Below are positions 1 through 64,000 of a stretch of DNA of 64,000 bases, one piece after another (the first letter of the stretch is position 1; each line of letters begins with the position of its first letter). Position numbers and translations under genes: made by a program. The notes under the pieces were generated by a model. The model made no database searches. It saw only the letters and a program-made list of their open reading frames with translations, and was not told the DNA's origin. Origin of the DNA: Candidatus Sulfotelmatobacter sp. (GTDB taxonomy: Bacteria; Acidobacteriota; Terriglobia; Terriglobales; Acidobacteriaceae); assembly GCA_025462865.1 (NCBI GenBank), contig JAOAPI010000019.1, positions 124,001 to 188,000 on the forward strand, read 5' to 3'.

Positions 1-603
1 GGAGCGGGACTTACCGTCGCCAGCAAAGATGTAATCATGGCATTCTTTGGATGGTTTTTGCTTATGGGACGCAACGGCATCCGCGTGGGCGATTGGGTCG
101 AAATCGACGGCGTTGGAGGAGAAGTGATTGAGATCGGCCTGCTGAAAACCGTTTTGCTGGAAACCGGCAATTGGGCCGACGCCGGACATCCTACCGGCCG
201 CCGCGTTTCCTTCGTCAACAGCTTCGCCATCGAAGGGCACTATTTCAATTTTTCCACCTCGGGACAATGGATGTGGGACGAACTCCAGCTCACGATTCCA
301 GCGGATCAGGATCCTTACGCCATCGTCGATGGACTGCAGAAGCTGGTGGCAAAAGATACGGAAGCGAACGCGAAAAAAGCCGAGCAGGAGTGGCAGCACA
401 CTACTTCGCGCTATCACGTTCAAGCCTTCTCGGCGGAGCCCGCGATCAATGTTCGTCCCAGTGGTTCGGGAGTGGAGGTGCGCGTCCGCTATATCACGCG
501 GGCTTACGAGCGCCACGAAACTCGCAAGCGGCTGTACGAAGAAGTGGTCGCGATGATGCGGGGAAAGCCAGCGGAACTAAAGCCGGTGGAATTAAAACAA
601 TAA
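1..603 (+). CDS. MscS-family mechanosensitive channel, C-terminal part (5' end outside window)
   Basis: The frame is open from base 1, so the gene starts upstream; the in-frame ATG at 37 lies inside the conserved core and is not a start. The first residues (GLTVASKDVIM, then GIRVGDWVEIDG) match the pore-lining helix and the start of the beta domain of small-conductance mechanosensitive channels. The remaining part holds the beta domain and the mixed alpha/beta C-terminal vestibule. Members of this family open under membrane tension and release solutes after hypo-osmotic shock. The N-terminal membrane helices are missing because of the window edge, so total length and any extra N-terminal domain are unknown. 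The family call is firm; the subfamily is not. Confidence 0.8.
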   Translation, partial: GAGLTVASKDVIMAFFGWFLLMGRNGIRVGDWVEIDGVGGEVIEIGLLKTVLLETGNWADAGHPTGRRVSFVNSFAIEGHYFNFSTSGQWMWDELQLTIPADQDPYAIVDGLQKLVAKDTEANAKKAEQEWQHTTSRYHVQAFSAEPAINVRPSGSGVEVRVRYITRAYERHETRKRLYEEVVAMMRGKPAELKPVELKQ

Positions 604-658
604 AGCCAGACTCGTTTGCCGCGCTGACCCAAACTTTGATTGGAGCGACCCTACCTCT

Positions 659-1420
659 GTGTCCCGACAGGCTCAACTCGGAACCCTCATCGTAACCGGC
701 GCCAGCCGCGGCATTGGCGCGGCAATCGCCAGACTCGCAGCCGAGCGTGGATTTTCTGTCGCTGCCAATTTTGCAAAAGGGGCGGCCGAAGCGGAAGCGG
801 TCGTTCAGCAGATCGTAAGCGGTGGCGGGCGCGCTCACGCCATTCAAGCTGATGTGGCTCGCGAAGAAGACGTCGTTCGACTCTTCAAAACCGCGGAACG
901 TGAACTTGGACCGATCAAATCTCTGGTCAACAATGCGGCCATCACCGGCGGATTTTCCCGCGTCGACTCTGTGAGCGCGGAGGCTCTCGCGCAAGTTATG
1001 GCAGTGAACATTTCGGGATCAATTTTGTGCTGCCGCGAGGCCGTGCGCCGCATGTCAACCCGCCACGGCGGAACTGGCGGCGCTGTTGTGAATATTTCGT
1101 CCCGGGCCGCCCGTACCGGATCCGCCGGAGAGTGGGTGCACTACGCTGCATCCAAAGGCGCGATTGACAGTTTCACGATCGGGCTTGCGCGGGAGGTGGC
1201 GACCGAGGGCATCCGCGTAAATGCGGTTGCCCCAGGACTGATTGAGACTGGACTGCACGCGGCCAACGGCGAACCGCACCGTCTTGATCGACTGGCGCCG
1301 ACTATTCCGATGCAAAGGCCGGGTACGACACTTGAGGTGGCCGAAGCAGTGCTATGGCTGCTCTCCCCTGCCGCTTCTTACACGACCGGAGCGATTATAG
1401 AAGTCGGCGGTGGGCGCTGA
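659..1420 (+). CDS. Short-chain dehydrogenase/reductase
   Basis: A 253-residue classical SDR starting at a GTG. The nucleotide-binding motif TGASRGIG is at residues 13-20, NNAA at 91-94, the catalytic serine near 147-148 and YAASK with Tyr162/Lys166. The C-terminus ends in the usual TTGAIIEVGGGR strand. The residues expected for an NAD(P)-dependent oxidoreductase are all present. The first glycine-rich loop followed by a non-acidic second strand suggests NADP preference, which is an inference. The substrate cannot be read from sequence; the 3-oxoacyl-reductase/glucose-dehydrogenase-like branch is the nearest. It sits 55 bases after the MscS gene and converges on the sugar-kinase gene, with no clear functional partner. 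Confidence 0.85.
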   Translation: MSRQAQLGTLIVTGASRGIGAAIARLAAERGFSVAANFAKGAAEAEAVVQQIVSGGGRAHAIQADVAREEDVVRLFKTAERELGPIKSLVNNAAITGGFSRVDSVSAEALAQVMAVNISGSILCCREAVRRMSTRHGGTGGAVVNISSRAARTGSAGEWVHYAASKGAIDSFTIGLAREVATEGIRVNAVAPGLIETGLHAANGEPHRLDRLAPTIPMQRPGTTLEVAEAVLWLLSPAASYTTGAIIEVGGGR

Positions 1421-1463
1421 ATTCCGCCGGTTTGAAACCTGAAATAAATCCTCCCGCAGAGTC

Positions 1464-2420
1464 TCACTTCAGTCTGGAGTTGTGACCGTGACGCGCCATC
1501 TGCAGCGCACCCGTGACGGGCTCGACCACCTGCGGGTTGACACTGACCTGAGCGTAGACTTTGCGAACCTCGTCGCAGAAGGCACCCCTCACCCGCGTTG
1601 AATACCGGAAGACCCCACCGGCCATCGACAGCCACACGTCGAGCGAACCTACGTCCTGTCCTGTAAACAGGCGGCGGATAACGATTCCTGCAAGACGCGA
1701 GAGCTCCCCACCCGCTTGCGAAAGGACACGTTGTGCCAACGCATCTCCCGCGTCGGCGGCCGCTACGATTGCCGGCAACAATGCGGCGAAATCTGGATTG
1801 GAGTTGGCTGCGCGTACGAACTCGTCGAGCGAGTTCAGCTTCCAGGCTGCTTTCAGTCCGCGAAAAAGGGGCAAAGCGGTTGCGCTGGCTTGAGCATCTT
1901 TTCGCTGGTCTTGCTCCTGATCAATCGCATGCAGCACGCCGGCAACTGCGGCGCGGCCAATCCAATGCGCCGATCCTTCATCAGAAATGGCGAAGCCCCA
2001 TCCCCCCGCTCGAGCGGTTCTCCCCTGCGCATTTCGGCCATAGGCAAATGAACCAGTGCCAGCGATGACAATCACTCCCGCGCCTCCGCCGAAGGCAGCT
2101 TCCAGAGCAATCGGCATGTCGGCCACGACTTCAATTTCACCGCTGATTAGTTCCGCAACGATCGTCCGCACGGTTCTCGCAACCTCCGTGCGTCCTGCAC
2201 CAGCGACGCCGATGCAGGCACGTTGCACCTGTTGGGGAGCGATTTTGGCGGCGGCGCAGGCCTCTCGAATTGCTTGATGCAGCGATTCGCGCGCGCGGAC
2301 TTCGCCCACGCGCGTGATGTTGCTCGGTCCAGCAACCGCCGTGGCGAGCTGAGAAGACTCGTCGCCAACCGCACAGGTAGTCTTGCTGCCGCCGCCATCG
2401 ATGCCCAGGTAAAAGGCCAC
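1464..2420 (-). CDS. BadF/BadG/BcrA/BcrD-type ATPase; probable N-acetyl-hexosamine (GlcNAc/MurNAc) kinase
   Basis: A 318-residue actin-fold kinase. The phosphate-1 loop GIDGGGSKT is at residues 6-14, the phosphate-2-like GTGSFAYG segment is in the middle, and an adenosine-motif-like MAGGVF segment lies near the end. In this family length and layout match N-acetylglucosamine kinases rather than the radical-activating BadF subunits, because no cysteine cluster for an iron-sulfur centre is visible. Clostridial MurK of the same family phosphorylates both GlcNAc and MurNAc at C6, so a role feeding the MurQ etherase encoded at 36 kb is plausible but inferred. It is divergent from the sodium/solute symporter gene 109 bases away, which may import its substrate. 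Confidence 0.75.
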   Translation of the reverse strand: MAFYLGIDGGGSKTTCAVGDESSQLATAVAGPSNITRVGEVRARESLHQAIREACAAAKIAPQQVQRACIGVAGAGRTEVARTVRTIVAELISGEIEVVADMPIALEAAFGGGAGVIVIAGTGSFAYGRNAQGRTARAGGWGFAISDEGSAHWIGRAAVAGVLHAIDQEQDQRKDAQASATALPLFRGLKAAWKLNSLDEFVRAANSNPDFAALLPAIVAAADAGDALAQRVLSQAGGELSRLAGIVIRRLFTGQDVGSLDVWLSMAGGVFRYSTRVRGAFCDEVRKVYAQVSVNPQVVEPVTGALQMARHGHNSRLK

Positions 2421-2529
2421 GGGTTAGTTCTACCACATAGAAGATTTGCTTCTCGCAGGTCGCGGCGTCCATAGAGTCTCACTCGTGCGACACATAAATT
2501 GCCGCCATAATTGAGCAAGCAAGAAACGC

Positions 2530-3960
2530 ATGGGCCTCGACAAACTCGACCTCGCGATCATCGCGCTGTACTTGATTGGCATCACGCTGTTCGGACTGCG
2601 CTTTCGCAAGCGGCATCGGTCTTTGCGCGACTATTTCCTGGCTGGCCGTGATATTCCGTGGTGGGCCATCTCACTTTCCATTGTCGCCGCCGAGACCAGC
2701 ACTCTCACCATCATCAGTATTCCTGGTCTTGCCTACGATACGAATCTCACCTTCCTGCAAGTAGTGATGGGATACATGGTAGGACGGGTGGTGATCACCT
2801 TCGTGCTGCTCCCGCATTATTTTCGCGGCGATCTTTACACCGCCTATGAATTGATTGAACGGCGCTTCGGGCGCGGGTTGCGGTCGCTGACCGCCGGTCT
2901 TTTCCTGCTGACGCGAGCGGCGGCGGAAGGCGTGCGCGTGTACGCCGTTTCGATCGTTGTATCGATTGCGCTCGGTACTGGAGAGGTGGCCTCAATCGCC
3001 ATCATCACTGTGTTGACGCTCATTTATACGTTCGAGGGCGGACTGGCGGCGGTCATCTGGACCGATGTAGTGCAAACGGGAATCTACGTCGGCGGAACAT
3101 TGGTGGGACTGGTAACGATCCTGCACCTCGTGCCCGGAGGATGGAGTGCTATTCATGCTGCGGCCGCAAGCGCGGGCAAGCTCCAGGTGTTCGACTTCCG
3201 TCCTAACTTTTGGTTGCCTTACACGTTTTGGGCTGGCGTGATCGGGGGAACGGCTTTCACCACCGCAAGTCACGGCACGGACCAACTTTTCGTCCAGCGG
3301 TTGCTGGCGGCTCGCGGACAGAAGCAATCGGGATTGGCGCTCATCTCGAGCGGGGTGGCAATTCTGTTTCAGTTTGCGTTGTTTTTGGTTGTTGGCGTGA
3401 TGCTGTGGGCTTTCTACCGCGTGCCCTCGGCGAATTTTGGAAAACCGGATCGGATCTATCCGACATTTATCGTCAACCAGATGCCGCATGGAGTTTCTGG
3501 GCTGTTGATTGCGGCGGTACTGGCGGCGGCGATGTCGAATCTGAGCGCGGCGCTGAATTCGCTTTCATCCAGCACGATCATGGATTTTTTTGTACGCTTC
3601 CGGCCGCAGATTGATGAGCGCAGGCGAATACGTTTCTCTCGGCTGGCAACTTTTTGTTGGGCGATGGTTCTGTTTGGTTTAGCGTTGCTAGCGTTGCAGA
3701 AAGTGGGGCGTGTCGTCGAAGTGGGCCTGCAGATCGCCTCCGTGGCCTATGGCGCTCTGTTAGGAGTGTTCCTGCTGGGCGTATTGACCAGGCGCGCAAA
3801 TCAGCGCGGCGCAATGATAGGGATGCTATTTGGTTTCGCCACCGAGTTGTACCTGTGGCGAATGCACGTCCCGTGGACATGGTGGGTCATCATCGGGACG
3901 ATGGTGACTTTTGCGGTGGGATTTGCGGCTAGCCTGTCGATGCGGGAGCGTCCTTCTTGA
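2530..3960 (+). CDS. Sodium:solute symporter (SSS family)
   Basis: A 476-residue polytopic membrane protein with about 13 hydrophobic segments. The N-terminal region (FLAGRDIPWWAISLS, then AAETSTLTIISIPG) carries the signature of SSS transporters, where this part of TM1-TM2 helps bind sodium. Closest in style to the sugar/sialate/proline branch. Substrate is not readable; its divergent neighbour is an amino-sugar-type kinase, which makes an amino sugar or other carbohydrate a reasonable guess. The ATG at 2530 directly precedes a hydrophobic first helix, and no better start was seen. A perfect 9-bp inverted repeat lies 9 bases after its stop codon. Confidence 0.85.
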   Translation: MGLDKLDLAIIALYLIGITLFGLRFRKRHRSLRDYFLAGRDIPWWAISLSIVAAETSTLTIISIPGLAYDTNLTFLQVVMGYMVGRVVITFVLLPHYFRGDLYTAYELIERRFGRGLRSLTAGLFLLTRAAAEGVRVYAVSIVVSIALGTGEVASIAIITVLTLIYTFEGGLAAVIWTDVVQTGIYVGGTLVGLVTILHLVPGGWSAIHAAAASAGKLQVFDFRPNFWLPYTFWAGVIGGTAFTTASHGTDQLFVQRLLAARGQKQSGLALISSGVAILFQFALFLVVGVMLWAFYRVPSANFGKPDRIYPTFIVNQMPHGVSGLLIAAVLAAAMSNLSAALNSLSSSTIMDFFVRFRPQIDERRRIRFSRLATFCWAMVLFGLALLALQKVGRVVEVGLQIASVAYGALLGVFLLGVLTRRANQRGAMIGMLFGFATELYLWRMHVPWTWWVIIGTMVTFAVGFAASLSMRERPS

Positions 3961-3969
3961 ACAGACGTC

Positions 3970-3998
3970 GCTTCTATCGCGGAGAATGTGATAGAAGC
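3970..3998. repeat. Perfect 9-bp inverted repeat between two transporter genes
   Basis: GCTTCTATC (3970-3978) and GATAGAAGC (3990-3998) are exact reverse complements around an 11-base centre. It lies between the symporter stop (3960) and the APC permease start (4038). There is no T-run after either arm and the stem is AT-rich, so a standard intrinsic terminator is unlikely. An operator for a dimeric regulator of the downstream permease, or an mRNA hairpin, are both possible. Confidence 0.5.
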
Positions 3999-4037
3999 TC
4001 TTACCTCACGGTGTGACGTATACTGGCACACTTCATC

Positions 4038-5438
4038 ATGCCGGAGTCAAAAGAGCGAACCACAATCCGGCCGGAACTGGCCCGCGATTTAGGCGTAAGC
4101 CACGCTGCCGCCGTGGTCGTGGGAACGATTATCGGCAGCGGAATCTTTCTGGTTCCCGCCGAGATGATGCAGGCTGTAGGTTCGGCCAAGCTGGTCTATC
4201 TGGCGTGGCTCGTTGGTGGGTTGCTATCTTTTTTTGGCGCGCTCACTTACGCCGAACTGGGCGCAATGAAGCCTCAGGCGGGCGGCGAATATGTTTACGT
4301 CCGCGACGCCTACGGTCCGCTCGGAGGTTTTCTTTACGGATGGACCTGGTTCGTCATCGCCAAACCCGCGTCGGTAGCAACAATTGCTACCGGACTGGTT
4401 CGCATCCTGGGCACGTTTCCAATGTTTTCGTTCTTCCCTGCGAATGTTATTTCGAGCCCATTTCCCATAACGTGGGGCCAGCTTGTGGCGATCGCGGCTG
4501 CCATTCTTATCTCTTTCCTGAACTATGTTGGAGTGAAAAAAGCCGGCGAATTCCAACTCGTATTCACAATACTAAAAGTGGCCATCATCCTCGGTATTGT
4601 GGTGGTCTGCTTTAGCGGCGCTGGCAACGCGCCCGGACGTGGCTGGAGCAACTTTGCTGGCACCTTCACCGGAGCCAAGGGCGGGATCGCCGGCTTTATG
4701 GCGGCGCTGGTGGCGGCCCTGTGGGCATACGACGGCTGGAACGACCTGAACATGGTTGCGGGCGAGGTAAAACACCCAGAGCGCAATATTCCGATTGCCC
4801 TGATCGCTGGGGTAGGCACGGTTGGCGTGTTGTATGTCCTGGTAAATGCCGCGGTACAGTATGTGCTGCCAGCGAATGTGATTGCCGCGTCGCCCCGGCC
4901 CGCCTCCGACGCAGTGGCGCTGATCCTCGGACACGTGGGAGCGAGCATCGTCTCTGCCGGCATGGCCATCTCAATGCTGGTAACGCTGAACGGCACGATA
5001 ATGAGCGGCGCTCGCGTACCGTTTGCCGTAGCCCGCGACGGATATTTTTTCTCGGCTCTCGCCCAGGTGCATCCGCGGTTTCACACGCCGTCGGTTGCCA
5101 TCGTGTTGCAGGCGGCGATGTCAATCGCTCTTCTGCTCCTGGGAGCAAATTTCCGCCAGCTTTTTTCTCTCGCGATCTTTGCCGAATGGCTCTTCTACAT
5201 GATCGCCGGCAGCACCGTCTTCGTCTTCCGCTGGCGTGATCCGAATGCGATTCGGCCCTATCGCATGTTTGGTTATCCCTTCGTTCCCGCAATGTTTATC
5301 GCGGCAGCGGGCGTACTTCTCTACTACACCTTCCGAACAGACTGGCCATATTCCTTCTACGGACTGCTGGTAATCCTGGCCGGTGTACCTGTTTTCGCCT
5401 GGTTTCGCAGGCAGCGTCAGGCACAAGCCGGCCCTTAG
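4038..5438 (+). CDS. APC-family amino acid permease
   Basis: A 466-residue protein with about 12 transmembrane segments. The TM1 substrate/ion motif GTIIGSGIF is at residues 29-37, followed by the AELGAMKPQAGGEYVY segment typical of the APC superfamily between TM2 and TM3. It most resembles LAT/serine-threonine exchanger-like bacterial members, importing or exchanging a neutral amino acid across the inner membrane. The exact substrate cannot be assigned. The ATG at 4038 is followed by a short charged N-terminus and then TM1, which fits. Inverted repeats are found both before (3970-3998) and after (5465-5486) this gene, so it is probably transcribed alone. Confidence 0.85.
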   Translation: MPESKERTTIRPELARDLGVSHAAAVVVGTIIGSGIFLVPAEMMQAVGSAKLVYLAWLVGGLLSFFGALTYAELGAMKPQAGGEYVYVRDAYGPLGGFLYGWTWFVIAKPASVATIATGLVRILGTFPMFSFFPANVISSPFPITWGQLVAIAAAILISFLNYVGVKKAGEFQLVFTILKVAIILGIVVVCFSGAGNAPGRGWSNFAGTFTGAKGGIAGFMAALVAALWAYDGWNDLNMVAGEVKHPERNIPIALIAGVGTVGVLYVLVNAAVQYVLPANVIAASPRPASDAVALILGHVGASIVSAGMAISMLVTLNGTIMSGARVPFAVARDGYFFSALAQVHPRFHTPSVAIVLQAAMSIALLLLGANFRQLFSLAIFAEWLFYMIAGSTVFVFRWRDPNAIRPYRMFGYPFVPAMFIAAAGVLLYYTFRTDWPYSFYGLLVILAGVPVFAWFRRQRQAQAGP

Positions 5439-5464
5439 GGTCACAAGTCCCGCGTCCCTAGCCT

Positions 5465-5486
5465 CTTTTGGACGAAGTTCCAAAAG
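5465..5486. repeat. 8-bp inverted repeat after the APC permease gene
   Basis: CTTTTGGA (5465-5472) pairs exactly with TCCAAAAG (5479-5486) across a 6-base loop. It is 26 bases after the permease stop and 125 bases before the TonB-like gene. No T-tract follows, so a factor-independent terminator is not well supported; a 3'-end hairpin or an operator are alternatives. Confidence 0.35.
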
Positions 5487-5610
5487 CGAGCTTCCGTGGT
5501 TACTTTTGGTCAAGGGCCGTGGACACGTTTACCCCCTGTCCTTTCTCTCGTAATGTGAAAACTCCAATCCGGTCCGCTCCCTCGGCCTGGATCCCCTTGG
5601 AGTTCTATAC

Positions 5611-6660
5611 ATGGCTACGTCTCAACACAGCTTTCAGCTCGGCATTTTGCCGGAGCGCAAGATCGACCGGCGCGCCGTCGCCACCGGCTACACGTTTCTC
5701 GTGCTGATGATTTTGGTTTTTATTAATGTGGGACTTTTGTTTCCCGACAGAATCCAGCTGAAGGAATATCGCGTCACCTCACTCATCCCTCTTCCATCGC
5801 TGCGGCCGGAACCCGCGCCGATCAAAGTAAAGCCGGTTCAGGTGAAGGCAAAACTGTTGCCACCCGCTCCTGTGTTCGAGCAGCCGAGACTGATTGTGCC
5901 GCGTGAAGTACATCGCACTCTGGCTCCTGAGCCTGTGGAAGCGCCCAAAGTAGTGGTGAACCAGTTCGCTGCTCCTCAATTGAAGATGGCCTCCGCCGGT
6001 GGAGCGCGCCCCCAACTTTTACACACGGGAGAATTTTCGGGCAGTTCCGTAACTCCAACGGTGAACGCGGCAGTGCAAAAAGTTCAGACCGGAGGTTTCG
6101 GCGATCCCAATGGTTTGCAGGGTACGGGCAAACAAGCCGCCAAGCTGTACGCAGCTCCAACCGGCGCTTTTGAGATGCCCGCCGGTCCGGGACAAGGCAA
6201 CGGCTCAGGCGGAGCGAAGGGTATCAAGGGCACAGTAGCCAGCGCCTCCTTCGGCAACGGTATCGCTAACGGCGGCAATGGAGACGGCCGCAGCAGCGGA
6301 CGCGGCAGTGGAATTTCGACCGGCGGATTCGGATCCGAACAAGTGGTGCACAACGCACCCAAGATCGTGCAAGCGGATTCCGGACCTCCGACCAATTCAG
6401 TAGAGATCACATACAAGCCGCAGCCGGTTTACACCGCTGAAGCGCGCAGTCTAAAGCTGGAAGGCGAAGTTCTTCTGGAAGTGATGTTCGGGGCCAACGG
6501 AACGCTCCACGTGAATCGAGTGGTGCGAGGACTGGGCCACGGGCTGGATGAAGCTGCGACCACCGCCGCAAACAAGATGCGTTTCAAGCCGGCACTTCGT
6601 AACGGTCAGCCGGTGGATTCGACGGCGATCGTGCACGTGTCGTTTCAGATGGCGTACTAA
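5611..6660 (+). CDS. TonB-like energy transducer
   Basis: 349 residues. A single N-terminal membrane anchor (about residues 26-45) is followed by a proline/lysine/valine-rich periplasmic linker, a glycine/serine-rich stretch (about 185-245), and a TonB C-terminal domain (about 265-349: YTAEARSLKLEGEVLLEV, then MRFKPALRNGQPVDS). TonB proteins couple the proton motive force, through ExbB-ExbD, to outer-membrane receptors. No exbB, exbD or TonB-dependent receptor is present in the window, so it would work with partners encoded elsewhere. Acidobacteria commonly carry several such stand-alone TonB-like proteins. The metalloprotease gene follows 139 bases downstream. Confidence 0.8.
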   Translation: MATSQHSFQLGILPERKIDRRAVATGYTFLVLMILVFINVGLLFPDRIQLKEYRVTSLIPLPSLRPEPAPIKVKPVQVKAKLLPPAPVFEQPRLIVPREVHRTLAPEPVEAPKVVVNQFAAPQLKMASAGGARPQLLHTGEFSGSSVTPTVNAAVQKVQTGGFGDPNGLQGTGKQAAKLYAAPTGAFEMPAGPGQGNGSGGAKGIKGTVASASFGNGIANGGNGDGRSSGRGSGISTGGFGSEQVVHNAPKIVQADSGPPTNSVEITYKPQPVYTAEARSLKLEGEVLLEVMFGANGTLHVNRVVRGLGHGLDEAATTAANKMRFKPALRNGQPVDSTAIVHVSFQMAY

Positions 6661-6799
6661 AGTGCGAACATTCGTCGGTGTTTTGCGTCACAAGATTGCG
6701 TTCTGGCTGTGAATGTGCGAGCCGGAATTGAAGCAAAAGGTTCACAGAACTAGTCAGTTCAAAGCGATATCGGTTTAAGAAACTGGAGAGAGAAAGAGT

Positions 6800-8647
6800 A
6801 TGCGTACCTCGAAATGGATGTTCACAGCAGCACTGCTAGTTTCGGTGAGCGCCGCCGCGCAGCAGGTCGTGGAGTCCCAACAGCCGGCTCCTGCTTCCAC
6901 CACGCAGATATCGCCAGGACCGGAGCGTTCTGTTGCAGCGTCGATTGCTGCTTCCATCGCCGCGCCCGTCGCCGCTGAACCGGCGCCGGCGCCAGCAGCG
7001 CCTCCGCAGTCGACCGCCCCGCTGCCGACACCATCCGCCATGCCACAGCCCGTCACCATGGATCAGGTTGTGGATCGCTTTATCGAGCGTGAACACGCGC
7101 TCATGAAGGCGCTCTCCAACCGTACGCCGGTGGTCGAAACTTATCTGCAGAACCTAACCGCCGACGCTCAACTTGGCCCCGTGCCGAGCGACGATCATTA
7201 TTTCCTCGGGCGCATGGATATGGGCGAAACCGTCGACCGCAAGGATTACCTGAAGGAACAGGACAAAACCAGCATGCAGACCCGCCTGATGGGCGGCTTC
7301 AACAAACTTTTCAAGGTGCAATACCAGCCGCTCGGCTTCTCCTGGATGGTCTATGCCGACCATACCGATTTTGACCGCTCGCATTACGAGTTCCACTACA
7401 TTCGCCGCGAATTTTTGGGTGACGTTCGCTGCCTGGTGTTTGATGTCACTCCCAAGAACGGTTCCGGCAAGGGACGCTTCCTCGGCCGCGTCTGGGTCGA
7501 AGATCAGGAATTCAACATTGTCCGCCTCAACGGCACTTATGTTCCGTCGCCGCGGAATTCTTATTTCTTCCACATGGATAGCTGGCGCCTGAATCTGATT
7601 CCCGGCTACTGGGTTCCGGCTTACATCTACAGCGAAGAAGGCGACTTCAGCGCTGGCGTGAAGAACAAGACCGCTTTCAAGGCGCAGACGCGCATCTGGG
7701 GCTACGATCTTAAGAAAGAGGGTGGGAACGACGAACTCACGCAGATCCGAGTCGACAGCGTGAAGGATGAAACTGCTTCCGCGCAGGATGCGTCTCCGCT
7801 GCAGGCTGAGCGGCAATGGCAGCAACAGGCTGAGGACAACGTTATCGAGCGCCTCACCCGCGCCGGATTACTGGCGCCCGAAGGCGACGTCGATCACATC
7901 CTCCAAACTGTCGTAAATAACCTCGAGGTCACCAATAACATCGACCTGCCGCGTCCGGTTCGCACTCGCGTGCTGCTCACGGCGCCGCTGGAAACCTTCA
8001 GCGTAGGCAACACAATCGTGATCAGCCGCGGATTAATTGACGTGCTTCCCGACGAAGCCAGCCTCGCGGCGGTCCTTTCGCACGAACTCGCGCACATCGT
8101 GCTTGGACATAACCTCGGCAGCAAGTTTGCCTTCAACGACCGCATGCTGTTTTCCGACGACTCCACCTACAACAATTTGGGATTCAAACACATCCCCGAG
8201 GAAGAAGCCGCTGCCGATAAGAAAGCCGTCGACTTGCTCAACAATTCGCCTTACGCGCAGAAACTCGACAACGTGGGCCTGTTCCTGAAGGCGCTGCAGA
8301 CGCGCGCTCCTCAGCTGAGCGCCCTATTGACTACCCACCTCGGGAATCCGCTGGCCCAGAATGGAACGGTCAACCGCTTGTCGGCCCTAGCCACAAAGGG
8401 CCCGGCACTCGATAACACCAAACTGGACCAGGTTGCCGCACTTCCGTTGGGGGGACGCGTCAAGATCAATCCCTGGGACGACAAAGCAGAGATGGTGAAG
8501 ACGGCTCCGGTCGCGATCACCTCGGCACGCGACAAGATGCCGTTTGAAGTCACGCCGTTCTATCCGCGGTTGGCACGATTCGGCGCCTCGACTACCCCGA
8601 GCGCCACTCCGGCCACATCCGCCGCCAATTCACCCACGGGTAACTGA
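6800..8647 (+). CDS. Exported M48-type zinc metalloprotease with acidobacterial N-terminal region
   Basis: 615 residues. An N-terminal signal peptide (about 1-22, cleavage after an AAA-type site) precedes an alanine/proline-rich linker, a roughly 250-residue domain of unknown function, and a C-terminal peptidase domain. HELAH at residues 428-432 supplies two zinc ligands and the catalytic Glu; E469-AAA-D473 is the expected ExxxD third-ligand motif. This is the Ste24/BepA/HtpX-type (M48) core without membrane helices, so the enzyme should act in the periplasm. BepA-like roles in outer-membrane protein quality control are the family precedent, inferred here. A GGAGAG ribosome site precedes the ATG and a strong terminator follows the gene. 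Confidence 0.8.
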   Translation: MRTSKWMFTAALLVSVSAAAQQVVESQQPAPASTTQISPGPERSVAASIAASIAAPVAAEPAPAPAAPPQSTAPLPTPSAMPQPVTMDQVVDRFIEREHALMKALSNRTPVVETYLQNLTADAQLGPVPSDDHYFLGRMDMGETVDRKDYLKEQDKTSMQTRLMGGFNKLFKVQYQPLGFSWMVYADHTDFDRSHYEFHYIRREFLGDVRCLVFDVTPKNGSGKGRFLGRVWVEDQEFNIVRLNGTYVPSPRNSYFFHMDSWRLNLIPGYWVPAYIYSEEGDFSAGVKNKTAFKAQTRIWGYDLKKEGGNDELTQIRVDSVKDETASAQDASPLQAERQWQQQAEDNVIERLTRAGLLAPEGDVDHILQTVVNNLEVTNNIDLPRPVRTRVLLTAPLETFSVGNTIVISRGLIDVLPDEASLAAVLSHELAHIVLGHNLGSKFAFNDRMLFSDDSTYNNLGFKHIPEEEAAADKKAVDLLNNSPYAQKLDNVGLFLKALQTRAPQLSALLTTHLGNPLAQNGTVNRLSALATKGPALDNTKLDQVAALPLGGRVKINPWDDKAEMVKTAPVAITSARDKMPFEVTPFYPRLARFGASTTPSATPATSAANSPTGN

Positions 8648-8668
8648 ACTCAAGTTGCAATAAGACGA

Positions 8669-8716
8669 GGCCGGGATCCGGAATCACCTTCCGGGATACC
8701 CGGCCTTCGTTTTTTT
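8669..8716 (+). terminator. Intrinsic terminator after the M48 protease gene
   Basis: A GC-rich stem with arms at 8669-8683 and 8689-8705 (a GGCCGGG arm pairing with CCCGGCC, small bulge) closes on a short TCAC-type loop and is followed by a seven-T run at 8710-8716. It starts about 20 bases after the protease stop codon. Confidence 0.85.
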
Positions 8717-8770
8717 CGAAACCGTAATCCAGGCGTGAGCCCATCACGGCACGAGTGAACAGGCTGTCCT

Positions 8771-9388
8771 CTATTTCTTCCAGAACTTTCCTACTCCCAC
8801 TCTCACCTGCACCGTATTCAGACCCGGGTTATACACTCCCAGGCCTGCATTCGAAATATGCAGATACCGCAGCTCCACGCTCCAGTTGTATTTCTCACCG
8901 AGAATGTGCGTCCCAAATGCCGCGCTCGGACTGAAGTTTACGGTATTCGTATAAATAGGAACGTTGTGACTACTGAACAGCACCCCACCACTCAATTCCA
9001 GGTATGGCGAAAAGCGTCTATGCCGCTCGAAATCCCACTTCAACCCTAATGGATCAAATCCCCCCGCATAAGCAGTGTTCAGCGGCTGGAAAATCACATA
9101 CACCGGAATCGCATCCACTGTGTATTCAAATCGCCCCCGCAAGAGTCCCGGCAAGTGCGGCCCCGTGATCACCCACCCGAAGCGAAATCCCAAATCAAAG
9201 ACGTTGGTTCGCTGGGTCCCGCCAGGCACCGAATGCCCGCCGCCGGCCCAAACCTGCACCTCACGCGCATCTTCCTCAGGACCGGCTTGGTCCTGAGCTA
9301 ACCCCGACCCCGCCGCCACGATGACAAAAGAGGAAAGAAAGAAGAGTGGAACTAAAAAAACACTGCTCAAGCCGTTCGTCCGCGTCAT
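8771..9388 (-). CDS. PagL-like acyloxyacyl hydrolase family outer-membrane protein
   Basis: 205 residues: a signal peptide (about 1-31), then amphipathic strands ending in an aromatic-containing C-terminal strand (VRVGVGKFW), as in small outer-membrane beta barrels. H177-I-S179-N-A-G followed by a NPGLN segment is the active-site signature of PagL lipid A 3-O-deacylases, which remove an acyl chain from lipid A and dampen immune or antibiotic recognition. In the Pseudomonas enzyme the triad is His, Ser and a Glu 12 residues after the Ser; by that spacing the residue here is Asn191, so catalysis may be altered. The family call is good; enzymatic activity is uncertain. It converges on the protease gene. 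Confidence 0.7.
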   Translation of the reverse strand: MTRTNGLSSVFLVPLFFLSSFVIVAAGSGLAQDQAGPEEDAREVQVWAGGGHSVPGGTQRTNVFDLGFRFGWVITGPHLPGLLRGRFEYTVDAIPVYVIFQPLNTAYAGGFDPLGLKWDFERHRRFSPYLELSGGVLFSSHNVPIYTNTVNFSPSAAFGTHILGEKYNWSVELRYLHISNAGLGVYNPGLNTVQVRVGVGKFWKK

Positions 9389-9481
9389 GGCCTACGAGGG
9401 TGCCCGACTATAGGTTTTTTTGCAAGCTACTCGGCCAATGCTCCAAGTCCGGGCTCAAGTGAAGCGGTGATCCGAGCCCTC

Positions 9482-9511
9482 TTGACAACTCTGCACTCAC
9501 CTCTTTATAAT
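9482..9511 (+). promoter_or_regulatory. Housekeeping sigma promoter of groES-groEL
   Basis: A consensus TTGACA (9482-9487) is separated by 18 bases from a consensus TATAAT (9506-9511). The start of transcription would fall inside the CIRCE element that begins at 9511. This is the strongest promoter match in the window and fits a vegetative promoter repressed by HrcA. Confidence 0.9.
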
Positions 9512-9537
9512 TAGCACTCGATAGGCGAGACTGCTAA
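9511..9537 (+). promoter_or_regulatory. CIRCE operator (HrcA binding site)
   Basis: TTAGCACTC (9511-9519), nine spacer bases and GACTGCTAA (9529-9537) match the CIRCE inverted repeat with a single mismatch in the right arm (C instead of G). It overlaps the -10 end and the expected transcription start. HrcA binding here represses groES-groEL until chaperone capacity is exceeded. hrcA itself is not in the window. Confidence 0.92.
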
Positions 9538-9612
9538 CAGGCCGCCCTAACCCCAACAATTCATAGGTTTAAAGCACATCAACCCTACCCAACCTTGAAA
9601 GGAGTTGCACCC

Positions 9613-9957
9613 ATGGCAAAATTTAGCCCACTACATGACCGCATTCTGGTCCGTCGCGTGGAAGAAGCGTCCACAACCCGAGGCGGAATCATCATTCCAG
9701 ACAGCGCAAAAGATAAACCGCAGGAAGGCGAAGTAATTTCCACCGGCAAGGGCCGCACCAACGACGAAGGCAAGACTTTCCCCCTGGCCGTCAAAGAGGG
9801 CGACCGCATCCTGTTCGGCAAGTATTCCGGCACCGAAATCAAGATTGATGGCGAAGACTTCATCATCATGAAAGAAGAAGAAGTCCTTGGAATCCTCACC
9901 GGCGCCTCAAGTTCCACCGGCTCGAACAAAAAAGAAACCGTCGGCGCACGCCGGTAA
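9613..9957 (+). CDS. groES: Co-chaperonin GroES (Cpn10)
   Basis: 114 residues from the ATG at 9613, chosen because GAAAGGAG ends 8 bases upstream and [13 protein letters not shown] is the conserved GroES beginning; an upstream in-frame TTG at 9595 is less likely. The mobile loop ([17 protein letters not shown]) and the [20 protein letters not shown] core are present. GroES caps the GroEL ring and closes the folding chamber in the cytoplasm. It is longer than the usual 95-100 residues because of a serine/lysine-rich tail of about 18 residues after the normal end (EEEVLGIL). It is first in the CIRCE-controlled operon with groEL, 82 bases apart. Confidence 0.97.
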
Positions 9958-10027
9958 AGTTTAAGGGATGTACGGGTTCCCCCGTGGACCCTGAGTCCTC
10001 TGTGGCAAAGACTTTCTTAATCTCTGA

Positions 10028-11710
<1,683 letters not shown>

Positions 11711-11752
11711 AGAACAGCTGCTAGCTATTAGCTTTCAGCCGTCAGTAAAATC

Positions 11753-11786
11753 AAAGGCCCTGCTCGCGAGAGTGGGGCCTTTTTTT
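11753..11786 (+). terminator. Intrinsic terminator of the groES-groEL operon
   Basis: AAAGGCCC (11753-11760) pairs with GGGCCTTT, followed by a seven-T run ending at 11786. It lies about 43 bases after the groEL stop. A second short hairpin (CTTGGCC/GGCCAAG, 11787-11804) follows at once without its own T-run. Confidence 0.88.
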
Positions 11787-11975
11787 CTTGGCCATCCGGC
11801 CAAGGAGTAGCCCCACCAGATATACCTCCGGAAGGACATGACTTTAGTAGTGCCGGAAAAGAGTCCTAAATCACGGCTTCAGCCGCTTAGGTGCGACGTC
11901 TGGCTCAGCCCAAGCCGCTGATTCCATTCCCCGATTAAAAAACGGCGTCTCGGCAAATATCGGGTATCATCAGAC

Positions 11976-12209
11976 ATGCCTTATATTCTGGAACATCTCA
12001 CCAGCCTTCGTCAGGAAATCACGGATTTGAGGAATATGAACGAACTGTCTGCATTGAAGTCCGCAGACAGCCAGATTGACCAGTCGGCGGTGGAGATGCG
12101 CGCCAACCGCCTGGCTGAGATCAAGAAGGAATTGTCGCAGATGCTGAACCGTCCGGAAGATCCCCGAGTGTGGTGGGAAAAGGGCGGCCGGCGGAATCGC
12201 GTGGCCTAA
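11976..12209 (+). CDS. Small hypothetical protein (77 aa)
   Basis: A 77-residue soluble protein rich in charged residues, predicted almost wholly helical (LTSLRQEITDLRNMNELSAL, then AEIKKELSQMLNRPEDPRVWW). I do not recognise a family. No signal peptide or membrane segment. It stands alone between the groEL terminator and its own hairpin terminator at 12237-12276, which supports a real monocistronic transcript. The heptad-like spacing of Leu/Ile suggests a short coiled coil. Confidence 0.55.
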   Translation: MPYILEHLTSLRQEITDLRNMNELSALKSADSQIDQSAVEMRANRLAEIKKELSQMLNRPEDPRVWWEKGGRRNRVA

Positions 12210-12236
12210 CTCAGGCTCACAACAGAAGTTGATAAT

Positions 12237-12276
12237 GCCTCCATAGGACTTCGGTCCGGTGGGGGCTTTTATTTTG
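12237..12276 (+). terminator. Intrinsic terminator after the 77-aa gene
   Basis: GCCTCCA (12237-12243) pairs with TGGGGGC (12260-12266, one G-U pair); inside it GGAC-TTCG-GTCC forms a UUCG-capped inner stem. A TTTTATTTT tract follows. It starts 28 bases after the stop of the 77-residue gene. Confidence 0.8.
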
Positions 12277-12368
12277 TCAGGCGGCGCGTGGCTTGCAGGG
12301 CTAGAGATTCTGGCAAATAACAGGATTTCTCACTGCGTTTGGAAGACGTCCTGAAAAAGCGATAGAGG

Positions 12369-13589
12369 TCACGCGGAGAGCGCTTGGGCGGCCTTGGCCA
12401 GAGCGGACGCCAAGCCTTCGGCATTTGGCGCGCCGCCTTGGGCAAGATCTTTGCTGCCGCCGCCGCGTCCTCCGAGCTTGGTCAGCGTCTGCTTCAGCAG
12501 GGCGGCCATGTCGTAGGGCTGGCCCGCGGATTGGGCGAAGACTAGGGCGGGCTGCGGCGATGCGCTGGCCAGCAGCGCAACTGACGCTCCCTGGCGTGTC
12601 AGTCGCTGAGCCAGCAACTTCAGGAAGTTGAGATCGCGATTCGAAAAAGTGCGAACGACCAGCTTGTGCCCGTTTCTCTCGGGAACTTCCGCAAGCAGGG
12701 TCTCAGCCTGCGCCGCCGCCAGATCTTCCCGCGCCTGCTCGCCCTGTTTGTGCAGCAACTTGATTTCATCGAGAGACTTGCGGGCTTGCTGCGGGACGTC
12801 GTAAATGTTGGCGGAAAATAGCGCCGCCGTTTCGCTGAGCGTGGAGAAATCGCGGCGCGCTGTGGCGACGGCGCGCAGCCCGGCAACAAACTCGACACGG
12901 TATCCATGACGAACTTTTTCGGACTTGCGCAGCAGCACGCTGCCAATCTGCCCGGTATGCGCGACGTGAGTGCCGCCGCAAGTGGTCAGATCGAAGTCGT
13001 GGATATCGATCAGCCGCAGTTGGTCGCGCTCCACGGGAGGAAGTTTGCGCAGCCCGAGCGCCGCGGCTTCCTCGCGACTTGTGAAGCGGATGTCAACGGG
13101 GCGATTCTCCAGAATGATTTCGTTAGTGAGCCGCTCGGCGGCTTCGATTTGACTCTGAGTAAGCGAGGGGGTGTCCAGATCGATGGAGCAGTAGTCCTCG
13201 GCCATGTGGAACGAAACGGTCGGCATATCGAAAAGGCGGACGAAGGCGGCGGAGAGCACATGCTGAGCAGAATGTTGCTGCATGTGATCGCGGCGGCGCG
13301 CACTGTCGATTTCCCCTCGAACGCGGCTTCCAGGGTGGACGTCCTTTAGCGGAGTCTCGAGATAGTGAACGACGTGGCCATCTTCGGTATCGACGACTTC
13401 GGTGACGCGAAATTTGCTTTCAGAGTCAGGTTGGGAAATCCAGCCGGTGTCGTGAATCTGTCCGCCGCTCGTCGGATAAAAAGCAGTGCGGTCTAGAATC
13501 AGCGCGGGACGCGGGGTTTCGAGCACAGAGCGAACTTCAGCGTCGAAGTTGTGCAGAAAGGAACCATGGTAGTAAAGGCGATCGGTCAT
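12369..13589 (-). CDS. Alanyl-tRNA editing protein (AlaX, long form with DHHA1 domain)
   Basis: 406 residues. The N-terminal part has the AlaRS-like TAFYPTSGGQ strand. HSAQH (106-110) and CGGTH (204-208) are the zinc ligands of the editing site. A coiled linker leads to a C-terminal DHHA1-type domain with the glycine-rich GGRGGGSKDLAQGG motif (about 380-395). Such free-standing editors hydrolyse mischarged Ser-tRNA(Ala) or Gly-tRNA(Ala) in trans, in the cytoplasm. There is no aminoacylation domain, so this is not alaS. Long AlaX-L proteins of about 400 residues match in size. It is transcribed toward the 77-aa gene and away from the kinase fusion. Confidence 0.88.
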   Translation of the reverse strand: MTDRLYYHGSFLHNFDAEVRSVLETPRPALILDRTAFYPTSGGQIHDTGWISQPDSESKFRVTEVVDTEDGHVVHYLETPLKDVHPGSRVRGEIDSARRRDHMQQHSAQHVLSAAFVRLFDMPTVSFHMAEDYCSIDLDTPSLTQSQIEAAERLTNEIILENRPVDIRFTSREEAAALGLRKLPPVERDQLRLIDIHDFDLTTCGGTHVAHTGQIGSVLLRKSEKVRHGYRVEFVAGLRAVATARRDFSTLSETAALFSANIYDVPQQARKSLDEIKLLHKQGEQAREDLAAAQAETLLAEVPERNGHKLVVRTFSNRDLNFLKLLAQRLTRQGASVALLASASPQPALVFAQSAGQPYDMAALLKQTLTKLGGRGGGSKDLAQGGAPNAEGLASALAKAAQALSA

Positions 13590-13785
13590 GCTTGATTATT
13601 CTGCTAACTCAAAGGATAGGGGCAGAAGGGATGGTTATCAAGTCCCTGCATGTTGGAATGGTAGGGCCATCCCAGGGCTTCCCTCGTCGTAATGACTCTA
13701 TAGTGGACAAGCTCGAAGTTGAACCGTTTCAGATCGCCCCTTCGATGTTATCGTTGGTGATTGCGCTCGCGAAATACACGAATTT

Positions 13786-15222
13786 ATGGACGCTATCGAC
13801 GTTCTCAAAAAACTTTTTGAGCAGAAGTTTCGCACCCCGGTGGAGCGCCTTCAGCCACTGAAGGGTCAGCTTGGAGGCTCAGGCCGTAACATCATTCGCT
13901 TGTCGAGCGGCAAGGCCAGTGCAATCGGAATTCTCTACAACGTACGCGAAGAAAACGCGGCCTTCGTGGAGTTTTCCCGCCATTTTCGCCAGCACGGTCT
14001 GCCGGTGCCGGAGATTTACGGAGAAGACTTGAGCCGCGGCGCTTATCTGGAAGAAGATTTGGGTGACACGACCCTGTTTGAGTTTCTTTCCAGTAATCGA
14101 ACGGGAGAGAACATCGCACCACAGGCTGTGGAAGCCTATCGCCAAGTTGTGGGAGTCTTGCCGCGTTTTCAAGTTGAGGCGGGGCGCGATTTAAATTATG
14201 ACGTCTGCTATCCGCGCGACAGCTTCGATCGTCAATCGATCTCCTGGGACCTGAACTATTTTAAGTATTATTTTCTCCGACTCGCCGGAATTGCCTTCAA
14301 CGAGCAGGCGCTGGAAGACGATTTCGACCGGTTGACGAATTTCCTGCTGACCGCCGACCGCGACTACTTCATGTATCGCGATTTTCAGTCCCGCAATATC
14401 ATGCTCGTCAATGGGCAGCCGTTTTTTTTGGACTACCAGGGCGGGCGCAGAGGCGCTCTGCAGTATGACATCGCTTCCCTTCTATATGACGCCAAGGCCG
14501 ATCTTCCGCCGGAAATGCGGCGGGAGTTGCTCGATCTTTACATCGAAAAGCTTTCCGGTTTCATAAAACTCGATCGCAAAACATTTCTCCATCATTACTA
14601 TTCCTACGTCTACGTTCGCATCCTGCAGGCGTTGGGGGCGTATGGCTTCCGGGGATTTTATGAGCGCAAGGCTCACTTTCTGCAGAGCGTCCCGTATGCG
14701 CTGAAGAACTTACGCTGGCTATCGCATAACGTGAAGTTGCCGATCGCGCTGCCTACACTAATGGAAGCGTTCAACAGCATGCTGGCTTCCGAGAAGCTGC
14801 AAGCACTGGCGTCCGAAGCCGATACCCTGACCGTGCGAGTGTTTTCTTTTTCGTTTCATCGGGGCTTACCGAAAGATGAAACCGGAAATGGCGGCGGATT
14901 CGTTTTCGATGGCCGAAGCCTTCCAAATCCGGGACGCGAAGACAGATTCAAAGCGCTTACCGGCAGGGACGCGCCAGTCATCGACTATCTGAATCAGCAG
15001 CAGAGCGTGCATCAGTTTCTCGCCAGCGTGATGTCGCTAGTGGACGCCAGCGTCAGCGAGTACCAGCGGCGCGGCTTCAAAAGTTTGATGGTTTCGTTCG
15101 GCTGCACCGGAGGCCAGCATCGCTCGGTCTTTCTCGCCGAGCAACTGGCGGCGCGACTGCGGGGAAGAAACGGGATCGAGGTGGTATTGCATCATCGTGA
15201 GTTGGAAAGTGCGGCGCAATGA
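13786..15222 (+). CDS. AmgK-like sugar kinase fused to a RapZ C-terminal domain
   Basis: 478 residues in two parts. Residues about 1-330 are an aminoglycoside-phosphotransferase-fold kinase: Brenner-type motif YRDFQSRN (197-204, catalytic D199, with R in place of the usual His) and metal-binding LDYQGG (D216). Residues about 350-478 match the C-terminal domain of the RNase adaptor RapZ, with GCTGGQHRSV at 439-448. E. coli RapZ uses this domain to bind glucosamine-6-phosphate and small RNAs; its basic C-terminal KRK tail is not present here (the end reads RELESAAQ). AmgK phosphorylates MurNAc/GlcNAc at C1. The next gene, a MurU-like enzyme, overlaps by 4 bases (ATGA), supporting one pathway. 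The kinase substrate is inferred. Confidence 0.8.
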   Translation: MDAIDVLKKLFEQKFRTPVERLQPLKGQLGGSGRNIIRLSSGKASAIGILYNVREENAAFVEFSRHFRQHGLPVPEIYGEDLSRGAYLEEDLGDTTLFEFLSSNRTGENIAPQAVEAYRQVVGVLPRFQVEAGRDLNYDVCYPRDSFDRQSISWDLNYFKYYFLRLAGIAFNEQALEDDFDRLTNFLLTADRDYFMYRDFQSRNIMLVNGQPFFLDYQGGRRGALQYDIASLLYDAKADLPPEMRRELLDLYIEKLSGFIKLDRKTFLHHYYSYVYVRILQALGAYGFRGFYERKAHFLQSVPYALKNLRWLSHNVKLPIALPTLMEAFNSMLASEKLQALASEADTLTVRVFSFSFHRGLPKDETGNGGGFVFDGRSLPNPGREDRFKALTGRDAPVIDYLNQQQSVHQFLASVMSLVDASVSEYQRRGFKSLMVSFGCTGGQHRSVFLAEQLAARLRGRNGIEVVLHHRELESAAQ

Positions 15223-15974
15223 GAGCCATGATTCTGGCTGCCGGCCTGGGCACTCGTCTGCGTCCGCTTACCAACGATCGTCCTAAGGCGCTGGTGGAAG
15301 TTGCCGAGCGAACGCTGCTCGAGATCACGCTTTCCCGCTTGCGCGAATTCGGAATTCGCGAAGTGATTATCAATGTCCATCACTTTGCCGACATGCTTGT
15401 CGATTATCTGAAAAAGAATGACAACTTCGGCATGCGGATCGAGGTCTCGCGTGAAGACGTTTTACTCGATACCGGCGGGGGATTAAAGAAGGCTGCCTGG
15501 TTTTTTCTCGAAGACGCCCGGCACGCGGATGAGCCGTTCATCCTGCACAATGTCGATGTCATCAGCACGATTGACCTCGGGCGCATGGTGCGATTTCATA
15601 AAGAACTTGAGGCGTTGGCGACGCTGGCCGTCCAGGAGCGCGATACCTCACGGTATTTATTGTTCGATGAACAACTTAAGCTTTGCGGAAGGCTATCAGG
15701 ACACGATCAGCAGGCTGAATTTGTTAATTCTTCTCAGCAGCTGCAGGTGCAGGCAGTGGCCTTTTCCGGGATCCACGTCATTTCCCCCCGTATATTTTCG
15801 CTGATGAGCGAGGAGGGAGCGTTTTCGATCATCAGTTCCTATTTGCGATTGGCCGCGCAGGGAGAAAATATTATCGGATTTCGCGCTGATGGATATTATT
15901 GGCGCGATCTCGGTAAGCCGGAGAATGTGGCGCGCGCCGAACAGGACATTAAGGAAGGGATTCTCCGAATCTGA
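15219..15974 (+). CDS. MurU-like sugar-1-phosphate nucleotidyltransferase
   Basis: 251 residues. LAAGLGTRLRPLTNDRPKAL near residues 6-25 is the nucleotide-binding signature of NTP_transferase enzymes, followed by the HNVDVIS metal/substrate strand. This short single-domain form, without the left-handed helix of GlmU, matches MurU (MurNAc-1-phosphate uridylyltransferase) and related mannose-1-phosphate guanylyltransferases. Its start codon overlaps the stop of the AmgK-like kinase (ATGA), so the two are translationally coupled, as in amgK-murU pairs, where the products return MurNAc to UDP-MurNAc and bypass fosfomycin-sensitive MurA. Substrate assignment rests on this context. Confidence 0.78.
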   Translation: MRAMILAAGLGTRLRPLTNDRPKALVEVAERTLLEITLSRLREFGIREVIINVHHFADMLVDYLKKNDNFGMRIEVSREDVLLDTGGGLKKAAWFFLEDARHADEPFILHNVDVISTIDLGRMVRFHKELEALATLAVQERDTSRYLLFDEQLKLCGRLSGHDQQAEFVNSSQQLQVQAVAFSGIHVISPRIFSLMSEEGAFSIISSYLRLAAQGENIIGFRADGYYWRDLGKPENVARAEQDIKEGILRI

Positions 15975-16028
15975 TTCCCGCCGATGTACGTCCACAACCG
16001 CCTACAATCCCAACACGTTCCCGCTGCT

Positions 16029-17249
16029 CTAGTATGGTCCGATGATTCCTGCTATGGGGCGGGATGCGGGCGAGGGCGCCCGCACCACACCGGCCGTGTC
16101 CAGTACATCGAGATACTTGAGACCAGAGCCAGTGTTGAATAACACCACCGTGTCATCGGCAGTAAAGAATCCGCTAGCCAGCAATTTTTGATAGGCCACC
16201 AATGATGCCGCGCCTTCTGGCGCGGCAAAGATTCCCTCGACTTTTGCCCAGTGTCGCGTTGACTCAAGAATTTCGGCGTCGGTGGCAGCGAGGGCCAGGC
16301 CGCCACTTTTTTTCAGGATGTCGAGGATCAGATAGTCGCCATAGGGTTTAGGAACTCTAAGACCTGCCGCGATAGTCGATGCGTTCATCCACATTTCCGC
16401 AGCGGCACGGCCTTCATCCCATGCTTTAACAATGGGGGCGCATCCCGCAGATTGCACGCTAATCATGTTCGGGCGCTCGGGACCGATGAATCCCAGTTGC
16501 TCCATTTCATCGAATGCCTTCCACATGCCGAGCAAACCAACGCCGCCGCCCGTGGGATAGATAATTCCTTGGGGAAGTTTCCATCCCAGTTGTTCGGCCA
16601 CTTCGTAGCCCATGGTCTTCTTGCCTTCGACGCGGTAAGGCTCTTTGGTAGTGGAAACGTCGAACCATCCTTCTTTCGACCATGCGGGCTTTTCTTTGAG
16701 CTCGGCAATTTTTCGCGCGCAGTCGGAGATCAGGCCATCGACCAGGGTGGCGTGCGCCCCATAGTAGTCGCACTCAATACGGTTCGCCATGGGCACATCT
16801 TTCGGCATGAAGATGTGGGCCTCGATGGAAGCGGCAGCGGCGTAGGCGGCGAGGGCTCCCGCTGCGTTCCCGGCAGAGGGGATGGCGAGTTTTTTCAGAC
16901 CGAACTGTCGGGCCATGGTGACCGCGGCGGAAAGTCCACGCGCTTTGAAAGAGCCCGTAGGATTGAGGCCTTCGTCTTTGATGAAGACGTTGGGATATTC
17001 CCGACTGCGTAACATGGGAGTGAACCCTTCGCCCAGCGAGACCGGCGGGGCATCGGGAAGAACAGCGTCGTATCGCCACATGGTCGGCGCAAGAGGCAGC
17101 AACGATGCGGGAGAGAAAATCTTTTTGATGGCGGCGAGATCGTAACGCGCGTATAGAATGCCGCCATCCTTGGGGCAGACGGTTTGCGGCCGGTCCGCGG
17201 GATAATGCTCGCCGCAGCGGGTGCATTCCAAGTGAGTGAGGCGCGACAC
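16029..17249 (-). CDS. thrC: Threonine synthase
   Basis: 406 residues. A short N-terminal zinc-ribbon-like segment (C9, C12, C25) precedes a fold-type II PLP enzyme core. Lys102 in NPTGSFKARG is the expected Schiff-base lysine, and the glycine-rich phosphate loop PTGGGVGLLGMW lies in the middle. Converts O-phosphohomoserine to threonine in the cytoplasm. The length and the Cys-containing N-terminus fit the archaeal/plant-type threonine synthase. A related cysteate- or cystathionine-type enzyme of the same fold cannot be fully excluded. It has no other amino-acid biosynthesis gene next to it. Confidence 0.87.
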   Translation of the reverse strand: MSRLTHLECTRCGEHYPADRPQTVCPKDGGILYARYDLAAIKKIFSPASLLPLAPTMWRYDAVLPDAPPVSLGEGFTPMLRSREYPNVFIKDEGLNPTGSFKARGLSAAVTMARQFGLKKLAIPSAGNAAGALAAYAAAASIEAHIFMPKDVPMANRIECDYYGAHATLVDGLISDCARKIAELKEKPAWSKEGWFDVSTTKEPYRVEGKKTMGYEVAEQLGWKLPQGIIYPTGGGVGLLGMWKAFDEMEQLGFIGPERPNMISVQSAGCAPIVKAWDEGRAAAEMWMNASTIAAGLRVPKPYGDYLILDILKKSGGLALAATDAEILESTRHWAKVEGIFAAPEGAASLVAYQKLLASGFFTADDTVVLFNTGSGLKYLDVLDTAGVVRAPSPASRPIAGIIGPY

Positions 17250-17322
17250 GGAGAAAGTTTATCAGGCGGGTGAAGAGATCCGGCAGACTAAGGATGAGAC
17301 CAGGCAAAGTCGCCTCGCATGG

Positions 17323-18963
17323 CTACTTGCTCTTCGCGGTTTTTCGCTCGAAGACTACCGCGACCTCATCCTTGTAGACTGGCTGCCAGCCGGCGGTTCC
17401 AGCCAAAATGTTGGCTAGCGCAGAGCTCTCGGGAACGATCACATACTGGGATGGATGCTGCTGAAGAAAGTCTTGCCATCCCGGCTCGGCGTGAATCATC
17501 TTCAGGTAAGTCTTCAGGAAATCTTCGCCATAAAAGTCATGACGATCGTCGACCACTACTTTGATTCGAGGATAAAGCCGGTAGATGAGATAGCCGCCCC
17601 AATTGTCGGGACTAAGCAGGGGGCCGTGCACATTCTGCTTCTCAAGATAGTTCACGGCCGCAGTTGGAAATCGTTCGCTGTCAAAATGCGCATCCATCAG
17701 CGGAGTATTGCCTAGCTTCCCGCCATGCGCCGCGATGAGGCATGTCAGCACAATGGCCGCGACCGGCCAAAAGTGGCCTCGGAGGCCCAATTCGATTGCA
17801 TTCATTCTCTCAAGAAATGGTGCGGATGAACGTGCGGGCCCGGGATCTATCCGTTGGGGTGAGAATCTAGCTGCAAGCATTTCTATCCCATCCGACAGCC
17901 AAGGCCCAATCACCAGAATCAACAACAGCGACGACACGGGAATATTGCGTGCGGAATACAGGCCTGCGTATACCGCAAACAAAACGACCAGGATTTGGGT
18001 GCCGGTGGCCTCGCGCCGTTTGACTGCCAATGCCACCAAGGTCAGCAGCAACAATCCAGCAAAACACTTCTGCGCCACAAAGTGAAAATTTGGAGACTGA
18101 AACTCTTCAATGTGGTTCATCAGAAAAGAATTTGAAAGATACTTGTAGATGTGGACATGTAACTGAAATCCGTAAGGATTGACCACAGTCGCCGCCGCAC
18201 TCAAGAAGCCAGCCAAACTTAAGGTCCACACACGCCGACGGGCGCGGATCTTCCGCAGGACTTCTTCAAAGCGACCTTCAGTCACGGGCAAGGATAGACT
18301 TATCCACGCCCACAGAGCGCACGCCCAATAAATGCCTAGAAGCACAAGGCCCACGAGGAACCCGCCGTGCACATTCACCCAAAGCAGCATCGAGACTGGC
18401 AGCAGCCCCACAAGCCAAGTGCGTTGCGTTTCCGGGTCGCAAACTTCTTGGGACGATTCCAGCACCCAGAACCATGACAGCGTGAACAGCCAGCTAACTA
18501 CATGCGGACGCGCAAAAAAATGAATCATCGAGGCCGACGCAGCCAGAAGCACCAAAGTTAAAGCCAGCGGCAATGTCGTACCACGACGCACCAGCAGCCG
18601 GAATGCCCACGAAAAAACTCCAGCGATGATCAATGCTGTGAACAACACGACGGCGTTCAGTTCCGCAACACTCTCCAGCCATCCGACCAGCACGTCGTAC
18701 AACCACTCCCACGCAAACCAGGGATGGCCAGTCATGCTCGACGAGAACGGATCGACGTGGGGAATTGCATGCGTAGCTAGAATCAGTTGCCCGGTGCGAA
18801 TATGCCAGCCAATGCCGGCATCTCCGAGCAGCCGCACAGACAGGTTAGTGAACGCCAGCAGGGCGAGGAGGGACACAAAAAGCAGGTCGGCGACTGACGG
18901 CATGAGCCACCGCAGCCACGCTCCACCGATATCCGCTGCTGAACTTCTGGAGCCCATTGCCAT
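17323..18963 (-). CDS. Polytopic membrane protein of unknown function
   Basis: About 546 residues from the ATG at 18963; longer readings would run into the divergent NDH-2 gene. About ten hydrophobic helices fill residues 15-430. The first periplasmic segment has a conserved-looking GWHIRTGQLIL stretch, and a soluble C-terminal tail carries a WGGYLIYRLYPRIKVVVDDR segment. This layout (many helices, then a small domain with an acidic DDRHDFYGE motif) resembles hypothetical glycosyltransferase-like membrane proteins common in Acidobacteria, but I cannot name a family. It is divergent from, and only 26 bases away from, the NDH-2 gene. Confidence 0.7.
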   Translation of the reverse strand: MAMGSRSSAADIGGAWLRWLMPSVADLLFVSLLALLAFTNLSVRLLGDAGIGWHIRTGQLILATHAIPHVDPFSSSMTGHPWFAWEWLYDVLVGWLESVAELNAVVLFTALIIAGVFSWAFRLLVRRGTTLPLALTLVLLAASASMIHFFARPHVVSWLFTLSWFWVLESSQEVCDPETQRTWLVGLLPVSMLLWVNVHGGFLVGLVLLGIYWACALWAWISLSLPVTEGRFEEVLRKIRARRRVWTLSLAGFLSAAATVVNPYGFQLHVHIYKYLSNSFLMNHIEEFQSPNFHFVAQKCFAGLLLLTLVALAVKRREATGTQILVVLFAVYAGLYSARNIPVSSLLLILVIGPWLSDGIEMLAARFSPQRIDPGPARSSAPFLERMNAIELGLRGHFWPVAAIVLTCLIAAHGGKLGNTPLMDAHFDSERFPTAAVNYLEKQNVHGPLLSPDNWGGYLIYRLYPRIKVVVDDRHDFYGEDFLKTYLKMIHAEPGWQDFLQQHPSQYVIVPESSALANILAGTAGWQPVYKDEVAVVFERKTAKSK

Positions 18964-18989
18964 CGCGGTGAATCTTATAGAGTAGGACC

Positions 18990-20378
18990 ATGAACGGCAA
19001 GGCTTCCAGTCAAAGTGCACATCGAGTGGTGATCGTCGGGGCTGGCTTCGGCGGCCTGAACGCCGCGGAAAAGCTGGCCAGCGCACCCGTGCAAATTACT
19101 ATCATCGATCGAGAAAACTATCACACGTTTCAGCCGTTGCTGTATCAGGTGGCTACTGCAGGTCTCTCGCCGGGCGAGATCGCCGCGCCGATCCGTTCGA
19201 TCCTGAGCCGTCACCCCAACGTCGAAGTGCTGATGGCCGAGGTTACCGGCTTCGACCTCGATCGCCGCGTTGTGAAAACATCCGAGCAGGAAATTCCTTA
19301 CGATTCGCTGATCGTGGCCGCGGGCGCTCGCCATGCCTATTTCGGCCACGACGAATGGGAACCACTGGCGCCGGGCCTGAAGACGATTGAGGACGCGCTC
19401 GAAATTCGGCGTCGCGTTCTTTTGGCATTCGAACTTGCGGAACGCCGCGCTGCAGCCGGCGAAGGTGACGATCCTCTAAACTTCGTGGTCGTTGGCGGCG
19501 GACCCACGGGAGTCGAACTCGCTGGAACCCTCGCCGAAATTTGCCGCCACTCCTTGGCCGGTGATTTCCACTCAATCGATCCACGACGCGCACGAATCCA
19601 TCTTCTAGAAGGTGGGGAGCATGTGCTGCCCGCGTATCCAGAAGATCTTTCCCGCAGCGCGCTCGAACAATTGCGTCGCCTGGGCGTGGATGTAAATACG
19701 TCCGCGATGGTCACGAAAATTGAGCCCGGTGTCATTTATATCGGCAATGCAAGAATGAACGCAGCCGTCATCATTTGGGCGGCGGGCGTGGCAGCTTCGC
19801 CGCTGGGCAAGACGCTTGGCGTTGCCGTGGATCGCGCCGGACGCGTTCTCGTGGAGCCAGATCTCAGCATTCCCGGCCAGCCCGAAGTTTTCGTCATCGG
19901 CGATCTCGCCGCCCTAAAAGATGCCTCGGGAAAGTTGCTGCCTGGCGTAGCGCCTGTGGCCATCCAAGAGGGACGATTCGTGGCCAAGGTCATTCGCACC
20001 GAGCTTGATAAGAACACTGAACGCGACGGGAACTCGGCATCTCAGCCAAGACCCGCGCCACGGGCCGCATTTCACTACCACGACAAGGGTAGCCTCGCCA
20101 CCATCGGACGTGCTGCCGCGATTGCGCAGTTCGGCAAGATTCACATTTCCGGCTTCATGGCCTGGCTGGCGTGGCTGTTCGTCCACATTCTTTTCTTGAT
20201 CGGTTTCCGCAATCGCTTGCTGGTCTTTATCCAATGGGCGTGGTCGTACTTTACCTACGAACGAGGCGCTCGGCTCATCACAGGCGGCACTGATCTGCCC
20301 GGCTGGGATACCGCGCAATCTCGCGTCCCGGGCCCGAAGCAAGCAAAAGAAGAAATCTCTGCCGTGGTCGAGAAATAA
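18990..20378 (+). CDS. Type II NADH dehydrogenase-like FAD oxidoreductase
   Basis: 462 residues. The first Rossmann fold begins VVIVGAGFGG (13-22) with the Asp-containing ITIIDREN strand for FAD. NYHTFQPLLYQVATAGLSP is the segment typical of NDH-2 enzymes. A second dinucleotide fold (VVVGGGPTGVELAG) binds NAD(P)H, and FVIGDLAAL is the second FAD motif. Hydrophobic C-terminal residues (about 380-430) form a membrane-anchoring region. NDH-2 passes electrons from NADH to quinone without pumping protons. It heads a same-strand run with nfeD, a slipin gene and a SPOR gene; nfeD is 33 bases downstream. Confidence 0.88.
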   Translation: MNGKASSQSAHRVVIVGAGFGGLNAAEKLASAPVQITIIDRENYHTFQPLLYQVATAGLSPGEIAAPIRSILSRHPNVEVLMAEVTGFDLDRRVVKTSEQEIPYDSLIVAAGARHAYFGHDEWEPLAPGLKTIEDALEIRRRVLLAFELAERRAAAGEGDDPLNFVVVGGGPTGVELAGTLAEICRHSLAGDFHSIDPRRARIHLLEGGEHVLPAYPEDLSRSALEQLRRLGVDVNTSAMVTKIEPGVIYIGNARMNAAVIIWAAGVAASPLGKTLGVAVDRAGRVLVEPDLSIPGQPEVFVIGDLAALKDASGKLLPGVAPVAIQEGRFVAKVIRTELDKNTERDGNSASQPRPAPRAAFHYHDKGSLATIGRAAAIAQFGKIHISGFMAWLAWLFVHILFLIGFRNRLLVFIQWAWSYFTYERGARLITGGTDLPGWDTAQSRVPGPKQAKEEISAVVEK

Positions 20379-20411
20379 GAGTAAGAATATGGTTGAGGCG
20401 GCAGGCGGCGC

Positions 20412-21734
20412 ATGAAGAACCCTGTGATTTGGCGAATGCTATTGGTCGTGGCGGCTATTTCAATTCTAAGTGCCGTCTCTCGCGCTGAAGTTCTCAAAAT
20501 TGTCGTAAACGACACGATTCAGCCGATCACCGAAGAATATATTTCCCGCGCCATCGACGAAGCTCAGCGCCGCAATGATCAGGCTGTATTGATCGAGATT
20601 AATACGCCTGGTGGCCTGCTCGAATCCACTCGCCACATCATCGAGAAGATTACGACTTCCCCGGTCCCTGTCATCATCTACGTGACGCCCAGCGGCAGTC
20701 GCGCCGCATCTGCGGGATTCTTCATTCTGGAATCTGCCGATATTGCGGCTATGGCTCCGGGAACCAATACCGGCGCGGCACATCCGGTGATCCTGGGCGG
20801 AACAAAAGTCGACGACGTGATGAAGGAAAAAATGGAGAACGACGCAGCGGCGTTAATGCGCTCGGTCGCCTCCAGACGCGGCCGCAACGTCGAGGTGGCG
20901 GAAAGCACGGTGCGTCAGTCGAAATCCTTTACCGAACAGGAGGCGCTATCGCAGCATCTTATCGAGTATGTCGCATCGAGTGAGGAGGACCTCTTCCGCC
21001 AGATGCAGGGCAAGAATTTTAAGCGCTTCAACGGACAAGAAGTCGCTCTGAAACTCTCTGGCCAACCGCTATCGCCGTTTGGCATGACCCTCAAGGAACG
21101 CATCCTCAGCTATCTGATGGACCCAAATCTTGCATTCATTCTGCTGGCCATTGGAGCGCTGGCGCTGTATGCCGAATTTAATCATCCAGGCGCGGTGGTT
21201 CCGGGCACGGTCGGCATCGTGTTCATTTTGGTCGCGGCCTTTGCATTGAATCTTTTGCCCACGCGATTCGCCGCTCTGGTGTTGATTCTGGGAGCATTTG
21301 CGCTGTTCGCCGCTGAAGCCAAGTTCGCCAGTCACGGCGTTCTCACTATTGGCGGCATCGTGCTGCTCACGCTTGGAGGACTGCTCCTCGTCGATTCCCC
21401 AATCCCGGAGATGCGGGTGCACCTGCTCACGGCCCTCGCAGTCAGCATTCCGCTGGGATTAATTACGGCGTTCCTGATGACTTTGGCTCTCAAGGCGAGA
21501 CGAAACAAGACTGTAACCGGAGTGGAAGGCCTGATAGGAGAAACCGGCATCGCTCAAACCGGGCTTTCCCCTCGGGGAAAGATATTCGTCCACGGCGAAC
21601 TTTGGGATGCAACGTCTTCCGTCGAAGTGTCTGCTGGCCAGTCGGTAATCGTACGCCGCGTAGACGGTCTACTGCTTCAGGTCGAGCCGCTGCCCGCGAC
21701 GCGGCCCGCCCCCCTACCGGCCGTTTCCGGCTAA
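20412..21734 (+). CDS. NfeD-family membrane serine protease (long form)
   Basis: 440 residues: signal peptide/anchor (about 1-25), a ClpP-like protease domain (about 26-215), four hydrophobic helices (about 235-370), and a C-terminal OB-fold NfeD domain (about 385-435). [12 protein letters not shown] near residue 98 carries the expected nucleophilic serine, and [12 protein letters not shown] is the substrate-strand motif. Family precedent: archaeal 1510-N cleaves the hydrophobic C-terminus of its slipin partner. The slipin gene comes next at 21854, the classic nfeD-slipin pairing, so the two very likely form one membrane complex. Confidence 0.88.
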
Positions 21735-21853
21735 AATTGCCCTCGCGCACCAATCAAAGCAACCGCCTCCATCCGAATTCCACGCCCATCTCCTCTCCCT
21801 GCGTTACAATCCGCGATAGAAGCGTCACTTGGGTTTCAGTCGTGGAGGAACAA

Positions 21854-22660
21854 ATGGAGATCTTTGGAGTCGGACTCGGATTCGTTACCATTGTCCTCAT
21901 TGTCTTTGTTCTATATGCGTTAAGTTCGATCAAGATTCTCGCCGAGTATGAGCGTGGGGTGATCTTTCGTTTCGGGCACTTATACCCAAGAGCAAAGGGA
22001 CCTGGAATCGTTCTAGTGCTTGCTCCCATGGACCGGATGGTTCGGGTTTCACTGCGCCAGGAAGCTCTCGAAGTCCCGCCGCAAGATATCATTACGCGCG
22101 ACAACGTAACGCTCAAGGTGAATGCCGTCATCTTCCTGCGCGTGATTGATCCCAGCAAAGCTGTGGTTGAGGTTTCGAATTATGTTTATCAGACCTCACA
22201 GTTTGCTCAGACCACGCTGCGCTCGGTGCTTGGGGAGCAGGAACTCGACGAACTTCTCGCGCATCGCGAGAAGATTAATCTGCGCCTGCAAAGTATTCTC
22301 GACCAGCACACCTCGCCCTGGGGTGTAAAAGTGACGAACGTAGAGGTGAAACAGGTCGATATGCCGGAATCCATGCTGCGCGCAATGGCGAAGCAGGCGG
22401 AGGCCGAGCGCGAGAAGCGTTCCAAGATTATTCATGCGGAGGGCGAATTTTCCGCCGCGCAACGACTGGTGGATGCCGCTCATCTGCTGGCAACCGAACC
22501 GGTCAGCGTGCAACTTCGATATCTGCAGACTCTGACAGAGATCGGCGTCGAGAAAAATACCACGGTTATTTTCCCAGTCCCCGTGGACTTTTTCTCGGGC
22601 CTCCAGAAAATGCTGGGAAGAGGAAGCGACGAAGCAGCGCCCGCTCCCAAGCCAGCGTGA
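21854..22660 (+). CDS. Slipin (SPFH/band 7, stomatin-like) membrane protein
   Basis: 268 residues from the ATG at 21854, which has GGAGG six bases upstream; a longer in-frame reading from 21602 overlaps nfeD and lacks a site. One N-terminal membrane helix (about 5-27) precedes the SPFH domain ([13 protein letters not shown], then [18 protein letters not shown]) and a helical C-terminal region ([20 protein letters not shown]). Slipins oligomerise as scaffolds in membrane microdomains. It follows the NfeD protease gene, its usual partner. A C-terminal hydrophobic segment ([12 protein letters not shown]) is the kind of site cut by NfeD in archaeal homologues, an inference here. Confidence 0.9.
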
Positions 22661-22756
22661 ACGGCTTAAGGCAATACAGAATGGGCGCGTGAGCACCGGT
22701 TCAGTAGGGATAGAGACTGTGCGTTGAATACGAATTTAGCCCTGAGGTAGATTATT

Positions 22757-23389
22757 TTGGATTCCTCACAGGACACTGAAATTACATTAGGTACCGCAAA
22801 ATTGCTGGGCCTGTTCTTCGGCCTGGTGATGGTATGCGCCGTCTTTTTCGCACTGGGCTATACACTCGGCCGCAAGTCAGATCCAGGACTTACATCACTC
22901 GCTGCGACGACTGCGCCGCAGATCGCTGCTAACAGGACGAAGCCAGCTGGCGCGGCCACGGGCCAACCAACGCAGCCGATGGGTTTCTACAAAGCGGTCG
23001 AGCAGAAGGGCGGCAATGCGCAACTCACCGCGGCCACTGCCGATGCGGGTTCCGGTAATTCCACAGCCGGACAGCCTGAATCTTCTCCCGGCGGCTCCTC
23101 CAATGCGACACAAGCACAACCGTCACCAGCAGCCAATCCACCTGATCCCATGGCTCCGATCCCCATGGGCGGTTATTTTGTGCAGGTCGCCGCGGTGAGC
23201 AAAGAGGAAGATGCCGAGTCGCTGGTCGATGCTCTCAAGAAAAAACAATATCCTGCATTCGTCGCCAGTAATTCTTCCACCGACAAGCTCTTCCGTATCC
23301 AACTCGGCCCCTTCGGCGACATCAAAGACGCGGAAGGCATGCGGTTGCGCCTCGTCAGCGACGGATACAATCCGATTCTCAAGAAGTGA
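22757..23389 (+). CDS. SPOR-domain membrane protein
   Basis: 210 residues from a TTG start at 22757 with GAGGTAG six bases upstream. A single membrane helix (about 15-38) is followed by a low-complexity alanine/proline/serine linker and a C-terminal SPOR domain (about 135-210; YFVQVAAVSKEEDAESLVDAL, then FRIQLGPFGDIKDAEGMRLRL). SPOR domains bind peptidoglycan lacking stem peptides, mostly at the division septum. The architecture is that of FtsN-like or DedD-like septal proteins, though assignment to either is not possible. It is 96 bases after the slipin gene, on the same strand. Confidence 0.88.
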   Translation: MDSSQDTEITLGTAKLLGLFFGLVMVCAVFFALGYTLGRKSDPGLTSLAATTAPQIAANRTKPAGAATGQPTQPMGFYKAVEQKGGNAQLTAATADAGSGNSTAGQPESSPGGSSNATQAQPSPAANPPDPMAPIPMGGYFVQVAAVSKEEDAESLVDALKKKQYPAFVASNSSTDKLFRIQLGPFGDIKDAEGMRLRLVSDGYNPILKK

Positions 23390-23396
23390 AGTCCCT

Positions 23397-23621
23397 ATGA
23401 AGCGTGAAGGTCTGCTGAACCGTCTTGTTATTTTCAAACTGCACGGCATGAACCCGCTAGACTCAACCGTTCTCAAGCAGGATGAAACGGGCTACTGGAT
23501 CCGCGGCGGCACACTCGCTCCCCAGCTTGAACAATCCAACTGTTCCCGGCCGGAAAGTGATGTGCGGTATCTGGAGTTCACCCGCATCGAATGGCTTCGC
23601 GCGGCCCGCCAGCGCTCCTGA
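23397..23621 (+). CDS. Small hypothetical protein (74 aa)
   Basis: A 74-residue reading frame that begins 7 bases after the SPOR gene stop, consistent with coupled translation. The sequence (KLHGMNPLDSTVLKQDETGYWI, then RYLEFTRIEWLRA, shown here only in part) has alternating hydrophobic/charged strands and two aromatic-rich patches, so a small folded cytoplasmic domain is likely. I do not recognise a family. No signal or membrane segment. The adjacency and lack of any competing frame are the main support. Confidence 0.55.
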   Translation: MKREGLLNRLVIFKLHGMNPLDSTVLKQDETGYWIRGGTLAPQLEQSNCSRPESDVRYLEFTRIEWLRAARQRS

Positions 23622-23682
23622 AGATTTGCTGCCATTCTGCATATTGACAAGCGTCGATTTAGCGGATATTCCTAATCCATTC

Positions 23683-23994
23683 ATGACTGCACCAACTTCC
23701 CTCAATCAGGCGCTGCATGCCATTACAGACCCCACACGCCGCCGCATCCTGCAGGCTCTCAAACAGAGTGGCGCAGGTTCATCGAACGCGGCCTCAACCG
23801 GCAAACATGCCGGGCTCTGCGCCGGGGACATCGAACAGCGAGTTCATCTTTCGCAGTCTACGATTTCGCATCATATGGCAATCCTGACAAAGGCCGGGCT
23901 GGTCGAGGCAACGAAGCAAGGGCAATGGCGTTGGTACTGCCGCAATGAAAAAGCCCTCCGCCGGTTGGTGAAGGGCCTGCGCGCGCAACTGTGA
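23683..23994 (+). CDS. ArsR-type winged-helix transcriptional regulator
   Basis: 103 residues from the ATG at 23683; the longer frame upstream overlaps the previous gene. ALHAITDPTRRRILQAL is the standard ArsR opening helix and HLSQSTISHHMAILTKAGLV is the DNA-recognition helix and wing start. The metal-binding ELCVCDL motif is replaced by LCAGDIEQ, with a single Cys, so metal sensing of the classical type is unlikely. It is more like the ArsR-related repressors of lipid or growth genes. A possible promoter lies just upstream (TTGACA at 23644, poor -10 near 23667). Confidence 0.82.
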   Translation: MTAPTSLNQALHAITDPTRRRILQALKQSGAGSSNAASTGKHAGLCAGDIEQRVHLSQSTISHHMAILTKAGLVEATKQGQWRWYCRNEKALRRLVKGLRAQL

Positions 23995-24087
23995 TGGACC
24001 CTAGATAAGTCAGAGAGTGAGGAATGTGTTTTGCGTGCGGCGTCGACCCTGTGGAGATGGAAAACCAACTTCTTCGGCGTGCAACCG

Positions 24088-27000
24088 CTAGTCCGCCGAA
24101 GCGGCCGCCGAGTGGGCCTTTTGCAGCAATCGCCTGGATTGCGAAATCAGTTCCGCCACTTCGAAGGGTTTAACCAGATAAGGCACGTTCTTCTCTTGGA
24201 GAAAGGTCCGTTCATCGGCCTGCTCGACGCTGCTTGAGAATGTGAATAGCAAATGCTTCTCCATCTCGGAGCAGTGTTGGATTATCCAGCCATAGGCTTC
24301 TTTTGCATTCCAGTCAGCGGGCATTTTGCCGTTCATAATTACCAGATCGAACGGCTCAGAGAGCAGGCGCGTCTTAACGTCTTCGCTGCGCGAAGCAGTA
24401 ACCACGTGGGCACCGGCGCCGATGAGCACGTCGCGCTCGAACTCCAGCACAGCCTCTTCTTCTTCGACCAACAGCACCCGGCCTTGAATTGCCCCTTCTC
24501 GGCGCGGCGCTAAAACGGGGGCTGCCTCTGCGACCGCGTTGACGGCCGCTGCCATAGGCAGCCGAACCTCAATCACGGCGCCGCCTTCGGGAGCGTTGTG
24601 CGCCGTAATATCCCCGCCATGCTCCTTCACAATTCCGTAACAGATGCTTAGGCCCAGACCAGTTCCCTTGCCGACGCTTTTGGTGGTGTAGAACGGATCG
24701 AAAATTCTTTTGGGATCTTTGATGCCGGGGCCGTCATCGGTAAACTGCGCGCATACTTCGTTCCTCTGGCAATTCACGCGAATCTTAAGCTTCCCCGATT
24801 TTCCCTTCTCCAGGACTGCATCAACGGCATTGTTGATGATGTTCAGAAACACCTGTTCAATCTGGTGAGGATCGGCCACCACCAGCGCCGGCTGGGAGCC
24901 CATATCTTTCTCCACCACGATGTTGTTGACCTTCAGGTCAAAATCACGGAGGGCCAGGGTTTCATCCAGAACTTTGCGAACGTCTACTTCCGACCGCTCG
25001 GGCTTTCTCTGGCGCGCGAAGGAAAGCAGATTTTGTACCACCCGGTGCGTGCGCTGCGCCTGTTTGAACATCTTGGCAACATAGTCTTGAGCACGATCGT
25101 TCAAACCTTCGCTTTCCAGCAACTGCGCATAGCCTAGAATTGCGGTCAGCGGATTATTCAGTTCGTGCGCCACGCCCGCGATCAGCTGGCCCACCGCCGA
25201 CATTTTCTCGCTCTGCAAGAGTTGTTCCTGCGTGCGGCGCAGGTCTTCATAAGCTTTGCAAGTCTCTTCATATAAGCGAACTTTTTCGATCGTGGTGGCC
25301 AGTTGACGACTGATCGCCACCATCAGGTTTTCTTCTCCGCTGGAGTACTCGTATTCAGCCTGGCTGCGCAGACCCATCATGCCGATCGGACTATCCTTGC
25401 CCCAGAACAGCACCCAGATCCACGATCCGTCACTGTCGGAACGGATGAACTCAGCCACCGTTCCCTTGAGGTGCGGAAGATACTCTGCCGTAATTACCTC
25501 GGCTCGCGACCGCATCACCAGGTCACCGAAACCCTCGGCAAAGCTGACTTCCGCCGGACGGGACTTGTCGCGGCTCCGTGGTCCCCACGCCGCTCGGCGC
25601 CGGAAGGTAGGCGCATCCGAATCGGAAAGATACACCGATCCGCTCTCTGCCCCGAACAGCGAAACCACCTGCCGCAGCGTAAGGTTTAAAATTTCATCTA
25701 GATCGAAAGACTGCGTTGCCACAACGGCCATTGCATTCAGCGCATTCAGTTCGCGGTTGCGCCGTCGCATTTCGTCTTCGGTGCGGCGCTTCTCCGTGAC
25801 GTCCAAAACAAAGCCTTGAAAGCGTTCGATTCTGCCAGCCGAATCACGCGTGGCGAAACTGCTCTCGGCCGAAAGCAGCAGCGTTCCATTCTTCCGCCGC
25901 ATGGTCACTTCAAAATTTCGCACGTAACCGTGTTGCTCAATGTCTTTGCGGAAAGCTTCGCGCTGCCCGGCATCCACGCGAATGTCTTCGTCCAGATTCA
26001 AGGTGAGCAGTTCTGCCCTGCCGTCATAACCCAGCATGTGAACAAACGCATCGTTGCAGTCCAGCAGATGCCCCGTAGGAGTGGCGACATAGACGCCCTC
26101 CTGCACCTGCTCGAACAGTAGCCGGTATTTTTCCTCTGCCGACCGCCGCTCCGTGATGTCGCGAACAATGTGGATGGTCCCTTTCTGTTTGGTTCCCTGT
26201 TCGGTGTACGAAGAAGTCGACACTACTGAGAATCCACCGAAGCACGGATCAGCCCCCTCGGTGATCTCTTCGCTTCCGCGCGCGCAGTAAGGGCAACCTG
26301 TCCATTCGCCGAGGGGATGCGGCAGTACTGATTCGCAGGTGCTGCCGATCACGTCAGCCGAGGCCATTTCCACTTGTTCCAGCAATACCTGATTGGCTTT
26401 GATGATCCGGAAATCCGCGTCATGCGCGAGGATAATGTCGTGCACCGAATCGAAGGTGTTTCTCCACTGCCGTTGCGAACGCAAGGTCTGTTCGAGCAAA
26501 CGGAAATTCTCAATCGCGATTCCCAGCTGGCGACCGTAAGTTTCCAGAAATTCCAGTTCTTCGACGGTCAACTCTTTGGACCGAGGGCTGCCCAGAACCA
26601 GCAAACCAATCGGGGACTTCTTCCCGAGCACGGGGACCATCACCACATACAAGATCTTTTCGGCCTTCAACCATCTGGCATCTTCCGGACTGGCTCCCGC
26701 CCGATGCGCGATCGTTGGCTTTCCCCGGTCCAGCGTCTGCGATGCACTCTCGCTAAATTCCGCCATGCTTGCGTCGCGCAAAAAGTCAGGGGAAACTCCC
26801 ACGGCATGCGTGGCAACGAGGTGTCCGTTCTCTATTGTTCGGAACCAGGCAGCTTTGCTTCGCGTCAGGCGCTGCAATTCCTCAAGGGCATTTTCCAACA
26901 TCCCGCCCTGCTGCTGGGCGAGCACAACACTCTCAGTCAAAGCCCGCGCTACCCGTAAACGACGGCCGCGGGCCGCAGCGTCTTCAAACACCACCAGCAG

Positions 27001-27594
27001 CATGCTCAGTCCAAGCAACATCTCGGCCGCAACAACAATTTCGGAAGGAATCCGATTGGTGAACGGCGCCCAATTCAGATGCTGGACTAACAGCGCCGTG
27101 GCCAGCAGCCACGACGAAAGCTCCCAACGCCCGCGTCGAGCGCGCAGCAACGCAATTGTCGCGCTCAACAGAATGATGCGGTAAGAGACTTCGAGGGCAA
27201 TACGCAGGGGTGGCGAGTCAGGCCATAGCAAAATCCGTGCCACTGAAAATCCCGCGACACTCACCGCAATCACCGCCAAAGGTCCGAGGAGATTCCGTGC
27301 GCGGACATATACGAAAACTGATCCTGCAAACAATGCGATCGCCAATACAAATGCCGCTTGCTCAACCGCTGGAACGTAGCGCACAGGAATGCGCATGATG
27401 GCTTGGTGCGCCGCCAAGCGCGAGGTGACCAGCAACATCCAGCCCGCTGTCCAGGTCAGGAGATACCGCTCTCGCAGCACAGAGAGCACGAGCAGCGTCG
27501 CGCCAAACATGATAAGCAGCGCCCAATCCCCGGCCTTCAACCCGGCGAGCGCAGGCTGTGCGGTATTCCAAATCGACCAAAGGGAAGCGTTCAT
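24088..27594 (-). CDS. Large hybrid sensor histidine kinase with degenerate receiver
   Basis: 1168 residues. An N-terminal block of about seven membrane helices (1-205) is followed by a GAF domain (about 225-375), two PAS domains with PAC segments (about 385-640; the first contains a CPYCARG cysteine pair), a second GAF (about 660-795), HisKA with the phospho-acceptor H810 in GVAHELNNPL, HATPase_c (N box NIINNAVDAV, G box GTGLGL), and a receiver-like domain (about 1035-1155). In the receiver the phospho-acceptor position is Asn1088 (FDLVIMNGKMP; codon AAC) while the acidic cluster (EEEE) and Lys (VKPF) remain, so it should not be phosphorylated in the usual way. Divergent from the HD-GYP regulator 202 bases away, a probable partner. 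Confidence 0.88.
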   Translation of the reverse strand: MNASLWSIWNTAQPALAGLKAGDWALLIMFGATLLVLSVLRERYLLTWTAGWMLLVTSRLAAHQAIMRIPVRYVPAVEQAAFVLAIALFAGSVFVYVRARNLLGPLAVIAVSVAGFSVARILLWPDSPPLRIALEVSYRIILLSATIALLRARRGRWELSSWLLATALLVQHLNWAPFTNRIPSEIVVAAEMLLGLSMLLVVFEDAAARGRRLRVARALTESVVLAQQQGGMLENALEELQRLTRSKAAWFRTIENGHLVATHAVGVSPDFLRDASMAEFSESASQTLDRGKPTIAHRAGASPEDARWLKAEKILYVVMVPVLGKKSPIGLLVLGSPRSKELTVEELEFLETYGRQLGIAIENFRLLEQTLRSQRQWRNTFDSVHDIILAHDADFRIIKANQVLLEQVEMASADVIGSTCESVLPHPLGEWTGCPYCARGSEEITEGADPCFGGFSVVSTSSYTEQGTKQKGTIHIVRDITERRSAEEKYRLLFEQVQEGVYVATPTGHLLDCNDAFVHMLGYDGRAELLTLNLDEDIRVDAGQREAFRKDIEQHGYVRNFEVTMRRKNGTLLLSAESSFATRDSAGRIERFQGFVLDVTEKRRTEDEMRRRNRELNALNAMAVVATQSFDLDEILNLTLRQVVSLFGAESGSVYLSDSDAPTFRRRAAWGPRSRDKSRPAEVSFAEGFGDLVMRSRAEVITAEYLPHLKGTVAEFIRSDSDGSWIWVLFWGKDSPIGMMGLRSQAEYEYSSGEENLMVAISRQLATTIEKVRLYEETCKAYEDLRRTQEQLLQSEKMSAVGQLIAGVAHELNNPLTAILGYAQLLESEGLNDRAQDYVAKMFKQAQRTHRVVQNLLSFARQRKPERSEVDVRKVLDETLALRDFDLKVNNIVVEKDMGSQPALVVADPHQIEQVFLNIINNAVDAVLEKGKSGKLKIRVNCQRNEVCAQFTDDGPGIKDPKRIFDPFYTTKSVGKGTGLGLSICYGIVKEHGGDITAHNAPEGGAVIEVRLPMAAAVNAVAEAAPVLAPRREGAIQGRVLLVEEEEAVLEFERDVLIGAGAHVVTASRSEDVKTRLLSEPFDLVIMNGKMPADWNAKEAYGWIIQHCSEMEKHLLFTFSSSVEQADERTFLQEKNVPYLVKPFEVAELISQSRRLLQKAHSAAASAD

Positions 27595-27796
27595 CTTATT
27601 TCACTTGTCACTCCAACAAGCGCACTTTGTGCCGGAGGAAGCTGGGCGACCGACTCTCTTCCACCTCCGAACGTAACTATGCCCTGCTCCTGAATATCAC
27701 GGCTTGGCCCTTAAGTGATGTGTTTTCCGGACCACAATGGTTACTTCCGGCACCTGACGAAACCGCTAGAATCGCCGAGAGTATACTTGCACAGCC

Positions 27797-28888
27797 ATGC
27801 CCGACCGCATCCTTGTCGTTGACGACGAAGAAGCAATCCGCGAAATTGTGTGCGCGATTCTCGCTGCCGCGGGTTACACCTGGAAGCAGGCCAGTTCCGG
27901 GATGGAGGCGCTCGCGCTACTCAACTCCGGCGAGACATTTCAGCTCATGCTTTCAGATCTCATGATGGCCGATCTCGATGGCATTGGGTTGCTGGAACGC
28001 ACCAAGGAAAAGTTCCCCGACATGCCTGTGGTAATGGTTACCGCGGTCCACGATATTTCTGTCGCTCTCGCGGCCATTCGCAACGGTGCTTACGATTACC
28101 TGCTGAAGCCTTTCGAGCGGGAACAGTTGCTCAACGCCGTAGGCCGGGCTCTCGAAAATCGCCGCCTGAAGGTGGAGAACCGCACTTATCAAACGAACCT
28201 GGAATCATTGGTTCAAGCCCGAACCGACCAACTCCAGGCGGCCATGGGAGATCTGGAGCGCTCTTACGACATCACGTTGCAAGCTTTAGGAGACGCACTC
28301 GATCTCAAAGACGCAGAAACGGAAGGCCACTCCCGCCGCGTCACTGCCTTTACGATTGCAATTGCCCGAGCTATGGGCGTGCCCCGAGAGCAGATCCTAA
28401 TCATTGCGCGCGGCGCTTTTTTGCACGACATTGGAAAGATGGCGATTCCCGACAACATCCTTCGCAAGCCCGGAAAGCTGGATGACGATGAGCGCGCCAT
28501 CATGCGCGAGCACTGCTACCACGGGTACCAGATGCTGAAGAAGATTCCGTTCCTCGCCGAGGCCTGCGACATTGTTTATTCTCACCAGGAGCACTTCAAT
28601 GGCAGCGGCTATCCTCGCGGTCTTAAAGGGGGCGAGATACCTCTGGGGGCGCGCATCTTCTCGGTTGCTGACACTCTCGACGCAATCATCTCTGACCGGC
28701 CTTATCGTCCAGCTCGAACTCTGGCGGAAGCGCGCAAGGAAATCCAAGCCTGGACCGGCCGTCAGTTCGACCCTGAGGTCGTTCAGATATTTTCAACCAT
28801 GCCAGACGAAATCTTTGAAGATCTGCGCCGCGAAATCAATGCTCAGTCCTATCCATTCAGCTATTCCGCCAGCGCCAAGACCTCCTAG
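27797..28888 (+). CDS. Response regulator with HD-GYP (c-di-GMP phosphodiesterase-type) output
   Basis: 363 residues. The receiver domain (1-125) has VDDEE, the phospho-acceptor Asp in LMLSDLMMAD, and Lys in LLKPF. After a coiled linker (about 130-160) comes an HD-GYP domain (about 165-350) with HDIGKMAIPDNIL and HQEHFNGSGYPRGLKG, the GYP motif being intact. HD-GYP proteins hydrolyse cyclic di-GMP to GMP, changing motility, biofilm or secretion. The DG before GYP reads NG, a variant seen in active-looking family members, so activity is likely but not certain. It is divergent from the hybrid kinase gene, which could be its phosphodonor. Confidence 0.9.
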   Translation: MPDRILVVDDEEAIREIVCAILAAAGYTWKQASSGMEALALLNSGETFQLMLSDLMMADLDGIGLLERTKEKFPDMPVVMVTAVHDISVALAAIRNGAYDYLLKPFEREQLLNAVGRALENRRLKVENRTYQTNLESLVQARTDQLQAAMGDLERSYDITLQALGDALDLKDAETEGHSRRVTAFTIAIARAMGVPREQILIIARGAFLHDIGKMAIPDNILRKPGKLDDDERAIMREHCYHGYQMLKKIPFLAEACDIVYSHQEHFNGSGYPRGLKGGEIPLGARIFSVADTLDAIISDRPYRPARTLAEARKEIQAWTGRQFDPEVVQIFSTMPDEIFEDLRREINAQSYPFSYSASAKTS

Positions 28889-29054
28889 TGGAATGGCAGA
28901 GATTCGCCGCATACATTGCGCTTCGCAAGTTTGGCTAAACCCAGCGTTCTACCTAAGAGCTTTTTGAACGACCAGGATCTTGGGCACTAGCCTGAGTGCG
29001 GGCTCTTCTGCTCTGGTGGACTTACAATTGAGGACTCACCACCGAGGTATTTCC

Positions 29055-29774
29055 ATGAAGTGGGCGCTTTATCTTCTCGCGCTGTGTCTGCTTGCGACAG
29101 CATCGTTCGCTCAGGAGCACCCCGCCATCACTGCGCTTCCAAATTCCATCTATGTGGGTGCGGACGGCAAATTTGAATCCGCTCCTGATACTGCAGTCAT
29201 CCAGTTCAATATCTCGGTGCAGGAGGACTCGCCTCAAAGCGCCTACCAGCATGCTTCCAAAGAAGCCGAGCAGGTTCGCCAGGTGCTGCACGCCAACGGG
29301 ATTGAGCCTAACGTCGCTCACATCGGATTCCTCAGCGTTCAGCCGATGTACGACTGGAAAGATCGCAAGCAAAGAGTGATCGGATACCGTGTCACCACCG
29401 ACGTCACACTGAAGCTGAAAGATTTCTCGAAGATCGGTCCCATCACTCAGCAACTCGCCGACGCCAACGTCAGCGAGACTCAAACGCTTAACTACACTCT
29501 GGAAAATATGGATGAGGCCAAGAACAAAGCAGTGGAAGATGCCTACCGGCGCGCCCGCAACTCCGCCAACGCGATCGCTCACGCCAGCGGGCGTAGCGTC
29601 GGAGAGCTTTCCTACGCCTCCGTCGATACATTCGAGAACCCACGAATTGTTGCCCCGCGCATGGCCCGTCCGATGTCTGCCATGGCGAATGCCGCGCCTG
29701 CTCCCACCGAAGAATTCACTCCGCAAGCCGTCACAGTGACGGCGCACGTCAATGCGTTGTTTAACTTGAAGTAA
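29055..29774 (+). CDS. SIMPL domain (DUF541) exported protein
   Basis: 239 residues from the ATG at 29055, preceded by CCGAGG. A clear signal peptide (about 1-20, ATASFAQ) is followed by a SIMPL/DUF541 domain: the early GKFESAPDTAVIQFNISV strand, the VLHANGIEPNVAHIGF segment and YRVTTDVTLKLKDFSKIG. Family members are periplasmic or outer-membrane proteins of unclear role; one bacterial member (BP26) forms a large ring-shaped channel-like assembly. There is a Met/Pro-rich C-terminal linker. It converges on the alpha/beta-hydrolase lipoprotein gene 26 bases away. Confidence 0.85.
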   Translation: MKWALYLLALCLLATASFAQEHPAITALPNSIYVGADGKFESAPDTAVIQFNISVQEDSPQSAYQHASKEAEQVRQVLHANGIEPNVAHIGFLSVQPMYDWKDRKQRVIGYRVTTDVTLKLKDFSKIGPITQQLADANVSETQTLNYTLENMDEAKNKAVEDAYRRARNSANAIAHASGRSVGELSYASVDTFENPRIVAPRMARPMSAMANAAPAPTEEFTPQAVTVTAHVNALFNLK

Positions 29775-29800
29775 AAACATTCCGGACGGCAAAGTTAGCC

Positions 29801-31123
29801 CTACGGATGACAGTAGGTCACGATGTCGCTGACGATCTTTTGCGCTCCATCCAATACATCCGCAAGATTGTGTGGGGCATCAGCCACGCAACTGGCGGTG
29901 TTTGTGGTTGTGATTTTCTGCTGCCACTCCTGTCCCATGACCGGCGCGCTGCTGAAGTCTTGACCACCCCACACAAAGTGCACTGAAGTGTTCGGGTAGC
30001 TCAACGTTCCCTCCGGACTCAAAATGCTGTCCGAAAGAAACTGCTGCGTATTCGCCGTGCTGTGGCTCTGCACGGCCTGGGAACAGATCGGCGCCGGATA
30101 AGCGGGATCAATATACTTCTGCGCATTCATTGGCCCCGCACATTGCGTGAGCTGTTGAGATGAATCGCAGGGATCGGTAAGATTCAGTTGATTGCATTCG
30201 CAGGAATAGTCCAGACGTGAAATTGGAGACCCGCTCGTCGGTTCCACCATGTTGAACATGGAGGTCCCACCATAGTGAGCCAGCGCATAACTGATCAGAA
30301 TGCTGCCTGAGCTATTGCCGGTCGCGCACAACGATTTACCGGACGGGCCAATATTCTGCTGCACCCACTGCGCCAGCGTGATATAGCGACAGGCCACCCG
30401 CCGAATGCCCCCCGGCCCAGTCTGCCAGCCCGAAGGTTGAGTCGTGGTGAACAGGCCTCCGAATGACGTCTGCACTGTGATGTAGCTGGCGGCCAGCAGG
30501 CCATTTACAACATCGGCGCCATGGATGTAGATGTTTGGGTCGGCGTACAAACCCTCAGAATTTCCTCCCGCGGTAAGCAAAACCGCGCCTATCGGAGTGA
30601 GTGGCGGCTGGTTCACCCACAGATAGCCGTTGAGGTCAGCAATGCCAGGACAGGACAGAGCGATGGAGTAGCAAGTTCCTCCAATCGTGATTCCGGATCC
30701 CGATGGGCAAGTGATGGTGTGGCCAGTCGCGGTGCCAACCGGATCCGTGAGCGCAAGCGTGACCACCGATGTTCCGTTAGTCACGCCGTCGGCCTGCGCA
30801 ATCGCTGCAACGGTGATTACTCCGCTGGGAATAGCTCCGGGGGCGATGTAAAGTCCCGTGCTGTCGATCGTGCCGACGCCGGCGTTGCCGCCCTCTGCTC
30901 CATTTACCTGCCAATTCACAGCGGTGTTGCTGGTACCCGTAACGGCAGCCGCAAATCGATAGTTCGATCCCACTCCCATGGTGAATGAGGAGGGCGCGAC
31001 CTTGACTGAGACGCTCCCACCCGGCGGCGAAGTGGATGGGCTGCCACTCGAACCCCCGCATCCAGCTAAGACCGCGCAAGTGAGCATAGCGACCATGCCG
31101 CCGAATGCAACACTCCGATGCAT
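29801..31123 (-). CDS. Lipoprotein with Ig-like domain and alpha/beta-hydrolase fold
   Basis: 440 residues from the ATG at 31123, chosen for the AGGAG site just upstream and the signal that follows. A lipoprotein signal ends in the lipobox LAGC (about residues 19-22), then a serine/proline-rich linker, a bacterial Ig-like (Big_2-type) beta domain (about 40-130), and a hydrolase region (about 150-440). GNSSG matches the GxSxG nucleophile elbow; GGQD and APHN near the C-terminus supply candidate Asp and His. Many cysteines suggest disulfides in an extracytoplasmic enzyme. Possibly an esterase or depolymerase of the feruloyl/PHB type; substrate unknown. Confidence 0.7.
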   Translation of the reverse strand: MHRSVAFGGMVAMLTCAVLAGCGGSSGSPSTSPPGGSVSVKVAPSSFTMGVGSNYRFAAAVTGTSNTAVNWQVNGAEGGNAGVGTIDSTGLYIAPGAIPSGVITVAAIAQADGVTNGTSVVTLALTDPVGTATGHTITCPSGSGITIGGTCYSIALSCPGIADLNGYLWVNQPPLTPIGAVLLTAGGNSEGLYADPNIYIHGADVVNGLLAASYITVQTSFGGLFTTTQPSGWQTGPGGIRRVACRYITLAQWVQQNIGPSGKSLCATGNSSGSILISYALAHYGGTSMFNMVEPTSGSPISRLDYSCECNQLNLTDPCDSSQQLTQCAGPMNAQKYIDPAYPAPICSQAVQSHSTANTQQFLSDSILSPEGTLSYPNTSVHFVWGGQDFSSAPVMGQEWQQKITTTNTASCVADAPHNLADVLDGAQKIVSDIVTYCHP

Positions 31124-31302
31124 GCTTACTCCTGTCGCTGGAATGATGAAGGTCCCTCCTGGTGCCATCAATGACTTAGCCTTTATTGACTTAGCTCTTG
31201 TTCGCGAGCTTAGTTTCTCAACCCGCTTGGGAACAAAATGTCGCGATATTTTAGTATGTCCGGGGTCGGTAGCACTAGCAAGTCATCCGGCGGGAGCCGG
31301 TT

Positions 31303-32058
31303 CTATGGAGTCGCCCGAGCCAGGGCTATGCGCCGCGCATCAACCGTGATGGCCCGCTGAATTTCCATCTCGATGGAGGTTCCCACATCCAGCTTTACAT
31401 CGCTGCCGCGCTTCAACAACGCCCATCCAATGCCGGCCGCCGCCCCAACGCCAGCTCCGATTCGAGCGCCATTCAGACCGCCAGCCAGCGCGCCGCCCAA
31501 GGCTCCGCCGGAGCCGCCATAGACTCCGCCCTTCGCCGCATCCTCAATTTTCTTGCCGGTATCTTTGTCCTGTCGAATGGTACCTTCCGAATCCTTGACT
31601 GACTTGTTATCGGCCCCGGGCGTGTTCTCCACTGACCCAGGCAGCACTACGGTATATCCGCTCGGATAAATCATCGAAGTGAAGTGCAGCAGAATCTCGG
31701 CACGTCCCTTCAACCGTCCGCCGCGTTCGACGTGCGAAATCTTTCCTTGAATGTAAGATCCGGCGGGAATGATAATTCGATTGTCCACGACAAAAGGAAA
31801 CGCGGTCTCCGCGTAAACCGCATCGCCCTCACGCGCATTTTTGGTGGAGATGGCCTGTTTCAACGATAGCGGAATCTTCGTCCCCGCGGGAATCGTAACG
31901 AGATTCGGATCAACCACCGCGGAAGGGGCGCCAGGCATGGCGCTCGGTGCCACTGCGGCAGGAGTAGAATTCGCGGTGGGCTCGTTCGTCTTTGCAGCGT
32001 CCGTGGCCTGCCCAAGGGCCATCCCAGACAAAAATATGATTATGGGAAGTTTTCGCAT
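31303..32058 (-). CDS. Exported protein of unknown function with glycine-rich segment
   Basis: 251 residues. A strong AGGAGG precedes the ATG. A signal peptide (about 1-18) leads to a Pro/Ala-rich linker, then a beta-rich domain (LVTIPAGTKIPLSLKQAIST, IIIPAGSYIQGKI) and a glycine-zipper-like stretch (about 185-215, GGSGGALGGALAGG) ahead of a short C-terminal strand. The paired 'IPAGT/IIPAGS' strands are reminiscent of the beta domain of TrbI/VirB10-like or outer-membrane assembly proteins, but the match is loose and I do not assign a function. Same strand as the lipoprotein gene, 179 bases upstream of it. Confidence 0.65.
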   Translation of the reverse strand: MRKLPIIIFLSGMALGQATDAAKTNEPTANSTPAAVAPSAMPGAPSAVVDPNLVTIPAGTKIPLSLKQAISTKNAREGDAVYAETAFPFVVDNRIIIPAGSYIQGKISHVERGGRLKGRAEILLHFTSMIYPSGYTVVLPGSVENTPGADNKSVKDSEGTIRQDKDTGKKIEDAAKGGVYGGSGGALGGALAGGLNGARIGAGVGAAAGIGWALLKRGSDVKLDVGTSIEMEIQRAITVDARRIALARATP

Positions 32059-32237
32059 CGTGTACCTCCTGAGGGATTCGCGGCCCGCCCGATCAGGCCG
32101 AGAATATCATTAACTAACGCCTAAGATGCGATTCGATCCCACGAAGGTGCCTGGGGCAACTCAGGTTCCTCCGCGGCACTTCTTAGCGAACTCCGAGATT
32201 AAAACTCCCCAGCCGTCATTACGGAAAAAAAGAGCTT

Positions 32238-34727
32238 TCAGTAAATCAAATACTTCTTCCTCACCACCTCAAACTTCTCCAACTCTTCCTGCCAATCTTG
32301 CGCAATCCGCCGCGGATCCTTCCCTTCGACGAGACCATCGTAAGCGGCCTGGTTCACCAGCAACTGGGTTATGCGGTCCAGTTTAAAGTCTGACGGATAC
32401 AACTTCTTCAACGCCGTCGCCAACTCAATCCCCAGCTCGGGGCCATCCAGGGCATTCCGCTCGGTCAGAACCAGATTTACTCCTTCACACTTCTGCCCGG
32501 CGTGATTACTGGTAGTGGGCATGAATGTCACGGGCACAAATCTCACGCCCGCAATTCCGCGAGCGTTCAGGTACGCCGCCAATTCCCTGCCCTTCATCCA
32601 CGGCGCGCCCAGCAGCTCGAACGGAGTATCCGTTCCGCGCCCGATCGAAACATTGGTCCCTTCGATCAGCCCTACGCCTGGGTAGAGCCCGGCTTCCGTG
32701 ACACTCCGCAGATTCGGCGACGGATTCACCCACACCAGCCCCGTCGCATCGAACCAGTCGCCGCGCTGCCAGCCTTCCATTGGGACGACGGTCAACTTGG
32801 CGTTGAGATTCCGCTCGGCATTGAACATCTTCGCCAGTTCGCCCAAGGTCATTCCTTCCCGCACCGGGAGGGTCCCATAATTGTTGAAATTCTCACGTCC
32901 CGCATCCGATACCGGACCCTGCACGAACGCCCCCGTAATCGGATCAGGGCGGTCCAGCACGATCAACTCAACGTCCGCTTGCGCCGCCGCCTCGAGAAAA
33001 TATCCGAGCGTCGTCTCATAGGTATAAAAGCGCACTCCGGCATCCTGAATATCAAATACGACGGCATCCAAAGTTTTCAACAACTCGACTGGCGGCCGCC
33101 GCAGCGCCGCCTTCGCGCCGTACACGCTGTACACGGGGATACCGGTTACGGCATCTTTGGAATTCGCAACATCGGTCGTATCCAGGCTGCCCGTCACGCC
33201 GTGCTCCGGGCTGAAAATCGCTTCCAACGAGACTCCAGGGGCCTGCGCTAAGACGTCAATTGTCCGGCGGCCGTCGGCATCGATTCCAGTCTGGTTGGTC
33301 ACGACTCCGATCTTTTTCTTCCGCCCGGGAGCTTGCAGAATGTCGAACCCATGCTCTTCCAAGACATCGATTCCGGTTTTCACGCTGCCATTGCGCGAAC
33401 TCATCCGCCGCGCCGCACTCTGCGCCTCGTTGTACCCGGTAATGCTCTGCCAGCGCAGCGCTTCCTTCTCACTTGTCGTCAGCGGCATAGCCGCAGCCAG
33501 GGCAGTCGCCACCTTCGAGCGCAATGCAATCGCATTGGACTTCCCTCGCGGATGCACGGCATTGGTCAGCAGAATAATGTAAGTCCTGGTCGTTGGATCG
33601 ATCCACATCGATGTTCCGGTAAAACCCGTATGCCCATATCCACCTACGGGCAGCAAATCACCGCGATTCGACGAGAACGGAGAATCAATGTCCCAGCCAA
33701 AACCACGCAGCACTGGGGCCGCGGGAGGCTGCTCCGGCCGTGTCATTTTCTCCACCGACATCGCCGACAAGATGCTGTCACCACCATTCAGCAGTGTCTG
33801 AGCAAATTTCGCCAGATCGTCCCCGGTGGAAAATAATCCGGCGTGGCCCGCCACGCCGCCCATCCGCCGCGCCGTGGGATCATGCACCACCCCGCGCAGC
33901 ATGTGCTCGTTTTCGTCGTACTGTGTTGGTGCAATCTTTTCGATCCACCCAGCCCGCCGCGCCGCCGGAGGCACGAACCGCGTGTGCAGCATTTTCAATG
34001 GCAGAAAAATGTGCCGCGTAGCGTACTCATCCAGCGTCTCTCCAGAAACTCGTTCAACCAATTCGCCGAGCACAATGAAGTTCACGTCGCTGTAGGAAAA
34101 CTTCGATCCGGGCGGATCCTCCGGCGTCTCCGCCAGCGCCATTCCGTACGCCGTCTGCTTCCCGATCCAAGTCACTTTTAAATCAAGATCCGGCTCCAGT
34201 CCTGAGTAATGGGTCAGCAACTGCCGCACCGTGATGTCGTCTTTTCCGTTCTGCGCAAACTCCGGCAGATACTTCGCCACCGGATCATTCAGCCGTACTT
34301 TGCCTGTTTCCACCAACTGCATCACTGCCGTGGTAGTCGCAATCACTTTGGTCAGCGACGCTACGTCAAAAATCGTATCCAGCGTCATCACTTCTCGGCG
34401 TGGCTCCAGCGCCCGCGCCCCATAAGCCTTCCGATAAATCACCCGACCATCATGTCCTACCACCAAGACGGCTCCCGGAATAGTTCCGTCCTGAATCGCT
34501 TCCTTGATCACCGCATCCACCGCCCCAAAATGCGGAGCGGAAGTCGGAGGCGCAGCCTTCTTAGTTGAGTTTGAAGATGTGGAGTCGGCCCCCTTAGGTG
34601 AAGTCGATGTCGGGACAGACGCCCTGGGCTGTCGATCCGGGCGCAGCCCGGAAGTCTCCCCACCACCCTGGCTGCCCGCCACTGCCAAACCACTCACCAG
34701 AACCACCACGACTGCAAACACGCGCAT
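32238..34727 (-). CDS. Beta-lactamase-fold/NamZ (DUF1343) fusion, probable exported peptidoglycan-salvage enzyme
   Basis: About 829 residues from the ATG at 34727 (GGTGGGA upstream, followed at once by a signal peptide); starts at 34766 or a TTG at 34787 are possible. After a Ser/Thr/Pro linker, residues about 65-420 form a serine beta-lactamase-fold domain: S124-L-T-K127, YSD at 212-214 and HTG at 366-368. Residues about 474-829 match DUF1343/NamZ, with VVTNQTG, SPEHG (506-510) and FDIQDAGVRFYTYE. In Bacillus subtilis NamZ is an exo-beta-N-acetylmuramidase and its operon also encodes the beta-lactamase-fold amidase AmiE, so one polypeptide here may do both steps on cell-wall fragments outside the cytoplasm. 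It is divergent from another beta-lactamase-fold gene leading to murQ. Confidence 0.85.
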   Translation of the reverse strand: MRVFAVVVVLVSGLAVAGSQGGGETSGLRPDRQPRASVPTSTSPKGADSTSSNSTKKAAPPTSAPHFGAVDAVIKEAIQDGTIPGAVLVVGHDGRVIYRKAYGARALEPRREVMTLDTIFDVASLTKVIATTTAVMQLVETGKVRLNDPVAKYLPEFAQNGKDDITVRQLLTHYSGLEPDLDLKVTWIGKQTAYGMALAETPEDPPGSKFSYSDVNFIVLGELVERVSGETLDEYATRHIFLPLKMLHTRFVPPAARRAGWIEKIAPTQYDENEHMLRGVVHDPTARRMGGVAGHAGLFSTGDDLAKFAQTLLNGGDSILSAMSVEKMTRPEQPPAAPVLRGFGWDIDSPFSSNRGDLLPVGGYGHTGFTGTSMWIDPTTRTYIILLTNAVHPRGKSNAIALRSKVATALAAAMPLTTSEKEALRWQSITGYNEAQSAARRMSSRNGSVKTGIDVLEEHGFDILQAPGRKKKIGVVTNQTGIDADGRRTIDVLAQAPGVSLEAIFSPEHGVTGSLDTTDVANSKDAVTGIPVYSVYGAKAALRRPPVELLKTLDAVVFDIQDAGVRFYTYETTLGYFLEAAAQADVELIVLDRPDPITGAFVQGPVSDAGRENFNNYGTLPVREGMTLGELAKMFNAERNLNAKLTVVPMEGWQRGDWFDATGLVWVNPSPNLRSVTEAGLYPGVGLIEGTNVSIGRGTDTPFELLGAPWMKGRELAAYLNARGIAGVRFVPVTFMPTTSNHAGQKCEGVNLVLTERNALDGPELGIELATALKKLYPSDFKLDRITQLLVNQAAYDGLVEGKDPRRIAQDWQEELEKFEVVRKKYLIY

Positions 34728-34860
34728 CAATCCCACCCCCGAACAAATTCTCGAAGCCATCCCCATCAACTCTGCTTGCGATTTCAAGATGCTTTGACTC
34801 TAACAATCCCCGCTCCCTGACTCAAGAAACTCAAGTGTGGGGTACCACCTATGCCATATC

Positions 34861-36090
34861 ATGATGTCTTCGATGCCTTCCTCTCCTCCATCGCCTCTGC
34901 TCGACGCCTTCGAGCATCAGGACAAAATCTTTTCCTCCGCCTTCTCCATCCTGCGAGACGCCATCGCCCAGCGCAAAATCCCCTCGGCCTCGGTTGCAGT
35001 CACTGATCGAGGTCGCCTGGTCGCACTGAAAGCCCTAGGCCGCTTCACTCCCCAGGCAGATTCTCCCGTAGTAACCACCAGCACGCTCTTCGACCTCGCC
35101 TCGCTAACCAAAGTTGTCGCTACCAGCCCCATGGCCATGATTCTTTACGACCGTGGCCTACTCGACCTCGAAGCGCCTGTCACCGCCATCATCCCGGAGT
35201 TTACGAGCGACGCCGAAAGAGACCGGCGCCGAAAACAAGTAACTCTTCGCATGCTCCTGGCACACTCCTCCGGCCTGCCGGCCTATGAAAAGTTATTCCT
35301 GAAATTTCGCACTCGGGACGAACTGTTGCACGCCGCCTTCACGACCCCGCTAACCGCCGATCCTGCCACCCACGCCGAATACAGCGACATCGGATTCATC
35401 ATCCTCGGCATTGCCTTGGAACGCCTTGCTGACGAGCCTCTGGATCGCTTCTGCCAGCGCGAAATTTTTGCCGCGCTTGGTATGACGAACACGACATTTA
35501 ATCCTCCAAAAGAAATTCGCTCGAAAATCCCGCCGACCGCTGACGAAAGACAAGAAGAAGTGCGTGCCGTAGCCGTCTCTGATCGCAAATTGCGGGAGCA
35601 ACATGCTCCGACAGGCACGGGACAGAATCCGAGCAGCACTTTTCGTGGAAGAATCATTCAGGGCGAAGTCCAGGACGAAAACGCCAGTGTCCTCGGCGGA
35701 GTGGCCGCGCACGCCGGCCTCTTCTCCAGTGCCCCAGACCTGGCCAGATTCGCGCACGCCATACTCACGGGCGGCTACGCAATTTTCCGTCCCGAAACCG
35801 TCGCCCTCTTCACGCGGCGCGAATCAGCGCCCGTCGCCACATCTCGTGCCCTCGGTTGGGACACGCCATCCGCCCCATCGCAATCCGGAAAATATTTTTC
35901 TCCGCAGTCCTACGGCCACCTTGGATACACCGGCACTTCTCTCTGGATTGATCCCGTCAGCCAGATCTCAATCACCCTGCTAACCAACCGCACGTGGCCG
36001 GACTGCTCCAATCACGCTATCAAAATAATCCGTCCCGCATTCCACGACGCAGTAGTCGAAGCGATTAAGAAATCCCAAGCAAACTCGTGA
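34861..36090 (+). CDS. Serine hydrolase, beta-lactamase family (class C-like fold), apparently cytoplasmic
   Basis: 409 residues from the ATG at 34861; nearby alternatives (GTG 34837, ATG 34864, 34873) change little and none has a clear ribosome site. S81-L-T-K84 is the SxxK motif, EYSDIGF the second (Tyr-containing) motif, and GHLGYTGTS the third. No signal peptide is visible, unlike its divergent neighbour. An inserted polar segment (about 225-265) is rich in Glu/Arg/Gln. The domain is closely similar in motif wording to the first half of the neighbouring fusion, suggesting a duplication. Function could be a muropeptide amidase/esterase given murQ 127 bases downstream, but this is inference. 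Confidence 0.78.
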   Translation: MMSSMPSSPPSPLLDAFEHQDKIFSSAFSILRDAIAQRKIPSASVAVTDRGRLVALKALGRFTPQADSPVVTTSTLFDLASLTKVVATSPMAMILYDRGLLDLEAPVTAIIPEFTSDAERDRRRKQVTLRMLLAHSSGLPAYEKLFLKFRTRDELLHAAFTTPLTADPATHAEYSDIGFIILGIALERLADEPLDRFCQREIFAALGMTNTTFNPPKEIRSKIPPTADERQEEVRAVAVSDRKLREQHAPTGTGQNPSSTFRGRIIQGEVQDENASVLGGVAAHAGLFSSAPDLARFAHAILTGGYAIFRPETVALFTRRESAPVATSRALGWDTPSAPSQSGKYFSPQSYGHLGYTGTSLWIDPVSQISITLLTNRTWPDCSNHAIKIIRPAFHDAVVEAIKKSQANS

Positions 36091-36217
36091 GCTCGGTCCG
36101 CTTCGGCGACCTCCGCGGGATTTCTCTGCGATCACCGCGATCCCAGCGCTTGCTGCACTCCGTCAGCGGTAAACAGCTAAAATGAAGATGCCCCTTAACA
36201 TCCGGAAAGGCTCCCAT

Positions 36218-37132
36218 TTGAAACGTACGCCGCCCACTCTTCGCCGCCTTCGCACCGAACAACCCAACGACTCCGCTCTCGACCTCGACCAAAAATCTTC
36301 CCTCGAAATCGCGGCCCTTATCAATGGGGAGGACGTCACCGTTGCTCTCGCGGTGACTCGCGTGCTGCCGCAAATCGCACGGGCGATCGATCTGGTCGCC
36401 GCCGCCCTTCGTCATGGGGGACGACTCATCTACGTCGGCGCCGGGACCAGCGGCCGTATCGCCGCCCTCGACGCCGTCGAATGTCCCCCGACGTTCAACA
36501 CCGACCCGCGCTCCGTTCAGTTCGTAATCGCCGGAGGCAATAAAGCTCTCGCCTCCGCCTCCGAAATCAGCGAAGACGACGCCAAAGCTGGGCGCGACGA
36601 AATGTCCCACCGCAAGCCTACTAAGAATGATGTGATCCTCGGCATTGCCTCCAGCGGACGAACTCCCTTTACCCTCGCTGCCCTCGAACTCGCCCGCCAG
36701 CGTGGCGCCCGCACCATCGCCCTCACCTGCAATCCCAATTCGCCTCTGGAGCGCACGGCCCATCTCGCCATCGTGACGCAAGTCGGCCCCGAAGTCCTCG
36801 CCGGATCATCCCGCATGAAGGCCGGCACAGCGCACAAGATGGTTCTCAACATGATCTCCACCGCCGCGATGACGCGCCTCGGCTACGTCTACGGCAACTT
36901 AATGGTGAACGTTGCCCCGAAAAACGAGAAGCTGATCCAGCGCGCCATCACAATCCTCGAACGCGCAACTGGAGCCGATGTCGCGTCCGCAACTCGTGCC
37001 CTGAAAGCCTCCGGAAATCAAACACCCGTAGCGCTCGTTATGCTGGCGGCGAGTGTATCCCGAGGCGAAGCCACCGCTGCCTTGAAACAATCAAAAGGCC
37101 ACGTGCGCCAAGCGATAGCACTGGCAAGATGA
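36218..37132 (+). CDS. murQ: N-acetylmuramic acid 6-phosphate etherase (MurQ)
   Basis: 304 residues from a TTG at 36218, chosen because GGAAAGG lies 7 bases upstream and the length then matches E. coli MurQ (298); an ATG at 36182 lacks a site. The SIS-fold signature LIYVGAGTSGRIAALDAVECPPT contains the catalytic Glu; ILGIASSGRTPFTLAAL and GSSRMKAGTAHKMVLNM are the sugar-phosphate-binding segments. MurQ removes D-lactate from MurNAc-6-phosphate to give GlcNAc-6-phosphate in the cytoplasm, which recycles cell-wall sugar. Its kinase supply could be the BadF-type kinase at 1.5 kb, since no PTS MurP is visible. murA follows 161 bases downstream. Confidence 0.95.
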   Translation: MKRTPPTLRRLRTEQPNDSALDLDQKSSLEIAALINGEDVTVALAVTRVLPQIARAIDLVAAALRHGGRLIYVGAGTSGRIAALDAVECPPTFNTDPRSVQFVIAGGNKALASASEISEDDAKAGRDEMSHRKPTKNDVILGIASSGRTPFTLAALELARQRGARTIALTCNPNSPLERTAHLAIVTQVGPEVLAGSSRMKAGTAHKMVLNMISTAAMTRLGYVYGNLMVNVAPKNEKLIQRAITILERATGADVASATRALKASGNQTPVALVMLAASVSRGEATAALKQSKGHVRQAIALAR

Positions 37133-37293
37133 CTCGGGTGGTGCGGGGACTCGCGCGCGGCTCGTACAGCAAATCAAACGTAGGCCGAGCCTGTAAATGA
37201 TGTTCATCTCGCAGAAGGCCGTGCCCTCTCGATTACCCACCCTCACTCCATTTCCCCGCTAAAATAAATCCTTACTTCAGAACTCTTACTCTC

Positions 37294-38568
37294 ATGGATA
37301 AACTCGTAATCCGCGGCGGCTCCCCGCTCCTCGGCACGGTCCGCGTCAGCGGAGCAAAAAACGCCGCGCTCCCCTGCATGGCCGCCGCTCTTCTCACCGA
37401 CGAGCCGGTCATCCTCGAAAACATCCCGCAGGTGCGCGATATTCAAACCACGCGCAACCTGCTTGCCGCCATGGGCGCCGAGGTCGAACTCGGCTACGGA
37501 CGCGCCCAGCACCGCACCACCATCCACTGCAAAAATCTCGCCGCCCCAGAAGCCTCCTACGAATTAGTGAAGACGATGCGCGCCTCCACGCTGGTCCTTG
37601 GACCGCTCGTCGCCCGCTGCGGCCGCGCCCGCGTATCGCTCCCCGGCGGCTGCGCCATCGGACAGCGCCCCATCGATCTCCACATCAAAGGCCTTGAACT
37701 CCTCGGCGCAAAAATCACCCAAGAACACGGCTACGTCGAAGCCACCGCCTCTCGCCTCCGCGGCGCGGAAATTGTTTTCGATAAAATCACGGTCACCGGC
37801 ACCGAAGACATGCTCATGGCCGCCACTCTCGCCGAAGGCGAAACCATCCTACAGAACGCGGCCCGCGAGCCCGAAGTTGCTGACCTCGCCGCCCTGCTAA
37901 ACAAAATGGGAGCGCGCATCGAAGGCGCAGGCACCGCCACCATCCGCGTGAAAGGCGTAAGCAAGCTGAAAGGCGCGAAGCACCGCATCATTCCCGACCG
38001 CATTGAAGCCGGCACCTTCCTCATCGCCGGGGCCCTCACCGGCGGCGACCTCAACATCTCTGGCTGCGACCCCACTCACCTCGACGCCATCCTCGCAAAG
38101 CTGAAAGAGTCCGGTGTGAAAACGAAATCCACCGCTGACTCTGTCCGCGTCATGGGAGACAATCCCTTCACCGCTTCCGACCTCAGTACCGAAGAATATC
38201 CCGGCTTCCCCACCGACATGCAGGCGCAATTTATGGCGCTCGCCACCCAAGCCGAAGGCACTAGCATCATCACGGAAAATATTTTCGAGAACCGCTTCAT
38301 GCACGCGCAGGAATTAGTCCGCATGGGGGCGAACATAAAAATCGAAGGCCGCCGCGCTGTAGTCGTGGGAAAGACTCCGCTAAGCGCCGCAGCTGTCCTG
38401 GCCTCAGACCTGCGGGCTTCCGCATCATTAGTGTTAGCCGCCCTGGTAGCTGATGGCGAGACGATCATCGACCGCGTCTATCACCTCGACCGCGGCTACG
38501 AAAAAATTGAAGAAAAGTTAAAAGCGGTCGGCGCGCAAATCCGCCGCATTGGAAATATGCTGCCCTGA
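37294..38568 (+). CDS. murA: UDP-N-acetylglucosamine 1-carboxyvinyltransferase (MurA)
   Basis: 424 residues, the usual length. K22 in GAKNAALP and C120 in the [11 protein letters not shown] loop (equivalent to E. coli Cys115) are present, so the protein keeps the fosfomycin-target cysteine. It transfers enolpyruvate from PEP to UDP-GlcNAc, the first committed step of peptidoglycan synthesis, in the cytoplasm. Placement after murQ brings recycled GlcNAc-6-phosphate and de novo precursor synthesis together. It converges on the RND operon; only 39 bases separate the two stops. Confidence 0.97.
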
Positions 38569-38607
38569 GAAGGTTGTGAACACAATCCAAGCTGATGCGC
38601 TTGGCAG

Positions 38608-40113
38608 TTAATTGCCGTTATTGTTTGCCAGTTTGCCGCAGCATTCCGGTCGATCCGGCAAACTTGATCGGTCCCATCCTCCACCGAGAGCTTGAATCAG
38701 CAGGACCGTATTTGCCATACGGCGTCCGAGGATATTGACCGCCGTCACTTCGTCCGCGAGAGCGGCACTCTGCGCGGTGATCACTTCCAGGTAGCTTGTG
38801 ACCCCACCCTTGTAGCGGGTGACTGAGAGATCCAGGGATTTCTGTGCGGCCACGACTGCTTCGTCCTGAACCTTCGCCTCGTTTTCCAGAATCCTGACCG
38901 CTGCCAGATTGTCTTCCACCTGCTGGAACCCGCTGAGGACGCTTTCGCGATAGGTAGCGACCTGAAAATCGTAAGCCGCGCGCGCCTCGTCGTTAAGCGC
39001 GCGGCGTCTTCCACCATCGAACACAGTACCTACGGCGGACAGTCCAAGAGACCATAGGCCGCTCGGCCCGTTGAGGAGCGTCGTGATAGCGGAGCTTTCA
39101 AACCCTCCCGAAGCGCCCAAACTGATGGTCGGATAGTACGCGGACTTTGCCACTCCGATCTGGGCATTGGCGGAGGCTACGCGTCTCTCCGCGGCAGCGA
39201 TGTCCGGGCGTCTTTCCAGCAACTCGGACGGCACAGAGATAGGAACGTGCGGAGGTGGCGCAGTAAGCGGCAGCGGGGGAAGGCCGAACTCTGCGGGCGG
39301 TTTCCCAATCAGGATTGCGACCGCGTGTTCGTATTGAGCGCGCAGCACGCCCACATCAATCGCAGCGGCCCGGGTGGTTTGCAATTGAGTCTTCGCCTGC
39401 TCGACTTCGACCTCCGAGGCAATTCCTCCCTGGAACCGATTTTCATTCAATTCCAGGGCTTGCTCGTACTCGGTTACCGTAGAGTTCAAGAGTTGCTCTT
39501 GTGCGTCCAGACTGCGGGCTTGAAAATAATCAATCGCCAGATCGGCGTGCATGCTCAGATTGACCGTAGCCAGGTCTGCCGCGCTAGCTTGGGCTTGCTC
39601 TCGATAGGACTCTACGTTTTTTCGAATTCGGCCCCAGACGTCAACTTGATAAGAAACGCTGAACGGCGTCACAAAATCGTTGTAGGTGATGCCATCAAAT
39701 GTCGAAGTCGCTGGCGGCCGGCGCGACGAGGTGCGCTGGCGGGTCGCCGATGCTCCGACTGTCGCCGTCGGGTAGTAGTCAGCCCGGTTGTAGCGTAAGG
39801 CGGCTCGCGCCTGTCGGAACTGGGCCTCTGCGGCTCTTAAGTTTTGGTTGCCTACATTGATCTGCTGCTCCAACGCATCGAGCTGCGGATCTTGAAAAAC
39901 TGTCCACCAGGATCCGCCAAGATTTTGATCGTTGGGTTGCGCGGGCTTCCAGTCACCTACCTCTTTATAGGCAGGCGGAGCCGGTGCCGCTGGAGTATGG
40001 TATTTCGGTCCGACCACGCAGCCAGTCAATTCGAGAATCGCAAGTGCCAGCAGGCCGTGTATCCACAACGCTTGCCGCTGGTTTCCGCGCAGAATCCCTT
40101 GAAGGTGTTTCAC
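38608..40113 (-). CDS. RND efflux outer-membrane factor, NodT-type lipoprotein
   Basis: 501 residues from a GTG start that overlaps the stop of the membrane-fusion gene by four bases (GTGA). A lipoprotein signal ends at LTGC (about 29-32), followed by VGPKYHTPAAPAP, the typical OMF opening. Two OEP repeats of long helices and strands (about 60-270 and 270-480) form the TolC-like trimeric channel. It is the outer-membrane part of the tripartite pump encoded upstream in the same operon, exporting small molecules from cell to medium. The operon order is sigma, pump, adaptor, channel. Confidence 0.92.
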   Translation of the reverse strand: MKHLQGILRGNQRQALWIHGLLALAILELTGCVVGPKYHTPAAPAPPAYKEVGDWKPAQPNDQNLGGSWWTVFQDPQLDALEQQINVGNQNLRAAEAQFRQARAALRYNRADYYPTATVGASATRQRTSSRRPPATSTFDGITYNDFVTPFSVSYQVDVWGRIRKNVESYREQAQASAADLATVNLSMHADLAIDYFQARSLDAQEQLLNSTVTEYEQALELNENRFQGGIASEVEVEQAKTQLQTTRAAAIDVGVLRAQYEHAVAILIGKPPAEFGLPPLPLTAPPPHVPISVPSELLERRPDIAAAERRVASANAQIGVAKSAYYPTISLGASGGFESSAITTLLNGPSGLWSLGLSAVGTVFDGGRRRALNDEARAAYDFQVATYRESVLSGFQQVEDNLAAVRILENEAKVQDEAVVAAQKSLDLSVTRYKGGVTSYLEVITAQSAALADEVTAVNILGRRMANTVLLIQALGGGWDRSSLPDRPECCGKLANNNGN

Positions 40114-41360
40114 TTGTTATCTCCCGGCAACGAGGCTTGCACAATCTGGACTGCCTGTCCGGAGACAATTGAATCCGGTGGATTGATAATGATCTGATCG
40201 CCCTGCTTAACTCCGGCGACGATCTCTATCTGATTACCAAAATCGTGCCCGGGAGTTACGGCGGAGAGCGCAACTTTCCCATCCTTCACTGTGGCGACGT
40301 GTAATCCTTCTGAGCGGAAGATCAGCGTATTGACTGGAAGCAGGAACGTGGAAGCGTGCGTCGGCACCGCCAGGTGAACCTCCGCGTAAGAGCCGGTCAG
40401 TAGCGTGCCCGTAGGATTGTCCACGTCGATTTCGATGAGCAAAGTACGGGTCGTCACATTGATCGCTTCGGCAGTCCGCACCAGTTTTCCCTGAAATTTG
40501 CGGCCTGGGAATTCAGTGAGATTGAGATCCGCGATCATGCCGGTTTTGATCCCCTGCGAATATTCCTCAGGTACATTCACGTAAACGCGCAACTTTCCTG
40601 GTTGAGCAATGTGGAAGAGATCTGTTTTCAGTGCCGAACTGCTACCGGAATTGATGAGGTCGCCGATATCGGTGTTGCGGGCCGTTATCACACCATCGAA
40701 TGGCGCGTAAATCTTTTCGAAAGATACCAGCGCCGAATATTGCTCCACGGCTGCCTTATCGGCCTCGACGATCGCCTTATTTGCATTGAAGGTGCCGACG
40801 GCATTGTCAACATCCTGTTGCGATACGGCGTTACTCTTCAACAGTCCCTGATAGCGGGTCTTTGTAATGGAAGCGAGTTCGAGATTTGCCTGTGCCGTAA
40901 GCAGATTGCTGCGGGCTTGCTGAAGTTGCTGATCGACTTCTGGCGTTTCGATCACCGCAAGCAATTGGCCCTGCTTAACGTGCGCCCCAATATCGAAATA
41001 CCATTTTTTGAGATAGCCATTCGTGCGCGCGTAGATGGGCGAAGTGATGAAAGGCTGCACGTTTCCAGGCAGGATGATTTCATCGGTTGGCGCAGTTTGT
41101 TTCGGCGAGACAACGGACACCGCTGGAAGTGCTGCTTGAGCAGTCTCCGCGCGCAGGGTGGTGCCCGCTTTCACGCGCGACCAGATCCCCGACACCAGGA
41201 GCGCGGCAACCGCAATCGCCGCAATCACCAGCACGAGCCACGACTTGCGCGAACGGTGCCGCGCACCTACATCAGTGGATTGGGTTGCCGGTTCGCCTAT
41301 TTGTTGTCGATCTTCTTTTGGTCGATCTTCTTTTGGTCGAACTTCAGTTTGGGGCATCAT
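40110..41360 (-). CDS. RND efflux membrane-fusion (adaptor) protein
   Basis: 416 residues. A charged N-terminus with a tandem KEDRP repeat precedes a membrane anchor (about 38-60), then the biotinyl-lipoyl-like halves (GNVQPFITSPIYARTNGYL and FEKIYAPFDGVITARN), an alpha-hairpin of moderate length, and beta-barrel domains. It is an HlyD/AcrA-like adaptor bridging the inner-membrane pump and the outer channel. No lipobox is seen, so it is anchored by the helix. 27 bases downstream of the pump gene and overlapping the channel gene. Confidence 0.92.
   Translation of the reverse strand: MMPQTEVRPKEDRPKEDRQQIGEPATQSTDVGARHRSRKSWLVLVIAAIAVAALLVSGIWSRVKAGTTLRAETAQAALPAVSVVSPKQTAPTDEIILPGNVQPFITSPIYARTNGYLKKWYFDIGAHVKQGQLLAVIETPEVDQQLQQARSNLLTAQANLELASITKTRYQGLLKSNAVSQQDVDNAVGTFNANKAIVEADKAAVEQYSALVSFEKIYAPFDGVITARNTDIGDLINSGSSSALKTDLFHIAQPGKLRVYVNVPEEYSQGIKTGMIADLNLTEFPGRKFQGKLVRTAEAINVTTRTLLIEIDVDNPTGTLLTGSYAEVHLAVPTHASTFLLPVNTLIFRSEGLHVATVKDGKVALSAVTPGHDFGNQIEIVAGVKQGDQIIINPPDSIVSGQAVQIVQASLPGDNK
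41309..41338 (-). repeat. 15-bp tandem repeat, two copies, in the adaptor gene
   Basis: The unit gatcttcttttggtc occurs exactly twice in a row (41309-41323, 41324-41338) and a partial third follows. In frame on the minus strand it encodes two copies of the pentapeptide PKEDR in the cytoplasmic N-terminal tail of the adaptor protein, before the membrane anchor. The unit is a multiple of three, so copy-number change would not break the frame. Confidence 0.85.
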
Positions 41361-41387
41361 AAAAAATAACTCCTCACGCCTTAGTGT

Positions 41388-44300
41388 CTAGCGTCCTTCT
41401 TCCTGGACTGCATGCCGGCGTGAACCCTGCAGAAGGCTGAAAAATGCCGGGACAAAGAACAAAGTTGAGACGGTTGCGAAAACAAGCCCACCGATCACGG
41501 CGCGGCCAAGGGGAGCATTTTGTTCACCGCCGTCACCCAGACCCAAGGCCATTGGCACCATGCCAATGATCATGGCGAGAGCGGTCATCAATACTGGGCG
41601 GAAACGCGTGAAGCCAGCCTGCAGGGCCGCGCTGATGGAATCATGCCCTTCCTGCATTTGTTCGGTAGCAAAACTCACGACCAGAATGCTGTTTGAAGTC
41701 GCTACGCCCATGCACATGATGGCTCCCATCAGCGCCGGGACACTCAGGTTGGTGTGCGTTATGAACAAGAACCAGGCGATGCCGGCAAGTGCGGCGGGCA
41801 GCGCGGAAATCATGATGAAGGGATCGAGCCAGGACTGGAAGTTGACAACGATCAGCAGGTATACAAGAAGAATCGAGAACACCAATCCGCCCAATAGGCC
41901 GATGTAGGAGGCGCGCATAGTCTGCACCTGGCCACGCACAACTACGTGAGAACCACGGGGCAATTGCTGGCGTGTGTCAGCAATAATTCTGTTGATATCG
42001 CCGGACACTCCACCCAGATCGCGCCCTGTTACGGCGCCAAAGATATCAATTACCGGGGCAACGTTGTAATCCGACAACACGGCCATCCCCGCTCCTCGCT
42101 GCGTCGACACCAGGCTGGCCATGAGCGAAGGAGGGGCGTTCGGGTCCGTCCCGGTAATTGGAATGTTCTCCACATCCTGCAACGTGTCCGTGCGATATTG
42201 CGGCGTCTGCGTCGCAATCTGGTAGCTGACGTGATTCTTTGGGTCAAGCCAGAATGACGGAGAAGTCTGGAAGCTGCCGCTCAGCGATACCAAAAGGTTT
42301 TGCGCGACGTCATGCGCCGTAAAACCAAGTTGCTCAGCTTTCGTGCGCTCAACTCGTAGCCGCAGATAAGGTTGATCGAACGGCTGCTGAATTCGCAGAT
42401 CAGTCGCTCCGGAAACATATCTCAGCTTCGCCAGCAGTGTGTCTGCATACTGGCGATTTCCCTGCAAGTCATTTCCCACGATTTGAACATCAATAGGGGC
42501 AGGCAATCCAAAGTTGAGAATTTGCGCGACCATGTCCGCGGGCAGGAAGGCAAACGAAACACCCGGAAACTGTTTTGGAAGCGCCAGACGAAGCTGGTGA
42601 ATGTAGTCATCGGTGGGGTGGTGCTTTGTGGTTAGAGTCACAAGGATGTCCGCATCCGATGTGCCCACCGGCGCCGAATTGCTGTAAGAGAGGTTGATGC
42701 CGCTGTAAGGCAGGCCAATGTTGTCTATGACATTCTTCATTTCACTTGCAGGAATCTCTTTTCGAATGGCCTGCTCCACCTGATCGCAAAGGTTCGCAGT
42801 TTCTTCAATTCGCATTCCCGTGGGAGCGCGCATGTGGAGTTTGAAAGTGCCGCTATCCACGCTCGGGAAAAAATCCCGACCAAGCCAGGGAATCAAAATC
42901 GCAAGAGAGCCGAGACAAACCGCAAAGAACGCAATCAGGAAAGCAGTCCGGTGATGGAGGCAAGTTTCGAGCAGATTGCGATAGCTGGCGTGAAATTTCT
43001 CAAAGGCTGCTTCAAAACCCTTTTGAAGTCGTACCAGCGGATTGCGGCTGGGGGCGTGTCCGGCTTCCTTCTTTTCTCCCCGCAACAAGTATTTGGCCAT
43101 TGTTGGAACAATGGTCCGCGATAGGAAATACGAAGCCAACATGGCAAACACGACAGCTTCAGCCAGCGGAACAAACAGGTACCGCGCCACGCCCGATAAT
43201 AGGAACATCGGAGCAAACACGATGCAGATCGACAGCGTGGAGACGAAAGCGGGTGTCGCAATTTGCGATGCGCTGTCGAGAACAACTCCGTCCAGATCCT
43301 TATCCGGTTCTGCCTCCCGATTGCGATTGATATTCTCGACTTCGACTGTGGCGTCGTCCACCAGGATGCCGACCGCGAGAGCCAATCCACCCAGGGTCAT
43401 GATGTTGATGGTTTCTCCGATTGCACCCAGCACAATGATCGAGGTCAGGATCGCCAACGGAATCGAGGTGGCGATGATCACGGTGCTTCGCCAGCTGCCG
43501 AGGAATGTGAGAATCATGAACGCTGTAAGGCACGCGGCAATCAGCGTTTCTCGCACCACTCCACTGATCGCACCTCGAACGAAAATCGATTGATCCGCGA
43601 GCGGCGATATCTGCAACTGAGGTGGAAGTGTCGACTTGATTTGCGGAAGAAGAGCTTTGATCCCTGCGATCACATTCAGCGTCGAGGCATTCCCTGCCTT
43701 TTGGATCGTCAACAATACAGAGCGCTGGCCATTGACGCGAACGATGTTCGTCTGCGGCGGAAAACCATCGCGCACCCACGCCACATCTTTGATGTAGATC
43801 GTAGTGCCGCCGATGGTCTTGATCGGAATTCGGTTCAGGTCCTCAATGGTTTGCGGCGCTGCGTTGGGAATCGAAACGTCGTATTCCTTGGAGCCGATCT
43901 TGGATGTGCCCGTGGGCAGAATTAGGTTTTGTACGCTGATCGCATTCACTACATCCAACGGCGATAGTCCCTTGGACTGCAGCGCTGTCGTGTTCAGATC
44001 CACTTGCACCTGGCGTTGTTTGCCGCCGTAGGGATAGGGCACTGAAACCCCAGGCACTGTAATGATCTGAGTGCGAATGAAATTCAGGCCATAGTCGTTG
44101 AGTTGCTGTTCCGATAGATTTTGCCCCGAGAGAGCCAATTGAAGGACAGGAACGCTCGATGCGCTATACGCAATGATGAGCGGGGGTGTTGTTCCCGCCG
44201 GCAACTGCCTGAGTTGCGTCTGTGAAACCGCGGTAACCTGCGCGATACCCTGTTGAAGATTTGCGGTTGGCTGCAAGAAGACTTTCACAACCGCGATTCC

Positions 44301-44561
44301 GTAAAGCGATTGCGACTCGATGTGCTCAATATTATCGACGGTGGTAGTAAGGTTCCGCTCCGTAATAGTGACGATACGGTCGCTCATGTCCTGTGGCACA
44401 AGACCGTTGTAGTTCCAGATGATGCTGACGACGGGGATATCGATCGTGGGAAAGATGTCGGTGGGAGTACGGACGATCGCCAACCCACCCATGATCAGGA
44501 TGAGGATGGACATCACCACGAAGGTGTAGGGCCGCCGTAATGCTAGTCGAACAATCCACAT
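41388..44561 (-). CDS. RND-family inner-membrane efflux transporter (HAE-1/AcrB-like)
   Basis: 1057 residues, full length for the family. Twelve membrane helices flank two large periplasmic loops. LALAVGILVDDATVEVENI contains the tandem Asp residues of TM4 needed for proton coupling, and a Lys is expected in TM10. Segments such as TDIFPTIDIPVVSIIW and GRDFFPSVDSGTFKLHMR are typical of this group. It exports substrates using the proton motive force in a tripartite complex with the next two gene products. Substrate is not readable; a drug or hydrophobic compound is more likely than a metal because no CzcA metal motif was noticed. Follows the ECF sigma gene by 35 bases. Confidence 0.93.
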   Translation of the reverse strand: MWIVRLALRRPYTFVVMSILILIMGGLAIVRTPTDIFPTIDIPVVSIIWNYNGLVPQDMSDRIVTITERNLTTTVDNIEHIESQSLYGIAVVKVFLQPTANLQQGIAQVTAVSQTQLRQLPAGTTPPLIIAYSASSVPVLQLALSGQNLSEQQLNDYGLNFIRTQIITVPGVSVPYPYGGKQRQVQVDLNTTALQSKGLSPLDVVNAISVQNLILPTGTSKIGSKEYDVSIPNAAPQTIEDLNRIPIKTIGGTTIYIKDVAWVRDGFPPQTNIVRVNGQRSVLLTIQKAGNASTLNVIAGIKALLPQIKSTLPPQLQISPLADQSIFVRGAISGVVRETLIAACLTAFMILTFLGSWRSTVIIATSIPLAILTSIIVLGAIGETINIMTLGGLALAVGILVDDATVEVENINRNREAEPDKDLDGVVLDSASQIATPAFVSTLSICIVFAPMFLLSGVARYLFVPLAEAVVFAMLASYFLSRTIVPTMAKYLLRGEKKEAGHAPSRNPLVRLQKGFEAAFEKFHASYRNLLETCLHHRTAFLIAFFAVCLGSLAILIPWLGRDFFPSVDSGTFKLHMRAPTGMRIEETANLCDQVEQAIRKEIPASEMKNVIDNIGLPYSGINLSYSNSAPVGTSDADILVTLTTKHHPTDDYIHQLRLALPKQFPGVSFAFLPADMVAQILNFGLPAPIDVQIVGNDLQGNRQYADTLLAKLRYVSGATDLRIQQPFDQPYLRLRVERTKAEQLGFTAHDVAQNLLVSLSGSFQTSPSFWLDPKNHVSYQIATQTPQYRTDTLQDVENIPITGTDPNAPPSLMASLVSTQRGAGMAVLSDYNVAPVIDIFGAVTGRDLGGVSGDINRIIADTRQQLPRGSHVVVRGQVQTMRASYIGLLGGLVFSILLVYLLIVVNFQSWLDPFIMISALPAALAGIAWFLFITHTNLSVPALMGAIMCMGVATSNSILVVSFATEQMQEGHDSISAALQAGFTRFRPVLMTALAMIIGMVPMALGLGDGGEQNAPLGRAVIGGLVFATVSTLFFVPAFFSLLQGSRRHAVQEEGR

Positions 44562-44596
44562 AAAATTTCTTTCCGTGATTCAGTAATCGACTGCCG

Positions 44597-45214
44597 TCAA
44601 TTCGCGCGCGCTACACGAGGCTTGGCGAGTGTTGAGCTCATAAGCCGCTTCAACTTGGCGCGCGCCCGCGCCAGTTGGGCCTTGACCGTTCCGTCTGCTA
44701 CTCCCAAGACTTTTGCTGCTTCGCTGGTGCTTAAGCCATCCAATTCGCGTAGTTGAAATGCCCGGCGTAACGGAGGCGAGAGCTGGGCTACGAATCGCAG
44801 CAGATTTCTGTGCAGTTCGGATGCGCGGCTCTCATCTTCAGGACTGGGTTCGTCCGCCGCCAATTGATCCGAGAGACAAAATTCCTGATCTTCTCCGAGT
44901 CGCTCGTCCAATGACACATGGATTTGGCGTGGCCGCCGGCGCAATTGCATTCGCGCGGCGTTCGTAACAATGGCAGTCAACCACGTCGACAATTGCGCTT
45001 GTCCCTTGAATTGGTCCAGGTGTTTGTAAGCAGAGAGGAGGGCCTCCTGAACTGCATCTTCGGCGTCAGCTTCATTGCGAAGGTGTCGATAGGCCTTTCT
45101 GTAAAACATTGGAAGGTAGCGTGAGAGAATGCCCTGCATTTCACCCGCTCTCGAGTCAGGGATTCGGATTTCCAGTTGCTGTTCGTTGCCGAGGTCTTGT
45201 TCTGTGGCTCGCAT
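44597..45214 (-). CDS. ECF-type RNA polymerase sigma factor
   Basis: 205 residues from the ATG at 45214, which has GGGAGA upstream; a start at 45253 lacks a site. Region 2 (YRHLRNEADAEDAVQEALLSAY) and region 4 (RRAFQLRELDGLSTSEAAKVL, with VADGTVKAQLARARAKL as the DNA-reading helix) are intact. It directs RNA polymerase to a small promoter set. The gene heads the RND pump operon, and no adjacent anti-sigma (zinc-finger or membrane) gene was seen. A short inverted repeat (GTCTGT/ACAGAC, 45216-45236) surrounds the ribosome site just before the start codon. Confidence 0.88.
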   Translation of the reverse strand: MRATEQDLGNEQQLEIRIPDSRAGEMQGILSRYLPMFYRKAYRHLRNEADAEDAVQEALLSAYKHLDQFKGQAQLSTWLTAIVTNAARMQLRRRPRQIHVSLDERLGEDQEFCLSDQLAADEPSPEDESRASELHRNLLRFVAQLSPPLRRAFQLRELDGLSTSEAAKVLGVADGTVKAQLARARAKLKRLMSSTLAKPRVARAN

Positions 45215-45451
45215 CGTCTGTGTCTCCCGTACAGACGGAGGTGCACGCGGCATTCCAATCGGCGGCCAAACATCTAAGTGTGTGTTTTCAAGATCTTGGA
45301 AGCGAGGATGTTGCTGAGGAAGTCTTTTAAAACCCAGATGGAAAGTCGCGCTGCTGACAGGGTGTCCGCATTTCGACAGCTAGATACGTGGCTCGTCATT
45401 TTTCGGTCTTCGATCGTCCGTTCCTGCAATGTCGATGACTGTAATGCACAA

Positions 45452-46951
45452 CTACTTGAACAGAATCTTGGCCATCATTCCCTTATCTTCATGATTTAAC
45501 AGGTGACAATGAAATACCGACATGCCTTTGATGATGGGGTTGGTAAAGTCCAGGATGACATCGACGCTGCCGTCGTACGGGACATTCACGGTATCCAGCC
45601 AGACAGGGTGCGGGACTTGGACGCCGTTTTCCGCATAGGCCAGAAAGTGGACCTGATGTATGTGAAAGGGATGCAGCTCGGCAGTTCGGTTCACGATACG
45701 CCAATGCTCGTATGTACCGACGCGAGCGCTCGTCATCGGACTTTCATCCATCGCAAACTTGCGGCCATTGATATAGAAGCCGTTCTTGTCCTCTGTAAAC
45801 GTGACGGTGAAGTTCAACTTAGTTTTCTCCAGCGATGCAAGGTTGACGGGCTTGTATAGCGGCGGGCGGGAATCGATGGCACGCGCTTGCTCAGACGCTT
45901 GATCTGTGCCCGACTGACTTGAACTGGGCGGCACCAAGTCTGCCAGCACCATTTCTGGATTGGGATCCCCGTCCCGGCCCGTATCCACGCAGAGCGTGCG
46001 CAGGGAAACATGTGCGCCAGGGGACGGGCCGGTGACGATGGCTTCGACACGCCCCGCAGGTGCAACCAATAAGTGGTCCGCAGTCCTGGTGGGGTTTTTG
46101 GGATCGTGGAACGCGAGCGGCATCCCGTCAAGCGCCACGATTTCAAACGTCTGTCCAGCAAGTTGCAGGTTCAAATAGCGATCCGCTGAGGCGTTCACGA
46201 TGCGCCAGAACTGCCGCTCTTCAGGCGCAATCTCTATTGGCGGTCGCAGCGCTCCGTTCACTGTAAAGATTTCTTCAACTGCCTCTGCTTCTCCCCCGCA
46301 CGCGTGGGCCGGGATGTCTACATCGCGCCTCAGCGTGTGCGCATTCGGATCATGCTCGATGGAGCGTCCGCGCACAACGAGCACACGCTCTCGGAGTCCC
46401 TTCACTTCAGGGACGTAACGTTCCATCCCCTCGATGACAATGGCTCCCGACATTCCGTCCAACACTTGCCGATGACTCTCGCCGTGAGGATGAGTGTGGT
46501 ACCAAAACAGGCCCGGAGGATGATCGCGCGGAATACGAACCGAGTAATGTAATGTCTGGCCAGGCTTAGCCAGCATTGTGAGTACGTCATCCTGCGGAGC
46601 GCCTGGCGAGACACTGAGTCCGTGAAAATGCAAGTTCGTCATCTCCATGCACGGATTGATCGCACACGACTCCGGGGACTTCGCCGGAAGATCGTTGATG
46701 TATGTGATTTTGAGAACGTCGCCGGGAGATGCGCGGATCACAGGCGCCACCGTTTTCCCTTCGAAGGCGAAGGCATCCTTGCCGTTTTCATTTACCGCAT
46801 GCAGCGTAAGGGATACGACGCGATTCTTGGCTCCCACCTGCGGAGACTGCGGCAGTGAAATAGTCTGGGCGCAGCCCCAAGCGGCGATAAACATCTGTGC
46901 ACCAGCAAGAAGCCGGAAGAGCGACCGCAGCCTCGTTCTATGATTCACCAT
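45452..46951 (-). CDS. Exported multicopper oxidase
   Basis: About 499 residues from the ATG at 46951 (a signal-like MVNHRTRLRSLFRLLAG follows); ATG 46978 and GTG 47044 are alternatives, and none has a good ribosome site. Three cupredoxin domains carry all four copper-ligand motifs: HFHGL, WYHTHPHGE, HPFHIHQ and HCHLLNHEDKGMM, the last with the type 1 Cys and axial Met. These enzymes oxidise substrates (cuprous ions, phenols, others) with oxygen reduced to water, in the periplasm. No Met-rich CueO-type insert was noticed. It is an oxidase of the laccase/CueO superfamily with uncertain substrate. Confidence 0.9.
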   Translation of the reverse strand: MVNHRTRLRSLFRLLAGAQMFIAAWGCAQTISLPQSPQVGAKNRVVSLTLHAVNENGKDAFAFEGKTVAPVIRASPGDVLKITYINDLPAKSPESCAINPCMEMTNLHFHGLSVSPGAPQDDVLTMLAKPGQTLHYSVRIPRDHPPGLFWYHTHPHGESHRQVLDGMSGAIVIEGMERYVPEVKGLRERVLVVRGRSIEHDPNAHTLRRDVDIPAHACGGEAEAVEEIFTVNGALRPPIEIAPEERQFWRIVNASADRYLNLQLAGQTFEIVALDGMPLAFHDPKNPTRTADHLLVAPAGRVEAIVTGPSPGAHVSLRTLCVDTGRDGDPNPEMVLADLVPPSSSQSGTDQASEQARAIDSRPPLYKPVNLASLEKTKLNFTVTFTEDKNGFYINGRKFAMDESPMTSARVGTYEHWRIVNRTAELHPFHIHQVHFLAYAENGVQVPHPVWLDTVNVPYDGSVDVILDFTNPIIKGMSVFHCHLLNHEDKGMMAKILFK

Positions 46952-47056
46952 CGCAATACAATTATCTCCAGCTCGCATGCTTCTGCAATATCCGCCTGTT
47001 GACTGGATGCCCCTGCTGATAGGCTTGGAAATATTTATTTCCACAAGCTGATTCGT

Positions 47057-47848
47057 TCAGTAATACGACGTCGGCGGCCCTTTGTACTCCTGAACGGAAT
47101 TGCCTCCGTCAACGATGATCAACTGGCCGGTGATGTAGGAGGCGGATTCACCGGCGAGAAACGCGATGGCAGCAGCCACCTCGTCAGGATGACCAGGGCG
47201 GCCGACTGGAGTATTTTTACCGGCAATGATTTCGTGTTCGGTTGAGGACGCGGTTTCGATCCACCCGGGAGCGACGGCGTTTACCGTAATTCCTTTGCGG
47301 GCAACCTCGAGGGCGAGACTGCGAGTAAGCCCGACCATGCCGGCTTTGGCCGCACTATAGACCGTTTCACGAGGGTTACTGACAACCGGGCCAGTGACCG
47401 AAGAAACGTTCACGATCCGTCCATACTTTGCTGCCAGCATGAAGGGCAGAACAGCCTTGGTGATGTTGAAAGCGGTTTTCAGGTTGATCGCCATGCCGTA
47501 CTCCCACTCCTCCTCCGAGAGTTCCGCGAGAAGTCGCGAGGTGGTTTCTGTGGGGCTGCCAACCTGAGTCATGCCGGCATTGTTAACAAGAATATCGAGG
47601 CGGCCGTAACGGGCGAAGACTTCTTTCACCAGCTGCTGAGTGTGCTCGTGCTCGCGCAAGTCCGCAGCAAAAGCGAAAACATCGGCGCCCTCCGCGGCGA
47701 GTTCGCGGGCACGCTCGTGGATGCGTTCTGTGGTGGAAGTGATTGCTATCTTCGATCCTGCTTGTGCGAGCACGCGGGCAGTCGCGAAGCCTATGCCGTG
47801 CGAACTGCCTGCGCCCGTGATGAGCGACACTCTTCCCGAAAAAGTCAT
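47057..47848 (-). CDS. Short-chain dehydrogenase/reductase (FabG-like)
   Basis: 263 residues from the ATG at 47848 (a TTG codon just upstream is an unlikely start). ITGAGSSHGIGFAT is the dinucleotide loop, NNAG is intact, and the Ser of VNVSSVTG with the YSAAKAG motif give the catalytic set. The C-terminal SYITGQLIIVDGGNSVQ is the usual ending. Overall close to 3-oxoacyl-ACP reductase-like SDRs; the true substrate is not known. It differs from the SDR at 659 in motif wording, so it is not a recent duplicate. Confidence 0.88.
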   Translation of the reverse strand: MTFSGRVSLITGAGSSHGIGFATARVLAQAGSKIAITSTTERIHERARELAAEGADVFAFAADLREHEHTQQLVKEVFARYGRLDILVNNAGMTQVGSPTETTSRLLAELSEEEWEYGMAINLKTAFNITKAVLPFMLAAKYGRIVNVSSVTGPVVSNPRETVYSAAKAGMVGLTRSLALEVARKGITVNAVAPGWIETASSTEHEIIAGKNTPVGRPGHPDEVAAAIAFLAGESASYITGQLIIVDGGNSVQEYKGPPTSYY

Positions 47849-47973
47849 CAATTCGATTTCACCAGTCTGAAGTTGACTGATTGTATCGAACCTGTGGCAA
47901 CTCAGGGGTCACGCCACAACCACGAGCGCTGGCAGCCGTATCGCTCCGAAACGTTGATTCGTGGCCATTGACC

Positions 47974-48861
47974 TCAGGAAGCGACCGCGACAATCCCATT
48001 CAGTTCCGAATACTCTTCTTCGTTCAATTGCAACGATGCCGCCGCGACATTCTCCTCAAGATGCGCAACCGAAGACGTCCCCGGAATGGGCAGCATGACT
48101 GGCGAGCGTTTCAGCAACCACGCCAGTGCGACCTGAATTGGCTTCACCCCGCGGGCCTTCGCGATCCTCTCCAGGAGCCTACCGGCGACGGTCCCGGCTC
48201 CCAGCGGGAACCATGGAATGAACGCAATCCCGTTTCGTTCGCAATAATCCACCACGTAGTCCCATTCACGATCGGCAAAACTGTATCTGTTCTGCACCGA
48301 GACGATCGGCACAATCTTCCGCGCGCGTTCGATGTGTTCCACAGTGACATTGGACAAGGCGACCAGGCGAATCTTTCCTTCCGACTGCATGTTCGCCAGA
48401 GTTTCTAGTGACGCATCGAGCGGCACTACTGGATCGGGCGCGTGCAGTTGGTAGACGTCGATCCGGTTGAGGCGCAGTCTCTTCAGGCTGCCTTCGACCG
48501 CCTGACGCAGGTGCGCAGGACTGGCATCATGAGTCCACTGGTTCGGCCCGGGCCGATTCCATCCACCTTTGGTTGCGATAACAAGATCCTTGGGATACGG
48601 AGCCAGCGCCGCGGCGATCAACTCTTCGTTAACGTAGGGTCCGTACGAATCGGCGGTATCGATGAAGTTGACGCCAAGCTCAACGGCTCTGCGAAGAACG
48701 GCCATTGCTCCCGCACGATCCTTGGGCGGACCCCAGATTCCGTCGCCTGTCAGGCGCATGGCCCCGTAGCCAAGGCGGTTGACGGTGAGTTCGCCGCCGA
48801 GTGTAATTGTTCCGGCACGAGCAGCCGTCAGATCTGTTGTTTTCTTGATGCTCTCTTCCAT
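47974..48861 (-). CDS. Aldo/keto reductase
   Basis: 295 residues from the ATG at 48861, which has GGGAG nearby; a start at 48894 lacks a site. The barrel has FIDTADSYGPYVNEE (catalytic Asp and Tyr), VIATKGG (Lys) and VYQLHAPD (His), the full AKR tetrad, plus a C-terminal IPGTSSVAHLEENV NADPH-binding segment. It reduces aldehydes or ketones with NADPH in the cytoplasm. Substrate unknown. It lies between the SDR and DUF2950 genes on the same strand; whether the oxidoreductases share a pathway is not shown by the sequence. Confidence 0.9.
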   Translation of the reverse strand: MEESIKKTTDLTAARAGTITLGGELTVNRLGYGAMRLTGDGIWGPPKDRAGAMAVLRRAVELGVNFIDTADSYGPYVNEELIAAALAPYPKDLVIATKGGWNRPGPNQWTHDASPAHLRQAVEGSLKRLRLNRIDVYQLHAPDPVVPLDASLETLANMQSEGKIRLVALSNVTVEHIERARKIVPIVSVQNRYSFADREWDYVVDYCERNGIAFIPWFPLGAGTVAGRLLERIAKARGVKPIQVALAWLLKRSPVMLPIPGTSSVAHLEENVAAASLQLNEEEYSELNGIVAVAS

Positions 48862-48957
48862 GAGTTCACTCTCCCAAAAATACTTTCTGTTCATTAGATG
48901 GCGGCATTTGTCTTCGGCCTCAAATTTCGTGGCTCAAAGAGACGCCCATCAATACAT

Positions 48958-49893
48958 TTATTCCGCGGTTCGCCAGCCGGAACTGCGCGTTTTAATAGTT
49001 TGAGCCTCAGTCGTCGTGGCAGCCCCGAGATCTTTTTCGAAAACAATTCCCTTCTGGGTGACGATGAAGGTCTTAACCCCGGACGACCGGTAGTCCGAGG
49101 GATACGCTACCAAAGCTACCGCGCCTCTTTTCCTGCTCTTGCCGTCGGAAACATACTTGGCTTTGCCAGCCTCGGAATCTCCACTTAGAGTTCGGAAGTA
49201 GTATCCGTGAAACAGTAATGGCCCACTGCTGTTAGCGCTGCCTGTGCCGCCAGTGACAAGGCTTTGGGCGAAACGGGTGATCGGGTCTTCACTATCGGCC
49301 TTGTCGCTACGTGCTTGTGCGTTGCCTTCGGTCTTCTTCGTTGTCATTGTCGTTGTCATTGCGAATTCCTCGCACACCTGGATCGCAGTGCTCTCGTTTT
49401 CTCCCACTCTTCGGTACTTAATTTCGTCCATGCCAGTCTTGGAATCGAAATACCACTCACCATTCTTTGAAACCAGAGGAATAGGAAAGGGCCAGTTTTC
49501 CGCGCCAATGTAGAGCACGGTGCTTCCGTCGGGCTCCCGCACCAAACGGTGCATCTCTTGATATTTTTTGCTGAACTGTTCGCGTTCCAGCTTGTCCTCC
49601 ACTTCATCGCTGGAGGAAGTGACTTCCTTCCCTTTTCCAACGATCGCCTCCAGAGCCTGCTCATCTTGCTTTTGCGCGGCTTCAAAAAGAGCATTACTAG
49701 CGTCGCCCGCCGACGCGAACATCTTTGGCTGTAACGACGGTTGTGGCGATGGTTGTGACGATTGAGCGAAGCTGGATCCAGCGAAGCCAACCATTATCAG
49801 CAGAACAGCCACCAGTAGCAGTAGGGCGATCGCGGACGCAAATATCCACGCCAGTCTCGCTTCAAAAGCCTCAAGCTTCATATTCGTTTGCAT
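48958..49893 (-). CDS. DUF2950 exported protein
   Basis: 311 residues. GGAGAAAAG precedes the ATG. An N-terminal anchor/signal (about 16-42) is followed by the DUF2950 region with ALEAIVGKGKEV, ENWPFPIPLV, WYFDSKTGMDEI and the later FHGYYFRTLSG segment; the central QARSDKADSE stretch is a polar insert. The function of the family is unknown; members are abundant in Acidobacteria and Proteobacteria soil species and are usually next to DUF3300, as here (57 bases apart, same strand). Confidence 0.85.
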   Translation of the reverse strand: MQTNMKLEAFEARLAWIFASAIALLLLVAVLLIMVGFAGSSFAQSSQPSPQPSLQPKMFASAGDASNALFEAAQKQDEQALEAIVGKGKEVTSSSDEVEDKLEREQFSKKYQEMHRLVREPDGSTVLYIGAENWPFPIPLVSKNGEWYFDSKTGMDEIKYRRVGENESTAIQVCEEFAMTTTMTTKKTEGNAQARSDKADSEDPITRFAQSLVTGGTGSANSSGPLLFHGYYFRTLSGDSEAGKAKYVSDGKSRKRGAVALVAYPSDYRSSGVKTFIVTQKGIVFEKDLGAATTTEAQTIKTRSSGWRTAE

Positions 49894-49950
49894 GATCTTT
49901 TCTCCATGTCAACATTGCTATTGCAGTTATGAACTGAACTACGGACAGAG

Positions 49951-51009
49951 TTACCGATGACCGCCCCCTCCTCCGTGACCGCCGCCGCCACCATGAAAGC
50001 CCCCGCCACCATGAAATCCTCCGCCAAAGCTAGACTGCCCACGAGAAGAGAATCCTCTCGAGACACCTCCATGATTGAAACCGCTGAATGCGCCGGAATG
50101 GGTGCCCACCTGGCCATGTGAGGATGCAAATCCGTGCTGGCCACCGCTGAATCCTCTTGCACCTCCGCCATGAAATCCGCCTGTTCCGCGAAATCCGCCT
50201 GCACGATTGAAATTATTGCGGTTGACGAAAATTCTGCTGTGGGAGATGTAAGCGTTGTGGTTGTAAATGATGCCGTGGTGATGCCAATCGTATCCCCAGT
50301 TGTGCCAGCCCCAGCCATATCCACCAAAGAAGCCGACCCCAAACCCAAAGCCAAACGCAATTCCCGGGCCTCCGAGATAAAGGCCTGGATAGGAATACCA
50401 GCCCGGCCAGATCCCGATGGGCGCTCCATAAACGAGCCACGGATCGTATTCAGGCACGTAAACAACCTCAGGATCGGATGGTTCGATCACAATGGTCTGC
50501 CCCTCCTTTTTCACTTTTTCTTGTGATGTGCTCTTTAAGTTTCCCGCCTTATCGGCACGGTCGCGCATCACTTGAACTGCCTTCATTACGTCGTCTTGCT
50601 GGTTAACGTATGCGTCGCCGAGCGAGGACGTCCATGAGAGATTCTTGTCCATGTTGGCGAGCACGGAAGGAAATTCCACCAGGGCCTTCACACTTGGATC
50701 CCAGGGCTGTTTATCAACTTGTGTGCCGAGTTGTTCGCCCTTAAGGTCATTATGTTGCTGCAGCCACCTCTCCGCTTCCACAATCTGGTCTGGATAAGTG
50801 GCGGCTGCGAGTATCTGGGCTACCAGCGCATCCGGATACAATGCGATCGGCGCCACCAATTGTTGCAGTTGTTCTGGAGTCTGTTGCGCGGCCTGAACCG
50901 GCGCTGGCGCGACAGATTGGTCGGCCTGCGCGGCGAACGCTCCTGGCGCCGTTACGAAGAGAAGGCAACAAGAAAGCACAAACGATAGACTCTGTTTCAG
51001 AAGATTCAC
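49951..51009 (-). CDS. DUF3300 exported protein
   Basis: 352 residues from the GTG at 51009, which has AAGGAG eight bases upstream. A signal peptide (about 1-27, GAFAAQ) is followed by the DUF3300 domain: LQQLVAPIALYPDALVAQIL, then WTSSLGDAYVNQQDDVMKAVQ and YVPEYDPWLVYG. After this comes a Trp/Gly/His-rich stretch and a long glycine/phenylalanine/histidine-rich tail (about 290-352, ending [12 protein letters not shown]). Function unknown. First gene of the pair with DUF2950, which suggests a shared envelope role. Confidence 0.87.
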   Translation of the reverse strand: MNLLKQSLSFVLSCCLLFVTAPGAFAAQADQSVAPAPVQAAQQTPEQLQQLVAPIALYPDALVAQILAAATYPDQIVEAERWLQQHNDLKGEQLGTQVDKQPWDPSVKALVEFPSVLANMDKNLSWTSSLGDAYVNQQDDVMKAVQVMRDRADKAGNLKSTSQEKVKKEGQTIVIEPSDPEVVYVPEYDPWLVYGAPIGIWPGWYSYPGLYLGGPGIAFGFGFGVGFFGGYGWGWHNWGYDWHHHGIIYNHNAYISHSRIFVNRNNFNRAGGFRGTGGFHGGGARGFSGGQHGFASSHGQVGTHSGAFSGFNHGGVSRGFSSRGQSSFGGGFHGGGGFHGGGGGHGGGGGHR

Positions 51010-51412
51010 GATAGGTTCTCCTTGCGACGGACTACATCGCAACTACGTCCTAGCAGCTGAGTGCATATGGCTCTCCAAACTCTGCATTACCGCTAAAGCG
51101 AGTCATTCCAACGTATTCGGATAGTGACAGGAAGAAAATTACGGGCCTAAGTGTCAGCCTGTTGATAATGCTGTCGACATTTGGACGGTATGACGATGCT
51201 CGTCACCTCGAATCCCTCTCGCCACCTATCCCGCAAACTCCGTTTCGGGACTGAGGCGACTGCGCTATGATGTTTTTCAATTAGGTTGAGAACCCGATCC
51301 ATGGAAGAAAGGTAAGACAGGCCATGGCGCTGCGTAGACAGCGTGTCGTCGTTCCGCCCGGAAGCGGCACGAGCATTCATCTCAAACTCACCACCAATGC
51401 CGAGGCGCGTGA
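51010..51412. other. 403-base gap between DUF3300 and the FixJ-like gene
   Basis: A divergent intergenic region. No RNA gene, repeat or convincing terminator was seen. The only coding candidate is a 30-codon frame, 51324-51416 (+), whose stop overlaps the start codon of the FixJ-like gene (ATGA, 51413-51416). It ends in [11 protein letters not shown] weak AAAGG element lies 12-16 bases upstream. The overlap hints at translational coupling, but a frame this short arises by chance often. Confidence 0.3.
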
Positions 51413-52039
51413 ATGACACCCGCAGCCCCAATCGTGTTCGTCGTCGATGACGATGATTTGGTGCGCGCTTCCATCCATGGAATGCTGAAGTCTGTCGGCT
51501 TGCGTTCCGAGACCTTCGCGACGGCACAAGACTTCGTGAGTAGCAAGCGGCCGGACGTGCCAAGTTGCCTTATTCTGGACGTGAGACTTCCCGGACTCAG
51601 CGGTCTGGATTTTCAGCGCGAGTTGGCTGAGGCGGGCATTCGGATTCCCATCATCTTTATCACCGGTCATGGAGATATCCCGATGTCGGTGAAAGCCATG
51701 AAGTCCGGCGCGGTGGAGTTCCTGACCAAACCATTCCGCGACCAGGATTTGCTGGATGCAATCCAACAGGCTTTGGATCGCGACCGGCTGATGCGCCAAC
51801 AAGAGAGCGACCTCGGCGAGTTGAAAGAGCGATACGAGTCGCTTACCGCGCGGGAGCGCCAGGTCATGGGCATGGTGGTTTCGGGGATGCTCAACAAGCA
51901 GGTGGCTTTCGATCTCGGAACCAGCGAGATTACAGTGAAGATCCAGCGAGGGCATGTGATGCGAAAAATGCAGGCTGAATCACTAGCCGATTTGGTGAGA
52001 ATGGGGGCGAAGCTCGGCCTTTCCCCCACAAAGAAGTAG
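51413..52039 (+). CDS. FixJ/NarL-type response regulator
   Basis: 208 residues. The receiver (1-125) has VDDDD, phospho-acceptor D56 in LILDVRLPG, and Lys in FLTKPF; a coiled linker leads to a LuxR-type helix-turn-helix (about 138-205, [15 protein letters not shown], then [19 protein letters not shown]). This is the FixJ layout with a two-component control of transcription. It is 21 bases before a sensor kinase gene, its likely partner. Its receiver is strikingly similar in wording to the lone receiver encoded at 53208 (both contain DDDDL and GMLKSVGL), indicating a duplication. Confidence 0.92.
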
Positions 52040-52060
52040 CTTGAGCCGCGCAAGAAACTG

Positions 52061-53131
52061 ATGCGAATGAAAGTACTCTCCAGACTTCAACGTTATGGAC
52101 TAGCGATAATTTCCTGCGGAATCGCGCTGGCGGTGGCTTGGCCTATCGATGCTCCTTCGTCGTGTTTTCTTCTAGCTGTCACCGTGAGTAGCCTTTTCGG
52201 AGGCCTGGGTCCGGGCCTTTTATCGGTCGCGCTCTCGGCCTTCGTCTTTGAGCATTTTTTTCTTTGGAGAACATTTGCGCCCGCCCGCGAGTCGGCTACT
52301 CTCCTGCGGTTCGCAGTCTTCCTGATAGCAACTTTTCTGATTACCGTCTTGATGGAGATAAAGCGGCGGGTCGAGGAATCCGGCGTTCGCTCTCAGGAGG
52401 CATTGCGTATGGCGCAGTCAGATTTGGCACATGTCAACCGGGTAACCACCATGGGAGAGTTGACAGCCTCCCTGTCGCACGAGGTAAATCAACCGATTGC
52501 CGCCGCCGTTACCGACGCCAATACGTGCCTGCGATGGCTTACGCGCGACCAGCCCGACCTGGAAGAAGCGCGCGAGGCTGCCTCGAGGATGGTAAAAGAC
52601 GCAACTCGTGCAGCGGAAATCGTTAGCAGGATCCGGCTGATCTTCAAGAAAGGTAGTCCGCAGCGAGAGCTGGTTGATGTAAATGAAGTCATCAAGGAGA
52701 TGACGGTACTGCTGCGCAACGAGGCGCAGAGATATTCGATTGCGGTGGGAATGAAGCTGAGCCCGGGCCTGCCTGACATCATGGGGGATCGCGTGCAATT
52801 GCAGCAAGTGCTGATGAACCTGATTATGAATGCCATCGATTCCATGAAGACCGTGGATGGGACGCGCGAGCTAATCATTCAGTCGCAGCCATCGGAAAAC
52901 GAGCAAGTGATGGTATCGGTCATCGATACCGGCATCGGTCTGCCCAAACATCAAGCCGACCAGATCTTCAATGCGTTTTTTACGACCAAAGTTCACGGCA
53001 CCGGCATGGGGCTTCGGATCAGCCGGTCCATTGTGGAATCGTATGGCGGACGCCTATGGGCGGCGGACAACACTCCGCGCGGCGCCAGTTTTCACCTCAC
53101 TCTTCCCAGCAAAGCCGAAGTCCACGAATAA
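52061..53131 (+). CDS. Sensor histidine kinase with DUF4118-like membrane domain
   Basis: 356 residues. Three or four N-terminal membrane helices (about 12-100) with the FGGLGPGLLSVALSA repeat typical of the KdpD-like DUF4118 membrane domain; no PAS domain. HisKA phospho-acceptor H140 in SLSHEVNQPIAAAV matches FixL/NtrB-related kinases, and HATPase_c (N-box NLIMNAIDSM, GTGMGLRIS) follows. It should phosphorylate the FixJ-like regulator just upstream and possibly the lone receiver downstream. Signal unknown. Confidence 0.9.
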   Translation: MRMKVLSRLQRYGLAIISCGIALAVAWPIDAPSSCFLLAVTVSSLFGGLGPGLLSVALSAFVFEHFFLWRTFAPARESATLLRFAVFLIATFLITVLMEIKRRVEESGVRSQEALRMAQSDLAHVNRVTTMGELTASLSHEVNQPIAAAVTDANTCLRWLTRDQPDLEEAREAASRMVKDATRAAEIVSRIRLIFKKGSPQRELVDVNEVIKEMTVLLRNEAQRYSIAVGMKLSPGLPDIMGDRVQLQQVLMNLIMNAIDSMKTVDGTRELIIQSQPSENEQVMVSVIDTGIGLPKHQADQIFNAFFTTKVHGTGMGLRISRSIVESYGGRLWAADNTPRGASFHLTLPSKAEVHE

Positions 53132-53207
53132 GCCTCGCACCGAGGTATGAGCACTCGCATACCAAAGTATGATTGTGCGACTTTTCCGACGCTGCTACTT
53201 TCTGAGT

Positions 53208-53585
53208 ATGGCCATCCCAACCAAGACGAAATTAGTGGCGATCGTCGATGACGATGACTTGATGCGCAGCGCGCTGCAAGGCATGCTGAAATCGGTGGGA
53301 TTGACCTCGCAAGTTTTTGCTTCAGCAGAGGAATTTTTTAATTCTGGCCAACAGCGCCAGATTGCCTGTCTGATTGCGGATATCCGCATGCCAGGGATGT
53401 CCGGTCTGGAATTGCAGGCCAAGCTGAACGCCGAGCATTGCCAGATTCCGACCATCTTCATTACTGCGCACGGAGACACACAAATGCGAGCCCAGGCGTT
53501 GAGAGCAGGCGCACTGGAGTTCCTGACAAAACCATTCGACGATGAAGCGCTGCTCGGAAGTGTTCGAGCGGCACTGGACAGTTAA
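53208..53585 (+). CDS. Single-domain response regulator (receiver only)
   Basis: 125 residues from the ATG at 53208; the start at 53169 is less likely. It holds a complete receiver: DDDDL acidic cluster, phospho-acceptor Asp in CLIADIRMPG, Thr/Ser in FITAHGD and Lys in FLTKPF, then stops. It has no output domain. Its receiver closely resembles that of the FixJ-like protein at 51413. It sits between a kinase and a sigma-54 activator lacking its own receiver, so it may act as a phospho-switch for that activator or as a phosphate sink. Confidence 0.85.
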   Translation: MAIPTKTKLVAIVDDDDLMRSALQGMLKSVGLTSQVFASAEEFFNSGQQRQIACLIADIRMPGMSGLELQAKLNAEHCQIPTIFITAHGDTQMRAQALRAGALEFLTKPFDDEALLGSVRAALDS

Positions 53586-53627
53586 GCTCGTTAACGAAGT
53601 TTGCATACGCGCGCCAGGAGGTTCTCT

Positions 53628-54650
53628 ATGGCAGCATTCGAAAGATTCGGATACGGTGAGCAGGTTTCGTCGGAGCGTAGGTTCGAGCAGGTCATTGGCA
53701 ACAGTCCCGCCCTTGAAGCGGTGCTCGAACAAGTTGAGCGAGTTGCGCCTACGGATGCAACCGTTCTTATCGAGGGAGAAACAGGTACCGGCAAGGAACT
53801 CATCGCGCATGCGATTCACAATCTCAGTTCGCGTTGCGGACGTCCTTTTGTAAGGTTGAATTGCGCCGCTATTCCTCTGGATCTTTTGGAGAGCGAACTT
53901 TTCGGCCACGAAAAGGGCGCATTCACTGGAGCCATTGCGCAGAAGGTTGGCCGTTTCGAACTCGCCGACAAAGGCACACTTTTTCTGGATGAGGTGGGTG
54001 ATATCCCCCCGGCGCTGCAACCCAAATTGCTTCGCGTCCTGCAAGAACAGGAGTTTGAGCGTTTAGGGAGCACGCGCACTCACCAGGTGAACGTTCGGCT
54101 GGTCGCGGCAACGAATCGAGACCTGACGGAAATGGTGAATCGCGGCGAATTCCGCAGCGACCTCTACTTTCGTCTGAATGTGTTTCCGGTCCTACTGCCG
54201 CCGTTGCGGGATCGCACTGAAGACATTCCGGCGTTGGTGACGCATTTTGTCGAGACTTTTGGCCGCCGGATGGGCCGGGAGATTGAACACATTCCTTACG
54301 AAACCATGTCTGCACTTAGCTCGTACGGGTGGCCGGGAAATATTCGCGAACTGCAAAACCTGATCGAACGCGCCGTAATTCTTTCAAATGATGGTGTGCT
54401 TGCCAATCCTTTGCCCACGGCGGCAACAACGCATGCCGTTACGGTCGCATCGGTTGCCACGTCTGAACCTGCCACTACTCTGAGGGACTCGGAACGGACT
54501 CTGATTCTGCGTACCCTTGAAGGAGTCGGTTGGGTGGTCGGCGGCCCGAAAGGCGCAGCTACGAGACTTGGCTTGAAACGAACTACGCTGATCCACAAAA
54601 TGCAAAAGCTTGGGATTTCACGGCCTATGCTGCAGGCGGCTCGGATGTAA
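53628..54650 (+). CDS. Sigma-54-dependent transcriptional activator without a receiver domain
   Basis: 340 residues from the ATG at 53628, which has AGGAGG 6 bases upstream. The AAA+ domain has Walker A GETGTGKE (50-57), the sigma-54 contact loop GAFTGA (97-102) and Walker B LFLDEVGD (118-125), with an R-finger region. A Fis-type helix-turn-helix (about 295-335, GAATRLGLKRTTLIHKMQKLG) ends the protein. GAFTGA intact means it can remodel sigma-54 polymerase. There is no N-terminal receiver or sensor domain; a lone receiver gene lies 42 bases upstream with its own stop and this gene's own ribosome site, so the split is not a simple frameshift. Confidence 0.9.
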   Translation: MAAFERFGYGEQVSSERRFEQVIGNSPALEAVLEQVERVAPTDATVLIEGETGTGKELIAHAIHNLSSRCGRPFVRLNCAAIPLDLLESELFGHEKGAFTGAIAQKVGRFELADKGTLFLDEVGDIPPALQPKLLRVLQEQEFERLGSTRTHQVNVRLVAATNRDLTEMVNRGEFRSDLYFRLNVFPVLLPPLRDRTEDIPALVTHFVETFGRRMGREIEHIPYETMSALSSYGWPGNIRELQNLIERAVILSNDGVLANPLPTAATTHAVTVASVATSEPATTLRDSERTLILRTLEGVGWVVGGPKGAATRLGLKRTTLIHKMQKLGISRPMLQAARM

Positions 54651-54677
54651 CGGGCCGATGAGGCAAACATTTCCTGT

Positions 54678-55301
54678 TCAGTACTTTTTCATCGCGCCGA
54701 TGGCAAGTGTCGCCAGCTCTCGCAGACTTCGCTGCAGTGCCTTGCGATCTCCCTGCAGCTTTGCATCGTGCTTGGCCCCTTCAGCGGCCTGCACCACGAT
54801 GTGGACTATCTGCTGTACCGTGAGTCCCTGCGGTGGCCCTCCGATTTCACGCCTCTTCCGCAGCGAGTGCAAAAACCTCACGAGCCGATCTTCGTATTCC
54901 GCATTCAGGTCGCCGATCCTTGTCCGAGCCAGCTTTGAAAATGTTTCTTCCAGTTCCGGCATGTGTTCGGATTTGCTGAACAGCTCAAACCCCATTCCAA
55001 AGAAAGCCTCAAGCAATCCGGTCAGTCTTGCCACTGGCGTGCGACCCGCGCTCTCGGCGGCAACGCACCGCTGTCGAACCTGGTCGGCGAGATAGTCAAG
55101 AATCGCCAGAAAGACCGCCGCTTTGTTCTCAAAGTGCAGGTACACCGTGCGCTTTGCCACCTGCGCCGCCTCGGCAATATCATCAACGGAGGTCTTGCGA
55201 TATCCATACCGGGTGAACAACCGCAATCCTGCCAGCACGATGGCACTTGGCTTGGGGGAAGCATTCTCCCTTAAGCCCGGTTTTTTATGAACCCTTTTCA
55301 T
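54678..55301 (-). CDS. TetR-family transcriptional repressor
   Basis: 207 residues from the ATG at 55301; longer readings run through the presumed operator. The N-terminal helix-turn-helix is clear (LRLFTRYGYRKTSVDDIAEA, then VAKRTVYLHFENKAAVF), followed by a helical ligand-binding domain. Ligand unknown. A palindrome with 8-bp arms (55323-55352) sits 21 bases upstream, between this gene and the divergent metallophosphoesterase gene, and is the likely operator for self-control and for control of that gene. Confidence 0.88.
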   Translation of the reverse strand: MKRVHKKPGLRENASPKPSAIVLAGLRLFTRYGYRKTSVDDIAEAAQVAKRTVYLHFENKAAVFLAILDYLADQVRQRCVAAESAGRTPVARLTGLLEAFFGMGFELFSKSEHMPELEETFSKLARTRIGDLNAEYEDRLVRFLHSLRKRREIGGPPQGLTVQQIVHIVVQAAEGAKHDAKLQGDRKALQRSLRELATLAIGAMKKY

Positions 55302-55322
55302 CGGCGACACATCGAACCACTC

Positions 55323-55352
55323 AGTATACCAGAACAGACTATACGGTATACT
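55323..55352. promoter_or_regulatory. Candidate TetR operator with overlapping -10 elements
   Basis: AGTATACC (55323-55330) and GGTATACT (55345-55352) are exact reverse complements around 14 bases. Each outer arm contains TATACT, a near-consensus -10 hexamer, facing outward on each strand. A repressor bound here would cover promoters of both divergent genes. It is directly seen as a palindrome; the role is inferred from position next to tetR. Confidence 0.6.
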
Positions 55353-55414
55353 TTGAGAAACGAATGGAACAGGATAGCGGTGGTCTGCAGACAACGCACA
55401 GAAGGAACGAATCG

Positions 55415-56527
55415 ATGACACGAAAACGCTTGGTCGCTTTTATTGCAGTGATTCAATCCGTTCTTTTTCTGATCCATTTTCTCCTTTACCAGACCTGGAT
55501 ATTTTCGTCTGGAGGAAGCAATACACCCGGAGCAGCGTGGATCAAACTGCTTCTTGCCCTCTTGTCGGTTAGCTTTGTCACCGCTTCGCTGCTGGCGTAC
55601 CGGTATACCAACGCCGCCCTGCGAGTGTTTTACAGGATCGCCGCGGTGTGGATAGGGCTGGGGAGCTTTCTCGTTCTGGCGGCGATCCTCTCGTGGATTA
55701 TTTTCGGAGTTTCACGGCTGGCGGGGCTGGGGATGAACTTCCATTGGACCGTGGAATTGCTGTTCACTGCCGCACTAGCAGCCGGCCTTTACGGCGTCTT
55801 CAACGCCGGTTGGACACGGATTACGCGAACCACGGTACGCCTTGAGAACTTGCCTGCGGCGTGGCGCGGACGAAGGGCGGCGCTCATCAGCGACGTGCAC
55901 CTGGGGCACGTACGAAACCGCGGCTTTCTGCGGCGCATGGTTGCGAAAATCTTGAAGGAATCGCCCGACACGATTTTTATCGCTGGAGATTTATATGATG
56001 GGACGGCAATCGATGCACGGCGAGCGGCGGAGCCGTTGAGCAAGCTCGTGGCACCCCATGGCGTATATTTTGTCGCCGGAAATCACGAGCAATTCGGGGA
56101 CGACAGCAAATATCTGAATGCCATTGCCGCGGCCGGAGTCCGCGTACTCAGCAACGAGAAGGTGGAAGTGGACGGTTTGCAGATTATCGGCGTGCCCTAC
56201 CGGAATGCGGCGCGCGATGGCCACTTTGCGTCGGTGCTGCGCGCTCTCCGCTTGGACCGCGATCGAGCGAGCGTTCTGCTAACGCATGCACCGGACCATC
56301 CGGAGATTGCCGAGGCCGCGGGCGTTTCCCTACAGCTGTCTGGGCATACACACCTTGGTCAGTTCGTACCTTGGAGTTGGATGGCGCGCCGGATCTATCG
56401 GCAGTTCGTGTATGGATTAAGCCGGATTGGAAAGATGCAAGTCTTCACTTCGAGTGGAGCTGGAACCTGGGGACCGCCACTGCGTCTGGGATCGAATCCG
56501 GAAATTGTGATGCTTGAGTTCCAATAG
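55415..56527 (+). CDS. Membrane-anchored metallophosphoesterase
   Basis: 370 residues from the ATG at 55415 (AGAAGGA upstream); an upstream in-frame ATG at 55364 has no site. Four hydrophobic helices (about 5-130) precede the calcineurin-like domain (about 150-370). All five metal motifs are present: SDVHLGH, GDLYDG, GNHEQF, LTHAPDH and GHTHLGQ. The layout matches YkuE-like/YaeI-like inner-membrane enzymes that act on lipid- or nucleotide-type phosphoesters on the cytoplasmic or periplasmic face. Substrate uncertain. Divergent from tetR and behind the palindrome. Confidence 0.88.
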   Translation: MTRKRLVAFIAVIQSVLFLIHFLLYQTWIFSSGGSNTPGAAWIKLLLALLSVSFVTASLLAYRYTNAALRVFYRIAAVWIGLGSFLVLAAILSWIIFGVSRLAGLGMNFHWTVELLFTAALAAGLYGVFNAGWTRITRTTVRLENLPAAWRGRRAALISDVHLGHVRNRGFLRRMVAKILKESPDTIFIAGDLYDGTAIDARRAAEPLSKLVAPHGVYFVAGNHEQFGDDSKYLNAIAAAGVRVLSNEKVEVDGLQIIGVPYRNAARDGHFASVLRALRLDRDRASVLLTHAPDHPEIAEAAGVSLQLSGHTHLGQFVPWSWMARRIYRQFVYGLSRIGKMQVFTSSGAGTWGPPLRLGSNPEIVMLEFQ

Positions 56528-56553
56528 AGTAAGGCTGCGTCTACGAAATATAA

Positions 56554-57000
56554 CTATTTTTTCGCACTCATTCGATTGTCCGGTTGCGTAGTGAACTGGT
56601 TCACGACGCTCGTGGCCGGATCGGAAACGCCGTTGGCCTGCTCGGAATAAACTTTGTAGTAATAGGTTGTTGCGGGCTTCAGATTGTGCATGCGCACCCG
56701 AAAGGTCATCTGACTGTGACTTGGGTTGATCCTGGTCGGAGATTCTGCCGTCAAGTCAAGATGGTTGGGATCTTTGCCGTAGCGCACAACGGCGTTGTGA
56801 AGGATCGTTCCTCCCGGGTTTTGCGTAGTCCAACTGACGAAAGCTAACGTGTCACTGATGGATTCGACCGTGGGACTAGCGATGACCTGGACCGGACTCG
56901 AGCCCTGAATCGCACATGCGAACCGAGGTTGTGCAAACAGCAGGCCTAGAACCACAGTGCTGATCACGATCGTTGGGCATGACGTATTTACTCGGAACAT
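56554..57000 (-). CDS. Exported fibronectin type III-like domain protein
   Basis: 148 residues from the ATG at 57000, chosen for the AGGAGG just upstream; an ATG at 57021 is the alternative. A signal peptide (about 1-30, RFACAIQG) is followed by one fibronectin type III-like beta domain (about 40-140) with TLAFVSWTTQNPGG and the LKPATTYYYKVY hairpin. Such single domains mediate protein or glycan contacts outside the cytoplasm or are parts of larger surface proteins. No enzyme motif. 26 bases separate its stop from the convergent metallophosphoesterase gene. Confidence 0.75.
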   Translation of the reverse strand: MFRVNTSCPTIVISTVVLGLLFAQPRFACAIQGSSPVQVIASPTVESISDTLAFVSWTTQNPGGTILHNAVVRYGKDPNHLDLTAESPTRINPSHSQMTFRVRMHNLKPATTYYYKVYSEQANGVSDPATSVVNQFTTQPDNRMSAKK

Positions 57001-57108
57001 TTCAAACCTCCTTTTGAACATTACGAGAACAGAATTCCCTTCCAGAATAAGACGGCGAGAATTCGTGGGGCGAACCTACCGTTCGCCCCACAGATCAGTG
57101 AACGTTCG

Positions 57109-58755
57109 TCAGGGCTTGTAGCCGTCTACCAGAGCTTGCAAGTAGGCGACAATGTCGTCTTCTTCCTCAGGAGACAAGCCAAGCTTACCGATGGTTGTGT
57201 TTTCATTGTTTGGATCTTCCGGCATCGGCCAACAAGTCACCTTCTCTACTGTTCCTTGTGGACAATTGCCAGACAACACGGGGAACGGGTACACATCGCG
57301 CGTGTTGTAGAAGTGGACTACCTCTTTCAAACTCGTAAGGTAGCCGTTATGCATGTAAGCTTTCACGAAGCCAGGATAGGGGACCATGGCGGCGTTGCGA
57401 GTGGTCGAGGTCTGAAATTTGCCCTCGAACTGCGGCAACTTTGTTCCCCAGCTTAAGTTAGGGGAAGCGCCATAGTAACCGTCAAGGAATAATCCCATTC
57501 CTTCATCAGTGAAGCCGAAGCCGAGCGGGTTGCCGGTAAATCCCCACTGGTCCGGAGTATCCTCCGAATACCAGGGCAGCTTTACGTTCTTGGGGAGACC
57601 GATGTTGTTGTAAGTGGTGTCGGTGAACAAAGGCTGAACGCTTGCTGCCTGGCCGGTATCGCTTCCGCCCAGTAGAGTGCTCGCCCTTCCATCCAAATGG
57701 CAGGTGTTGCAGCTGCCTTTGCCGCGGAACAAGTCATAGCCGTTTTGCTCTTGTGGGGTCAGAGTTGCCTTGCCCGCAAGAACATAATCGAACTTCGAGG
57801 TAAAGGGACTGACCGCATCCGAAGACTCGTAAGAGGCAATGGCCTGCGCGAACTCGTCGAAGTCCTTGTTGGAGAGCGTGCGATCCGAGGTGCTAAGCTG
57901 AACCGGAGTGGGATTTCCACCCAATACAGCGGCGCCCTTCGGAGTGCTGCAAATGCTCTCGACGTTTGAAGGCCAATTGATTTCCAGTGAGCCGACGCCA
58001 AAGACGACTTCAAAGAAAAACTTGTAGTTACTCTGCGAGAGTTTCCACACTACGCAAGCAGAATCTGGATTGGCCATTTCTTCAGGATCCAATGGCGGGT
58101 CTTGTGCTTGTTCCGCCGCTGCATTCTGCAGCTTGTATCCTGTCGCCCGGCCATCCCAGAAATTGCCGCCATAGAAATCGGCTTGGCTCTGGTTGAAATG
58201 GAGAGGTGGAAAGTAACTTGCGTAAACGTAGCTCTGCGGATTTCGCTTCGCGATCCGGTTATTCGGATAAGCTCCGGGTACTGTGATAGGAACCGATCCT
58301 GGATTCGATCCACCTGTGAATACGCTCAAGATCGATACGCCATTTCCATAACCTGCGGCCGGGTCGTGGCAATAACTGCAGGCGATGTTCTTGTTCACGG
58401 ACAGGTTGGGGTCGAAGATCTCAAGCTTGCCCAGAGTTTCGACCTGATGATAGGGATCCAATTTCCCTGACTTGGCTGCCGCCAGGGCCTGCGCTTCGAG
58501 CATGGCTTCTTCAGCCCGAACTCTCTTCGCGTCTGGATCATTTGCAATGATGCATTGAAGGTCAAGTCTTTCGCCTTTCAGTATGCACTTCTGATCCGCC
58601 GGCGGAATTTGGAAACCAGCTGGCAGTAGAAAATTGAGTTGCGGTGGTGGTGTCCCCTGTGCTGATGCACCTGGAATTGCCATTAGACTAACGAGCGCAG
58701 TCAGACACGCCGTCGAGAAGAATGAAAATCTTTCCGGACACTTCATGCGGCTCAC
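57109..58755 (-). CDS. Di-heme cytochrome c peroxidase-like protein (MauG/CcpA family)
   Basis: 548 residues from a GTG at 58755 (AGGAGG four bases upstream). A signal peptide (about 1-32) precedes two heme-binding motifs, CSYCH (126-130) and CNTCH (349-353), in the CCP/MauG family. Internal sequences such as NFWDGRATGYKLQNAA and FRGKGSCNTCHLDGR are typical. The family includes periplasmic peroxidases reducing hydrogen peroxide and MauG-like cofactor-forming enzymes. The protein is longer than standard CCPs (about 320-350), with inserts between the heme segments, so a specialised reaction is possible. Upstream on the same strand is a 44-residue membrane protein gene. Confidence 0.88.
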   Translation of the reverse strand: MSRMKCPERFSFFSTACLTALVSLMAIPGASAQGTPPPQLNFLLPAGFQIPPADQKCILKGERLDLQCIIANDPDAKRVRAEEAMLEAQALAAAKSGKLDPYHQVETLGKLEIFDPNLSVNKNIACSYCHDPAAGYGNGVSILSVFTGGSNPGSVPITVPGAYPNNRIAKRNPQSYVYASYFPPLHFNQSQADFYGGNFWDGRATGYKLQNAAAEQAQDPPLDPEEMANPDSACVVWKLSQSNYKFFFEVVFGVGSLEINWPSNVESICSTPKGAAVLGGNPTPVQLSTSDRTLSNKDFDEFAQAIASYESSDAVSPFTSKFDYVLAGKATLTPQEQNGYDLFRGKGSCNTCHLDGRASTLLGGSDTGQAASVQPLFTDTTYNNIGLPKNVKLPWYSEDTPDQWGFTGNPLGFGFTDEGMGLFLDGYYGASPNLSWGTKLPQFEGKFQTSTTRNAAMVPYPGFVKAYMHNGYLTSLKEVVHFYNTRDVYPFPVLSGNCPQGTVEKVTCWPMPEDPNNENTTIGKLGLSPEEEDDIVAYLQALVDGYKP

Positions 58756-58959
58756 GGTTCCTCCTCACTAACTTCATGTTCGCGGTGTTTTGCGTGATCA
58801 ACTAAAAGCACGCCAAGGACCACGGGCCTGAGGAAGATCCGCGCCAGTTTCGCGTTACCTACATTAATTGCGCGGAGGGTAATGCGGAAAGAAACGACGT
58901 CTGAGGGGAGCAGGCGCTGGGGACATACTCGTAATCGCAATTTTAATTCGATAAGTGAT

Positions 58960-59094
58960 TCACTGCACCAGGCCAAGCGATCCGTAAATGCCTGCCCCGA
59001 TGATGGTTAAGATCATTGCTACCACGATGATGATTGCCGTCCAACTAATGGCTTCGATTGTGATGATGGCGCGGTTCGTAATTCTCGTGTCCAT
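58960..59094 (-). CDS. Small single-pass membrane protein (44 aa)
   Basis: A 44-codon frame with ATG at 59094 and TGA at 58960. GGAGAGGAG lies just upstream of the ATG, a strong ribosome site. The protein has a charged N-terminus (MDTRITNRA), then a hydrophobic stretch of about 32 residues rich in Ile, Ala and Val ending in GSLGLVQ, thus one membrane helix. No family recognised. It is the first gene on this strand before the cytochrome gene, 204 bases away. Confidence 0.6.
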   Translation of the reverse strand: MDTRITNRAIITIEAISWTAIIIVVAMILTIIGAGIYGSLGLVQ

Positions 59095-59272
59095 AGGCCG
59101 TCTCCTCTCCACCGAGAAAGCATTTTGGAGACCATGCGGGCTGATCGAGTATTCACCGTAGGTTGCACCTCGTTAAATGGAGTCACCTGTCCGCGAATTG
59201 ACACTTCTTGACAGAAATGTCTAAATAGCGACCCTCGGACCGTGCACAAGATTAGTCTCCGCGCGCAGGAAC

Positions 59273-59596
59273 CTAAAGAAACTCGTGTCTCTGCCCGGGG
59301 GTGGCGCTCACGCGAAAATGGATTCGAGCGAATCCTGACTCAACAAAGCCTTTCAACCTGCGCTTGGTTGAGATGATGAAGGCTATTGCCTGCCATGCCG
59401 CCGCGAGACAAATGCCCAGCAGGCTCGGTTGCGCTAAGCATGTGCTCACTGCATAAGCGCAGTTCGGGATGGCAATGAACCATGAATCTCTCGCCATCAG
59501 GACTACCTTATGCATTTTCGCTTCTCCCAAAAAGATGATTGCCAGTCCAACAGCATCACAGCTCGGTGTGCCGATCGCATGATGCTCACACTTCAC
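59273..59596 (-). CDS. Possible small membrane protein (107 aa from GTG; 80 aa if ATG 59515)
   Basis: Starts at a GTG at 59596; an ATG at 59515 has a better ribosome site (GGGAG). The sequence contains one or two hydrophobic stretches (SWFIAIPNCAYAV, LGICLAAAWQAIAFIIS) and a basic tail (KRRLKG). No family recognised. Support comes mainly from the phased TTTAC-type box at 59658-59683 upstream and in the right orientation, with a TAATTA -10-like element 24 bases after it. Coding status is uncertain. Confidence 0.4.
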   Translation of the reverse strand: MKCEHHAIGTPSCDAVGLAIIFLGEAKMHKVVLMARDSWFIAIPNCAYAVSTCLAQPSLLGICLAAAWQAIAFIISTKRRLKGFVESGFARIHFRVSATPGQRHEFL

Positions 59597-59657
59597 GTTG
59601 AGACATCCAGTGTTCGGTGTGCGTAATTAATTAGAAGCGTCCAGGACTACGACGGGC

Positions 59658-59683
59658 GTAAAGAGTTGGCAAAGCTGTGCAAA
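59658..59683 (-). promoter_or_regulatory. Phased direct-repeat box (site a), Cpx-like
   Basis: Read on the minus strand: TTTGC, TTTGC, then CAACTC, then TTTAC, with half-sites spaced 10 and 11 bases apart. The innermost half, TTTGC-CAACTC-TTTAC, is nearly the same as in sites b and c. It lies upstream of the small gene at 59273-59596. Confidence 0.6.
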
Positions 59684-59802
59684 GATCCGTTGCAGCGCAC
59701 CACCGGAAGTTCTTTTTGAAGAGCGCAGCCATCATAGGCATTTGGAAGACGCGCCAGGACCGTGGCAAAACAAAGTTCTCGATTTGGCGATCGCGGGAAA
59801 GA

Positions 59803-59829
59803 GCCTCGGCACTACTGAGTCGCCGAGGC
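59803..59829 (-). terminator. GC-rich hairpin, possible terminator of the 159-aa gene
   Basis: GCCTCGGC (59803-59810) pairs exactly with GCCGAGGC (59822-59829), with an inner ACT/AGT pairing in the loop. On the minus strand it is followed by TCTTT, a short T-rich tract. It is 126 bases past the stop of the exported protein gene at 59955-60434. The rest of 59597-59954 holds no gene I can support. Confidence 0.45.
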
Positions 59830-59954
59830 ATCCTATCCTTGTGTCGCTCTCCGCGAAGACTCGTGGTTCGCGGCATCGGAAAAGGGAACTCATGTGTCGC
59901 GTTTGGTGTGATGTAGCCAGCGAAGCGTTGATGAAGCTGAGAAGAGCGTTGCAA

Positions 59955-60434
59955 TCAAAGTCCGTATTCATCTTCTTCATCCTGACTTTGTTCAGGCTCG
60001 CTCTGACCGGAATTGCCCTGGCGAACGCCGCTCCAAGTATGGCTTCCCTGTCCACCTCCGCGCCCGCCACGTCCGCCGCCACCTCCGCCCTGAGGCTGAA
60101 AGGTGCCGCTCATCTTGTCGCCATCAATGGTCCCTGTAAACGCCAGGGTCATGGGACGTCCCTGTATTTGCACACTAAAAGACACGTTGTTTCCAGAAAT
60201 ACTTCCAGACACTGAGGAAGATCCGCTTGAGTCCTCAAACGTGCCGCTGAGTTTCGAACCATCTTGCTGGATTTGCATTGTGGCTTGCTGAGAGCCATTC
60301 CGGCCCTGCCATGAAATCTGCCAGCCCCCAACAATATTCGAAGCCTGGGAATTAGTCGATTGTGAGTCTTGCGCGAGCAATAACGGTGCGGCAAGAAGAA
60401 AAGAAAACAAAAGCGGGTACAGTCGTTTAATCAT
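59955..60434 (-). CDS. Exported beta-rich protein of unknown function
   Basis: 159 residues. GGAGG precedes the ATG. A signal peptide (about 1-21, APLLLAQ) leads to a beta-rich domain (about 35-110) built of repeated strand pairs (GSKLSGTF, VSGSISGNNVSFSV, GDKMSGTF), then a Gly/Arg-rich linker (GGGGGGRGGRGGG) and an acidic tail (EPEQSQDEEDEY). I do not recognise a family. The phased repeat box b lies 48 bases upstream of the start, so the gene is probably regulated with the Cpx-like system. Confidence 0.65.
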   Translation of the reverse strand: MIKRLYPLLFSFLLAAPLLLAQDSQSTNSQASNIVGGWQISWQGRNGSQQATMQIQQDGSKLSGTFEDSSGSSSVSGSISGNNVSFSVQIQGRPMTLAFTGTIDGDKMSGTFQPQGGGGGGRGGRGGGQGSHTWSGVRQGNSGQSEPEQSQDEEDEYGL

Positions 60435-60481
60435 GTTAGCCTCCGTGCTCCTTATACAAACACGGCACGAGACTCGCAGGG

Positions 60482-60507
60482 GTAAAGAGTTCGCAAAGCA
60501 AAGTAAA
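60482..60507 (-). promoter_or_regulatory. Phased direct-repeat box (site b), Cpx-like
   Basis: On the minus strand: TTTAC, then TTTGC 10 bases on, then GAACTC, then TTTAC 11 bases on; half-site starts are 60503, 60493 and 60482 on the plus strand (GTAAA, GCAAA, GTAAA). It is 47 bases upstream of the 159-residue gene. A TATAAG element (60451-60456) downstream is -10-like; the -35 is poor, as expected for an activated promoter. Confidence 0.65.
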
Positions 60508-60639
60508 GTCTTGTTCTACCCAATCAACCCACCAGGTTCTTCTGACGCTTGAGATCAGTTTGAATTCGACCTCGAAGCGTGATGATGAGACAGCGCTGCT
60601 ACAACCAGACCTCCAAAGCCAGGGTGGGGTTAACAAAAG

Positions 60640-60666
60640 TTTACGTCGCGTTTTCGAACTCTTTAC
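60640..60666 (+). promoter_or_regulatory. Phased direct-repeat box (site c), Cpx-like
   Basis: TTTAC (60640), TTTTC (60651) and TTTAC (60662) at 11-base spacing. The inner half TTTTC-GAACTC-TTTACC matches site b at 16 of 17 positions. It lies 59 bases upstream of the receiver-only gene at 60726; a TAAATT element at 60689 could be its -10. Confidence 0.65.
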
Positions 60667-60725
60667 CTCGTTCCTTCTGCATCTCGGCTAAATTCTGTGG
60701 AGCAGTGAATTGGAGGGACCGCGTG

Positions 60726-61220
60726 ATGACTGCAAACGAAAGAAGCGAGCGTAGCTGGAGCGTACCGGCCCAATACGCTCAGAGATTGAAGCTGATCATT
60801 GCGGACGGAACACCCAGATACCTCGATACTGTCCGCAGTGTGTTGGAGTTTCATGACAGCGTGGATCTACTTGGACGAGCTGCAAACTTCGAGGAGACGA
60901 TCCAACTGGCGGTAAATCTGCGGCCGGACCTGGTTCTGTTGGATATGGAAATGCCCTCGGCGATGGTGGCAATCGCGGCCATAGTTACTGCTGCGGCCAA
61001 GGTCCAGATTGTTGGCATGTTCAACGCCAGCATTCCCCTGCACGCGCCGGCCCTTATGCTGTCGGTCAGCGCGTTCATCGATAAGGCGAGATTGTGGAAC
61101 GACCTGTTGCCGGTTCTGCACACAGTGATTCGCCGTCAAGCGGCGTCAAGACCGGTGGATCACTCGTCCTCTTTTCACGACGCCAGCGAATGGCAGTGCG
61201 CCGGACTGCCTCTTCACTAA
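60726..61220 (+). CDS. Receiver-domain protein without recognised output domain
   Basis: 164 residues from the ATG at 60726, chosen for GGAGGG upstream. The receiver starts at about residue 20 (LKLIIADGTPRYLDTV) with phospho-acceptor Asp in LVLLDMEMP and Lys in AFIDKARL. The N-terminal acidic pair is AD rather than DD, so metal binding may be weaker. Beyond the receiver only about 35 polar residues follow; no helix-turn-helix is visible. It resembles NarL-type receivers that have lost their DNA-binding half. Preceded by box c. Confidence 0.7.
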   Translation: MTANERSERSWSVPAQYAQRLKLIIADGTPRYLDTVRSVLEFHDSVDLLGRAANFEETIQLAVNLRPDLVLLDMEMPSAMVAIAAIVTAAAKVQIVGMFNASIPLHAPALMLSVSAFIDKARLWNDLLPVLHTVIRRQAASRPVDHSSSFHDASEWQCAGLPLH

Positions 61221-61305
61221 AGCTGAAGAGTTAACCGGCGCTGCGTGGATCTTCTTCCGATAGGTCACACACTATTCTTTATTCCTTGGCAGCAGGAGCA
61301 ATTCA

Positions 61306-61989
61306 ATGAGAGCGCTATCGAATATTGGGACGTCTTTTGTAACCCTTTTGTGGATGACTAGTATAGTTTTCACACTCGCTTGCGGAACTGGAAACAGCCA
61401 GATCAGATTATTGAACGCGTCCCCGGGTGAGTCATCTTTAACGGCATCGGTTGGAGGCACGTCCATCGCGACCACTGTAAATTATGGAACTGCATCGAGC
61501 TACATCTCCGTCCCGTCGGGTTCGGCAACTCTTGCGGTGGAAGCCGCTGGCACGACAAGCCTGCTTATCAACGCGAGCATCACTCTGAGTTCTAACACCT
61601 CTTATACGGTGCTTGCCGGGAACTATTCCTCCGCAATTAACGCCACAATTCTCAGCGACGACAACACAACGCCTGCGTCTGGAAACGTTAGCATTCGTCT
61701 CGTGAATGCCTCGCCGACGCTGGGAACCGCAGATGTGTATGTCCTCGCACCCGGAAGCAGCCTGAGCAGTGCCACCCCAGTAGTCACCAGTCTGAATTTC
61801 GAATCCGCGTCCAGTTATCAATCCCTCAGTGCGGGCAACTATGAAGTGTATTTCACGCAGCCCGGCCAAAAATCCGCGGTGATCGATAGCGGCCCTCTGA
61901 CACTGACGTCGCAACAGATACGCACCGTCGTTGGTTTGGACGGGGAATCAGGTGGATACGAGACAGCCGTGCTCTCGGACCTCAACTAA
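61306..61989 (+). CDS. DUF4397 lipoprotein
   Basis: 227 residues; AGGAG lies 10 bases upstream of the ATG. A lipoprotein signal ends at TLAC (about 23-26). Two DUF4397-type repeats follow: the first includes IRLLNASPGESSLTASVGG and SVPSGSATLAVEAAG, the second IRLVNASPTLGTADVYVLAP and SLSAGNYEVYFTQPG. The domain is found in exported proteins of unknown role. The repeats are internal copies of each other. It has no clear copy of the phased box upstream. Confidence 0.82.
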   Translation: MRALSNIGTSFVTLLWMTSIVFTLACGTGNSQIRLLNASPGESSLTASVGGTSIATTVNYGTASSYISVPSGSATLAVEAAGTTSLLINASITLSSNTSYTVLAGNYSSAINATILSDDNTTPASGNVSIRLVNASPTLGTADVYVLAPGSSLSSATPVVTSLNFESASSYQSLSAGNYEVYFTQPGQKSAVIDSGPLTLTSQQIRTVVGLDGESGGYETAVLSDLN

Positions 61990-62084
61990 TGAAATCACGT
62001 GGAGGTTTCGAACTTCGCAATTGCGATCCTTCGCGCGGAACCTTGAGAGAGACTGCGTGAATCGATCGGTAGCTGTCGAGCATG

Positions 62085-62110
62085 TTTACGCAATCTTTAC
62101 AAATCTTTAT
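62085..62110 (+). promoter_or_regulatory. Phased direct-repeat box (site d) before the OmpR-type regulator
   Basis: TTTAC (62085), TTTAC (62096) and TTTAT (62106) at 11- and 10-base spacing. The reverse complement reads GTAAA-N6-GTAAA, close to the CpxR box (GTAAA-N5-GTAAA). It is 47 bases upstream of the regulator gene at 62158, so autoregulation is likely. Confidence 0.6.
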
Positions 62111-62157
62111 TGTTCTATTCGCTTAGCCAGAATCCAACTCCGTAGGAGTACACCGCT

Positions 62158-62868
62158 ATGGAGAGCATTCTTGTGGTCGATGATGACGTTGAGATGTGCG
62201 GCATGCTCGCCGAATATCTTCAATCGGAAGGACTGCAAGTCGAAATGGTCCACAACGGCGAGCACGGTCTCAAACGAGCATTGTCAGGAGAGCACTCTCT
62301 TATTCTGCTCGACATCATGCTCCCGAAGATCAATGGGATTGAATTACTGCGGCGGCTAAGAACGGAGTCTAACGCTCGTGTGCTGCTGCTAACTGCGCGA
62401 GGAGAGGAAGTCGACCGCATCATAGGCCTGGAGGTGGGTGCAGATGATTACGTTCCCAAACCTTTTAGCGCTCGTGAACTCCTGGCACGCATACGCGCGA
62501 TTCTTAGAAGACCCGAAACTGGTCCGGCGGCAAACTCACGAGGCTCGTCGATTGTCGTGCTCGGCGATGTCGAAATGGACAAGGGAACCCGCAGCGTGAG
62601 GCGAGCGGGATCTGACATAGAGCTGACAGCGCTTGAGTTCAATCTGCTCGAATTGCTATTGAGGATGGCAGGCCAGGTTGTCACGCGAGAACGGGTAGCG
62701 GCAGCGATCATGGGACGGCAATTCTCGCCTTTCGATCGCAGCATCGACGTTCACGTTAGCAAGCTCCGCCGCAAATTAGGACCGCAAGCGTCGGGACAGG
62801 AACGGATCAAATCCATCCGGAGTGTTGGGTATATCTATACCGCGCAGGCCCAAATGGAAGAGAACTAA
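62158..62868 (+). CDS. OmpR-family response regulator (CpxR-like)
   Basis: 236 residues. The receiver (1-120) has VDDDVEM, phospho-acceptor Asp in ILLDIMLPK, Thr in LLTARG and Lys in VPKPF; the winged-helix output domain (about 138-232) has GTRSVRRAGSDIELTALEFNLL and the recognition region VHVSKLRRKLG. Overall closest in wording to CpxR-type regulators. It is six bases ahead of its kinase gene. The phased box d upstream, and similar boxes before three nearby genes, suggest it is the factor that binds them. Confidence 0.92.
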   Translation: MESILVVDDDVEMCGMLAEYLQSEGLQVEMVHNGEHGLKRALSGEHSLILLDIMLPKINGIELLRRLRTESNARVLLLTARGEEVDRIIGLEVGADDYVPKPFSARELLARIRAILRRPETGPAANSRGSSIVVLGDVEMDKGTRSVRRAGSDIELTALEFNLLELLLRMAGQVVTRERVAAAIMGRQFSPFDRSIDVHVSKLRRKLGPQASGQERIKSIRSVGYIYTAQAQMEEN

Positions 62869-62874
62869 CCAGCT

Positions 62875-64000
62875 ATGCGGACTCTCTTCTGGAAAATATT
62901 TCTGTCGTTTTGGGTGGTGGTGGCAGCGTCGATTGTTGGCAGCTTGTTCTTCAGACCCGCAGCGCCCCTGCCGGCGTGGCAAAACTTGGTTTCCACCGGT
63001 TTTGGCATCCAAAGCCAGAACCTTGTACAAGCGTACGAGAGAGGCGGTCAGCCCGAACTCGTTCGCTTGATGCAACGCCTTCGGCAAAGTTCCTACGACC
63101 AAATCTTCTTGCTCGATGCCAAAGGCAACGACGTTGCTGGGCAGCAAGTGACGCCGCAGGCGAGACGTGTCGCTAAACGCGTTACCGCTGATAGCAAAGT
63201 GGAATTTGCTCGTGTCGGAGGTGACACTTTGCTCGCCGAGCGTGTCGTGTCGATTGATGACACGCGGTACGTAGCGGTTGCCAGATTTTTGGAGGTGCCC
63301 GGTCTGCCGGGGCGGCCTCTATTGCGCGGCTTGGCAGTCGCAATCGCAATCTCAGGAATCGTGTGCTTTTGGCTTGCTCGGTATTTGAGTGCTCCAATCG
63401 TTCGCTTGCGAAACGCCGCGCACGAACTGGCTAGAGGAAATCTAGCCGCCCGTGCCGGAAGGCAGCTCAGCAACCGGCATGACGAGATCGCACAACTGGT
63501 ACAAGAGTTCGACCGGATGGCGGTGCAGATTGAATCGCTTATGTGCGCGCAAAAGAGACTGATCAGCGACGTTTCTCACGAGTTCCGCTCACCGCTCACG
63601 CGGATGTATCTTGCCGCAGAACTGATTCGCAAGGTAAATCATCCCGCGGTGAAGACGGCAAGCTTGCGGATTGAGCAAGAGATAGAGCGCCTGAACGGCA
63701 TGATCAGCAACCTGCTTACACTTTCCAAGATCGACGCGTGCGAATCGCTTACCAGTAAGAAGACGATTGATGTTGCCGACCTGCTGCGAACAATTGTGAA
63801 CGACGCCGACTTCGAGGCACACGATCACGACTGCCGGGTGATCCTCTACGGGTCCGAAGATTGCTCGACGATCGGCAATCCCGATCTGCTTCGGAGCGCG
63901 GTGGAAAATGTAATCCGTAATGCGATTCGTTACACCGCGCAGCAGACTGAAGTGGAGGTTCAGCTCACATGTGAAACACATGGCGCCGCTTCCGAAGCGA
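62875..64000 (+). CDS. Sensor histidine kinase, CpxA-like (3' end outside window)
   Basis: 375 codons are visible and the frame is open to the window edge. One membrane helix at the start (about 7-26), a short periplasmic domain (about 27-140), a second helix (about 147-167), a HAMP domain (about 168-222), HisKA with SDVSHEFRSPL (H near residue 239), and the N-box VENVIRNAIRYT before the edge. This is the CpxA layout with a small sensor domain. It forms the pair with the regulator just upstream. Confidence 0.9.
   Translation, partial: MRTLFWKIFLSFWVVVAASIVGSLFFRPAAPLPAWQNLVSTGFGIQSQNLVQAYERGGQPELVRLMQRLRQSSYDQIFLLDAKGNDVAGQQVTPQARRVAKRVTADSKVEFARVGGDTLLAERVVSIDDTRYVAVARFLEVPGLPGRPLLRGLAVAIAISGIVCFWLARYLSAPIVRLRNAAHELARGNLAARAGRQLSNRHDEIAQLVQEFDRMAVQIESLMCAQKRLISDVSHEFRSPLTRMYLAAELIRKVNHPAVKTASLRIEQEIERLNGMISNLLTLSKIDACESLTSKKTIDVADLLRTIVNDADFEAHDHDCRVILYGSEDCSTIGNPDLLRSAVENVIRNAIRYTAQQTEVEVQLTCETHGAASEA

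Follow-up and report, generated by a model that had tools for sequence, protein, structure and literature searches.

Phased TTTAC-type repeats as candidate operators of an accessory CpxRA-like pair in Candidatus Sulfotelmatobacter sp.

Towards one end of a 64,000-nucleotide stretch of Candidatus Sulfotelmatobacter sp. DNA (referred to below as the window), TTTAC-like pentamers are repeated at 10 or 11 bp ahead of several open frames, one of which encodes an OmpR-type response regulator. The question raised by this locus is whether the repeats are operators and, if so, which regulator reads them. Comparison with related genomes makes it probable that a CpxR-type regulator uses the four sites as operators and that they make up the local regulon of an accessory CpxRA (genes at 62158 and 62875), the genome having a core CpxRA as well.

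Four phased boxes and the genes they face

The boxes, the neighbouring genes and the putative promoter elements are listed below in window coordinates, with signal peptides and the lipobox called by eye.

59273..59596, (-) strand: open frame behind box 1, a putative gene from the open-reading-frame list
59630..59635, (-) strand: putative -10-like hexamer TCTAAT of box 1, at the common distance
59658..59683, (-) strand: Cpx-type box 1, three phased half-sites, TTTGC-10-TTTGC-11-TTTAC (read directly, rescored and found by the matrix)
59955..60434, (-) strand: exported protein of 159 aa
60454..60459, (-) strand: -10-like hexamer TTGTAT of box 2, part of GTGTTNNTAT, which is common to core spy promoters
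60482..60507, (-) strand: Cpx-type box 2, TTTAC-10-TTTGC-11-TTTAC (read directly, rescored and found by the matrix)
60640..60666, (+) strand: Cpx-type box 3, TTTAC-11-TTTTC-11-TTTAC (read directly, rescored and found by the matrix)
60689..60694, (+) strand: putative -10-like hexamer TAAATT of box 3
60726..61220, (+) strand: receiver-only protein (Response_reg, 24 bits, under the Pfam cut-off of 30.2)
61306..61989, (+) strand: DUF4397 putative lipoprotein
62085..62110, (+) strand: Cpx-type box 4, TTTAC-11-TTTAC-10-TTTAT, ahead of the regulator gene at 62158
62158..62868, (+) strand: accessory CpxR-like response regulator
62875..64000, (+) strand: accessory CpxA-like histidine kinase, the gene continuing 254 bases beyond the window end

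The first-pass annotation had described four sites of three half-sites each at 10/11-bp spacing, and these are present as described and far above chance. When all 64 kb were scanned with a relaxed triple, the four sites alone plus one overlapping register came up, compared with approximately 0.6 per 64 kb in 20 random sequences from a dinucleotide model, of which one strand was scored and the count doubled. Box 3 has an additional TTAAC half-site at 60630, 10 bp upstream. The match at 16 of 17 positions between the 60482 and 60640 sites was correct (TTTNCGAACTCTTTACC). The GAACTC spacer proposed as a conserved element occurs in some boxes and is missing from the rest, and is therefore not general.

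The stricter pattern TTTRCN{5,6}TTTNCN{5,6}TTTRC had four matches in the whole 6.08-Mb genome and its reversed control had none. All four were on contig C31 between 183658 and 193001, that is within 9.4 kb, and three were inside the window; the fourth (C31:192976-193001) is located about 5 kb beyond the window end and 48 bases ahead of a frame reading as an exported protein. Box 4 is absent from the exact matches because its last half-site is TTTAT. With a matrix whose training boxes all came from elsewhere, each of the four window sites scored at least 19, and tandem GTAAA/TTTAC half-sites at 10-11 bp, the mark of a Cpx-type regulon, are present in the target promoters.

Each of the four boxes points at a downstream open frame, that of box 1 being 59273-59596. 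This frame had been read as the gene of a small putative membrane protein, a reading that could not be confirmed, the frame having no counterpart at E 0.001 among the 44 other genus genomes; no Pfam family was found for it at E 0.01, nor for the 159-aa exported protein at the same threshold. At E 1e-15 the receiver encoded at 60726 had a relative in one of the 44 other genus genomes, G013 (2/45 including its own). The DUF4397 gene at 61306 is possibly co-transcribed with the receiver gene, and its product was found at E 1e-20 in 4/45 genomes, the same four as the accessory regulator, with partial coverage in G013 and in a count that ignores the relatedness of the genomes. Genes beyond the window end encode a PEGA-domain protein, a VWA-domain protein, an exported protein and two proteins with weak LTXXQ matches, of which one resembles Spy as well.

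Across 45 genomes of the genus there were 80 matches to the exact triple and 18 to the reversed pattern. Contexts were assigned to 79 distinct matches (one duplicate was dropped) using a simple codon-model gene caller trained on 30 long window frames. Sixty-three of these matches were intergenic and 58 of the 63 pointed at the next gene, so that the outcome that had been named as refuting, a triple as common inside genes as upstream of them, did not arise. For the reversed control, 12 of 18 were intergenic and nine of the 12 pointed at the next gene. An intergenic share by itself was rejected as proof of function since the reversed control was also mostly intergenic, and the difference of 80 versus 18 matches is the stronger contrast. 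The 80 matches are not all Cpx sites, as a second recurrent family occurs ahead of a protein of approximately 90 aa in other genomes.

Accessory and core CpxRA pairs

The regulator at 62158 matched 97 NCBIfam models, the best of which was CpxR (NF008199) at 217 bits, under the equivalog cut-off of 341 bits. For the kinase at 62875 the two best of 82 matching models were those of CpxA (NF045900 and NF007007), both under their cut-offs (335/800 and 267/486 bits, respectively). Over an alignment of 230 residues the regulator is 45% identical to E. coli CpxR, and it is 61% identical to a second regulator of the same genome (C154, locus L016), here termed the core regulator, which is divergent from a Spy/CpxP-like gene. 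The recognition helix is nearly identical between the core and accessory paralogues and nearly common to E. coli CpxR. The accessory regulators formed one clade separate from the core (support 100/99) in a tree that was missing the L003, L019, L020 and L022 proteins and gave a long-branch warning. At E 1e-90 the accessory regulator was present in four of 45 genus genomes (G000, G013, G016 and G056). These similarities suggest that the genes at 62158 and 62875 encode an accessory CpxRA beside the core CpxRA of the same genome. The genome has 94 matches to the regulator query at E 0.001, receiver-only matches counted, and another paralogue, L003 (49% identical), had no box at the scan threshold.

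The core locus is widespread in the genus. At E 1e-65 the core-type regulator had at least one copy in 24 of the 25 genus genomes searched and none in the other 16 genomes, which are of the same order or class. A Spy-directed exact triple box was located between core cpxR and the Spy-like gene in 22 of 25 core loci, and a fourth upstream half-site was found in those same 22 under a loose rule. It was missed in L132, which has a near match, in L135, where a Spy-like start was not found, and in L144, which is at the end of a contig. A two-half box directed at core cpxR was present in 23 of 25 core loci and missing in L150 and L152; the upstream alignment was made from 24 loci with L152 dropped, and scoring then took in 25. 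The LTXXQ-type protein of L016 had Spy and CpxP as its best models with both under cut-off (61/174 and 55/160 bits), and the Spy-like partner in the remaining core loci was judged by a similar N-terminus alone. Outside the genus, matrix boxes adjoin the regulator in four Acidobacteriota records (L018, L019, L020 and L021), the half-sites of L019 and L020 having been in the matrix training and those of L018 and L021 not, and there was no matrix box beside the regulator in L030.

The matrix was trained on core and other-genome boxes, with none from the window or the accessory loci, and its 10/11 pitch was taken from the finding itself. At a threshold of 15, picked after the counts at 13 to 17 were known, non-overlapping boxes numbered 6, 7, 3 and 3 across the accessory loci of G000, G013, G016 and G056 (15.8 to 20 kb each), with the scan of the latter three genomes covering the accessory loci alone. 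The background in shuffles was 0.0042 per kb and window positions 1-58000 had no box at this threshold. All 19 accessory-locus boxes were intergenic with the next called gene on the same strand, although that gene was more than 500 bases off for two of them (L153:12980 and L154:2139). In the opposite direction the closest gene is oriented away from the box at 11 of the 19, and the other 8 are between two same-strand genes or at a contig end.

Receiver-only proteins were among the targets led by a box in G000, G013 (twice) and G056; other such targets were, in G013, an LTXXQ protein and an outer-membrane efflux protein and, in G056, a DUF4397 protein by similarity. The G013 LTXXQ protein was above the Pfam cut-off, while the LTXXQ relative beyond the window end and its Spy-like neighbour were under it. 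A box was directly ahead of the accessory regulator gene in two of the four loci (G000 and G013), and in the window box 4 may indicate autoregulation of the accessory regulator. The proposal of a Cpx-like mini-regulon around 62158 therefore stood as regards the best CpxR and CpxA models, the boxes upstream of genes and the 10/11 phasing, but the exact matches were uneven across the four genomes, with 4/4, 3/3, 2/4 and 0/0 of the genome-wide matches of G000, G013, G016 and G056 on the accessory contig.

Promoter geometry and the regulators that may act

A fixed distance between the boxes and a -10-like hexamer was first noticed by eye in the window and core promoters. Among the 19 accessory boxes the similarity to TATAAT peaked 22 bases after the last half-site at 2.74/6, compared with a mean of 1.50 (sd 0.26) elsewhere, and this value was reached in 0/2000 shuffles. 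Boxes 1 to 4 of the window matched at 5, 3, 4 and 3 of the six positions, and the match was poor (0 or 1 of 6) in five of the 19 boxes. The composite TTTAC-N18-GTGTTNNTAT had 26 matches in 45 genomes and 6 for the summed reversed-pattern control, and its two matches in the window's genome were the core spy and box 2 promoters; as it was drawn from these promoters, the counts measure spread and not discovery. The 22-base spacing places the last half-site where a -35 element would normally lie, as expected of an OmpR/PhoB-type activator.

In the likely mechanism, the CpxA-like kinase would sense an envelope signal and phosphorylate the regulator, molecules of which would sit side by side on direct half-sites one helical turn apart. 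With the last half-site at about the -35 position and 22 bases ahead of the -10-like hexamer, the regulator is proposed to bring RNA polymerase to the genes of exported proteins, of stand-alone receivers, of a DUF4397 protein and of the regulator itself. The sites, their clustering and conservation, the preferred -10 spacing and the homologies are seen in the sequences themselves, and from these we infer that CpxR binds the boxes, that it activates rather than represses, the envelope nature of the signal and which CpxR paralogue acts where.

The box 2 promoter provides information on the last point. A search with the 159-aa exported protein at E 1e-12 gave 13 matches, spread over 12 of the 45 genomes, and the triple box together with the GTGTT element was kept ahead of the relatives in G005 (75%) and G021 (76%, with one stop inside the match). 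It was not kept at the relatives of 39-49% (L263, L265, L266 and L268). Up to 450 bases from where the match starts, no box at score 12 was found for L262 (G044, 71%, one stop inside the match), L264, L267, L269 and L271, and L270 was uninformative as its contig begins at the match. In G005 and G021 the accessory regulator was not found at E 1e-90 and the core regulator alone was found, so the core CpxR likely regulates the exported-protein gene in these genomes, and both CpxR paralogues may act.

The boxes do cluster near the regulator at 62158, but the claimed control of all four sites by it is in doubt because the core CpxR has nearly the same recognition helix and because box 2 was kept without the accessory regulator. 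Taken further, the boxes could be read mainly by the core CpxR (C154) with the accessory pair a passenger or at work elsewhere. The conservation of box 2 in G005 and G021, the near identity of the recognition helices, the TTTAC-N18-GTGTTNNTAT arrangement common to the core and box 2 promoters and the finding that only two of the four accessory regulator genes have a box immediately in front of them are in favour of this. We nevertheless consider it unlikely, as the matrix finds boxes densely placed around the accessory regulator in each of the four genomes that have one (accessory loci scanned) and the DUF4397 gene tracks that regulator in 4/45 genomes.

The sites might instead belong to another member of the OmpR family whose half-site is also of a TTTAC type. 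Such a regulator would have many candidates among the 94 related proteins of the genome (E 0.001, receiver-only matches included), and a second TTTAC-type box recurs ahead of the protein of approximately 90 aa in other genomes; its involvement here is improbable, however, as the boxes stand at CpxR-like genes, both core and accessory, and fit the published CpxR half-site. The pattern is AT-rich and its reversed form also favours intergenic DNA (12/18), which would suit chance repeats, yet the confinement of all four genome-wide exact matches to one 9.4-kb stretch, the 80 versus 18 matches in 45 genomes and the promoter kept in two relatives leave this explanation with almost no weight, the counts already contradicting it. 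Operators of a CpxR-type regulator in a local accessory regulon thus continue to be the probable reading. A bolder form of it, which is speculative and which we hold to be rather doubtful, is a self-contained second Cpx module in which the accessory CpxRA would activate its own stand-alone receivers, these in turn acting back on the kinase in the role of phosphate sinks or connectors, plus its own LTXXQ and DUF4397 envelope proteins, with operators common to the core Cpx so that two envelope signals would be integrated on the same promoters.

Relation to known Cpx systems

The triple box had been regarded as unlike the two-half E. coli box, and this did not hold as the E. coli cpxP promoter has four half-sites. 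A difference in kind from E. coli was rejected on the same promoter, which shows TTTAC, TTTAC, CTGAC and TTTGC at 10-bp steps. A half-site-strict scan had missed this array because CTGAC matches TTTAC at 3/5 positions only. The matrix gave overlapping triples of 22.4 and 17.3 at cpxP (L157), these four half-sites being in the training set. The E. coli CpxRA-CpxP system is like the present one in its TTTAC-type half-sites at a pitch of about 10 bp, four of them in phase at cpxP as judged by eye with CTGAC weak, in a 45% identical regulator with a nearly common recognition helix, and, for the core locus, in boxes that lie between the regulator gene and a divergent Spy/CpxP-like gene. It differs in a strict 10-bp pitch where the pitch is mixed 10/11 bp here, in that a second, accessory CpxRA with its own box cluster and receiver-only genes is found here, and in that the present pair is under the NCBIfam equivalog cut-offs.

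In the parts of the P. aeruginosa studies consulted, CpxR sites are printed at muxA (-78 and -89) and yceJ (-63 and -74) that are 11 bp apart and overlap (PMC12802237), so that by our reading they have a half-site in common and form triples. GTCAA half-site variants cited in the same portion (PMC12802237) are the counterparts of TTGAC half-sites in the core boxes, and the Cpx targets mentioned include efflux genes and cpxP (PMC12802237, PMC5063474). The consensus given in the text consulted is GTAAA-(N)4-8-GTAAA (PMC5063474) and, in the portion seen of a further source, perfect matches to the consensus are not required (PMC9603713). What sets the accessory locus apart from P. aeruginosa as described in these portions is that it is a local cluster encoding receiver-only, DUF4397 and LTXXQ-like proteins. 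Since arrays exceeding two half-sites are also present at E. coli cpxP and at the published P. aeruginosa sites, the arrangement is a variation on one already known.

Searches of the literature for CpxR, CpxRA or Cpx with Acidobacteria or Acidobacteriota returned nothing on this subject among the matches listed (title and start of abstract), and those for paralogous CpxR and half-sites nothing on this arrangement among the matches listed. No paper was found on CpxR direct repeats with GTAAA, and CpxR was not found in the portion of the PMC8041468 main text consulted. The present loci would extend Cpx-type envelope-stress control, with both its box and its promoter geometry, to an acidobacterial lineage, and the second Cpx pair, whose local regulon takes in receiver-only genes, would provide a natural case for how paralogous regulators with almost identical recognition helices share or split operators.

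Repeated triples, exported proteins and a small open frame

In L021, an Acidobacteriota record from outside the genus, the identical triple TTGACGAATCTTGACACGGGTTGAC was present twice, at 6094 and 7878, with one copy upstream of the gene for the CpxR-like regulator and the other approximately 1.8 kb before it. Exported proteins in three genomes (loci L112, L224 and L228) had Cpx-type boxes, the putative CpxR-type operators, and a GTGTTGATAT element upstream, and these proteins look like carboxypeptidase-regulatory-domain proteins as judged by reading their sequences. The window itself includes a short frame that reads as a putative small one-helix membrane protein:

58960-59094, minus strand, 44-aa open frame (sequence reading)

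Efflux operons in the accessory loci

Two efflux operons were located in the surroundings of second CpxRA-like pairs:

L153 1-4215, efflux operon, accessory locus of genome G013
L154 7837-12648, efflux operon, accessory locus of genome G016

The G013 operon encodes an outer-membrane efflux protein and a HlyD-type fusion protein and has a box upstream. The genes of the G016 operon are similar to those of G013.

Other matches to the genus-wide pattern

Part of the genus-wide pattern matches were of two types that look like dispersed repeat copies and not operators:

L099, L109, L163, L165 and L208, TTTGCCACGGATTTGC- or TTTACACGGATTTACACGG-type matches

Recurrent boxes were also located upstream of a conserved protein of approximately 80-100 aa in many genomes of the genus, most being of the type TTTACANNTCCTTTACRANTCTTTGC then GCAAGAAA:

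L100, L105, L191, L192, L196, L197, L199, L203, L207, L209, L214 and L220, recurrent boxes before the conserved protein

A Pfam search of one family member (L191) returned no hit. These boxes perhaps represent another OmpR-family regulon.
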